From positions 1-35,251 of the forward strand of contig CACZSH010000046.1 in assembly GCA_902783785.1 (NCBI GenBank): a stretch of DNA of 35,251 bases, read 5' to 3'. Shown in pieces: positions 1 to 35,251 of this stretch (its first letter is position 1; the number at the start of each line of letters is the position of its first letter). The notes beneath the pieces are model-generated. The model was not told the origin of the DNA, ran no database searches, and saw only the letters and a list, made by a program, of their open reading frames with translations. Source of the DNA: an uncultured bacterium (GTDB taxonomy: Bacteria; Cyanobacteriota; Vampirovibrionia; Gastranaerophilales; Gastranaerophilaceae). The position numbers and the translations under genes were made by a program.

Positions 1-222
1 AAGCATCTTTACTAATGGCCCAAATGTGTCAGGCACTAAAATTCTTCTATATACTCCTGACAATAATGATTGAACATTTGGTGATTTATCTTCGTTAAAT
101 TTTGAAAATGTTCCATAGTACATTTTATCTACACCTTTAACATTTTCTGCAGCCATTGAATTTGCTATATATAAACCTTCACAAATTTCGCCTTCATCTT
201 TTGTAATGTAGGTACGGAACAA
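1..222 (-). CDS. Partial unidentified protein, cut by window edge
   Basis: A 74-codon open frame runs leftwards off the window. A stop codon at 225-223 lies just upstream, and the only early start is TTG at 222-220; the first ATG is at 156-154. The translation reads like real protein (for example YITKDEGEICEGLYIANS, then VDKMYYGTFSKFNED) and uses the same codons as its neighbours. No family was recognised and no Shine-Dalgarno or clear promoter precedes it. It may be the 5' end of a gene starting at TTG or the remains of a gene truncated here. The downstream part outside the window is needed to decide. Confidence 0.45.
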   Translation of the reverse strand, partial: MFRTYITKDEGEICEGLYIANSMAAENVKGVDKMYYGTFSKFNEDKSPNVQSLLSGVYRRILVPDTFGPLVKML

Positions 223-308
223 TTATAAATAAAGTAAGTATTATATTATTAATTAAAAAATTTTGTAGTTTTTTTATTTAATAGAGTATAAAAAATTAAT
301 TTATTTTA

Positions 309-337
309 TGGACACTACTTGTTTAAAGTGTTATATT
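309..337 (+). promoter_or_regulatory. Promoter of the GT39 gene, predicted leaderless
   Basis: TGGACA at 309-314 (five of six consensus bases), a 17-base spacer, then TATATT at 332-337. The ATG at 344 follows six bases later, so transcription should begin at or next to the start codon. There is no ribosome binding site before either 308 or 344. This promoter overlaps the alternative ATG at 308, which favours 344. Confidence 0.6.
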
Positions 338-343
338 AACTTT

Positions 344-1753
344 ATGGGTGAAAATGCAAAACAAATAAAAGGTTTTACTTTAGGTTTAATAGTTTTTATC
401 GGTATATTTTTCAGGTTTAGTGCTTATATTTCTAACCCGTCATTTTGGTTTGATGAAAGTGCTTTGGCATATAATATAATTTCTTTAAAGTATATAGATT
501 TATTTGGTGTTTTGCATTTACAGCAGGTAGCACCTCCATTATTTTTAATTTTAACAAAGTGGGTTGTTTCTATATTCGGTAAATCAGAATTATGTTTTAG
601 ATTTATCCCTTTTTTTGTCGGGTGTTTAACCTTTATTCCTTTTTATTTTTTATTGAAAAATATATTTGAAAAAAACTCTACAATATTTTTTGCAATGTTT
701 TTATTTGCTATAAATCCTAAACTTATATACTTCGGAATTGAGTTTAAGCCATATATTTTAGATGTATTTTTTGCTGTTTCAATATTTTTATTATTTGAAA
801 AAATTAAATTAAATGAATGGAATTGGAAACATTTACTTATTGCAGGAATAGCTTTTGGCATTTGTATTTGGTTTTCTTTTACTTCAGTTATTTTAACTTT
901 TGTCGGTATTATAACTATTTTAATTTCGCAGAAAAATGTAAAGCATTGGTTAATTTTAATTTCACCCATAATACTTAATTGGTTTTTATTTGCTTTGTAC
1001 TACTTAAATATTTCTCATATGTATAAAAGATTTATGACCAATTTCTTTTATGCTGAATTTAATCACATAACAATTCCTGTAAGTTATTTTTTTAATAATG
1101 AGATACAACTTGCTAATTTGGTCGTTTATATAACGATTTGCGTTGGTATTTTGTATCTGATGATTAATAAAAAACGTTTTGAAATAGCTTTTATAATGTG
1201 GAGTTTTATAATAACAATTATTTTAAGTCAATTTCACTTATACCCTGCTTATGAAAGATTTATTTTATTTTTAATTCCTTATTCAATTATTATTATAGCG
1301 GCTGTTTTTAATTATCTTGTAGAGTCCAGAACTTTTCAATCAAGATTGGTTTTAATTATTATAATGCTTTCTTTAATCCCTACTTCAATTACTCATAAGG
1401 GTTCTGATGCTCGTCAGTTAACACAATATTTTATTGATAATTTAAATAAAGAAGATTTTATTGTTATTGATAATTTAGCATTACCGGATTTTCTATTTTA
1501 TACGTTTGATGTAAAAATGGAAAATAAAATAGTTGTTCCTTTTGAAAAAGTTAATGATAGAGTTATGTACAAAACAGGTTCTAATTTTGAATTTCCTACT
1601 TTTGTTGATAAATTTTGGTTTTATTCAACAAGAACAAAAAATTTCAATAATATTATAGAGCATGAAGGTAATATTGAAAAAATAAAAGGATATAAGATTA
1701 TTAATAAAATGATAACACCTAATGGTGGAGTTTTTAAAGTAACTAAGGATTAG
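344..1753 (+). CDS. GT39-type (ArnT/PMT-like) membrane glycosyltransferase
   Basis: A 469-residue polytopic membrane protein with about ten hydrophobic segments followed by a soluble C-terminal part of roughly 110 residues. The first outside loop carries the WFDES motif, whose acidic residues match the catalytic/metal-binding position of GT-C enzymes, followed by an APPLF motif typical of the family. Such enzymes use polyprenyl-phosphate sugars to modify lipids or proteins on the outer face of the inner membrane. Acceptor and sugar cannot be read from sequence. An in-frame ATG at 308 would add 12 residues, but the promoter lies across it, so 344 is preferred. The gene is monocistronic and converges on the exported-protein gene with only 9 bp between the stops. 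Confidence 0.75.
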   Translation: MGENAKQIKGFTLGLIVFIGIFFRFSAYISNPSFWFDESALAYNIISLKYIDLFGVLHLQQVAPPLFLILTKWVVSIFGKSELCFRFIPFFVGCLTFIPFYFLLKNIFEKNSTIFFAMFLFAINPKLIYFGIEFKPYILDVFFAVSIFLLFEKIKLNEWNWKHLLIAGIAFGICIWFSFTSVILTFVGIITILISQKNVKHWLILISPIILNWFLFALYYLNISHMYKRFMTNFFYAEFNHITIPVSYFFNNEIQLANLVVYITICVGILYLMINKKRFEIAFIMWSFIITIILSQFHLYPAYERFILFLIPYSIIIIAAVFNYLVESRTFQSRLVLIIIMLSLIPTSITHKGSDARQLTQYFIDNLNKEDFIVIDNLALPDFLFYTFDVKMENKIVVPFEKVNDRVMYKTGSNFEFPTFVDKFWFYSTRTKNFNNIIEHEGNIEKIKGYKIINKMITPNGGVFKVTKD

Positions 1754-1762
1754 GAACTTTAA

Positions 1763-3205
1763 TTATTCCGTAGGAAAGTTTTGTCGTTTTTTATTATTTT
1801 TATTTTTTAATAATTTATCTCTTTTTTTATAAAAATCTTCTTTTAATGCTTTAAGCTGTTCTTTGTAAAATTTCTTTTTCATTTTCTTTTCAAGTTTTGC
1901 AGCTTTCTTTTTTTGTTTTATTTCAAGTTTTCTAACATCTTTTAAATGTTTTGTTTCAGCTTCTACTTGTTCAATGCTTTTTATTCCTGATTGTATAAGT
2001 TTAAAGCCTATTACGCTAACTTCTTTTGATTGGTTAGATAACGATTCTAATTTTGATGTAGTTCCGTTACAATCGATACTCCATGCTCCTAAAAATTGAG
2101 GTCTTTTTCCTGTATATGCATATGCATTTATTACAATTCTATCTTTATTTTTTTTGTCGAATCCTAAGGGATAAATATCCCATCTGTATTCGCTGAGTTC
2201 AAATCCTTTTTCTTTTTCCCAAAAATGCAAAATAGCTTGTCGTATTTCTGTTAAATTTGTTGCTTTTTGGGTTTTAAAATCATAAACCCAAACGTTTGTT
2301 TGCCATATTCCGTCAAATGTATTACCTATTTTTTCTTTTGCTACCAATTTTGTTAAATCCACATTAAAATCTATTGGCGTCATTGTTCTAAATGTATTTC
2401 GAACCTCTGTATCTTTTTCTGTTTCAAGAATTGGTTTTTGTCCACGTCTTGCTATATTTGCTTTTAAAATTCTTTGTGTATCTGGTAGTGTTATATCCAA
2501 TGGTACTACATAAAGTTCTCCTGAAGTTACATTTCTATCTGCATAATAATAAACTTCAGGATAAACCATAAATTTAAGGTCATTTGATACTATGCCATAG
2601 TCTTTTTGGCTTCTATCAAATTTATATTTTCTTGTTAAATGTATTTCAGGGCTTCCTGGAGGATTATTATATCTTACCAATTTATATGTTGGTTGAGGAA
2701 GATATTTCATATCCTTGTCTTGAATCGGTGGTTTAAAGTCCATATCTTCTTTTGATTTATCTTTTACCTTTGATTCAACTTCATATTCGGCTTTTGTCAT
2801 GTAGCCTGATTTTGGCATCAAACTTTTTTTATAATTATTTTTTAATTCTCTTTTTTGTACTTTATAAATATATTCTAATTCTTTAATCTCTCTACTTTTT
2901 ATTAAAACAGGTCTATGAAAAGTAAATTTGTGTTTTTTTGAATTAGCTTTCTTTATATTTTTAATTTTTTTAACTTTATCTGCTTTCGTTTTTGTTGCAG
3001 ACAAATTTATTAATGCTGTTGAAGATTTTTCTTCAGGCAGATTAAAATATTTATCTCCCTTTTTAAAATTTTTTAAATCTTGTTTGCTAAGCTCTGGTAT
3101 TGTTAATTCTATTTTTGCTGATATTTTATCTTTATTTTCTGTTTCGTATGCCAATAAAGATAAATCGGCTTGAAGAAAAAGTGCCATTGCCGTGCTTAAA
3201 AACAT
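1763..3205 (-). CDS. Probable exported lysine-rich protein of unknown function
   Basis: 480 residues with a short hydrophobic N-terminus (MFLSTAMALFLQADLSLLAY) that could be a signal peptide, although it lacks the usual basic n-region. A lysine-rich stretch follows at about 60-160. A central part (about 190-390) is rich in beta-type sequence with aromatic residues, and the last 60 residues are an almost purely charged helix that looks like a coiled coil. I recognise no family. The frame is closed by the response-regulator stop six bases upstream of the ATG, so no earlier start is possible. Being the last gene of the kinase/regulator operon, it may be a cell-envelope output or sensor accessory of that system, which is inference from position only. 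Confidence 0.6.
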   Translation of the reverse strand: MFLSTAMALFLQADLSLLAYETENKDKISAKIELTIPELSKQDLKNFKKGDKYFNLPEEKSSTALINLSATKTKADKVKKIKNIKKANSKKHKFTFHRPVLIKSREIKELEYIYKVQKRELKNNYKKSLMPKSGYMTKAEYEVESKVKDKSKEDMDFKPPIQDKDMKYLPQPTYKLVRYNNPPGSPEIHLTRKYKFDRSQKDYGIVSNDLKFMVYPEVYYYADRNVTSGELYVVPLDITLPDTQRILKANIARRGQKPILETEKDTEVRNTFRTMTPIDFNVDLTKLVAKEKIGNTFDGIWQTNVWVYDFKTQKATNLTEIRQAILHFWEKEKGFELSEYRWDIYPLGFDKKNKDRIVINAYAYTGKRPQFLGAWSIDCNGTTSKLESLSNQSKEVSVIGFKLIQSGIKSIEQVEAETKHLKDVRKLEIKQKKKAAKLEKKMKKKFYKEQLKALKEDFYKKRDKLLKNKNNKKRQNFPTE

Positions 3206-3208
3206 TTT

Positions 3209-3892
3209 TTAAACCAAGCCTTCTTTCATAGCTAAATTAATTGCTTTTGTTCTATTTTCAGTACATAATTTTTGCAAAATACTATGTACGTGTGCTTTTG
3301 CTGTTGCGTATGATATTACAAGTTCATCAGAAATTTCTTTATTTGATAAACCATTTACAATAAGTGCTAAAACTTCCAATTCTCGTTCTGTTAAGCCATA
3401 TGTTTGTTTAGCGCTATTATTATTGTTCAATCTTGATTCTTCTGTTTTTATTGAATAAGGAATTCTATTTCTTTGAATATTAGATAAAACTATTCTTGCA
3501 ATATTTGGATCAATCCATGCTGTTCCTTGTGATACTGCTTTAATAGCCGTCACAGTTTGTTCTCTTGTTGCGCCTTTCATTATGTACCCATCTGCTCCTG
3601 ATTCAAATGCAGATAAGACATCATCCTCATTATCTCTTGATGTGTACATTAAAATTTTTATTTCAGGATTGTAGTTTTTTATTATTTTTGTAGCTTCTAT
3701 TCCGTCTATTTCGGGTAAGCCAATATCCATTAAAATTATATCAGGATTTAGTAATTTTGCTTTATTTATTCCTGATATACCGTCTTCAGCTGTATCAATA
3801 AGTTCAATTCCTTCTACTCTTTCTATTACTAAAGACAAAGCAAGTCTTGTCATTTCATGGTCTTCTACCATCAAAACTTTAATATTAGCCAT
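3209..3892 (-). CDS. NarL/FixJ-family response regulator
   Basis: 227 residues. The N-terminal receiver domain (1-120) has the acidic pair E10/D11, phospho-acceptor D56 in the context ILMDIGLPE, the T/S switch in LMYTSR and a conserved lysine in GYIMKG. The C-terminal GerE/LuxR helix-turn-helix (about 163-225) begins LTERELEVLALIVNGLSNKE. It should bind DNA as a dimer once phosphorylated. The start codon overlaps the end of the upstream kinase gene by 8 bp, indicating translational coupling and a cognate pair. A linker of about 45 residues containing NNNN separates the domains. Targets are unknown. Confidence 0.9.
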   Translation of the reverse strand: MANIKVLMVEDHEMTRLALSLVIERVEGIELIDTAEDGISGINKAKLLNPDIILMDIGLPEIDGIEATKIIKNYNPEIKILMYTSRDNEDDVLSAFESGADGYIMKGATREQTVTAIKAVSQGTAWIDPNIARIVLSNIQRNRIPYSIKTEESRLNNNNSAKQTYGLTERELEVLALIVNGLSNKEISDELVISYATAKAHVHSILQKLCTENRTKAINLAMKEGLV

Positions 3893-5450
3893 TTATTAAT
3901 TCCCTTTCTTTATTAGGAACAACAACATCTGTCAATAAGAATGAAAATTCGCTGCCTTTGTTTATTTTACTTTCAAGCCAAATTTTGCCTCCGTGTGCTT
4001 CTACTATTTGTCTTGATAAATATAAGCCTAAACCTGTTCCTGTTGAACGTTTTTTACTTGTTCCCTGAGAAAATCTCTTAAACAGATTAGGAATATCTTC
4101 TTTTGGAATTCCATTTCCATTATCTATTACAGAAAACACAATGTCGTTATCTTCTCTTTTTATATTTATTATTATTTTTCCACCATTATTTGTGTAATTT
4201 ATTGCGTTACCGCATAAGTTTGTTATAACACGTCTTAATTCGCTTCTATCTGCATTTATAGTTATATTTTCTGCAGGCGTATATTCAAGTATAAATTCCA
4301 AATCTTTTTTATCTGCAAGTGGTTTCAACTCGTTATAGCATTGTTCACACAAACCTTTAAATTCAAAATTTGTTTTAACCAATTCTAATTTGCCTGCATC
4401 ATATCTGTACACTTCTAACAATGAATTTACAAGTCCAAGTAAGTTTTCATTATTGGTTTTTAATGTTGTTAAAAGCATTGTAGCTTTTTCGCCAAATTCT
4501 CCTAATTCTCCGTCAAGGAAGAATTTTAATGTTTGAATGGCTGCTAAAAGAGGTGTTCTCATATCGTGAGTTAATGTAGCGATGAAATCATCTCTTAACT
4601 GTTCAGTTTCTTTTTGAACAGATACATCTCTTATTACACCAACATATTTTTGTATTGTTGTTTCATCACTTTCTATTCTTGCTAAACTTATTTCAACAGG
4701 AATTGACTTACCCGATAGAGTATTTGTTATGTAATAATCTCTTAAAATTATTTCAGCTTTATCTGAATCTAATTCACTAAAGATTTCTCCTCTTTGTGGC
4801 ATTGCAATATCTTTAAATTTCATTTTTTCCAGATGAATTGCACTTAGTCCTGTTAAATTTTCACACGCAGGATTTACTTGTTCTATTTCACCATTAGAGT
4901 TTATAATTATTATTCCGTCTGCGCAATAATTTATTATATTACTCATTTTTGAATTTAGTTCTAAAATATCTGATGTTTTTTCTTTTACCAAATCTTCAAG
5001 ATTATGAGAATATTTTTCAAGTTCTTTTTTTGCAATTTCAAGTTCTGATATTTTTTCATTTAATTTCTTTATTAAATTACTTCTTTCAATACCATTTTTT
5101 AATGTTATAACTAAATCGTCGTTATCCCAAGGTTTTTCAAGATATTTGTAAATTCCGACATCGTTAATTGCTTGAATAGCATTTTCTTTATCGGCATAAC
5201 CGGTAAGTAAAATTTTACTTACATCAGGATATAATTTTTTTGCTTTTGTCAAAAATTCGACCCCATTCATCTCAGGCATTTTCATATCTGACAATATTAC
5301 AGAAGGTTCATTTGTTTTTATATATTCCAAAGCTTCAATCGGATTGTTGAAATATTTTGTATTTTCAAAACCCTCTATTTTAAATAATACTTTTAATGAT
5401 GATGTTACGACTTGTTCGTCATCTACTACAACTATTAGCCCTTTTTCCAT
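3885..5450 (-). CDS. Hybrid histidine kinase: receiver-PAS-HisKA-HATPase
   Basis: 521 residues, with no membrane segment, so presumably a cytoplasmic sensor. Order: receiver domain 1-120 (D10/D11, phospho-acceptor D55 in LSDMKMPE, K106), a coiled-coil linker 125-168, a PAS domain about 169-280, HisKA with the phosphorylated H295 in LTHDMRTPL, then the HATPase domain with an N-box (LCGNAINYT), G1 (DNGNGIP) and G2 (GTGLGLYLS). A receiver at the N-terminus is less usual than at the C-terminus; it may let another kinase gate this one. It is first in an operon with a NarL-type regulator and an exported protein. There is no Shine-Dalgarno; a promoter with six bases between -10 and ATG suggests a leaderless message. 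Confidence 0.9.
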   Translation of the reverse strand: MEKGLIVVVDDEQVVTSSLKVLFKIEGFENTKYFNNPIEALEYIKTNEPSVILSDMKMPEMNGVEFLTKAKKLYPDVSKILLTGYADKENAIQAINDVGIYKYLEKPWDNDDLVITLKNGIERSNLIKKLNEKISELEIAKKELEKYSHNLEDLVKEKTSDILELNSKMSNIINYCADGIIIINSNGEIEQVNPACENLTGLSAIHLEKMKFKDIAMPQRGEIFSELDSDKAEIILRDYYITNTLSGKSIPVEISLARIESDETTIQKYVGVIRDVSVQKETEQLRDDFIATLTHDMRTPLLAAIQTLKFFLDGELGEFGEKATMLLTTLKTNNENLLGLVNSLLEVYRYDAGKLELVKTNFEFKGLCEQCYNELKPLADKKDLEFILEYTPAENITINADRSELRRVITNLCGNAINYTNNGGKIIINIKREDNDIVFSVIDNGNGIPKEDIPNLFKRFSQGTSKKRSTGTGLGLYLSRQIVEAHGGKIWLESKINKGSEFSFLLTDVVVPNKERELING

Positions 5451-5456
5451 AACATT

Positions 5457-5485
5457 AGAATAACGTATTTTATTTCTTAAGACAA
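5457..5485 (-). promoter_or_regulatory. Promoter of the kinase operon, predicted leaderless
   Basis: Read on the minus strand: TTGTCT (5485-5480), a 17-base spacer, TATTCT (5462-5457), six bases, then the ATG at 5450. Each hexamer matches consensus at four of six positions. The spacing agrees with the other leaderless starts in this window. Confidence 0.5.
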
Positions 5486-5509
5486 ATGCTTAACAAATTT
5501 TCATGAATT

Positions 5510-6838
5510 TTAGTTAAGATGATTTTTGAAGTATTTTAAAATTTCGATTAGTGTTGAAGAATTTCCGGTGTATCCTGATTTTGAGACTATCCATTGTGAT
5601 TTATGATCCAGTGAAAGTGCTATTTGAGGTGCTGCTTCATCTATTATTTGAAGTTGAAGTGAGTTTATAGCTTTGCAGCATTTTACAGAAGTTTCTCCAC
5701 CAAGTGTTATTAATATTACATCTTTTCTGGATGTTACTTCTTTAGTTAATTCTGCAAGATAGTCTGTAATTTTTTCTATTAATTTAGGTTTTGTCATTTC
5801 ATTAGAAAGCGAATCATCTGAAAAACCGTCAAAATCATGGATTAATGTAGATGCGTGAACTGTAACTACGTCCTTTTGTTCTAAGTTTTCCAATACCTTA
5901 TTTATTATATTTTCGGTTACACCTTCAATAAGCATTTGCAAATTAATATTTATTGCAAATTTATTTTCTATTTCTTCGCTTGCGGATAATTTTTCAATTT
6001 GTGTATTACAAAGATGTGTTGGAGAACCTGAAATTATTAATTTTGGTAAGTTTGGAATTTGTTTAACTTTTATTTTTTCTTCTTTATTTTCAATTATTAA
6101 ATTTGCAAGGACTTGTGCTGTTGCAGATGTACCAACTGGCAATATATTTAATTTTGATTTATTTATAGCCAATATAATTTGTTCTATATCATCCATTGAT
6201 ACAGAGTCAGCTACTATTATTTTTTTTCCTGAATTTATTAATTCTTTTATTTTTATGAGTATAGGTCCTGCACCTTGCATCACTTTTTTTAGTTCAAGAT
6301 GTCCTATTTGTTCGCTTTTTAATTCTTCTTCATTATTAAATTCTTTATCAATTTGATATTTTAAAAGGCTTGGAATATGGGATTCATTTACAGGTGCAAA
6401 AATATCTCTTGCAATTTCTGTTCTTTCAACAGGGATACCTTTTATTAATTGGTATCCGCCTACTGTTGTTATGTTGCTCTGCGGCGTTGCAGGTAATATT
6501 ATTGCTGCATCAAGGTCTAATGTTTCAATCATACTTAATGTTTCTACTGCAATGTTTCCCCTAAAGTATGTATCTATTTTTTTGAAGAATTTTTCTATTC
6601 CTAATTCTTGTGATAGTTTTGTACAAGTTTTTTGTACTTCTGCAAAAGCATCTTCTGCGGATTTTCCCCGACTTGCAGTTGAAACTGCCCAAACACGAAT
6701 ATTTTTTATTCCTTGCTGAATATTTGCTGAGTCTAATACAACCTGAGTATTTGCGCCTTTTAAGTGAAATTGCAGAGCTGCATCATTTACTTCTGTTAAA
6801 TCATCAGCTATAATTCCTGTCAAATCGGTAATTAGCAT
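5510..6838 (-). CDS. DUF1537 four-carbon acid sugar kinase family protein
   Basis: 442 residues of the OtnK/DtnK type. Known members phosphorylate D-threonate, D-erythronate or 3-oxo-tetronate with ATP. The N-terminal substrate domain starts GIIADDLTEVNDAALQF, where the family normally has DDLTGANDTG, and continues with a KKIDTYFRGNI motif (family: K-x-D-S-T-x-R-G-N). The C-terminal nucleotide-binding domain has LITLGGETS and ends SKSGYTGNSSTLIEIL. The altered N-terminal motif suggests a different substrate or weaker activity. No aldolase, dehydrogenase or isomerase of a tetronate pathway lies nearby. It is last in the plsC-plsC-ssb operon, with its ATG 3 bp after the ssb stop. Confidence 0.8.
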   Translation of the reverse strand: MLITDLTGIIADDLTEVNDAALQFHLKGANTQVVLDSANIQQGIKNIRVWAVSTASRGKSAEDAFAEVQKTCTKLSQELGIEKFFKKIDTYFRGNIAVETLSMIETLDLDAAIILPATPQSNITTVGGYQLIKGIPVERTEIARDIFAPVNESHIPSLLKYQIDKEFNNEEELKSEQIGHLELKKVMQGAGPILIKIKELINSGKKIIVADSVSMDDIEQIILAINKSKLNILPVGTSATAQVLANLIIENKEEKIKVKQIPNLPKLIISGSPTHLCNTQIEKLSASEEIENKFAININLQMLIEGVTENIINKVLENLEQKDVVTVHASTLIHDFDGFSDDSLSNEMTKPKLIEKITDYLAELTKEVTSRKDVILITLGGETSVKCCKAINSLQLQIIDEAAPQIALSLDHKSQWIVSKSGYTGNSSTLIEILKYFKNHLN

Positions 6839-6841
6839 TTT

Positions 6842-7168
6842 TTATTGTTCATCCCTTTTTGAACCAAGTAATCTTATATTACTTGCAACTACTAAAAAGC
6901 GTTCTCTTTCTTCTCCAGAAACATCTTTCCATTTATTTATAGCAATTCTTCCTTCTACGGCTACCATTCTGCCTTTTTTTACATATTCGCCTGCAAATTC
7001 TGCTTGTTTATCCCAAACATCAACATTGAACCAGTCTGTAACTTCAGCTTTTGTTTTACTATCCCATCTGTTTACTGCTAAAGAAAAACTCGTTCTTACT
7101 TTTCCTGATTCAAAATATTTTATATCAGAATCTTGTCCTGCTCTGCCTACTATTACTACACTATTCAT
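6842..7168 (-). CDS. ssb: Single-stranded DNA-binding protein, short cyanobacterial type
   Basis: 108 residues containing one OB fold: MNSVVIVGRAGQDSDIKYFE, then FSLAVNRW, DWFNVDVWDKQAE and GRMVAVEGRI. It coats single-stranded DNA as an oligomer during replication and repair. It ends at LLGSKRDEQ, directly after the OB fold, so it lacks the acidic tip (DDDIPF-like) by which most bacterial SSBs recruit partners. The wording of the fold and the GSKRD ending resemble the short cyanobacterial SSB, which supports the lineage guess. The start overlaps the upstream acyltransferase gene by 8 bp. A second SSB elsewhere in the genome is possible. Confidence 0.88.
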   Translation of the reverse strand: MNSVVIVGRAGQDSDIKYFESGKVRTSFSLAVNRWDSKTKAEVTDWFNVDVWDKQAEFAGEYVKKGRMVAVEGRIAINKWKDVSGEERERFLVVASNIRLLGSKRDEQ

Positions 7169-7862
7169 TTACGACTTCCTTTTGTATTTGTTCATTATTT
7201 TTATTAGTTTCTAACATACAATTTTCATAACCTGTGTTTTTACATATTTCTGAACACCATTGTTGTACAATTTTATCTTCATCTAGTTTGTAAGAAATAG
7301 GTTCTCCTATTACAATTTTTACATCTCTGCCTCTAAATGTTTTTGAATATTCTTCCATTCCGCATACAGAAATAGGTACCATGTCAGCTTTCATTGATTT
7401 CGCAAACATTACAAAACCTTTATGAATATCTTCTATCTTACGATTTTTGCGAGTTCCTCCTTGAGGAAAAATACCAAGCCCCCAAGATGTTTTTAAAACT
7501 TCTTTAGATGTCTTAAATGTTGCAATTTCAGGTTTTTCCCTATTTACAGCAAAAGCTCCTAATCTTTTTATTAACCAACTTCTTTTGTCATCTTCAAAAA
7601 GTTCTTTTTTTGCCATAAAAGCTATTGGTCTGCGTACTGCATATGCCACCATTGGCGGATCCATTTCTGACACGTGATTTGGAACATATAAGATGTTTCT
7701 TTTCTTTGGTAAGTTTTTTCTTCCAATTATTTTGACTTTATAAAACCACATTATGTAAGGATAAACAACTACATACAATATAAAATAGTAAAATATTGTT
7801 CTAAATATGTGGTAATCTTTTGCTGTTCTTTTGGCGTAATTTCTCTCTTTATTCTCTTCCAT
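7161..7862 (-). CDS. PlsC-family 1-acylglycerol-3-phosphate acyltransferase, copy 2
   Basis: About 233 residues. It would acylate lysophosphatidic acid at the inner membrane in phospholipid synthesis. It has one membrane segment (FYYFILYVVVYPYIMWFY), the catalytic NHVSEMD (HX4D), AFAVNREK, and GIFPQGGTRKNRK. The last motif has an extra glycine relative to the family EGTR and to its neighbour's FPQGTR. The start at 7862 is chosen because GAGAAGA lies just upstream; a longer frame to 7901 would run into the previous gene. It is about 30-40% similar by eye to the copy just upstream, so the two are a tandem duplication that has diverged, perhaps to different acyl chains. Confidence 0.85.
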   Translation of the reverse strand: MEENKERNYAKRTAKDYHIFRTIFYYFILYVVVYPYIMWFYKVKIIGRKNLPKKRNILYVPNHVSEMDPPMVAYAVRRPIAFMAKKELFEDDKRSWLIKRLGAFAVNREKPEIATFKTSKEVLKTSWGLGIFPQGGTRKNRKIEDIHKGFVMFAKSMKADMVPISVCGMEEYSKTFRGRDVKIVIGEPISYKLDEDKIVQQWCSEICKNTGYENCMLETNKNNEQIQKEVVNE

Positions 7863-7875
7863 TATCTTCTCTTTT

Positions 7876-8532
7876 CTATGCAGGATTTGGTATATAATCA
7901 AAACCTGTTAGCTTTTGTATTGCTAATCCCCATTCTTCTATTACTTTATCTAAATCTTCATTAAAAGGTATAAGTTCTCCGATTTTTACTTTTATTTTAC
8001 CTCTAAAAGGACAAATCGTTTTGTTTTCGGAACCAACAATTCCAATAGGCAAAATATTACATTTGGTTGTTCTTGCAAGCCCTGCAAAACCCTTTCTTAT
8101 ATCTTCAATTGTACCAGCTTGAGCTCTTGTACCTTGTGGAAATAATCCAAGTACCCAATTTGTTTTATTAACTTCTAAAGCCGTTTTTATTGTTGCAATT
8201 TCAAGCTTTTCTCTGTTTACGGCAAAAGCACCTTCCCAATCAAGCATCCAGCGTACAAATCTTTTATCAAAAAGTTCTTTTTTAGCCATATATGCAACCG
8301 GTCTGTTTAGTAAAAAACATACCAAAAAAGGATCAAGAGTTGATAAATGATTACTACACACAATGTATTTGTTATCTTTAGGAATATTTTCTTTTCCTTC
8401 AATTTCAATTCGATACATTAGTCGAAATTGTATTCCGTACCAGAATTTACATACAACTGCTTGAAAAAATTTTCTCCAAAAATTAAAATACTTTGCTGTT
8501 CTTCTTGCGTAATTTTTTGCTGTTTTTGGCAT
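7876..8532 (-). CDS. PlsC-family 1-acylglycerol-3-phosphate acyltransferase, copy 1
   Basis: 218 residues, first gene of the operon. The acyltransferase motifs are NHLSTLD (HX4D), AFAVNREKLEI and LGLFPQGTRAQAG, and the C-terminal GSENKTICPFRGKIKVKIGE matches the usual PlsC end. The N-terminal region is only weakly hydrophobic, suggesting peripheral membrane association. It has a good Shine-Dalgarno (GGAGG) 6 bases before ATG. The gap to the second copy is 13 bp, so they are cotranscribed. A role in phosphatidic acid synthesis is the family expectation; no plsX or plsY is nearby. Confidence 0.87.
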   Translation of the reverse strand: MPKTAKNYARRTAKYFNFWRKFFQAVVCKFWYGIQFRLMYRIEIEGKENIPKDNKYIVCSNHLSTLDPFLVCFLLNRPVAYMAKKELFDKRFVRWMLDWEGAFAVNREKLEIATIKTALEVNKTNWVLGLFPQGTRAQAGTIEDIRKGFAGLARTTKCNILPIGIVGSENKTICPFRGKIKVKIGELIPFNEDLDKVIEEWGLAIQKLTGFDYIPNPA

Positions 8533-8553
8533 GTGTCCTCCGTCTGTTTATTT

Positions 8554-8582
8554 ATTATACTATATGATAGATTTTTTGTAAA
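8554..8582 (-). promoter_or_regulatory. Sigma-70-type promoter of the plsC-plsC-ssb-DUF1537 operon
   Basis: On the minus strand TTTACA (8582-8577), a 17-base spacer and TATAAT (8559-8554), followed by a leader with a GGAGG ribosome site before the ATG at 8532. This is an ordinary leadered promoter, in contrast to the leaderless ones in the window. Confidence 0.7.
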
Positions 8583-8628
8583 CTTCATCAAGTCATTGTT
8601 TTGCTTATTTATTTTTTTGTTTTTAATA

Positions 8629-8656
8629 TTGTTTTAATTAAAATTTATGTTAAAAT
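8629..8656 (+). promoter_or_regulatory. Promoter of the phosphohexomutase gene
   Basis: TTGTTT at 8629-8634, a 16-base spacer and TAAAAT at 8651-8656. A TGT directly before the hexamer gives an extended -10. The gene has an AGGAGA ribosome site ahead of the ATG at 8692. Confidence 0.5.
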
Positions 8657-8691
8657 TAACTAAAAATATGTTATGTGAAAGGAGAATTTAT

Positions 8692-10965
8692 ATGAATTTT
8701 GACAAGAAAGCATCTTGCCCTTTAGAAGAACAGCTATTTAACAGTGTTTATGAAAGAACGCCTCAATACGTTAAAGATTTAAATTTAATGGATTTTTCAA
8801 ATAGTGGTGAATTTACTTTCAAATTAAAAAAAGAACATTTATATCAGTATGATGAAAAATCTAATCCAGAAGGTTTAAACTTAAAAGATTGGTTTGCAAA
8901 CTACGCAAAAGAAGCTAAGGTTTCAACAGCAGGTATTAGAGGTCCTCAAAATATTTTATATCCTCAAGATACAAGATTCCCGATTAATCTTGTAGGTATA
9001 GTTTTGGCAACTTTAGCAAAAGCTCTTGTTGCAAAAGAAAAATATCCTAATCAACAAGTTATGAAACTAGTTGGAAGGGAAGTTCGTTATAATTCTGATT
9101 TATTTTTGGATGCAATTGCAAGAATTCAAGCTGCTCAAGGGATAAAAACTCTTGTTCCTGTTGAAAAGAAAACTATTCCTATTTGGCTTGCTTCTTTCTT
9201 AGCTTTCAAACTTGATCTTGTTGGCGGTGAGTATATTACTTCAAGTCACGGTATTTCTGTTAAAAATGCAACAAAGGATTTGAATTCTCAAGGTAGTCAA
9301 TATTTACCGGAAGAATCTGCAGAATTTGTTCAAAAAATACAAGAAATTTTTGATGAAACAGAAAAAAATGGAGTTTATGAGATAAAAATTGCCGCAGTTG
9401 ATAATCCGTTAATTGATGAAAAAATCATGGCTAAACTTAATGACGGTGTTGATTTGTATGTTGAATATTTAAAATCAGGAGTTGCTGAAAAAGATAATCT
9501 TGATTTTATTAAAAAAGCTCAAAAGAAAATTGTTATTGAAAATGTTGGTGGTTCAGCATACAGAACTCTAAGTAGAGTTTTAAAAGAATTGAACATTTCG
9601 GATAAATTTGTATGGTTAAATGAAGCTGAAGATCCATTTTTCCATTCGATAGGAAAATATGACGTTGATCCTAAAGGAAACAAAACATTCTACGATTATT
9701 CAGTAGATGCTACTGTTCTTGCAAAACGTCCTAACGGTGAAAAATACTTCCCTGTTATTGAAACATTGCATTATGAAAAAGTTTTAGCTGATTATCCTGT
9801 TGGTACTGCTGTTTTGATTACTGACCCTGATCATGACAGATTAACTGTTACTCAAATTGAAGATGAAAAAGTTATTCCTACTCTTGATAAAGCAGGTATT
9901 GCTTATGTAAAACTTGGTAATGGAAGAATTTTAACTGTATTTACTGCAAATCAAGCATTTTTATTGTTGATGGATTTCAGAATGAAAATGCTTAAATCTC
10001 AAGGTAAATGGGATAATCATCCTAGATTTATGATTAAAACTACAGCTTCAGCAATGAGTTGGGATGAATGGGCAAAAGCTAACAATGTTGCAGTTGTTAA
10101 TGTTCCTGTAGGATTTAAAGAAATTGCAAATATTATGAAAAAAGTTGAATTAAAACTTAAGAATAATCCTGATGAAGAAGTAACTGTTATGGATGTTTAC
10201 GGTGAAAGAATTAATTTGGGCAAATCTCCAAGATTAATCTTTGGCGGCGAAGAATCAGGAGGAATGATTATGGGCGGAGAAGAAATGATTAAATCTCTTG
10301 CAGGTCGTGAAGCTATTGCTATGAGAGAAAAATCTGCAACCGAAGCAATTCTTGTTGCATCTGCTCTTTCTTCAAAACTTGAAGAAGAAAATAAGACAAT
10401 GTCGGAATATCTTTTAGAAGTATTTAAAGATAATGACATTAAAGGTCAATTTGATACTCGTGTTGATATTGCTTATTACAATGAATCTGAACCTGATATT
10501 GATAAATTAAAAGCCGCTAAAGTTGCCGGTGAACAACTAAGAACAAAAAATGATTTGTTCTATTTATCAATGGCTATCGCTATTCGTTCAGGAAAAATGA
10601 CATTTGAAAATGCTAAAGAAGTTCTCAAAGATGCATTTAAAGAATTGAATTTCGATAATTTAAAGGCTATTAAATTTGTTGGTGATGGTACTTATATGGA
10701 ATTTTCTGATAAATACATTGAAATAAGACCATCAGGTACAGATGCTAAAACGAAAGCATATGGTGCAGGTTTGAATTTTGAAGAAATCGGTAAATTCGCA
10801 TCTGCTATGGGTAATTTCTCCGGTGATAGAACTGATATTCACAAAAAATATATCACTGATGAAATGTATGAAACAACAAAAGATAAATCAATGGAATATT
10901 ATTTAGAATTTGTTAATGACGAAGCAAATAATGAAGTATTTGTTATTCCGGAATATAAATTTTAA
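8692..10965 (+). CDS. Alpha-D-phosphohexomutase (phosphoglucomutase-like), long form
   Basis: 757 residues, longer than the usual 450-580 of the family. All four active-site loops are visible in order: the catalytic serine loop TSSHGIS (S185; family TASHNP), the metal loop DPDHDR (D378, D380, D382), the sugar-specificity loop GGEESGG (about 520), and the phosphate-binding loop RPSGTDAKTK (about 690). It should interconvert hexose 1- and 6-phosphates for glycogen or envelope sugars; the exact sugar is not decidable. The GIS after the catalytic His replaces the usual NP and is odd. The start at 8692 follows a clear AGGAGA; an upstream in-frame ATG at 8647 lies in the promoter region. A strong terminator follows. 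Confidence 0.88.
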   Translation: MNFDKKASCPLEEQLFNSVYERTPQYVKDLNLMDFSNSGEFTFKLKKEHLYQYDEKSNPEGLNLKDWFANYAKEAKVSTAGIRGPQNILYPQDTRFPINLVGIVLATLAKALVAKEKYPNQQVMKLVGREVRYNSDLFLDAIARIQAAQGIKTLVPVEKKTIPIWLASFLAFKLDLVGGEYITSSHGISVKNATKDLNSQGSQYLPEESAEFVQKIQEIFDETEKNGVYEIKIAAVDNPLIDEKIMAKLNDGVDLYVEYLKSGVAEKDNLDFIKKAQKKIVIENVGGSAYRTLSRVLKELNISDKFVWLNEAEDPFFHSIGKYDVDPKGNKTFYDYSVDATVLAKRPNGEKYFPVIETLHYEKVLADYPVGTAVLITDPDHDRLTVTQIEDEKVIPTLDKAGIAYVKLGNGRILTVFTANQAFLLLMDFRMKMLKSQGKWDNHPRFMIKTTASAMSWDEWAKANNVAVVNVPVGFKEIANIMKKVELKLKNNPDEEVTVMDVYGERINLGKSPRLIFGGEESGGMIMGGEEMIKSLAGREAIAMREKSATEAILVASALSSKLEEENKTMSEYLLEVFKDNDIKGQFDTRVDIAYYNESEPDIDKLKAAKVAGEQLRTKNDLFYLSMAIAIRSGKMTFENAKEVLKDAFKELNFDNLKAIKFVGDGTYMEFSDKYIEIRPSGTDAKTKAYGAGLNFEEIGKFASAMGNFSGDRTDIHKKYITDEMYETTKDKSMEYYLEFVNDEANNEVFVIPEYKF

Positions 10966-10985
10966 ATATGTTTTAAAATAATTGC

Positions 10986-11023
10986 AAAATCGGAGCCGAT
11001 TAATTTTAATCGGCTCCGATTTT
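10986..11023. terminator. Strong bidirectional intrinsic terminator
   Basis: Perfect 17-bp stem (10986-11002 with 11007-11023) and a 4-base loop, A-rich on one side and T-rich on the other. It lies between the convergent phosphohexomutase and calpain-like genes and can end transcription from both. Confidence 0.9.
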
Positions 11024-11043
11024 ATTATTTATTTTATTTTATT

Positions 11044-12378
11044 TTATTTTAATCCTGTTACATCTGTTATACTTATTAAATTAAATTTGTCTAAGTATTG
11101 GGTTACAGGTATTTTTATTGTAGAAGATGTATCGTGAGGATTTATTAAATAAACAAAATTGCTGTCAGCTCCTTTTACTGTATAAGCATGACCGTTATAC
11201 ATTTTAACTTTTTCACCTTTTTCATTTGTTGCATCCATTCCTCTAGGATCAACATTTCCTGTCATACCGGTTACTGATGCTTTTCCTTTCATTCCTGTTG
11301 AACGAATATATTCAATTACTTGAGAAACACCTCTTTGACCCATCGCAGATTGTGTTTTATTCGGATCTCCCAATAGTTCAAAAGCTTTTGATACTGTATT
11401 TCCATCAATATCAGCGTTTCCGTTAGGCATAGCTTCTCTAAAGTATCTATCCATAGCAATTTCCATCGCTCTTACATCTGTATCACCAGTTGATAATTCA
11501 TTTGAACATTTTAAATCTCTGGCTGTAATTTTATAAGTTTTACCAATACTACTAAATGTTACAGTTGCATTACCCTGTGCGTCAACTTTTACTGATTTAT
11601 CAAGTAGGGCTCTACCTTCTTTTGTTAGTGATAAGCTTTGAATACCGGCTAATAACCAACAATCTCCGGTATTACCTTGCTTGAATGTTCCGTCAATTTT
11701 TCCATTAGGTTTTTCAGGTGTTCCAGTTGATAATGTATCTGTACGATTTACCAGCTTTTTAAAATCGGCAGTTAATCGTTTTTGATTAGGTCTATCTAAT
11801 TCTGATGTTTCATATTTTTTTATTAAATCTTTCATTTTTGGTATAACATCATCAGAGCGTTGGTGTCCAAAATCAGCTGTTTTTTTACCTACTTCTAAAA
11901 GATGATTCATACATTCTTGTCTTTGTTTTGTAGTTAAATGTGGTGAATTCATTATCGCATCAGTTAGTGATATTCCTGCAGATTCAAACGACAAGAATGT
12001 ATATTTATAATTGTCAAAACTTATATTTTTGATATTGTCTACTAAACTTTTCGTATTTTCTTTAGTAATATTTCTGTTTGATAATCCTTTGTATATTCCT
12101 AAAACAGTTTTTTCATTGTATTCTTTTATCATTTCCGGTGTTTTAAACGGAACTTTTATTGGAGTTTCTTTGTTTGGTATTTCTGGTGGACTATATTTTG
12201 GTTTTTTATCATCAAAGATTGATGGAATTTTAGGTCCATTATCTTTATATGGAACACTTAAATCATTGCTCCCATTTCCAAATAAGGCTATTTCTTTACC
12301 TTTTGGGGCTTGTTTTGGTGTTAAGTGTGTCGGTACTGCTTTTTTTGTCTTTCTTTGAATGTTCATTCCGTCTGTCAT
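11044..12378 (-). CDS. Calpain-family (C2) cysteine protease
   Basis: 444 residues. A proline/lysine-rich N-terminal region (1-85), a helical middle (85-220) and a C-terminal papain-fold domain with the calpain triad: C240 in GNTGDCWLLAG, H397 in YNGHAYTV and N413 in YLINPHD. It is expected to be a cytoplasmic or exported thiol protease cutting specific proteins. No signal peptide, calcium-binding EF hand or C2 domain is visible. The start is supported by AAGGAG seven bases ahead. It is monocistronic, with its own promoter at 12433-12405, and bounded by terminators on both sides. The substrate is unknown; effector, toxin processing or housekeeping roles are all possible. Confidence 0.85.
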   Translation of the reverse strand: MTDGMNIQRKTKKAVPTHLTPKQAPKGKEIALFGNGSNDLSVPYKDNGPKIPSIFDDKKPKYSPPEIPNKETPIKVPFKTPEMIKEYNEKTVLGIYKGLSNRNITKENTKSLVDNIKNISFDNYKYTFLSFESAGISLTDAIMNSPHLTTKQRQECMNHLLEVGKKTADFGHQRSDDVIPKMKDLIKKYETSELDRPNQKRLTADFKKLVNRTDTLSTGTPEKPNGKIDGTFKQGNTGDCWLLAGIQSLSLTKEGRALLDKSVKVDAQGNATVTFSSIGKTYKITARDLKCSNELSTGDTDVRAMEIAMDRYFREAMPNGNADIDGNTVSKAFELLGDPNKTQSAMGQRGVSQVIEYIRSTGMKGKASVTGMTGNVDPRGMDATNEKGEKVKMYNGHAYTVKGADSNFVYLINPHDTSSTIKIPVTQYLDKFNLISITDVTGLK

Positions 12379-12404
12379 TTATAAACTCCTTAGTCTGTTA
12401 TTTT

Positions 12405-12433
12405 AAAATACCATTTTTTATGTATTTTTACAA
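12405..12433 (-). promoter_or_regulatory. Promoter of the calpain-like gene
   Basis: Minus strand: TTGTAA (12433-12428), a 17-base spacer and TATTTT (12410-12405) with TGG just before it, an extended -10. It lies directly after the metG terminator. Confidence 0.5.
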
Positions 12434-12434
12434 T

Positions 12435-12476
12435 AAAAAATGCCTTTTTATGAAATTTTATTAAAAGGCATTTTTT
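12435..12476 (-). terminator. Intrinsic terminator of metG
   Basis: A 14-bp perfect stem (12435-12448 with 12463-12476; core TGCCTTTT) and a 14-base loop, with a T-run on the metG-sense strand. It starts ten bases after the metG stop. Confidence 0.85.
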
Positions 12477-12485
12477 GATTGTTTA

Positions 12486-14042
12486 TTATTTTTTTGTTTT
12501 ATCGGCAAATTCGCTGTCAATTCTTAAAAATACCGGTTTTATTTGTTCTTTTTCTATTAATTTACCGTCTTTTATGTTATCTAAACTTAATTCATCATAT
12601 TTTTTATTTAAGTCATATGATAATTGTTCTGCCATACCTTTTGATATATTAGGGCAGAATGGTTCTATAAGATAAGCAACTATACACATTACGTCAAGTA
12701 CTGTTCTTAGTACAGAACCACATTCTATCATTTTTTCTTCTTTTGCAAGTGTCCATGGTGCATTATCTGTTACAAATTTATTTGTTGCATCTACAAGTGT
12801 CATTATAGCTTGTCCTGCTTCTTGAGTTTCATATCTGTCAAAATGATATTTTACTCGGTCTATTGTATTTTTTGCTATATTTAATATGTTTTCATCTGGT
12901 TTAAATTCAGGTTTTATTTCTCCGTCAAAGTATTTTACAAGCATTGAAAGAGTTCTGTTTAACAGATTACCCATAGAATTTGCTAAATGGGCGTTTACTT
13001 TTTCTTTAAAATCAACATCTGAGTAATTTCCATCTTTACCCAATGGAGCAGCAGTTGCCATATAATATCTTAGAGCATCAGCATTTTCTAATTCAAAATT
13101 ATTCAAAATATCTGTTGGTGCAATTACATTACCTAATGATTTTGACATTTTTGTTTCATCTATTGTTATCCAGCCATGAGCAAGTATTTGTTTAGGTAAA
13201 GGTAAATCTAATGCCATAAGTATTGCAAGCCAATAAATACTATGAAATTTCAAAATATCTTTTCCTATGACATGAAGATTTGCCGGCCAGTATTCGTTAA
13301 AGTCTTCTGAACTGCCTTCAGGATTATATCCAAGTCCTGTTATATAGTTTGATAATGCGTCTATCCATACGTAAATTACTTGTTCAGGGTCTTCTAAAAC
13401 AGGAATACCCCAAGTTACGTTTGAAATTGAACGTGATACTGAAATATCTTGAATGTCTTCTAGTTGATTTAGTACTTCACCTGCTCTGAAAGAAGGTACT
13501 ATGAAATCAGGATTTTCTTTTATATGTTTGATTATTGCGTCTTTGTATTTTGTTAGTTTAAAAAAGTAGTTTTCTTCAGAAACTTTTTCAGGTTTTTTTA
13601 AGTGATCAGGACATAATCCGTCTTCTGTTAAATCTTTTTCACTTAAAAAACATTCACAACCTTGACAATATAAGCCGGTATAAGAATTTTTATATATATC
13701 ACCTTTTTCTAAAAGTTTTTTAAATATTAATTGAACAGCTTTTTCGTGATAATCGTCTGTTGTTCTTATAAATTTATTATAGTTTATACCAAGTTCTTTC
13801 CATGTTTCTTTAAAAGAGTTTGCGTTTTCATCACATAATTCCTTTGGTGTTATTCCTCTTTCTGCTGCAGTTTTTTGAATTTTTATGCCGTGTTCATCAG
13901 TTCCTGTTAAAAAGAATAACTTATCAGAACATTTTTTATAGTGTCTTGCAATTACATCTGTTAAAATTTTTTCGTAAGCGTGTCCAATGTGTGCTTTCCC
14001 GTTTACATAATCTATTGCTGTTGTTAAATAAAATCTTTTCAT
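12486..14042 (-). CDS. metG: Methionyl-tRNA synthetase
   Basis: 518 residues; charges tRNA-Met using ATP and methionine in the cytoplasm. The class I signature HIGH is at 18-21 (KAHIGHAYEKILTDVIARHY), and KMSKS lies near residue 300 (ETKMSKSLGN). The connective-peptide zinc knuckle has CQGCECF and, further on, CPDH. The anticodon-binding helical domain follows to the end, and the C-terminal EMAP-like tRNA-binding domain found in longer MetG is absent. AGAGG precedes the ATG. The gene is transcribed alone and ends in a hairpin terminator. Confidence 0.96.
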   Translation of the reverse strand: MKRFYLTTAIDYVNGKAHIGHAYEKILTDVIARHYKKCSDKLFFLTGTDEHGIKIQKTAAERGITPKELCDENANSFKETWKELGINYNKFIRTTDDYHEKAVQLIFKKLLEKGDIYKNSYTGLYCQGCECFLSEKDLTEDGLCPDHLKKPEKVSEENYFFKLTKYKDAIIKHIKENPDFIVPSFRAGEVLNQLEDIQDISVSRSISNVTWGIPVLEDPEQVIYVWIDALSNYITGLGYNPEGSSEDFNEYWPANLHVIGKDILKFHSIYWLAILMALDLPLPKQILAHGWITIDETKMSKSLGNVIAPTDILNNFELENADALRYYMATAAPLGKDGNYSDVDFKEKVNAHLANSMGNLLNRTLSMLVKYFDGEIKPEFKPDENILNIAKNTIDRVKYHFDRYETQEAGQAIMTLVDATNKFVTDNAPWTLAKEEKMIECGSVLRTVLDVMCIVAYLIEPFCPNISKGMAEQLSYDLNKKYDELSLDNIKDGKLIEKEQIKPVFLRIDSEFADKTKK

Positions 14043-14145
14043 TATATACCTCTTTACTTACTGAAATTATATAACAAATATGAAATTTGTTTTAATCGAT
14101 ATTTATTATATTATGTTAGATATAAATTTTATATGAGGAGTTTCG

Positions 14146-15198
14146 ATGATAAGAAAATATATTCTTAATGCTTTTATATTTACTTTTCTGGTTTTTGGGG
14201 TTGTTTTTGCTTTTTGTAAATATCAAAATACAATTTCAAAAGATGTTCATTATTTCTATTTAGTACAGTCTGAAGAAAGTTCTAAAATTATTGATTTTTA
14301 TTCATATATTACAAAAAATTTATCTAAAAGTGACTATTATAAATTTATGAAAAATTTTGATAAAAATAGTCAAAATGAAATAGATTTATTCTTTTCAAGA
14401 ATTTCATTAATTATGAATGCTATTGAGAAAAAAGAAGATAGTATTCCTCTTTTTACAAACAAGGAAGTATTTAACATAAAAAAATACAACAGGTATTTAA
14501 ATAAAAATTTTATAAAAGATGAAAAAACAGGTTATATAATTGTTGGAGATTTAAGATTTATAGATAATAATACTGATTCGCACGTCTTTTATTCGCAACA
14601 AGGTGTTTTAAGTATTAGGAATAAAAAATATTTTAAAAATAAAGATATTTTAGATGTTGGTGCATTTACAGGTGATTCAGCTCTTGTTTTATCAAAATAT
14701 ACCGATGGTAAAATATATTCTTTTGAACCTGTTAAAGAAAATTATTCAAAACTAGTAAAAAATATTAAAATAAATTCTGCTCAAAATGATATTATTCCTG
14801 TGAATTATGCTTTAGGTAACAGCATTGGAAATATGGATATATTTAGTTCAAAAGATTTTTCTGCAACTTCGAGTTTTAAGTACGACTATGCCGGAAAAAA
14901 TGAAAAAGAAACTGTAAAAATTACAACTATTGATGATTTTGTTAATAATAAAAATTTAAAAATAGGCTTAATAAAAAGTGATGCGGAAGGTTATGAATAT
15001 GAAATTTTAAAAGGTGCTGAAAAAACTATAAAGGCACAAAAACCAGTTCTTTTAATAAGTATTTATCATTCTCCTTCTGATTTTTTCAAGATTAAAGATT
15101 TAATTGAGTCTTGGAATTTAGGTTATAATTTTAAAATAGTAAAACTAAGACCTTCTTATGTTATTTTGGAAACGATGCTGATAGCAGAACCGAGTTAG
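14146..15198 (+). CDS. FkbM-family methyltransferase with N-terminal membrane anchor
   Basis: 350 residues. An N-terminal hydrophobic segment (residues 8-24, AFIFTFLVFGVVFAFCK) looks like an uncleaved anchor. An unidentified helical region of about 130 residues follows, then a SAM-binding Rossmann domain: motif I DVGAFTGDSA, the acidic IYSFEPV, and the family motif LIKSDAEGYEYEILKGAE. FkbM enzymes O-methylate sugars, lipids or secondary metabolites. The anchor suggests the substrate is at the membrane, for instance a glycolipid or capsule sugar. GAGGAG lies seven bases before ATG. No polysaccharide cluster surrounds it. Confidence 0.85.
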   Translation: MIRKYILNAFIFTFLVFGVVFAFCKYQNTISKDVHYFYLVQSEESSKIIDFYSYITKNLSKSDYYKFMKNFDKNSQNEIDLFFSRISLIMNAIEKKEDSIPLFTNKEVFNIKKYNRYLNKNFIKDEKTGYIIVGDLRFIDNNTDSHVFYSQQGVLSIRNKKYFKNKDILDVGAFTGDSALVLSKYTDGKIYSFEPVKENYSKLVKNIKINSAQNDIIPVNYALGNSIGNMDIFSSKDFSATSSFKYDYAGKNEKETVKITTIDDFVNNKNLKIGLIKSDAEGYEYEILKGAEKTIKAQKPVLLISIYHSPSDFFKIKDLIESWNLGYNFKIVKLRPSYVILETMLIAEPS

Positions 15199-15215
15199 TA
15201 TTTTTATTTCACAAC

Positions 15216-15245
15216 AAAAAAGCCGCAGCTTAATCTAACAACGGC
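15216..15245 (-). terminator. Possible weak terminator after dnaX
   Basis: On the minus strand GCCGTTG ... CTGCGGC, with one mismatch and one wobble pair, is followed by six T. It lies about 110 bases past the dnaX stop. The rest of 15199-15354 shows nothing else recognisable. Confidence 0.4.
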
Positions 15246-15354
15246 AATAAACTCTCACAGATAAAGGATAGGTAAAGGTATTTGGTTACAATAATTTAAT
15301 ACCAATAAATTTTTTATTTATAACATTTATAGGTTTTTATTTTACATTTGTTAA

Positions 15355-17241
15355 CTATATTATTTCTTTGCCGTCAAAAAGTGTCATTATCATTTTTACT
15401 TGATCTGATACCAGTGTTTTATCTATAGACAAATCTTTGGTTTCAGTTTTATTTAGATTATCATCTTCTTTATAAGAAGATTCTTTTTCAGGGTTTTTTA
15501 AATCCTTATTTTTAGCAGTGGCTGATATTATAACGTTTTGGATACTATCCAAATGTTCTTTTTCCTGTTGATTGTCATTATTTTTTTTTTCAGTAGCGCT
15601 TGTTGCACTTCCAATCAAATTATTATCATCGGGAAGCGGAAGTCTTATGATAACGTTTGAGTTCTTTTGACCAAACATTATATCACAGGCTTCAATAATA
15701 CTCTGTTTTTTATTTTGATTATTTGCAAGTTGGACAAATCCCTCTTTCTCAAAAGTTATTATTACTTTTTCAGGTGTTATTAAAACAGGTTTTGCTTGCT
15801 GTTTTAAAAGTGATTGTGTTGGTGAACTCTGTATATTAGCAAGTAAAGTATGCCATAAATCAGATAAATTTGATGTTGATATTTGCACTTGTGATTGTGC
15901 TTTTGGCATAGGTGAAAAATCTTCTTTTTGAACGCTTTTTTCTTCCTGTTCAACTTTTTCTTCTGCTTTGTTTATTGAAGTTTCTTCTTTTGTTTTTATT
16001 ATAGACTGAGAAGGTTTCATTATTGGTTTCATAGCAGGTGCAGGTGCTGTTTTATAATTTGAAGGTATTTGTGTCGGTTTTATTTCTCCGCTTTCAAGTT
16101 TTGTTATTCTTTCTTGAAGAGATAGTAAAGTAGTGTTTTCAGCTAAATTCGCCAAATCTATCAAAGCAACTTCCAACCACAGATGAGGTGTTGTGCTTGT
16201 TTTTATTTCTTTTATGTAGTTTGAAATCTTTTCTATTAAAAATACGAGTTGGTGTTTTTCTATATCTTTAATTAATTTATTTACAGTATCTATTTGAGAT
16301 TCATTATATTGAGTTAATGTAGGTAGAACTTTTTTGTCGCAAGTTTTTACAAGTAGTAAATTTTTGAAAAATTCCAGTAGGTTTAATAAAATTTGTGCCG
16401 GTTCATTTCCTGAATTATATGTTTTTTCAAGAATTTCAATAGCATTTTGCGGGCGGCTTTCAATTATTGTTTGTCCTATTTCTAAAAGAATATCAAAAGA
16501 GATTCTTCCTAACAAAGAATTTATGTCTTCAACTGTTACTGTTTGAGATGCTCCAAGGACGCTTAGTTGGTCCAAAAGTGATATGGAATCACGCATGCCA
16601 CCTTCTGAATGTTTTGCGATGGTATACAGAGCATCTTTTTCTATATTTATTCTTTCTTGTTTTGAAATGTATTCAAGATGATTTACAATGTCTTCTGTTG
16701 TAATTCTTTTAAAGTCGTATCTTTGACATCGGCTCTTAATTGTATCTAAAACTTTTTGAGGTTCTGTAGTTGCAAGTATAAATATAACATTTTCCGGCGG
16801 TTCTTCCAATGTCTTTAACAATGCATTAAATGCTGTTGTTGAAAGCATATGAACTTCATCTATTATATATATTTTATATTTACCGTTTACCGGTACATAT
16901 TGAATTTTTTCTAAAATATTTTGAGTATCTTCTACTTTTCTGTTACTTGCTGCATCTATTTCTATAACATCAACAGGTGTTGAATTTGTTATATCTATAC
17001 AACTTTCGCATTTCCCGCAAGGTGATACTGTAGGGCCGTTTTTACAATTTAAAGACTTTGCCAAAATTCTTGCACTTGATGTCTTACCCGTTCCTCTTGG
17101 ACCTGTAAAAAGATATGCATGTGCTATTTTATTTAACTTTATGGCATTTGCAAGAGCTTTTTTTATATGTTCTTGCCCCACAACTTCTTCCAAAGTTTGT
17201 GGTCTGTATTTTCTGTATAACGGTACATATTTTTCATTCAT
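15355..17241 (-). CDS. dnaX: DNA polymerase III subunit gamma/tau
   Basis: 628 residues; ATPase of the clamp loader that opens the sliding clamp and links the replicase. AAA+ domain: Walker A GPRGTGKT (47-54), a zinc module with CGKCESC, Walker B IYIIDEVHML and the SRC motif KSRCQRYDF. A lid and collar domain follow (to about 380), then a low-complexity linker rich in K/E/Q/P and a divergent C-terminus. The start is the ATG at 17241, because MNEKYVPLYRKYRPQT is the normal DnaX N-terminus; the longer open frame to 17358 is not credible. There is no ribosome site, and TATAAT sits six bases before ATG, so it is probably leaderless. A run of ten A at codons 551-554 may allow slippage to a shorter product. 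Confidence 0.94.
   Translation of the reverse strand: MNEKYVPLYRKYRPQTLEEVVGQEHIKKALANAIKLNKIAHAYLFTGPRGTGKTSSARILAKSLNCKNGPTVSPCGKCESCIDITNSTPVDVIEIDAASNRKVEDTQNILEKIQYVPVNGKYKIYIIDEVHMLSTTAFNALLKTLEEPPENVIFILATTEPQKVLDTIKSRCQRYDFKRITTEDIVNHLEYISKQERINIEKDALYTIAKHSEGGMRDSISLLDQLSVLGASQTVTVEDINSLLGRISFDILLEIGQTIIESRPQNAIEILEKTYNSGNEPAQILLNLLEFFKNLLLVKTCDKKVLPTLTQYNESQIDTVNKLIKDIEKHQLVFLIEKISNYIKEIKTSTTPHLWLEVALIDLANLAENTTLLSLQERITKLESGEIKPTQIPSNYKTAPAPAMKPIMKPSQSIIKTKEETSINKAEEKVEQEEKSVQKEDFSPMPKAQSQVQISTSNLSDLWHTLLANIQSSPTQSLLKQQAKPVLITPEKVIITFEKEGFVQLANNQNKKQSIIEACDIMFGQKNSNVIIRLPLPDDNNLIGSATSATEKKNNDNQQEKEHLDSIQNVIISATAKNKDLKNPEKESSYKEDDNLNKTETKDLSIDKTLVSDQVKMIMTLFDGKEII
15581..15590 (-). 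promoter_or_regulatory. A10 slippage tract inside dnaX
   Basis: Ten consecutive A on the coding strand (codons E551 to N554). One extra A in the mRNA would bring TAA into frame at once. One fewer would add about 17 residues and then stop. Either gives a protein of roughly 554-570 residues lacking the C-terminal 75. This is like the slippage known for dnaX of Thermus, but here it is unproven. Confidence 0.4.
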
Positions 17242-17247
17242 GATAAT

Positions 17248-17253
17248 ATTATA
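17248..17253 (-). promoter_or_regulatory. -10 element of dnaX, predicted leaderless
   Basis: TATAAT on the minus strand with six bases to the dnaX ATG at 17241. No good -35 is visible at 16-18 bases. The whole gap to the divergent LD-carboxypeptidase start is only 40 bp. Confidence 0.55.
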
Positions 17254-17281
17254 TCGTAAGAGTTTTAAATTTAACGAAATT

Positions 17282-18181
17282 ATGAATTTAATTAAACCAA
17301 AAAATTTGAAAAAAGGTGATACAATTGGTATTATCGCAACCTCAGGTAATCTGAACAATGAAGCGGCTCTTGATTGTTCAATTTCATTTTTTAAAGATAA
17401 GGGTTTTAATGTTGTACTTGCTGATAATATTTATGATAAAAAACGTTATATGGCGGGTGATGATGTTGTAAAAATATTTCAGCTGCATAAAATGTTTTCT
17501 GATAAAAATATTGATGCTATTTTTTGTATGAGAGGCGGTTATGGTGCTATTCGTTTAATTAACAAAATTGATTATGATTTAATACGAAAAAATCCTAAAA
17601 TTTTTATCGGGTATTCTGATATTACTGCACTTTCAGCAATGTTTTTAAAAAAATCTGGTTTGATAACATATTCAGGACCAATGTGCTTGGGTGATTTTGG
17701 CTCTGATAAAGGTGAAATTGAAACTTTTGATAATTGCTTTGATGTTTTAATGAATGATAATATTTTAGAATATGAACCATTTCAAAAAGGATTAAATACT
17801 GGCGGGCATGCCAAAGGTATTACTTTTGGAGGAAATCTTGCTACTTTAGTTTCTCTTTGCGGTTTGGATTTTATTCCTGACGAAGATTTTATATTTTTTG
17901 TTGAAGATTTGAATGAACCTGCTTATAAAATTGATAAAATGATGACACAGTTAACTAATATTTCTGACTTTAGAAAATATATTAAAGGTATTGTTTTAGG
18001 CGAATTTTTGGATGTGGATAATGAAAATTGGCTTAAAGAAATATTTGAAGAGATTGCTTCTGAATTAAATATTCCTGTTATTGGAGATTTTAGAATTACT
18101 CATAATAAACTAAAAATAACTGTTCCATATGGTGCAAAAGCTGAAATTAAAGGTTATAAGTTTATTATAAATAATAAGTAA
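17282..18181 (+). CDS. S66-family LD-carboxypeptidase (LdcA-like)
   Basis: 299 residues. Serine peptidase that removes the terminal D-alanine from muropeptide tetrapeptides in the cytoplasm during murein recycling; some relatives instead cleave microcin C7-type conjugates. The Ser-Glu-His triad is visible: S112 in GYSDITALS, E208 in FVEDLNEP and H274 in RITHNKL. CMRGGYGAIRL and GGNLATL are further family motifs. The start at 17282 gives the normal N-terminus (LKKGDTIGIIATSG); the longer frame starting at 17141 overlaps dnaX and is rejected. There is no Shine-Dalgarno. It is divergent from dnaX with a 40-bp gap. Confidence 0.88.
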   Translation: MNLIKPKNLKKGDTIGIIATSGNLNNEAALDCSISFFKDKGFNVVLADNIYDKKRYMAGDDVVKIFQLHKMFSDKNIDAIFCMRGGYGAIRLINKIDYDLIRKNPKIFIGYSDITALSAMFLKKSGLITYSGPMCLGDFGSDKGEIETFDNCFDVLMNDNILEYEPFQKGLNTGGHAKGITFGGNLATLVSLCGLDFIPDEDFIFFVEDLNEPAYKIDKMMTQLTNISDFRKYIKGIVLGEFLDVDNENWLKEIFEEIASELNIPVIGDFRITHNKLKITVPYGAKAEIKGYKFIINNK

Positions 18182-18357
18182 TGCAACCTTTATATCGGAA
18201 ATGAAAAATATGTTCCGAAGGCTTTTATAAAAAATAAAGAAATACGATAATTAAAATACGGCATTTGTGACAAATTTTTAATGGTGATTTAATTTTGGTA
18301 GATTCATATACCCGTGATGATTGGACAGGAGTATATGTCTATTACAGACATAAATAA
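18182..18357 (+). pseudogene. Possible gene relic after the LD-carboxypeptidase
   Basis: Directly after the stop, the same frame reads NLYIGNEKYVPKAFIKNKEI to a stop at 18248-18250. It continues as LKYGICDKFL, and after a shift of one base reads NGDLILVDSYTRDDWTGVYV to a stop at 18355-18357. The composition looks protein-like and would be explained by a decayed gene with one nonsense and one frameshift mutation. No family was recognised, and the reading could be chance in AT-rich DNA. Nothing else was seen between 18182 and 18384. Confidence 0.25.
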
Positions 18358-18384
18358 ATTTAGTATAACTGTAGATATTGTAAT

Positions 18385-18423
18385 AAAAAAAGGCTATTCA
18401 ATTTTTGTGAATAGCCTTTTTTT
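18385..18423. terminator. Strong bidirectional intrinsic terminator
   Basis: A perfect 16-bp stem (18385-18400 with 18408-18423), a 7-base loop, and seven A and seven T at its ends. It follows the small-protein gene on the minus strand and can also stop readthrough from the plus strand. Confidence 0.9.
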
Positions 18424-18437
18424 ATCTGATAATAATT

Positions 18438-18590
18438 TTATTTTGTTCCCAACATTCTTCTATACCAAGTGAAAGAATCAACTTCAATACCATTAAATGT
18501 TGTTTTTAGGCATTGTTTCTTTAAATATGCTTCAAATTCATCTTTACTGCTTGATTGTGCTTGAGTTTTTTGTTGAGTTTTTGTCATCAT
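18438..18590 (-). CDS. 50-residue small protein, unknown function
   Basis: ATG ATG at 18590-18585 is preceded by AAGGAG with six bases between, the best ribosome site in this part of the window. It begins MMTKTQQKTQAQSSSKDEFE, is Gln/Thr/Ser/Lys-rich at the N-terminus, then has a helical part with one Cys (KKQCLKTTFNG) and ends FTWYRRMLGTK. There is no signal peptide or membrane segment. A strong terminator lies 15 bases beyond the stop, so this looks like a genuine short gene. It is downstream of rimI and bioY on the same strand, with 117 bp between it and bioY; that gap (18591-18707) is AT-rich with no clear promoter. Function unknown; it could be a regulator or a modified peptide. Confidence 0.7.
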   Translation of the reverse strand: MMTKTQQKTQAQSSSKDEFEAYLKKQCLKTTFNGIEVDSFTWYRRMLGTK

Positions 18591-18707
18591 GCTTTTCTCC
18601 TTGTTTTTTTTCTTATGATTATTTAAGGAGCCTAAATATAAAAATTGCCAAAATATTTTTAATTATTAAAAAATCTTAACAACTATAAATGTAGTAAAAG
18701 GCATTGT

Positions 18708-19367
18708 TTAGCACATTATAAGCCATAATATTCTTTTTGCTAAATTTGACATTAATATTGCAATTAAGCTGAAAATTAAATCATATAAAATTTTCCAACC
18801 GCTTTGTTTTATTATTGTTCCAACTATGCTTAAATCATCTCCGGAACTTATAATTCCAATAAATGCAGAATATATTATACCAATAAAATGGATTGTTAAT
18901 ACGCCTATTATTGTTGCTTTTAGAATATTTTTTATATTAAACCCATGATTCAATATGGTGCCTGTTAAAAATACAGAAGGAATATATGCCAAAATATATC
19001 CAAAATTGTATGCAAGGATGTACTTTATTCCACCACCGAGGGCGAATATCGGATAAAAAAATAAACCCAAAGTTATGTATACAAGAACAGATAATGTTCC
19101 AAAAACTCTTCCCATTAAACCGGCAATGAATATTATTACAGGAATTTGAGGTATATATAAATATCCGTTTGAATTTTTAGTAAGACCTTCTCCTACATTA
19201 AAAATGTTGCTTGATGTATTTAAAAAATGAGGCATTTTTATTTGTGTAAATGTTGCTATTACTATTAAAAATGTACAAATACCTATCATGGTAATTGTTC
19301 CAAGAGTTATTTTGATAGGTTCTCCTTTATATTTAAATATTTCTAATTGGTTTTCCGGTCTTCTCAT
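18708..19367 (-). CDS. bioY: Biotin transporter BioY-family substrate-binding membrane protein
   Basis: 219 residues with about six membrane helices. This is the S component of ECF-type biotin uptake, which binds biotin in the membrane and works alone or with EcfT/EcfA. The family region is IPVIIFIAGLMGRVFGTLSV, then ITLGLFFYPIFALGGGIKYI and FGYILAYIPSVFLTG. No ATPase or EcfT gene is adjacent, and no biotin-protein-ligase operator was recognised upstream. It starts one base after the rimI stop, so translation is coupled. Confidence 0.85.
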   Translation of the reverse strand: MRRPENQLEIFKYKGEPIKITLGTITMIGICTFLIVIATFTQIKMPHFLNTSSNIFNVGEGLTKNSNGYLYIPQIPVIIFIAGLMGRVFGTLSVLVYITLGLFFYPIFALGGGIKYILAYNFGYILAYIPSVFLTGTILNHGFNIKNILKATIIGVLTIHFIGIIYSAFIGIISSGDDLSIVGTIIKQSGWKILYDLIFSLIAILMSNLAKRILWLIMC

Positions 19368-19368
19368 G

Positions 19369-19902
19369 TTATTTTATATTTATTCGTGAATTGAGTTTCG
19401 TTGTTTGTTCTTCAAATTTTAACTTAAATTTATCCCAAAAAATATTTTCTGTCCACATTATTAATGCATCTTCATTATTATCTTGATAATAATTTTTTCT
19501 TGTTCCTAATGATTTAAATTGATATTTTTCATAAAGCTTTATGGCAGGTTCATTTGAAATTCTTACTTCTAGCGTTATATATTTGATTTTTTCTTTATAA
19601 CACTGTTTTATCAAGTAGGCTAATAGTGCTTCTCCGACAGATTTTTTTCTTATGTCTGGTGAAACTGAAACATTTGTTATATGTGCTTCATCTATTATAA
19701 ACCAGCTTCCAATATAGCCTAAGACATTATTATTGTTATCTTTTGCAACGTAGTATCTGGCAATATTATTAGAAACTTCTGAATAAAAAGAATCTTTTGA
19801 CCAATGGTGTTCGCCATACGAGGCTTTTTCTATTTCAAAAATCCCATCAACATCTGCAGTTGTCATTTCATCTATTTTTATAGTTAATTTTTCTGGATTC
19901 AT
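19369..19902 (-). CDS. rimI: Ribosomal protein bS18 N-alanine acetyltransferase (RimI-like GNAT)
   Basis: 177 residues. GNAT fold with the acetyl-CoA pyrophosphate loop at VSPDIRKKSVGEALL (family Q/RxxGxG/A), preceded by HITNVSVSP, and the C-terminal RISNEPAIKLYEKYQFKSLG with RKNYY typical of RimI. It acetylates the N-terminal alanine of S18. The tail beyond about residue 150 is longer than in E. coli RimI and ends in a charged helix. It is the first gene before bioY, and TAGAAT six bases before ATG suggests a leaderless transcript. Confidence 0.85.
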   Translation of the reverse strand: MNPEKLTIKIDEMTTADVDGIFEIEKASYGEHHWSKDSFYSEVSNNIARYYVAKDNNNNVLGYIGSWFIIDEAHITNVSVSPDIRKKSVGEALLAYLIKQCYKEKIKYITLEVRISNEPAIKLYEKYQFKSLGTRKNYYQDNNEDALIMWTENIFWDKFKLKFEEQTTKLNSRINIK

Positions 19903-19908
19903 AGACTT

Positions 19909-19914
19909 ATTCTA
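19909..19914 (-). promoter_or_regulatory. -10 element of rimI, predicted leaderless
   Basis: TAGAAT (five of six) on the minus strand, six bases from the rimI ATG at 19902. No convincing -35 is seen. It lies in the 40-bp gap shared with the divergent radical SAM gene. Confidence 0.45.
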
Positions 19915-19930
19915 TCATGAAAAATTGATG

Positions 19931-19936
19931 TATAAT
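19931..19936 (+). promoter_or_regulatory. -10 element of the radical SAM gene, predicted leaderless
   Basis: Perfect TATAAT with six bases to the ATG at 19943. There is no Shine-Dalgarno and no good -35. It supports 19943 as the start rather than ATG 19928 or TTG 19925. Confidence 0.55.
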
Positions 19937-19942
19937 TATTTT

Positions 19943-21001
19943 ATGATTAAATATTCAAATCTATTTGATTATATAAGAAATTTATACGCTTTGCCTACGT
20001 ATTTAGGTTTGGCTAATAATTTGCCTCTTAGATATTTTTTAGAATTAACCTATCGTTGTAATTTATCTTGTCCATATTGTTATGTTGGTAATGACAGAAA
20101 TAAAAATGAACTTTCGACAGAAGGGTGGATTAAGATTATAAATCAACTGCCAAAATATTCTATTGCCACTCTTGTTGGTGGAGAACCAACATTGAGGCTT
20201 GATTTTGGAGATATTTTTAATGCTGTTTCAAAGCATTTAAACGGCAAAGTTACTGTTGTTTCAAACGGATACTTGTTAAATAACGATATTATAAAATTAT
20301 TTGATAATAAAAAGCTACTGTTACTTTCGGTTTCTATTGACGGATTTGGGAAAATTCATGATGAAAATAGAAATAAAAACGGTTTGTTTGATAAAGTCGT
20401 TTCTAATTTAGACAATGTTTTGAATTTAAATAAAAGACCAAAAATTGATATTAAGACTATTGTTTTGGAAAACAATCTTGATGATTTGCCAAAAATCTAT
20501 AAGTATTGTTCTGATAAGGGTTTTGAATTTTTATCTTTGTCATTTTTGCGTTCAAACAATTTAAAACAAAATTCTGTTTTAAGAGAATTTTTAACCGAAG
20601 AATTTTACGAAAAATCCGAACATAAATTATATTTTGATTTAAAACATTTTAAAGAAGTTTATAAAGAACTTGAAAGTCTTAGAAAAAAATCAAAATGTGA
20701 AATAAGATTTGCTCCAAAATTTGATTATTTAAAAGATATTATTGAAAAAATAGAAGATTTTTACTTAAAAGAAAAAGATTTTAAAAATTTATACAAACCT
20801 TGTACATTTCCGTTTTCTGATGCTTTTATAACCCCTGAAGGGTTTGTATACCCATGTTTATCAGTCAAAATGGGTGATTTAAAAGAAAACACTTTAAAAG
20901 AAATTTTTGGCATGCAAAAATATAAAGATTTTCGAACCAAAATAAAAAAATACGGATATTTACCTTGTTGTGATATGTGCTGTGAGCTTTGTGTAAAGTA
21001 G
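19943..21001 (+). CDS. Radical SAM/SPASM domain protein
   Basis: 352 residues. The iron-sulfur cluster motif CX3CX2C is at C39, C43 and C46 (TYRCNLSCPYCYVG), with GGEPTLR as the SAM-binding motif and VVSNGYLL downstream. The C-terminus has a SPASM-type cysteine set: CTFPFSDAFITPEGFVYPC, then PCCDMCCELC at the very end. Relatives mature ribosomally made peptides, activate sulfatases or make cofactors such as PQQ. No obvious precursor peptide is adjacent on the same strand; the 50-residue protein at 18438-18590 is the nearest small gene. Substrate unknown. Confidence 0.85.
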   Translation: MIKYSNLFDYIRNLYALPTYLGLANNLPLRYFLELTYRCNLSCPYCYVGNDRNKNELSTEGWIKIINQLPKYSIATLVGGEPTLRLDFGDIFNAVSKHLNGKVTVVSNGYLLNNDIIKLFDNKKLLLLSVSIDGFGKIHDENRNKNGLFDKVVSNLDNVLNLNKRPKIDIKTIVLENNLDDLPKIYKYCSDKGFEFLSLSFLRSNNLKQNSVLREFLTEEFYEKSEHKLYFDLKHFKEVYKELESLRKKSKCEIRFAPKFDYLKDIIEKIEDFYLKEKDFKNLYKPCTFPFSDAFITPEGFVYPCLSVKMGDLKENTLKEIFGMQKYKDFRTKIKKYGYLPCCDMCCELCVK

Positions 21002-21016
21002 ATTTTGACGTTTACT

Positions 21017-21048
21017 GTACGTATTTTTACGTACGTAATTTTACGTAA
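21017..21048. promoter_or_regulatory. Four TACGTA boxes upstream of the phage-like block
   Basis: TACGTA occurs at 21018, 21028, 21032 and 21042, so pairs are ten bases apart. They form an inverted repeat (21017-21023 with 21028-21034), a perfect 12-bp palindrome TTACGTACGTAA (21027-21038) and a TTACGTAA (21041-21048). They end about 36 bases upstream of a -10 hexamer, an activator-like position. Confidence 0.6.
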
Positions 21049-21084
21049 GTATTTTTGCGGACTTTTTTTATTTTGAAAATACGC

Positions 21085-21090
21085 TATACT
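21085..21090 (+). promoter_or_regulatory. Putative -10 element of the phage-like operon
   Basis: TATACT (five of six) with no recognisable -35 at the right distance, as expected for an activator-dependent promoter. The leader to the first gene would be about 180 bases. It holds a short imperfect hairpin around GGAGG (21126-21145) and a CGATATCG palindrome (21171-21178), and no gene. Confidence 0.4.
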
Positions 21091-21275
21091 AATATTGTTG
21101 AGTTCGAAATACTGATGAATACTTGGTAAAGGAGGCTTTCTACCGCTAGTTTTGTTTGCAAAATTTTAATCGATATCGTTTTAATTTGAAAATATATTAA
21201 ATGATTTAAGTTATTAATACGTGATAATAAAAATAGGAAGATATTTGATTAAAGATTTTACACGAAAGAGAAAAT

Positions 21276-21464
21276 ATGAAATTATCGAAAAGAGAAATTC
21301 GGATATTAGAACTGCTATGTGACGGGTATTCTGATAAAGAAATAGCAAAAAAATTAAAGAATTCTCCAAGAACAATACAAACTCATATTACAAGACTTGT
21401 TTTAAAATTGAATGCAAGAAATAGAACTGCGGCAGTAGCAATTTATCTTAGAAATATGCCATAG
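21276..21464 (+). CDS. Stand-alone LuxR/GerE-type DNA-binding protein
   Basis: 62 residues consisting only of a GerE helix-turn-helix: KLSKREIRILELLCDGYSDK, then the recognition part SPRTIQTHITRLVLKLNARN. No receiver or autoinducer domain is attached. It resembles the C-terminal domain of the host response regulator at 3209-3892. It is the first gene after the TACGTA boxes and lies 20 bp before the amidase, so it probably regulates the phage-like operon. An autoactivator is my preferred reading, while sigma-factor-like alternatives are less likely. GAAAGAG precedes the ATG. Confidence 0.82.
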   Translation: MKLSKREIRILELLCDGYSDKEIAKKLKNSPRTIQTHITRLVLKLNARNRTAAVAIYLRNMP

Positions 21465-21484
21465 ATTTTACATAAGGGGTAAAA

Positions 21485-21991
21485 ATGAAACGTATTATAT
21501 TGCATTGGACTGCGGGTGGGCCTGTACCTAATTCGCATGAATTGGAGTGCTATCATTTTTTGATAGATTCTTTGGGTAATGTTAAACACGGTAAATTTAA
21601 ACCGGAAGCAAATTTGAATTGCAGAGAAGGTATGTATGCAGCACACACAGGTGGTGGTAATACCGGTTCAATAGGGGTTGCTTTATGCGGAATGTTAAAC
21701 TTTAAAGATAAGCATAGAATTGGTAGTTGTCCTATAACAAGAGTTCAGTTTGAGTCTGCAATGAAATTATGTGCAGAATTATCTTTAAAATATCAAATTC
21801 CGGTTAAAAGTACAAATATTATGACTCACTATGAGTTTGGGAAAATCCATCCTTCATCAACGAGCAGAGGAAAAATTGATATTACGTTTTTACCTCCGTT
21901 TTCTTGGCTTGAAAAAGATGAAATAGGTAAATTTATACGTTCAAAAATTAAATGGTATATATATCAAATACAAAATCAGGGAGTAAATTAA
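21485..21991 (+). CDS. N-acetylmuramoyl-L-alanine amidase (Amidase_2 endolysin)
   Basis: 168 residues. A zinc hydrolase that cuts the amide between muramic acid and the stem peptide. Predicted zinc ligands are H7 (ILHWTAGG), H115 (MTHYEFG) and D132 in RGKIDI, with K130 as the catalytic lysine, and AAHTGGGNTGSIGVAL is the family core. There is no signal peptide, so release would need a holin; a holin-like protein is encoded downstream. No cell-wall-binding domain follows the catalytic domain. AAGGGG precedes the ATG, and the stop TAA overlaps the ATG of the next gene (TAATG). Confidence 0.9.
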   Translation: MKRIILHWTAGGPVPNSHELECYHFLIDSLGNVKHGKFKPEANLNCREGMYAAHTGGGNTGSIGVALCGMLNFKDKHRIGSCPITRVQFESAMKLCAELSLKYQIPVKSTNIMTHYEFGKIHPSSTSRGKIDITFLPPFSWLEKDEIGKFIRSKIKWYIYQIQNQGVN

Positions 21992-23496
21992 TGGAAACAT
22001 ATTATTATAACCTATCAGGTGGTATAAATCAGGCATCTACTAAGACAGAACTTGGTTTGAATACTAAAAATATATATTGGACTGATTCTAAAAATGTAGA
22101 AATTCTTCAAAATAGAGGTATAATCAAACAGAAAGGTAATACTGAGCTTTTAAATTTGCAATCAGAAGAAAAAATTTCAGCAATACATGAGTTGAAATAT
22201 TCTTCTAAAAGAAGATTAATCATTATTACAGCAAGCGGTTTAATTTATGTTTACAATGTTGATAATGATACTCTTATTCTGTCAGAAACCTCTGTAACAC
22301 ATAATAAAATAAATTTTACAGATTATTTGAACGGAACTCTTATTGCGTCAGATAATAACAAACTTTTATTTTTAAAAAGTGATGACAATTTTACTGTAAG
22401 TGATTGTAATTTGAAAGATTCTAATGATAATTATATTAAAACAAATATAATTGCAGTTTATAAAGGCAGAGTTTGGGCTGCAAAAGATTCTACACTTTAT
22501 TTTTCTGCCTTGGGTAAATATGATGATTTTCAAACGGCGAATGATGCTGGTTATATTAGTAATTTTTATACTAATGCTGATGAAATTTTGGCACTAAAAC
22601 CATATAAAGATTATCTTGCTATTTATAAAGAAAATGCGGTTTATTTGTTAACAGGAAGTAATCCTGATGATTTTGCAATAATTCCTTTTGCTGATAAAGG
22701 AACGTATTCAAATGATTGTGTAGTAAACGTTAATAATAAACAGTATTTTCTTACAGACGGCATTTATCCGTTAGAAGTTGGAACTCTAAATCAGATTATG
22801 ATTGGAGAGGATATTACTCATAAAATAAAGTCTGAATTTGATAATTTTGATAAAGATAGATTAAATGAAGTTTTGGCAATTCACTATGAAGCTAAAAATC
22901 AAGTTTGGTATTTTATACCATATATTAATGATGAATATTTTCATACTATTTGGATAAATGACTATGTGAATAAAGCTTGGTTTAAAAGAGTTGTTCCACA
23001 AAATATTACAACAGCTTGTATTTATAACAATAAAATATTAACAGCAGATAATTCTGGAAAAATTTACATTGAAGATTTCGGAACAACATTTAATGGCGAA
23101 CCAATTGGTTTTATGTGGAAGTCTCCATTTTTATCACTTGGAAATCCAAGTGTAAGAAAATCGATAGATGAATTTTATTTTATTCTTGATGAAACATACG
23201 AAAATAATTTTACATTCTCTGTTTATAAGAATTTTGATAGTGAAAATAAAGACGATATAGAACAAATTTATTCGACAAATTTTAATAATTTACATTGGTC
23301 TGATGATTATAAATCTTTAAATGATGTTTGGGATACTGATGAAAATATGTCTTTATGGGCAGTTAGTGCAGATGCTATGTATAAGGCAGAAATTTCAGAA
23401 GCAAATTATGCTGTTCAATTATGCGTTGAAGGTAATGATTTTGGAAGTTCTGCTGCGATTATTGGTATTGAATTTAAAGAAATTTATACAGAGTGA
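21991..23496 (+). CDS. Podoviral tail-hub / DNA-stabilisation protein (P22 gp10-like)
   Basis: 501 residues. A beta-rich protein without membrane segments, with repeating blades such as VYKGRVWAAKDSTLYFSALG, LALKPYKDYLAIYKENAVYL and VNNKQYFLTDGIYPLEVG. These resemble podoviral stabilisation proteins that plug the portal-adaptor complex after packaging. The N-terminus (YYYNLSGGINQA) also fits that family. The start at 21991 overlaps the amidase stop and has GGGAG ahead; the frame is open upstream to 21952, but that part overlaps the amidase. In P22 this protein holds the tail needle, and no needle gene is present here. Confidence 0.7.
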   Translation: METYYYNLSGGINQASTKTELGLNTKNIYWTDSKNVEILQNRGIIKQKGNTELLNLQSEEKISAIHELKYSSKRRLIIITASGLIYVYNVDNDTLILSETSVTHNKINFTDYLNGTLIASDNNKLLFLKSDDNFTVSDCNLKDSNDNYIKTNIIAVYKGRVWAAKDSTLYFSALGKYDDFQTANDAGYISNFYTNADEILALKPYKDYLAIYKENAVYLLTGSNPDDFAIIPFADKGTYSNDCVVNVNNKQYFLTDGIYPLEVGTLNQIMIGEDITHKIKSEFDNFDKDRLNEVLAIHYEAKNQVWYFIPYINDEYFHTIWINDYVNKAWFKRVVPQNITTACIYNNKILTADNSGKIYIEDFGTTFNGEPIGFMWKSPFLSLGNPSVRKSIDEFYFILDETYENNFTFSVYKNFDSENKDDIEQIYSTNFNNLHWSDDYKSLNDVWDTDENMSLWAVSADAMYKAEISEANYAVQLCVEGNDFGSSAAIIGIEFKEIYTE

Positions 23497-23542
23497 AAAC
23501 TCTGAAGTTTGTGGGTAGTTAAAACAAGAAAGGAAAAACACA

Positions 23543-24520
23543 ATGACAGAACAAACAAATGCTTATTCAGCTTTTATTCCGGAAATTTGGAGTCAAAAAT
23601 TAAACACATTGCTTGAAAAGAACTGTGTTATGCTTCAATGCGTAAACCGAAATTATGAGGGTGAAATTAAGAATCAAGGTGATAAAGTAAAAATTATTTC
23701 ACCTGCTGATGTAACGATTTCTACTTTAGGGACTGATAGTTTATCTTATAGTGAACTTTCTCCTTCTTCTCAAGATTTAGTAATTGACCAAAAAAAATAT
23801 TTTGCATTCAAAATTAATGATGTTGCTCAGGCGCAAGCAAATACTTCAATAATGGATGCACATTTAGAAAAAGCTAAAAAAGCTATTGAAGAAGTACAAG
23901 ATTCTTATCTTTTAGGTATGCATGCAAATGTTGCAGAAGGTAATATTGTAGGAAGTGATGCATCGCCAGTTGCCTTAAATAAATCAACTATTTATTCTTA
24001 CTTCGTTGAACTTGCTTTAGCTCTAAAAAATTCTGACGCCGTTTCAGGAAACAAGAAGCCTTGGGTTGTTATAAATCCGGTTATTGAATCTTATTTATTA
24101 CAATCAACAGAATTTATCGGAGCTCATAATGTTGCTGATGAAACATTGAGAGAAGGTTCAATTGGTAGAATTGCAGGCATGGATGTTCTTGTAAGTACAA
24201 ATTTAACAGCTACATCAGGTAAATTCTACGTTCTTGCTGGTACTAATGATGCAATTACGTTTGCTTCTCAATTGGCAAAAATAGAAAGTTTAAGAGATAA
24301 AGATTCATTCTCAGATTTGGTAAGAGGTTTGTATTTATATGGCGCAAAAACTGTTGTTCCAAATGCTTTGGCAAAAATGGTTGTTGCTGATCCAAGCTAT
24401 GTTGCACCTGTTACTAATACTGAAAGTGAAAATGGAGGTGATGGCACAACTACCGAAGGTAATACTCAAACTGAAGGCAATGGTACTACTGAAGGTGGTG
24501 AAACTACCGGTAACGGCTAA
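23543..24520 (+). CDS. Phage major capsid protein (P22-coat/HK97-fold type)
   Basis: 325 residues. IPEIWSQKLNTLLEKNCVML, then NRNYEGEIKNQGDKVKI, the helix LEKAKKAIEEVQDSYLLGMH and GSIGRIAGMDVLVSTNL are typical of coat proteins of podoviruses and some Firmicutes phages. The last 34 residues (292-325) are a low-complexity tail built of Thr, Glu, Gly and Asn (TTEGNTQTEGNG and similar), absent from ordinary coat proteins and probably exposed. AAAGG lies ahead of the ATG. It is followed by the holin-like gene and the scaffold. Confidence 0.85.
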   Translation: MTEQTNAYSAFIPEIWSQKLNTLLEKNCVMLQCVNRNYEGEIKNQGDKVKIISPADVTISTLGTDSLSYSELSPSSQDLVIDQKKYFAFKINDVAQAQANTSIMDAHLEKAKKAIEEVQDSYLLGMHANVAEGNIVGSDASPVALNKSTIYSYFVELALALKNSDAVSGNKKPWVVINPVIESYLLQSTEFIGAHNVADETLREGSIGRIAGMDVLVSTNLTATSGKFYVLAGTNDAITFASQLAKIESLRDKDSFSDLVRGLYLYGAKTVVPNALAKMVVADPSYVAPVTNTESENGGDGTTTEGNTQTEGNGTTEGGETTGNG

Positions 24521-24542
24521 GTTTTAAGTGAGGTTTAAATTT

Positions 24543-24791
24543 ATGTTTAAAACAATTAAGGAAACAATAAAAGAAACAGCATATTCAGCTGTGAAAATGG
24601 CAGAACTTGAATTAAGTTCCGCAACGGGAAAAGAAAAAAAAGAAAAAGCAGTAGAATTTGTAGTATCCAGAATACCTGTTGCGCAACCATTTAAGTCAAT
24701 AATTGTGATTTTGTTATCAAAATTTATTGATAAAGCTATAGAACAAGCTGTTACATATATGAAAACTGTTCAATATGAACAAGAAAGGTAA
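24543..24791 (+). CDS. Small holin-like protein (LLH-type C-terminal region)
   Basis: 82 residues. An amphipathic N-terminal helix (KTIKETIKETAYSAVKMAEL), the pattern SSATGKEKKEKAVEFV that recurs in LLH-type phage holins, then a hydrophobic stretch (PFKSIIVILLSKFIDKAIEQ). A full N-terminal transmembrane helix is missing, so membrane permeabilisation is uncertain; it may instead be a small accessory head protein. The ATG at 24543 is preferred over GTG 24528, since GAGG lies nine bases ahead. It sits unusually between coat and scaffold genes. Confidence 0.5.
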   Translation: MFKTIKETIKETAYSAVKMAELELSSATGKEKKEKAVEFVVSRIPVAQPFKSIIVILLSKFIDKAIEQAVTYMKTVQYEQER

Positions 24792-24794
24792 TTT

Positions 24795-25547
24795 ATGTTA
24801 AATAATCCAAACGATGAGTTTGTTAATTCTATGGGAGAAATAGAAGTATCACAAGACAAAACTCTTGCTGAAGATGATAATAAAGAAAATGCCAATCTCA
24901 AATATAATAACAAAGAGGAAAATCTAAAAGTTAAAGATAAGGCTTTTCACCAAATTGCACAAAAAATTCAAGAAATAGAGCGTCAAGCAAAGGAAGATGT
25001 TTCAAAAGTTGAAAATCTTTTAAATTCGGGGATTTTAAATCCAAAACTAGGGGAAAGTTTAATTCAACAAATAATAAAAAAGGGCTACGCTGAGTTACAA
25101 CAATGTGATTTAAACCCTGAAAATTTAATTAAGGAGTCAACGGATAAGAATTTAAAGCAATTTGATAAAGCGCAAGCTATTATTGAGTTTGAGAAAGAAA
25201 ACCCTGATTTCTTTAATCAAGACGGTCGTTTAGATGTTTTAAATTACATAAAATCAGGAATCCTTGAATTTGATAAACAAGAACTTGAAACTATATCAAC
25301 TCTTGTTGAAAAAATTGAGAAATCAGCAGTGGAAAGATATATAAAGCAAGTTGAATACGAAGCAAAACTTAGACAGACAAATGATGAAGCAAAGAGTAGA
25401 CTTTCTGCTAACGCACAAAATGCGAAAGATACGTCTAATAAGCAAATTGCTTTTACAAGAGATCAAATAGGGAAAATGTCATCTTCAGAATTTATTAGAA
25501 ACGAAAAACTTATAATGGAACAAGTAAAACAAGGTTTAATTCGTTAA
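24795..25547 (+). CDS. Capsid scaffolding protein
   Basis: 250 residues, highly charged, mostly helical with long coiled-coil stretches. An acidic N-terminus (EVSQDKTLAEDDNKE) and a basic C-terminal helix-turn-helix (AFTRDQIGKMSSSEFIRNEK, then QVKQGLI) are the features by which P22-type scaffolds bind coat protein. It would guide procapsid assembly and leave or be degraded before packaging. It follows the holin-like gene by 3 bp, with AAAGG as ribosome site. In P22 the scaffold precedes the coat gene; here it follows. Confidence 0.72.
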   Translation: MLNNPNDEFVNSMGEIEVSQDKTLAEDDNKENANLKYNNKEENLKVKDKAFHQIAQKIQEIERQAKEDVSKVENLLNSGILNPKLGESLIQQIIKKGYAELQQCDLNPENLIKESTDKNLKQFDKAQAIIEFEKENPDFFNQDGRLDVLNYIKSGILEFDKQELETISTLVEKIEKSAVERYIKQVEYEAKLRQTNDEAKSRLSANAQNAKDTSNKQIAFTRDQIGKMSSSEFIRNEKLIMEQVKQGLIR

Positions 25548-25562
25548 TACTCCTCCGGTTAG

Positions 25563-25598
25563 GGTTTGTACGAAAATTTATACATTTTCGTACAAACC
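25563..25598 (+). terminator. Perfect 15-bp hairpin after the scaffold gene
   Basis: Stem 25563-25577 pairs with 25584-25598 with a 6-base loop. There is no T-run after it, so it is more likely an attenuator, mRNA-stabilising or processing hairpin than a full terminator. The adaptor gene starts 31 bases on. Confidence 0.55.
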
Positions 25599-25628
25599 TG
25601 AGGTGAGCTGTTGTTAGAAAGGGTTAAT

Positions 25629-26270
25629 ATGCAATATTTTGATTTAATTAATAAATGCTTAGTGGAACTAAATTATAAAAAAGTTAATGATTTTAGAGAA
25701 TTAATAAAGAATGATCATCTCAAAATAAAAAATATTTTAAATATAGTTAATGCAGAAATTTGTACTTCTGATGATTGGAATTTTTTATTACGAAAGGAAA
25801 ATTTAGAATTTCCTGCAAATACAAGCGAAATAAAAAATACTATTAACGGAAGAATAAAAACTCTATCAATTGATGATTCTATCTATCAGTTTAGTGATGA
25901 TTGTGAAAAATTTTTGTTTGACAGAACAAAAGACAAAAAATATTCTATTTTGAACGATATGTTATTATTACCTGTTTTTGATACTCAAAAAACAATAAAT
26001 ATTGTGTATTACACAAATAATTTTGTTAAATCATCAAGTGGTAATGACAAATTGCAAATGACGCTTTCTGATGATGAAACAGTTATTCCGGATCCGTTTG
26101 CAGAACCATTATTAATATACGGAACGTGCATGAAAATGAAAGCAAATTTGGAATACCCTAAATTTAATTATTGGAATGCTATGTACAATAAAGCATTGGC
26201 TAATTTACGTTCAAAATTATTAACTTCATCTTCTCAAATCCCGATGATTAAGCTAAGAGGTGAATTTTAA
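25629..26270 (+). CDS. Podoviral head-tail adaptor protein (gp4/gp11-like)
   Basis: 213 residues. MQYFDLINKCLVELNYKKVN, LEFPANTSEIKNTINGRIKT, VYYTNNFVKSSSGN and the end EPLLIYGTCMKMKANLEYPK are the running motifs of podoviral connector/adaptor proteins that dock below the portal ring. The start at 25629 follows AAAGGG; the open frame extends to TTG 25611, but that lacks a ribosome site. After it comes 127 bp with a hairpin and no gene. Confidence 0.7.
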   Translation: MQYFDLINKCLVELNYKKVNDFRELIKNDHLKIKNILNIVNAEICTSDDWNFLLRKENLEFPANTSEIKNTINGRIKTLSIDDSIYQFSDDCEKFLFDRTKDKKYSILNDMLLLPVFDTQKTINIVYYTNNFVKSSSGNDKLQMTLSDDETVIPDPFAEPLLIYGTCMKMKANLEYPKFNYWNAMYNKALANLRSKLLTSSSQIPMIKLRGEF

Positions 26271-26286
26271 AATTGGGCAAAAAGAA

Positions 26287-26309
26287 ACCGGCTGAAAAAT
26301 TCAACCGGT
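26287..26309. terminator. Hairpin after the adaptor gene
   Basis: Ten-base arms (ACCGGCTGAA with TTCAACCGGT) with one mismatch and a 3-base loop. A short T-tract follows on the plus side and a pyrimidine run on the minus side. It may be a weak terminator or attenuator between the head genes and TerS. Confidence 0.5.
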
Positions 26310-26397
26310 AGATTTTACACTAGCCGAAATATAAATAGCATAATTATAATAACTTTTTATTTTTTATGGTGCAAATATATTAAGAAAACTTAACATT

Positions 26398-26826
26398 ATG
26401 AATTTATCACAACAACAAAAAATATTTATAACCGAATATATAAAAACTTTAGATGCTGAAGCTGCCTTAAAAAAAGCGGGATATAAACAAAAAAATCTAA
26501 AAACTTTGGCTAATAAGCTATTAAATAATAAAAAAATAATTGAACAGATACGACTGCAGTTAAAATCTCAAATAGAATCACTGAGAGTTCATAAGGGATA
26601 TGTAATTCAGAAATTACTTCAAATAGCAGAATTTTCTTTGCAAGAAGAAGATATTTTAGACAAAGAAGGAATTCCGACAGGAAAGAAAAAACTAAGAGAT
26701 ACCTCTGCAGCTCTTAAAGCTTTAGAAAGTCTTTGTAAATATTTGGGATTTAATTCAAAAGATATTCAAGAAGGGTTTTCAACAAAAATTATTACTATAA
26801 GTAATCTAGATGATGAAAAAATTTAA
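26398..26826 (+). CDS. terS: Terminase small subunit
   Basis: 142 residues. An N-terminal helix-turn-helix (QQQKIFITEYIKTLDAEAAL, then KKAGY) as in Terminase_2-type small subunits, an oligomerisation helix in the middle (QLKSQIESLRVHKGYVIQKL), and a C-terminal part ending ITISNLDDEKI that would touch TerL. It recognises the packaging start site on concatemeric DNA. There is no strong ribosome site (weak AAGAAAAC). TerS and TerL are separated by four genes, unlike the usual adjacency. Confidence 0.75.
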   Translation: MNLSQQQKIFITEYIKTLDAEAALKKAGYKQKNLKTLANKLLNNKKIIEQIRLQLKSQIESLRVHKGYVIQKLLQIAEFSLQEEDILDKEGIPTGKKKLRDTSAALKALESLCKYLGFNSKDIQEGFSTKIITISNLDDEKI

Positions 26827-26837
26827 AGGAGAAATGA

Positions 26838-27194
26838 ATGAAAAAAACGGATAATTTAAAAGAAGAAGTTCTATTAAAAAACAAATCTATAGATGAATTA
26901 ATACGAATAAAAATGCAGGAAGAATTAAAAAATGCATTTAACAAACGAGTAGGAAAACAACCTAAAGTAATAATAAAAAATATCAAAGACGTTCCTGTTG
27001 ATAAAATTTTTACTAAAAAAACTGTATTTAAAGTTTTTAATAGGGATACTCAAGTGGAAACATTAATAAACGGAATTCAGGCAGAAGCTTTAATTGGAAT
27101 GCAAAATGACGTCAGAGAAAAATTTAAACGAAAAGAAACAGATATCTTTTCTACGGATACTCTTTTTGTTAAATTTGAAAGCTTTGAACTTTAG
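26838..27194 (+). CDS. Unknown protein in the phage-like block
   Basis: 118 residues, lysine-rich, no membrane segment. It begins with a charged helix and has VIIKNIKDVPVDKIFTKKT in the middle. I recognise no family. AAAGGAG precedes the ATG, and it follows TerS by 11 bp, so it is translated from the same message. It ends 3 bp from the stop of the convergent membrane gene. An accessory head or packaging protein is a guess. Confidence 0.65.
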   Translation: MKKTDNLKEEVLLKNKSIDELIRIKMQEELKNAFNKRVGKQPKVIIKNIKDVPVDKIFTKKTVFKVFNRDTQVETLINGIQAEALIGMQNDVREKFKRKETDIFSTDTLFVKFESFEL

Positions 27195-27197
27195 CGT

Positions 27198-27650
27198 TTA
27201 AATGAACACAGGAATTGTTGTGGCAAGTAATAAAGAAAGAAAAAGCAATAGAGATATAACTGCAAAAACTTTTTGTATATCTGCAAAATAAAAATGTTGT
27301 CTTCTTCTTTTTGAGTTTCTTATTGCAGTAAATTCCATAGTGTATGGTTGAACAGGGAGTTGTTTTTCAATTTCTTCAATAGCTTTAGATATTTTAATTT
27401 TAATCAAAAAATTGTATGCATCGATATTCAGCCACCACAACATGCTGATAAGGATTCCTATGAGAGAAAAAATTGCGCTTGCTGAAAATATTTTGCAAAT
27501 AACAAAATCTTTCATAAGAAATATTAAAACGAAAAGAGCAACTACAACTACTGTGTAAAATTTGTTAGTCATAAAGCTTCTGTCAACAAAGTTATCTTTA
27601 TGTTCTGAGTAGGTTTTGTATTGCTTAATGATTAAGTCTTCAGAATTCAT
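27198..27650 (-). CDS. RipA/8xMP-like octameric membrane protein
   Basis: 150 residues with four probable membrane helices in two pairs (KFYTVVVVALFVLIFLMKDF, IFSASAIFSLIGILISMLWW, and IQKVFAVISLLLFLSLLLA at the end). YKTYSEHKDNFVDRSFMTNKFY, ISMLWWLNIDAYNFLIKIKI and AIEEIEKQLPVQPYTMEF match the RipA-type (8xMP) family, known from Francisella and from mobile elements. Small membrane proteins of this sort (compare SLATT) are suspected effectors in phage defence, which is inference here. It is the only gene opposed to the operon and has a consensus promoter and an AGGAG ribosome site, hallmarks of a prophage moron. Confidence 0.7.
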   Translation of the reverse strand: MNSEDLIIKQYKTYSEHKDNFVDRSFMTNKFYTVVVVALFVLIFLMKDFVICKIFSASAIFSLIGILISMLWWLNIDAYNFLIKIKISKAIEEIEKQLPVQPYTMEFTAIRNSKRRRQHFYFADIQKVFAVISLLLFLSLLLATTIPVFI

Positions 27651-27672
27651 AGGAATCTCCTGTTTGTATTTG

Positions 27673-27702
27673 ATTATACGGTTAAGAAAGGAAAAATGTC
27701 AA
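27673..27702 (-). promoter_or_regulatory. Perfect-consensus sigma-70 promoter of the 8xMP-like gene
   Basis: Minus strand TTGACA (27702-27697), an 18-base spacer and TATAAT (27678-27673). All twelve bases match consensus, the best promoter in the window. Its -35 overlaps the start region of the divergent GNAT gene. Confidence 0.8.
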
Positions 27703-27705
27703 TAA

Positions 27706-28239
27706 ATGATTAAGTTTGCAAAAGTAATAATTAACAGAAATTTAAATGAATACAGAAATCTTCATTTTTTACCTGATATTTTTAAACTTCTAGTTAAATA
27801 TGAAAGATTTATGTTTGATGATTATTTTGCAGAAGAGGATTTATCAAAAGCTTTGTTTAAATTAATAGAAAATTCAGGACGATTCTTTTGGGTGATTTTG
27901 GATGGTGAGTCGAATGATTTTATGGGTTTTGCATATTTTGATAAATTCGTCGGATGTGAAAATAAAATTCATTCGGCGGAACTAAATACCTGTTTTTGCC
28001 GCAAATATTGGGGATATCCTGTGAGAGAAGCTGGTAGAAAATTTATTAAATTTAGTTTTAAAAAATATAATTTTCAGAAGATTAAAGCTTTAGTTTTTAA
28101 AGAAAATGTAGCTGTGAAAGGCTTATTAAGGACTTTAGGGTTTAAAAAAGAAGCCTGTTTAAAGGGAGAAACCTTAAAAAATAACAGGCTTCAAGATGTA
28201 GAAATATATTCAATTTTAAGGAGAGAAAAATGCAAGTAG
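27706..28239 (+). CDS. GNAT-family acetyltransferase in the phage-like block
   Basis: 177 residues. GNAT fold: MGFAYFDKF (beta-4), the CoA-binding region CRKYWGYPVREAGRKFIKFS, and RTLGFKKEACLKGETLKNN near the end as in RimJ/RimL-type enzymes. It would transfer acetyl from acetyl-CoA to an amine; the target is unknown. GNATs are found beside portal genes in several podoviruses, where they may modify host or virion proteins. Its end overlaps the portal start by 10 bases. A tiny frame (ATG 27696 to TAA 27713, five codons) with a good AAAGGA overlaps its ATG and may couple its translation. Confidence 0.75.
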   Translation: MIKFAKVIINRNLNEYRNLHFLPDIFKLLVKYERFMFDDYFAEEDLSKALFKLIENSGRFFWVILDGESNDFMGFAYFDKFVGCENKIHSAELNTCFCRKYWGYPVREAGRKFIKFSFKKYNFQKIKALVFKENVAVKGLLRTLGFKKEACLKGETLKNNRLQDVEIYSILRREKCK

Positions 28240-29879
28240 AAAAAATCGATTTAACAGCGCAAACAGATGATAAAGAAAATATTTATCTGGTAAAACAAAT
28301 TTCTAATATGTACGATGAATTTGAATCTGCAAGATCGTTACAATTATCAGATATAAGAATTGTCAGAGATGCTATATATTCAAAAAAACTTCCAAATGTG
28401 AATGATTGGAATACAAAGTTGGATTTGCCTGAAATATATGAACTTGCTCAAACGTTGAAAGCTCATATTAGTGAAAATTTATACTCTCATGCAGAGGGAA
28501 TGTTTGATGTTTCTGGTGTGACCCCTGAAACACAAATGCTTGCAAATAAACAAAAGGCAATGTTGGTAAATACGTTTGAACAAATGAATATAGAAAATGA
28601 GATTGAAAAAGTAATAGATTCTATTGTTGAAACTGGTGAGTGTACTCTTTTTGTTGGCTGGGAAACTCGATTAAAAAATATACGTCGAGCTAAAACAATA
28701 GAGGAAGAAATAATTTCTTTTGATAATAATAGCTTTGTTGTTGAAAATAAGATTGTTTACGACAATGCAAAAGTGAAACATATAAAATCTGAAGATTTTG
28801 TATTTGATGTTCAAAATAAAGATAATTGGGATAATTGTGCAAAAATTTATCGTACGTATTCAACTCTTGATGAAATAAAAAATAATACCTTAAATAATTA
28901 TTTAACAAAAGAAAAATTTGATAATTTAAAACAAATTTTGACTAATAAAAAATCAAAAGATACAGATAAAAGGGTTAATGGAAATAAACTTGAAATTCTT
29001 GAATTCTGGGGAGATATAGAATTAGAAAACGGAGAAATTCTTAAAAATTGGTTAGTCGTTGTTGCGGGACGCAAAGAGATAATTAGATTTGAAGCAAATC
29101 CTTTTGTTATAAATCCTTTTATACACGCAAATATAATTGAATCTCCCGCTACATTAAGGGGATTATCTCCATTAAGAGTAGCAATTATTCTAAGTAATAT
29201 TTCATCAACAATAATGAATAAACAATTAGATGCACTTTCTTTAATGATGAATCCTCCTTATCTTGCACCAAAAGGATGTTTTAAAGGTGAGCAAGAAGTA
29301 AAACCAGGTAAGATTATTGAATATGATTCAGCTTTAATGCCTCAAGCACCTATTCCGTTGAGTTTTGATAAAGCATTAAATGGTTGGGATTTCTTAAATT
29401 ATTTTAAAACGACAATAGAAAGTGCTACCGGTATATTTAAAAATATGGCTGGAAATATTCAATCTCAATCAAGAACGGCAACCGAAATAAATTATTCAGT
29501 AAGCGGACAATCCGCGAGATTAAATATGATGCTTGATGCTATAAGCAGAAAAATATTAATTCCAATGGTAGAAAAAACTGCAGAAATAATTGCAAATTTC
29601 AAAGTTGGAAAAGAAATAATTGGAATAAATGAAGGAGGTAGATATTTCTATATTGAAATAGATGATGCTGTAAGAGGCGCTCAATACATTTATCGATATG
29701 GTGATAGAAAAGCATCTATGGAAAGAAAATTGAGATTAAAAGAATTGTTTGAAGTTGTTAAATCTTTTGCAGAAGTTCCTTCATTGGCTCAACAAATAAA
29801 TTGGGTAGAATGCTTTAAATATGCATTGGAACAATATGGAATAGAAAATTCGAACAATTTTTTAACAATTGATGGATAG
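28230..29879 (+). CDS. Phage portal protein (podoviral type)
   Basis: 549 residues. A largely helical protein with the portal pattern: an N-terminal region with LDLPEIYELAQTLKAHISEN, a central beta region (VKHIKSEDFVFDVQNKDNW), ANIIESPATLRGLSPLRVAI, then the tunnel helix region with SQSRTATEINYSVSGQSARL. It forms the dodecameric ring at the capsid vertex through which DNA is packaged. AAGGAG precedes the ATG. It is directly upstream of TerL. Confidence 0.8.
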   Translation: MQVEKIDLTAQTDDKENIYLVKQISNMYDEFESARSLQLSDIRIVRDAIYSKKLPNVNDWNTKLDLPEIYELAQTLKAHISENLYSHAEGMFDVSGVTPETQMLANKQKAMLVNTFEQMNIENEIEKVIDSIVETGECTLFVGWETRLKNIRRAKTIEEEIISFDNNSFVVENKIVYDNAKVKHIKSEDFVFDVQNKDNWDNCAKIYRTYSTLDEIKNNTLNNYLTKEKFDNLKQILTNKKSKDTDKRVNGNKLEILEFWGDIELENGEILKNWLVVVAGRKEIIRFEANPFVINPFIHANIIESPATLRGLSPLRVAIILSNISSTIMNKQLDALSLMMNPPYLAPKGCFKGEQEVKPGKIIEYDSALMPQAPIPLSFDKALNGWDFLNYFKTTIESATGIFKNMAGNIQSQSRTATEINYSVSGQSARLNMMLDAISRKILIPMVEKTAEIIANFKVGKEIIGINEGGRYFYIEIDDAVRGAQYIYRYGDRKASMERKLRLKELFEVVKSFAEVPSLAQQINWVECFKYALEQYGIENSNNFLTIDG

Positions 29880-29890
29880 AAATGTAAATA

Positions 29891-29922
29891 GCGAAAGGAT
29901 TTATTTTTCTAGATCCTTTCGC
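29891..29922 (+). terminator. Hairpin between portal and TerL genes
   Basis: A perfect 10-bp stem (29891-29900 with 29913-29922, GCGAAAGGAT) and a 12-base loop, not followed by a T-run. The TerL ribosome site begins four bases after it, so it could tune TerL translation. Confidence 0.5.
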
Positions 29923-29935
29923 AAGGGTGGAGAAT

Positions 29936-31225
29936 ATGGGATACAAATTATTAAAATCTCAGCGGGAATTTTTAGAAATTCCTCATGATTACAGTATTGA
30001 TGTTGCAGTATATCAGGGTGGATTCGGTTCAGGTAAAACGTTTGCAGGTTCGTTACTTGGTATATTATTATGTTTAAAATTTGCAGGTATTAGAGGTCTT
30101 TGCGGAGCTCAAACTTATACTCTTGTTAGAGATACTACGCTTCAATCTTATTTTGAACATTTGGAAAATATGGGTTTTGTTTCAGGTATTGATTATGAAT
30201 GGTCAAGTTCTAATCAAAGTCTAAAATTTAAAAATGGTTCAGAGATATTGTTTAGACACTTTGATGAGCCGGATAAGCTAAAATCTTTAAACTTAGGATT
30301 TGTAGAAATTGAAGAAATGTCAGATGTCCCTTTTTCTACATTTAAGATGCTTCTTGCAAGATTAAGACAAACTAAAAAGAGGGATTGGAAAAATTTTCAG
30401 TATCGAATATTTGGTCATACAAATCCTGAATTAAATAAAGGCTGGGTTTATAAAACCTTTATAGAAAATCCAATGCCGAATTATCGTTTAATTTCAGCTC
30501 CTACTCATCAAAATATTTATTTACCTGAAGGATTTTGTGATGAACTTAAAAAATTATATGACGAAAAATATTATAATATATACGTTTTAGCACAAACAGG
30601 AGATTATGATTCAGGGCTTGTTGTAAAAGGTTTTAGCGATGATAATGTAAGAGAAATTATCTATCAGTCGGATTTAGATGTTCATATCACTTGTGATTTT
30701 AATGTTGATCCTATGAGTTGGATTCTTGCTCACAAAACAGAGGATAAAGTTTTTTTCTTTGATGAAATTGTAATGGAAAACACTACAACAGAAAGAGCTT
30801 GTGAGGAATTTGTAAGTAGATACCCTAATCATAAAAGCAAAATTATAATAAACGGTGATGCATCAGGTGATAACAGAAGTTGTACGAGTGAATTTACTAA
30901 TTACGTTATTATGAAAAAAACATTAGCGAAATTTGGTTATGAAACAGAGGTTAAAATAAGAGCATTTAATCCTCCTATCAAAAATCGGGTTGCCGCTTTT
31001 AATTCAAAGGTCCGTTCAACAGATGGTAAAGTTAGTATTTTTGTAGATAAAAAATGTAAAAAACTTTTATATAATATTTACAATTTAAAATATCAGGAAG
31101 GTTCATCCAGAATTGATATTCCGTCATTTCAGCAGATAAAAAGTGCAAAAGAATTAAAATTTTTAATGCATCCCTTTGATGCTGCATCTTACCTTGTTGA
31201 ATATTATTGGCCTATTACGTTATAA
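29936..31225 (+). CDS. terL: Terminase large subunit
   Basis: 429 residues; ATP-driven DNA packaging motor with nuclease. Walker A GGFGSGKT (28-35), Walker B FVEIEEMSD, coupling region FGHTNPE, then the RNase H-like nuclease with acidic residues in HITCDFNVDP, IINGDASGD and HPFDAASYLVEYY. All catalytic positions appear intact. The start at ATG 29936 fits the GTGGAG ribosome site; GTG 29927 is also in frame. The last 76-residue gene follows by 12 bp. Headful or cos packaging cannot be told from the sequence alone. Confidence 0.9.
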   Translation: MGYKLLKSQREFLEIPHDYSIDVAVYQGGFGSGKTFAGSLLGILLCLKFAGIRGLCGAQTYTLVRDTTLQSYFEHLENMGFVSGIDYEWSSSNQSLKFKNGSEILFRHFDEPDKLKSLNLGFVEIEEMSDVPFSTFKMLLARLRQTKKRDWKNFQYRIFGHTNPELNKGWVYKTFIENPMPNYRLISAPTHQNIYLPEGFCDELKKLYDEKYYNIYVLAQTGDYDSGLVVKGFSDDNVREIIYQSDLDVHITCDFNVDPMSWILAHKTEDKVFFFDEIVMENTTTERACEEFVSRYPNHKSKIIINGDASGDNRSCTSEFTNYVIMKKTLAKFGYETEVKIRAFNPPIKNRVAAFNSKVRSTDGKVSIFVDKKCKKLLYNIYNLKYQEGSSRIDIPSFQQIKSAKELKFLMHPFDAASYLVEYYWPITL

Positions 31226-31237
31226 AAAGGAGAAGAC

Positions 31238-31468
31238 ATGGAAACATTTGTTCAATATGCCCCGTTAATAGTTGTTATAATGGTATTTTTGATTCAGCAA
31301 AGAGTTGTAGTAACTCCGGAACAATTGGAGAAAAAACATAGAGAAATAATAGAAGACGTGGAAGAAAAATTTGCAACGTTAAATAGTGTAAAGGACTTAA
31401 AAGAGCAAGTATTTGAGATGAAGGAAAAAATTGACAGAATTTATGAATGTATTATTGCGGTTAAGTAA
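31238..31468 (+). CDS. Small single-helix membrane protein (holin/spanin-like)
   Basis: 76 residues: an N-terminal membrane helix (YAPLIVVIMVFLIQQ), then a charged coiled coil (EQLEKKHREIIEDVEEKFAT, ending DRIYECII). This shape is common in small phage lysis or virion-associated proteins at the end of a late operon. AAGGAG precedes the ATG. No family was assigned with confidence. The promoter of the next gene lies in its last codons. Confidence 0.6.
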   Translation: METFVQYAPLIVVIMVFLIQQRVVVTPEQLEKKHREIIEDVEEKFATLNSVKDLKEQVFEMKEKIDRIYECIIAVK

Positions 31469-31483
31469 AAATAATGTTATAAT
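31455..31483 (+). promoter_or_regulatory. Promoter of the GT-C/patatin operon, predicted leaderless
   Basis: TTGCGG (31455-31460), a 17-base spacer and a perfect TATAAT (31478-31483), with six bases to the ATG at 31490. There is no Shine-Dalgarno. Confidence 0.6.
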
Positions 31484-31489
31484 CGATTT

Positions 31490-33001
31490 ATGCATATAGT
31501 AAAAAATATAATATTTTATATATTTTTATTTTTAATATGTTTGAGTTTTGCATCACATGCTCTTGGCTATGATTATGATTTGTGGGCAAGATTAATTGTT
31601 GGAAAATCTGTTTTTCAAACAGGTCATCTTTTGATGCAAGATTTCTTATCGTATACTCCAACCCATGAGTGGATTGATCATGAATGGGGTGCAAGTGTAA
31701 TAATATATGCTTTCCAACATTGGTTTGGTTCTGCAGGAATTATTTGGTTGCAGGCGTTATTAACGTTTTTAATTTTTTATTTTACGTTCAAAGTTATTGA
31801 ACTAAATATTCCTGAGCATATTTCTAAATACAATATAGTATTTTACTTTTTTGCTATATACGTACTCCAGGATGTATTCTTTTATCCTGTAAGATGTCAT
31901 ATGTTTACGTTTATGTTTTTTGCGATGTTCTTGTATATATTGGAATATGTAAGAATAAGACAAAATTACAAAGTTTTGGCTATATTACCATTTTTAATGG
32001 TGCTGTGGAGTAATATTCATGGTGGAATGGTTGCCGGTATTGGATTGATGTTCATCTATGCTTTGGGTGAAGCATTAAATAAAAAAACATATAAATATTA
32101 TATTTATACTATAGTAGCAACAATCCCTGTATTGTTAATAAATCCTTATGGAATTAAGTATTTACAGTTTTTGTTAATGGCAAATACAATGGCAAGAAAA
32201 GATATTGTTGAATGGTGGGGTATTTTCTCTCCATATCATATGTATTCTTATTTTGCATTTAAATATTTTATGATGTTTATTCTTGGTTTGGAATGTGTAA
32301 AAGTATTTAAAGAAGGTTTTAATTATGCAAAAGCTGATAAAACGAAGTTCTTATTGATCTTGGTTACAACAGTTCTTGCAATACAACATTTGAAGCTAAT
32401 AAGATTTTTTGTAATAGTTGGTGTCGCCTTTGCATATGTTGACTTTTACTCTCTAATCAAAAATTTCTCTCTAACGAAATGGAAAAATTTGATAATTTAT
32501 ACTTTTTTAGCTCTATTTTGTTTCTCTCTTTTAAGAGTTGCAGATTATCGACCAAAAGTAAGTTTTGCTTTTCCTGTATTAGAAACAGAATTTGTAAAAG
32601 TTAATAATTTAAAAGGAAATATATTAGTAAATCTTGGTTTAGGCAGTTATGTTGCGTACAAGTTGTATCCAAATAATTTGATATATATGGATGGCAGATA
32701 TGAAGAAGTGTATTACGATGAAATGATTCCATTACTAAAGAAATTTCATTTAGTTCTTGATGGATGGGATGAAGTGTTAAAAAAATATCCGCCTGACGTA
32801 ATGATTTTAGAAAATGAGTATCCTATTATAGATAAGTTAATAGAGTCTAAAGATTGGCATGAAGCATATAGCGGTAAAAGATTTACTGTATTTGTTAATG
32901 ATAAATTAAAAAAAGAAAGCTATGAACAACCAACAATGAATTTTACGTATTATGAAAATTCAATTTTTGATACGAATATAGATTTTAGAAAGAAAAAATA
33001 A
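31490..33001 (+). CDS. GT-C-fold membrane protein, possible glycosyltransferase
   Basis: 503 residues, about ten membrane segments and a C-terminal soluble part of about 130 residues. The first loop reads YDYDLWARLIVGKSVFQTGH, then SYTPTHEWIDHEWGASVIIY. This D-x-W, ...WIDHEW pattern is seen in a widespread family of uncharacterised GT-C-like proteins of cyanobacteria and other envelope-rich bacteria. NPYGIKYL and YMDGRYEEVY are further conserved spots. Reaction unknown; transfer of a polyprenyl-linked sugar is the family expectation. It is in an operon with the patatin-like gene, whose ATG follows by 2 bp. Confidence 0.65.
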   Translation: MHIVKNIIFYIFLFLICLSFASHALGYDYDLWARLIVGKSVFQTGHLLMQDFLSYTPTHEWIDHEWGASVIIYAFQHWFGSAGIIWLQALLTFLIFYFTFKVIELNIPEHISKYNIVFYFFAIYVLQDVFFYPVRCHMFTFMFFAMFLYILEYVRIRQNYKVLAILPFLMVLWSNIHGGMVAGIGLMFIYALGEALNKKTYKYYIYTIVATIPVLLINPYGIKYLQFLLMANTMARKDIVEWWGIFSPYHMYSYFAFKYFMMFILGLECVKVFKEGFNYAKADKTKFLLILVTTVLAIQHLKLIRFFVIVGVAFAYVDFYSLIKNFSLTKWKNLIIYTFLALFCFSLLRVADYRPKVSFAFPVLETEFVKVNNLKGNILVNLGLGSYVAYKLYPNNLIYMDGRYEEVYYDEMIPLLKKFHLVLDGWDEVLKKYPPDVMILENEYPIIDKLIESKDWHEAYSGKRFTVFVNDKLKKESYEQPTMNFTYYENSIFDTNIDFRKKK

Positions 33002-33003
33002 TT

Positions 33004-34203
33004 ATGGTTGAAGCATTGAAATATGATGTAATATTCGGTGGCGGAGCTATTAGAGGTATTGCATATATTGGTGCTGTAAAGGCTCTTAATGAACTTGGTA
33101 TAGAAATCTGTACTCTTGCGGGTTCTTCTGTTGGAGCTATATTTGCCGGTCTTTTATCAGTTGGTTATAGTGTTGATGAATTAAAAGACCTCTTTTTAAA
33201 TATCAATTTTGATTTATTTAGAGATATTCACTTTGGTTTGGGAAAAGAGTTTGCCCTTTCTAAGGGTGAAGTTTTTTTGGATTGGCTCAGAGATTTAATT
33301 GAAAAAAAATATTATGGAGATGTTTATAAAAAGGGTGAGAGTCTTCCTGTTACATTTAAGGATTTGAATAGAGATTTAGTTATAATTACTACAGATTTGA
33401 CAAATTTTAAATGCAAAGAATTCTCTAAAAAAGAAACACCTAATTTTGAAATAGCAAAAGCTATAAGAATTTCATCAACAATGCCAGGTTTGATGCCGCC
33501 TTATGAGTTTGAAAATTCTGAACTTGTAGATGGTGATTTGCAAAAAAGCTGGCCGCTATGGAAACTTTCCTCTTCGCTTAATTCAAAACATAATAGAATC
33601 CTTGAATTTAGACTAGAGGGAGATTATGCTGGCAAGGGTAAAAATGCTATCAATTTTATAAATACGGTATATAGTTGTGTAACTTCAATAGCGACTGACT
33701 TTATAGTGGAAATTTATGGTCAAAATGATAAATATGATTATATTATTTTAAATACAGGTGAGGTTGTAATTGTTGATTTTAATCAACCAAAAGAAAAAAG
33801 AGAAGATTTAATTAAAATTGGTTATGATTTAACAATAGATTATTTTAAAAATGATTTACCCCAAAAAAAGAATATAGTATTAACTCAATATGAAAATATT
33901 CTTTCTCATTTGAATAATTTGAAAATTCAGCTTGGTAAGAGAAAAATTTCGAAGATGAAAGAAGAAATAGGGTTGTTATATATTGATTTGCATGATGCAA
34001 ACAAATATATAGATGACAGTATATTTAAACAAATCAATGAATTTAAAACAGTGTTTTTTAGTAAATTATCTGAGCCAAATGTGTTTGGAATTTATCCAAA
34101 AATAAACATTGTCAGTGTTGAGACATCGTTAGAATTGCTAATAAGTTCAATTACTTTGAAGAGAGATGAGCTTTCAGATTTTATAAAAGTAGTTAACACC
34201 TAA
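33004..34203 (+). CDS. Patatin-like phospholipase
   Basis: 399 residues. Catalytic Ser-Asp dyad: oxyanion loop GGGAIRG (12-18), nucleophile S42 in GSSVG, and D176 in VDGDLQ (family DGG/DGA). It should release fatty acids from phospholipids or related esters. A helical C-terminal region of about 120 residues (from about 280) is extra and of unknown role. There is no signal peptide. Bacterial patatins include secreted toxins and effectors of defence systems, but no cyclase or other defence gene is adjacent. Coupling with the GT-C gene suggests a lipid- or envelope-linked job. Confidence 0.85.
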   Translation: MVEALKYDVIFGGGAIRGIAYIGAVKALNELGIEICTLAGSSVGAIFAGLLSVGYSVDELKDLFLNINFDLFRDIHFGLGKEFALSKGEVFLDWLRDLIEKKYYGDVYKKGESLPVTFKDLNRDLVIITTDLTNFKCKEFSKKETPNFEIAKAIRISSTMPGLMPPYEFENSELVDGDLQKSWPLWKLSSSLNSKHNRILEFRLEGDYAGKGKNAINFINTVYSCVTSIATDFIVEIYGQNDKYDYIILNTGEVVIVDFNQPKEKREDLIKIGYDLTIDYFKNDLPQKKNIVLTQYENILSHLNNLKIQLGKRKISKMKEEIGLLYIDLHDANKYIDDSIFKQINEFKTVFFSKLSEPNVFGIYPKINIVSVETSLELLISSITLKRDELSDFIKVVNT

Positions 34204-34396
34204 AAATTTTAAAGTTGCATTGTGTTTGTTTATTTATATTTTTACATATTAGAATGTTTACAAAATTTTACATTGAGTTTGGAAAATCTTATTTATTCTG
34301 GTTTTTAGACATCTTTTGTATGTTTAAACATTGGTTTTTATAAAAAAACAATCATATAATTTTGATGAAAAACTTTAAAAAAAGCGTTAAAAATGC

Positions 34397-34424
34397 TTGC
34401 AAATAAAATTTTAGCGAATAAGAT
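34397..34424 (+). promoter_or_regulatory. Putative promoter of the infA-rpmJ-rpsM operon
   Basis: TTGCAA (34397-34402), a 16-base spacer and TAAGAT (34419-34424). The 5' leader holds a 7-bp hairpin (34451-34457 with 34462-34468) that encloses a GAGGAG. The remainder of 34204-34483 has no gene. Confidence 0.4.
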
Positions 34425-34483
34425 AAAGTAAGTCGAAAGATAAGAAAGGGTTGAGGAGTGTTCCTCAAAGGTATAAGGCAGTG

Positions 34484-34696
34484 TCAAAAGACGTAATTGA
34501 ATTAGAAGGAACGATAATAGAATCAATGCCTAACGCTATGTTTCGTGTTAAATTAGAAAATGATCATGAGATATTAGCTCATATATCCGGTAAAATTAGA
34601 AAAAATTTCATAAAGATATTACCAGGTGATAAAGTCAAAGTTGAAATGACACCATATGACTTAACAAGAGGCAGAATAACATTCAGATTAAAATAA
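34484..34696 (+). CDS. infA: Translation initiation factor IF-1
   Basis: 70 residues from a GTG start: [20 protein letters not shown], then [20 protein letters not shown] and [13 protein letters not shown], a textbook IF-1 OB fold. It binds the ribosomal A site during initiation. The open frame reaches back to TTG 34451, but those residues are not part of IF-1. AAAGG lies ten bases before the GTG. It opens a ribosomal operon with rpmJ and rpsM. Confidence 0.93.
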
Positions 34697-34721
34697 CACA
34701 TTAATATAAAGGAAAAGAAAA

Positions 34722-34835
34722 ATGAAAGTAAGAAGTTCAGTAAAAAAGATTTGTGACAAATGCAAATGTATTAAAAGAAAAGGCAGAATAGCAATTATTT
34801 GTGAAAATCCAAAACATAAACAAAGACAAGGTTAA
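34722..34835 (+). CDS. rpmJ: Ribosomal protein bL36
   Basis: 37 residues: [20 protein letters not shown], ending KHKQRQG. The zinc ribbon ligands C11, C14, C27 and H32 are all present, so this is the zinc-binding (C+) form. AAGGAAAAG precedes the ATG. The order infA-rpmJ-rpsM is the usual one. Confidence 0.95.
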
Positions 34836-34895
34836 TTTTCACGGTAAGAGCTTAAAGAAACAGAAGTAAAAGACATTTAGATAAAGGAAAGAAAT

Positions 34896-35251
34896 ATGGC
34901 AAGATTAGCAGGGGTTGATTTACCTCGTAACAAAAGAATGATTATCGCTTTAACATATATTTATGGTATCGGACCAAAAAGAAGCGAAAATATATTAAAA
35001 GCAACAGGTATTTCACCTGATTTAAGAACAGATGATTTAACAGAAAATGATATTAAATTATTAAGAAACGAATTGTCTAACTATGAAATTGAAGGGGATT
35101 TAAGAAGATCTGTTTCAATGCATATTAAGAGACTTCAAGAAATCGGTTCATACAGAGGTATGAGACATAAAAAGAATTTACCATGCAGAGGTCAAAGAAC
35201 AAAAACAAATGCAAGAACTCGCAGAGGTAAAAAAGGTTTAGCTATTACTAA
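34896..35251 (+). CDS. rpsM: Ribosomal protein uS13, 3' end cut by the window
   Basis: The first 118 codons: [20 protein letters not shown], the helix-hairpin-helix [14 protein letters not shown], and [20 protein letters not shown] with NARTRRGKK at the end. It lies in the 30S head and contacts tRNA and uL5. Only the last few residues are missing. AAAGGAAAG precedes the ATG. Confidence 0.96.

What the first reader, a model, noticed from the sequence alone, without database searches (positions are those of the whole stretch)
21017..21464. Phased TACGTA boxes and a one-domain LuxR regulator at the head of the block
Four TACGTA cores lie within 30 bp, with two pairs exactly ten bases apart, upstream of a -10 lacking a -35. 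The first gene downstream is a bare GerE domain. Together they suggest a positive feedback switch for the whole operon, unlike the CI/Cro style of temperate phages. The host response regulator at 3209-3892 has a similar DNA-binding domain and could feed into the same sites.
Basis: partly seen in the sequence, partly recalled or inferred. Interest (0 to 1): 0.62.

Follow-up and report, generated by a model that had tools for sequence, protein, structure and literature searches.

The report
Promoter of a domesticated phage-like particle
The repeated TACGTA boxes are part of a promoter, probably bound by the small regulator encoded next to it, that heads a domesticated virus-like gene block in a family of gut bacteria and also sits in front of toxin-like genes that carry a tag from the block's own capsid-assembly protein.

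Summary
In detail: four TACGTA cores within 30 bp, no -35, TATACT at 21085, then a 62-aa bare GerE domain. The true unit is a 12-bp palindrome, CGTA-N4-TACG, three copies at 14-bp period. Its last half-site, CGGACT, lies 21 bp before the -10. This promoter (P1) recurs at the same place in other Gastranaerophilaceae. Its core changes between genera (CGTA, CATG, TACT, GGGA), and the GerE recognition helix changes with it: 67 of 67 tree rows agree, over 4-5 changes. The host response regulator has a different helix.

GerE heads a ~10-kb capsid/packaging block, collinear in 48 of 48 long loci, single-copy, under purifying selection, with no integrase in the window. That fits a gene transfer agent; transfer is untested.

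P1 also precedes toxin-like genes elsewhere, including two sites in this genome. Many of those proteins carry the motif found at the C-terminus of the block's scaffold-like protein (1e-9 here). I infer, but have not shown, that the toxins are loaded into the particle.

The parts
21020..21031 (.). Operator 1, CGTA-TTTT-TACG
   Evidence: conserved at P1 of relatives
21034..21045 (.). Operator 2, CGTA-ATTT-TACG
21048..21059 (.). Operator 3, degenerate AGTA-TTTT-TGCG, running into CGGACT
   Evidence: family pattern CGTANNNNTACNTANGTANNNNTRCGGACT
21058..21063 (+). CGGACT, last half-site, in the place of a -35 element
   Evidence: -10 lies 20-21 nt further on in at least 22 of 23 P1 copies
21085..21090 (+). 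P1 -10 box TATACT
21188..21201 (+). P2 element GAAAATATATTAAA, this genus's weak variant of the family's GGAAATATTATTAA; aligned by eye (the PWM does not score it)
21223..21228 (+). Possible P2 -10 box GATAAT
   Evidence: inferred
21276..21464 (+). One-domain GerE/LuxR-type regulator, 62 aa
   Evidence: Pfam GerE 9e-18; same place in all 48 loci of 20 kb or more
21485..21991 (+). Amidase_2 endolysin
21952..23496 (+). Virion structural protein, 514 aa
   Evidence: phrog_3287 8e-17
23543..24520 (+). Major head (capsid) protein
   Evidence: phrog_267 3e-51; phage homologues 32-43% identical
24528..24791 (+). Holin-like protein
   Evidence: phrog_6918 3e-8
24795..25547 (+). Putative head scaffolding protein; C-terminal motif FTRDQIGKMSSSEFIRNEKLIMEQVKQGLIR
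25611..26270 (+). Tail protein
   Evidence: phrog_6013 6e-6
26398..26826 (+). Terminase small subunit
   Evidence: Pfam Terminase_2 2.5e-14
26838..27194 (+). Conserved 118-aa block protein
   Evidence: collinear in 48 of 48 loci
27706..28239 (+). GNAT-like protein of the block
   Evidence: collinear in 48 of 48
28230..29879 (+). Portal protein (SU10 type)
   Evidence: Pfam SU10_portal 1.3e-19
29927..31225 (+). Terminase large subunit
   Evidence: phrog_2 1e-32
31238..31468 (+). Small membrane protein, weak BhlA-holin match; last conserved block gene

Best explanation
The TACGTA cluster is the operator array of a promoter (P1): three CGTA-N4-TACG palindromes at 14-bp period, the last half-site taking the place of the -35. 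The 62-aa GerE protein encoded downstream binds it and probably activates it. In this genus that makes a positive loop over GerE and the ~10-kb particle block behind it. In relatives P1 drives a small zinc-ribbon gene (gene X), and GerE is fed by a separate conserved promoter, P2. The same protein switches on P1 copies in front of toxin-like genes elsewhere in the genome, so particle and toxins are made together. The block is a domesticated, vertically inherited phage derivative of the gene-transfer-agent kind. Shown by sequence: array geometry, conservation, co-change of operator and recognition helix, shared promoter, shared scaffold motif, collinearity, purifying selection. Inferred: binding, activation, feedback, particle production, toxin loading.
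For: P1 has a fixed -10 spacing in at least 22 of 23 copies examined and is found in 42 of 79 block loci in the CGTA form. The other genera mostly keep the geometry with another core. Operator class and helix agree in 67 of 67 tree rows: CGTA with RT[VI][QEH], CATG with [GAS]TVR, TACT with GTVH, GGGA with KTIQ. There are 5 operator changes and 4 helix changes on a tree of three other block genes, including a reversal from CATG to CGTA. Genus g18 carries a CATG/CACG-type operator at its toxin operons, as the block locus with the same leader RNA (L084) does. P2 is the same in all operator classes, so it answers to another factor. The block is collinear in 48 of 48 loci, in 86 of 191 family genomes, dN/dS 0.02-0.29 with dS like the flanking host genes. 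The distal P1 pattern gave about 75 matches against about 5 for the reversed control, and most sites read precede proteins with the scaffold motif or the linked DGT..YR module.
Against: The independent-pair test on the tree rests on only 2-3 starred pairs and cannot reach significance. Eleven operator classes were set by eye. G032 has a P1-like site before a toxin-like gene but no one-domain GerE; G153 likewise has only a weak one. Direction of regulation is not shown; a repressor is possible. The genomes are mostly MAGs, and no expression data were available.
Confidence: 0.7

Rival explanations
1. The array is the intrinsic terminator of the radical SAM gene: an inverted repeat followed by a run of T.
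For: The scan finds one terminator-like hairpin in the array; many block copies have 6-7 T after GGACT.
Against: The T run is lost in most distal copies while the -10 spacing stays roughly the same; the middle operator is conserved; the core changes together with the GerE helix.
Confidence: 0.08
2. A host regulator, not GerE, binds P1; the helix correlation is only shared ancestry.
For: Few independent changes; P1-like site without one-domain GerE in G032.
Against: All 67 rows agree, with a reversal on the tree, and the changing residues sit in the recognition helix (NarL K188 region, from general knowledge). The neighbouring host response regulator has a different helix.
Confidence: 0.2
3. 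GerE represses P1 rather than activating it.
For: Operators reach into the -35 region and could block polymerase.
Against: No -35 consensus in the copies examined, so the promoter should be weak without help; the operators stop before the -10.
Confidence: 0.2
4. The block is an ordinary active prophage or a decaying remnant.
For: Phage-type genes throughout; relatives of the capsid protein in real phages.
Against: No integrase or replication gene found in the window, invariant gene order, nearly always one copy per genome, strong purifying selection.
Confidence: 0.12

Closest known systems
Gene transfer agents (RcGTA, Caulobacter GTA)
   Same: Host-kept, vertically inherited capsid and packaging cluster with lysis genes; regulators couple particle genes and lysis (PMC9662315, PMC13236601)
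   Different: Portal, capsid and terminase look like another phage lineage (SU10-type portal); head gene is a one-domain GerE protein; toxin-like cassettes share its promoter
MuF polymorphic toxins of temperate phages (PMC5576092)
   Same: Variable toxin domains joined to a phage head-associated part, with candidate immunity genes
   Different: The joined part is the scaffold C-terminal motif, not a MuF domain; cassettes are scattered outside the block and share its promoter
NarL/LuxR one-domain regulators
   Same: Bare GerE HTH; NarL-like recognition helix
   Different: Tandem 4-N4-4 operators at 14-bp period whose core changes from genus to genus
Candidate Faecalibacterium GTA operons in the gut (PMC12946183)
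   Same: About 10-kb particle operon in gut bacteria, with separate lysis genes
   Different: Different phylum and genes; there packaging was measured, here it was not

Membership tests
Gene transfer agent | Cluster of phage-type head, packaging and lysis genes | tested here: met
Gene transfer agent | No integrase or replication genes | tested here: met
   none found in the window ORFs scanned; not scanned in every relative
Gene transfer agent | Vertical inheritance under purifying selection | tested here: met
   same radical SAM flank in 15 of 48 loci; no host-gene tree was built
Gene transfer agent | Particles package random host DNA and transfer it | not testable with these tools
   no particle or read data
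LuxR/NarL (GerE) regulators | GerE helix-turn-helix | tested here: met
   PF00196 9e-18
LuxR/NarL (GerE) regulators | Receiver or autoinducer domain (absent in the one-domain subgroup) | tested here: not met
   62 aa, HTH only; filed as a one-domain GerE protein, not as a two-domain response regulator or quorum receptor
MuF polymorphic toxins | MuF domain | tested here: not met
   no MuF match in the effectors scanned
Intrinsic terminator | Hairpin directly followed by a conserved T run | tested here: not met
   T run not kept in distal copies
Phage scaffolding protein | Helical protein beside the major head protein, C-terminal motif shared with annotated scaffolds | tested here: inconclusive
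   Helical model with C-terminal mini-domain; the gene next to the homologous capsid gene is annotated scaffold in D6E and phiSASD1; the motif matches D6E weakly (0.0025 in a six-protein set) and MaAM05 at 7.5e-9; fold search uninformative

The most novel reading that the evidence does not exclude
A family of gut bacteria keeps a domesticated phage-like particle that is co-expressed, through one GerE regulator and a co-evolving operator, with polymorphic toxins that carry a scaffold-derived capsid-docking tag and are carried inside the particle, making a natural toxin-loaded (and perhaps DNA-carrying) capsid.
Probability: 0.4. Interest if true: 0.96.

Novelty: new variant of a known kind. Interest (0 to 1): 0.85.

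Why it matters
If right, this is a GTA-like element in the non-photosynthetic gut Cyanobacteria, for which I found no earlier report in the library searched. It ties particle production to toxin-like genes through one small regulator whose specificity has switched several times, a natural test set for how GerE helices read DNA. The scaffold-type tag on the toxins offers a simple, testable rule for loading cargo into phage capsids, known to me otherwise only from engineered systems.

Tried and rejected
Terminator reading of the array: rejected on T-run and -10 statistics. TACGTA as a genus-only feature: I first thought so because strict TACGTA was absent near GerE in relatives, then found it 220-760 bp upstream. 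GerE as ligand: I first doubted it because a P1-like site occurs without one-domain GerE in G032, and changed my view on the helix/operator agreement. A hit in G006 (GTCCGTAATATTATTACGGACT followed by TTTTTT) looks like a plain terminator. Fold searches of the scaffold and effector models gave no usable match; PDB sequence search neither. Rfam: no hit in the window and nothing credible on the leader RNA.

Full report
What is there. Four TACGTA cores lie at 21018, 21028, 21032 and 21042; simulations of the window never put more than two in 30 bp. The better description is three palindromes CGTA-N4-TACG (21020-21031, 21034-21045, and the weaker 21048-21059) at a period of 14 bp, ending in CGGACT at 21058-21063, with TATACT at 21085-21090. 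Downstream lies a 62-aa bare GerE domain, then amidase, virion protein, major head protein, holin-like protein, a helical scaffold-like protein, tail protein, terminase small subunit, portal and terminase large subunit. The flanks are host genes: a radical SAM gene upstream, patatin and IF-1 genes downstream.

Host and block. Relatives with named records are Candidatus Gastranaerophilales. The head protein is found with a strong match in 86 of 191 family genomes, nearly always once per genome. In 48 loci of 20 kb or more the order GerE, amidase, virion protein, head, (holin), scaffold-like, tail, TerS, 118-aa, GNAT, portal, (TerL, 76-aa) never changes, and 15 of them share the radical SAM flank. 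Against the nearest relative, L050, all block genes have dN/dS between 0.02 and 0.29, with dS (0.54-1.40) in the range of the flanking genes (0.72-1.70). No integrase was found in the window. This is the picture of a domesticated, gene-transfer-agent-like cluster; whether it packages and transfers DNA was not testable here.

The promoter across the family. The CGTA-type array is found upstream of GerE in 42 of 79 loci with enough sequence, at about 220-760 bp. In at least 22 of 23 aligned block copies the -10 starts 20-21 nt after CGGACT, so the last half-site sits where a -35 would be. Distal copies keep the -10 at roughly this distance but not the T run, which argues against a terminator. 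In most relatives P1 drives a zinc-ribbon protein of about 120-165 aa (gene X), a hairpin terminator follows, and GerE has its own promoter P2 with the element GGAAATATTATTAA. P2 is the same whatever the P1 class: its PWM score is above 10 in 72 of 82 loci spread over all classes, so it answers to something else. In the window's genus gene X is gone and P2 is a weak variant recognised by eye only.

Operator and recognition helix change together. In other genera the repeat geometry mostly stays but the core differs: CATG, TACT or GGGA. The GerE helix reads RT[VI][QEH] with CGTA, [GAS]TVR with CATG, GTVH with TACT and KTIQ with GGGA. In the tree set of 67 loci there is no exception. On a tree of three other block genes the operator changes five times and the helix class four times, including a return from CATG to CGTA inside the CATG group. 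Eleven operator classes were set by eye, and the independent-pair test has too few pairs to be significant, so this is strong but not proof. The response regulator at 3209-3892 has a different helix.

A shared regulon with toxin-like genes. A search of 191 genomes with the P1 pattern gave about 75 matches (both strands counted; the pattern is nearly palindromic, so one site can count twice) against about 5 for the reversed control. Of the distal sites read, most precede proteins with a shared module: DUF6973 proteins, a GH108 muramidase, lipase-like proteins; a PBECR1 nuclease with the motif was found beside a block. Small membrane proteins, possibly immunity, lie next to many of them. In this genome both other sites are on contig C60, upstream of a DUF6973 protein at L005 15159-15866 and of a chimeric or truncated second copy. 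In genus g18 lipase-like operons carry that genus's own operator type and the block's leader RNA.

The scaffold motif. A profile built only from the C-termini of the block's scaffold-like proteins finds the C60 effector at 1.2e-9 and others down to 1e-17 among 13,664 ORFs. Of 86 genomes with the block, 68 have at least two matches (the scaffold plus others); of 105 without it, 19 have any (Fisher p 8e-18). The scaffold identity rests on position, a helical model with a C-terminal mini-domain, the annotated scaffold gene beside homologous capsid genes in phages D6E and phiSASD1 and a weak motif match there. Loading of toxins into the particle is my inference.

What remains open: direct binding, sign of regulation, what P1-driven gene X does, the ligand of P2, why G032 has a P1-like site without one-domain GerE, and whether particles are made at all.

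Noticed in passing
L070 7065-7139 and 35 other loci (alignment A4, model R1): The leader between P1 and gene X is a structured RNA: 3 helices, 98.5% of cells paired, 9 of 11 pairs with changes on both sides. No credible Rfam match. Mostly one copy per genome at the block, extra copies before toxin operons in genus g18; no match in the window.
   Followed up: partly
MW495066.1 204681-221496 (L382): The 'Microcystis jumbo phage' MaAM05/PhiMa05 carries a related head cluster (capsid 44%) flanked by pgcA, kimA, lepA and proS. It may be a piece of a Vampirovibrionia chromosome with a GTA-like block, which would change the reading of its ribosomal protein genes in PMC13157829.
   Followed up: partly
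L051-L134, about 80-640 bp upstream of GerE: Gene X, MGYIHCCG...CPVCGH...YSNLSxLKIGL, a zinc-ribbon family without a family match, driven by P1 and lost in the window's genus.
   Followed up: partly
window 27198-27650 (-): An 8xMP membrane protein gene sits on the opposite strand inside the block; seen in only 3 of 48 relatives.
   Followed up: no
L005 16578-17267: The second effector on C60 starts like a DUF6973 protein and then turns into an unrelated surface-protein sequence near the contig end: misassembly or a broken gene.
   Followed up: no
L130-L160: Many IMG/VR 'viral' contigs are short pieces of this block (72-93% identical capsid) and are probably chromosomal.
   Followed up: no
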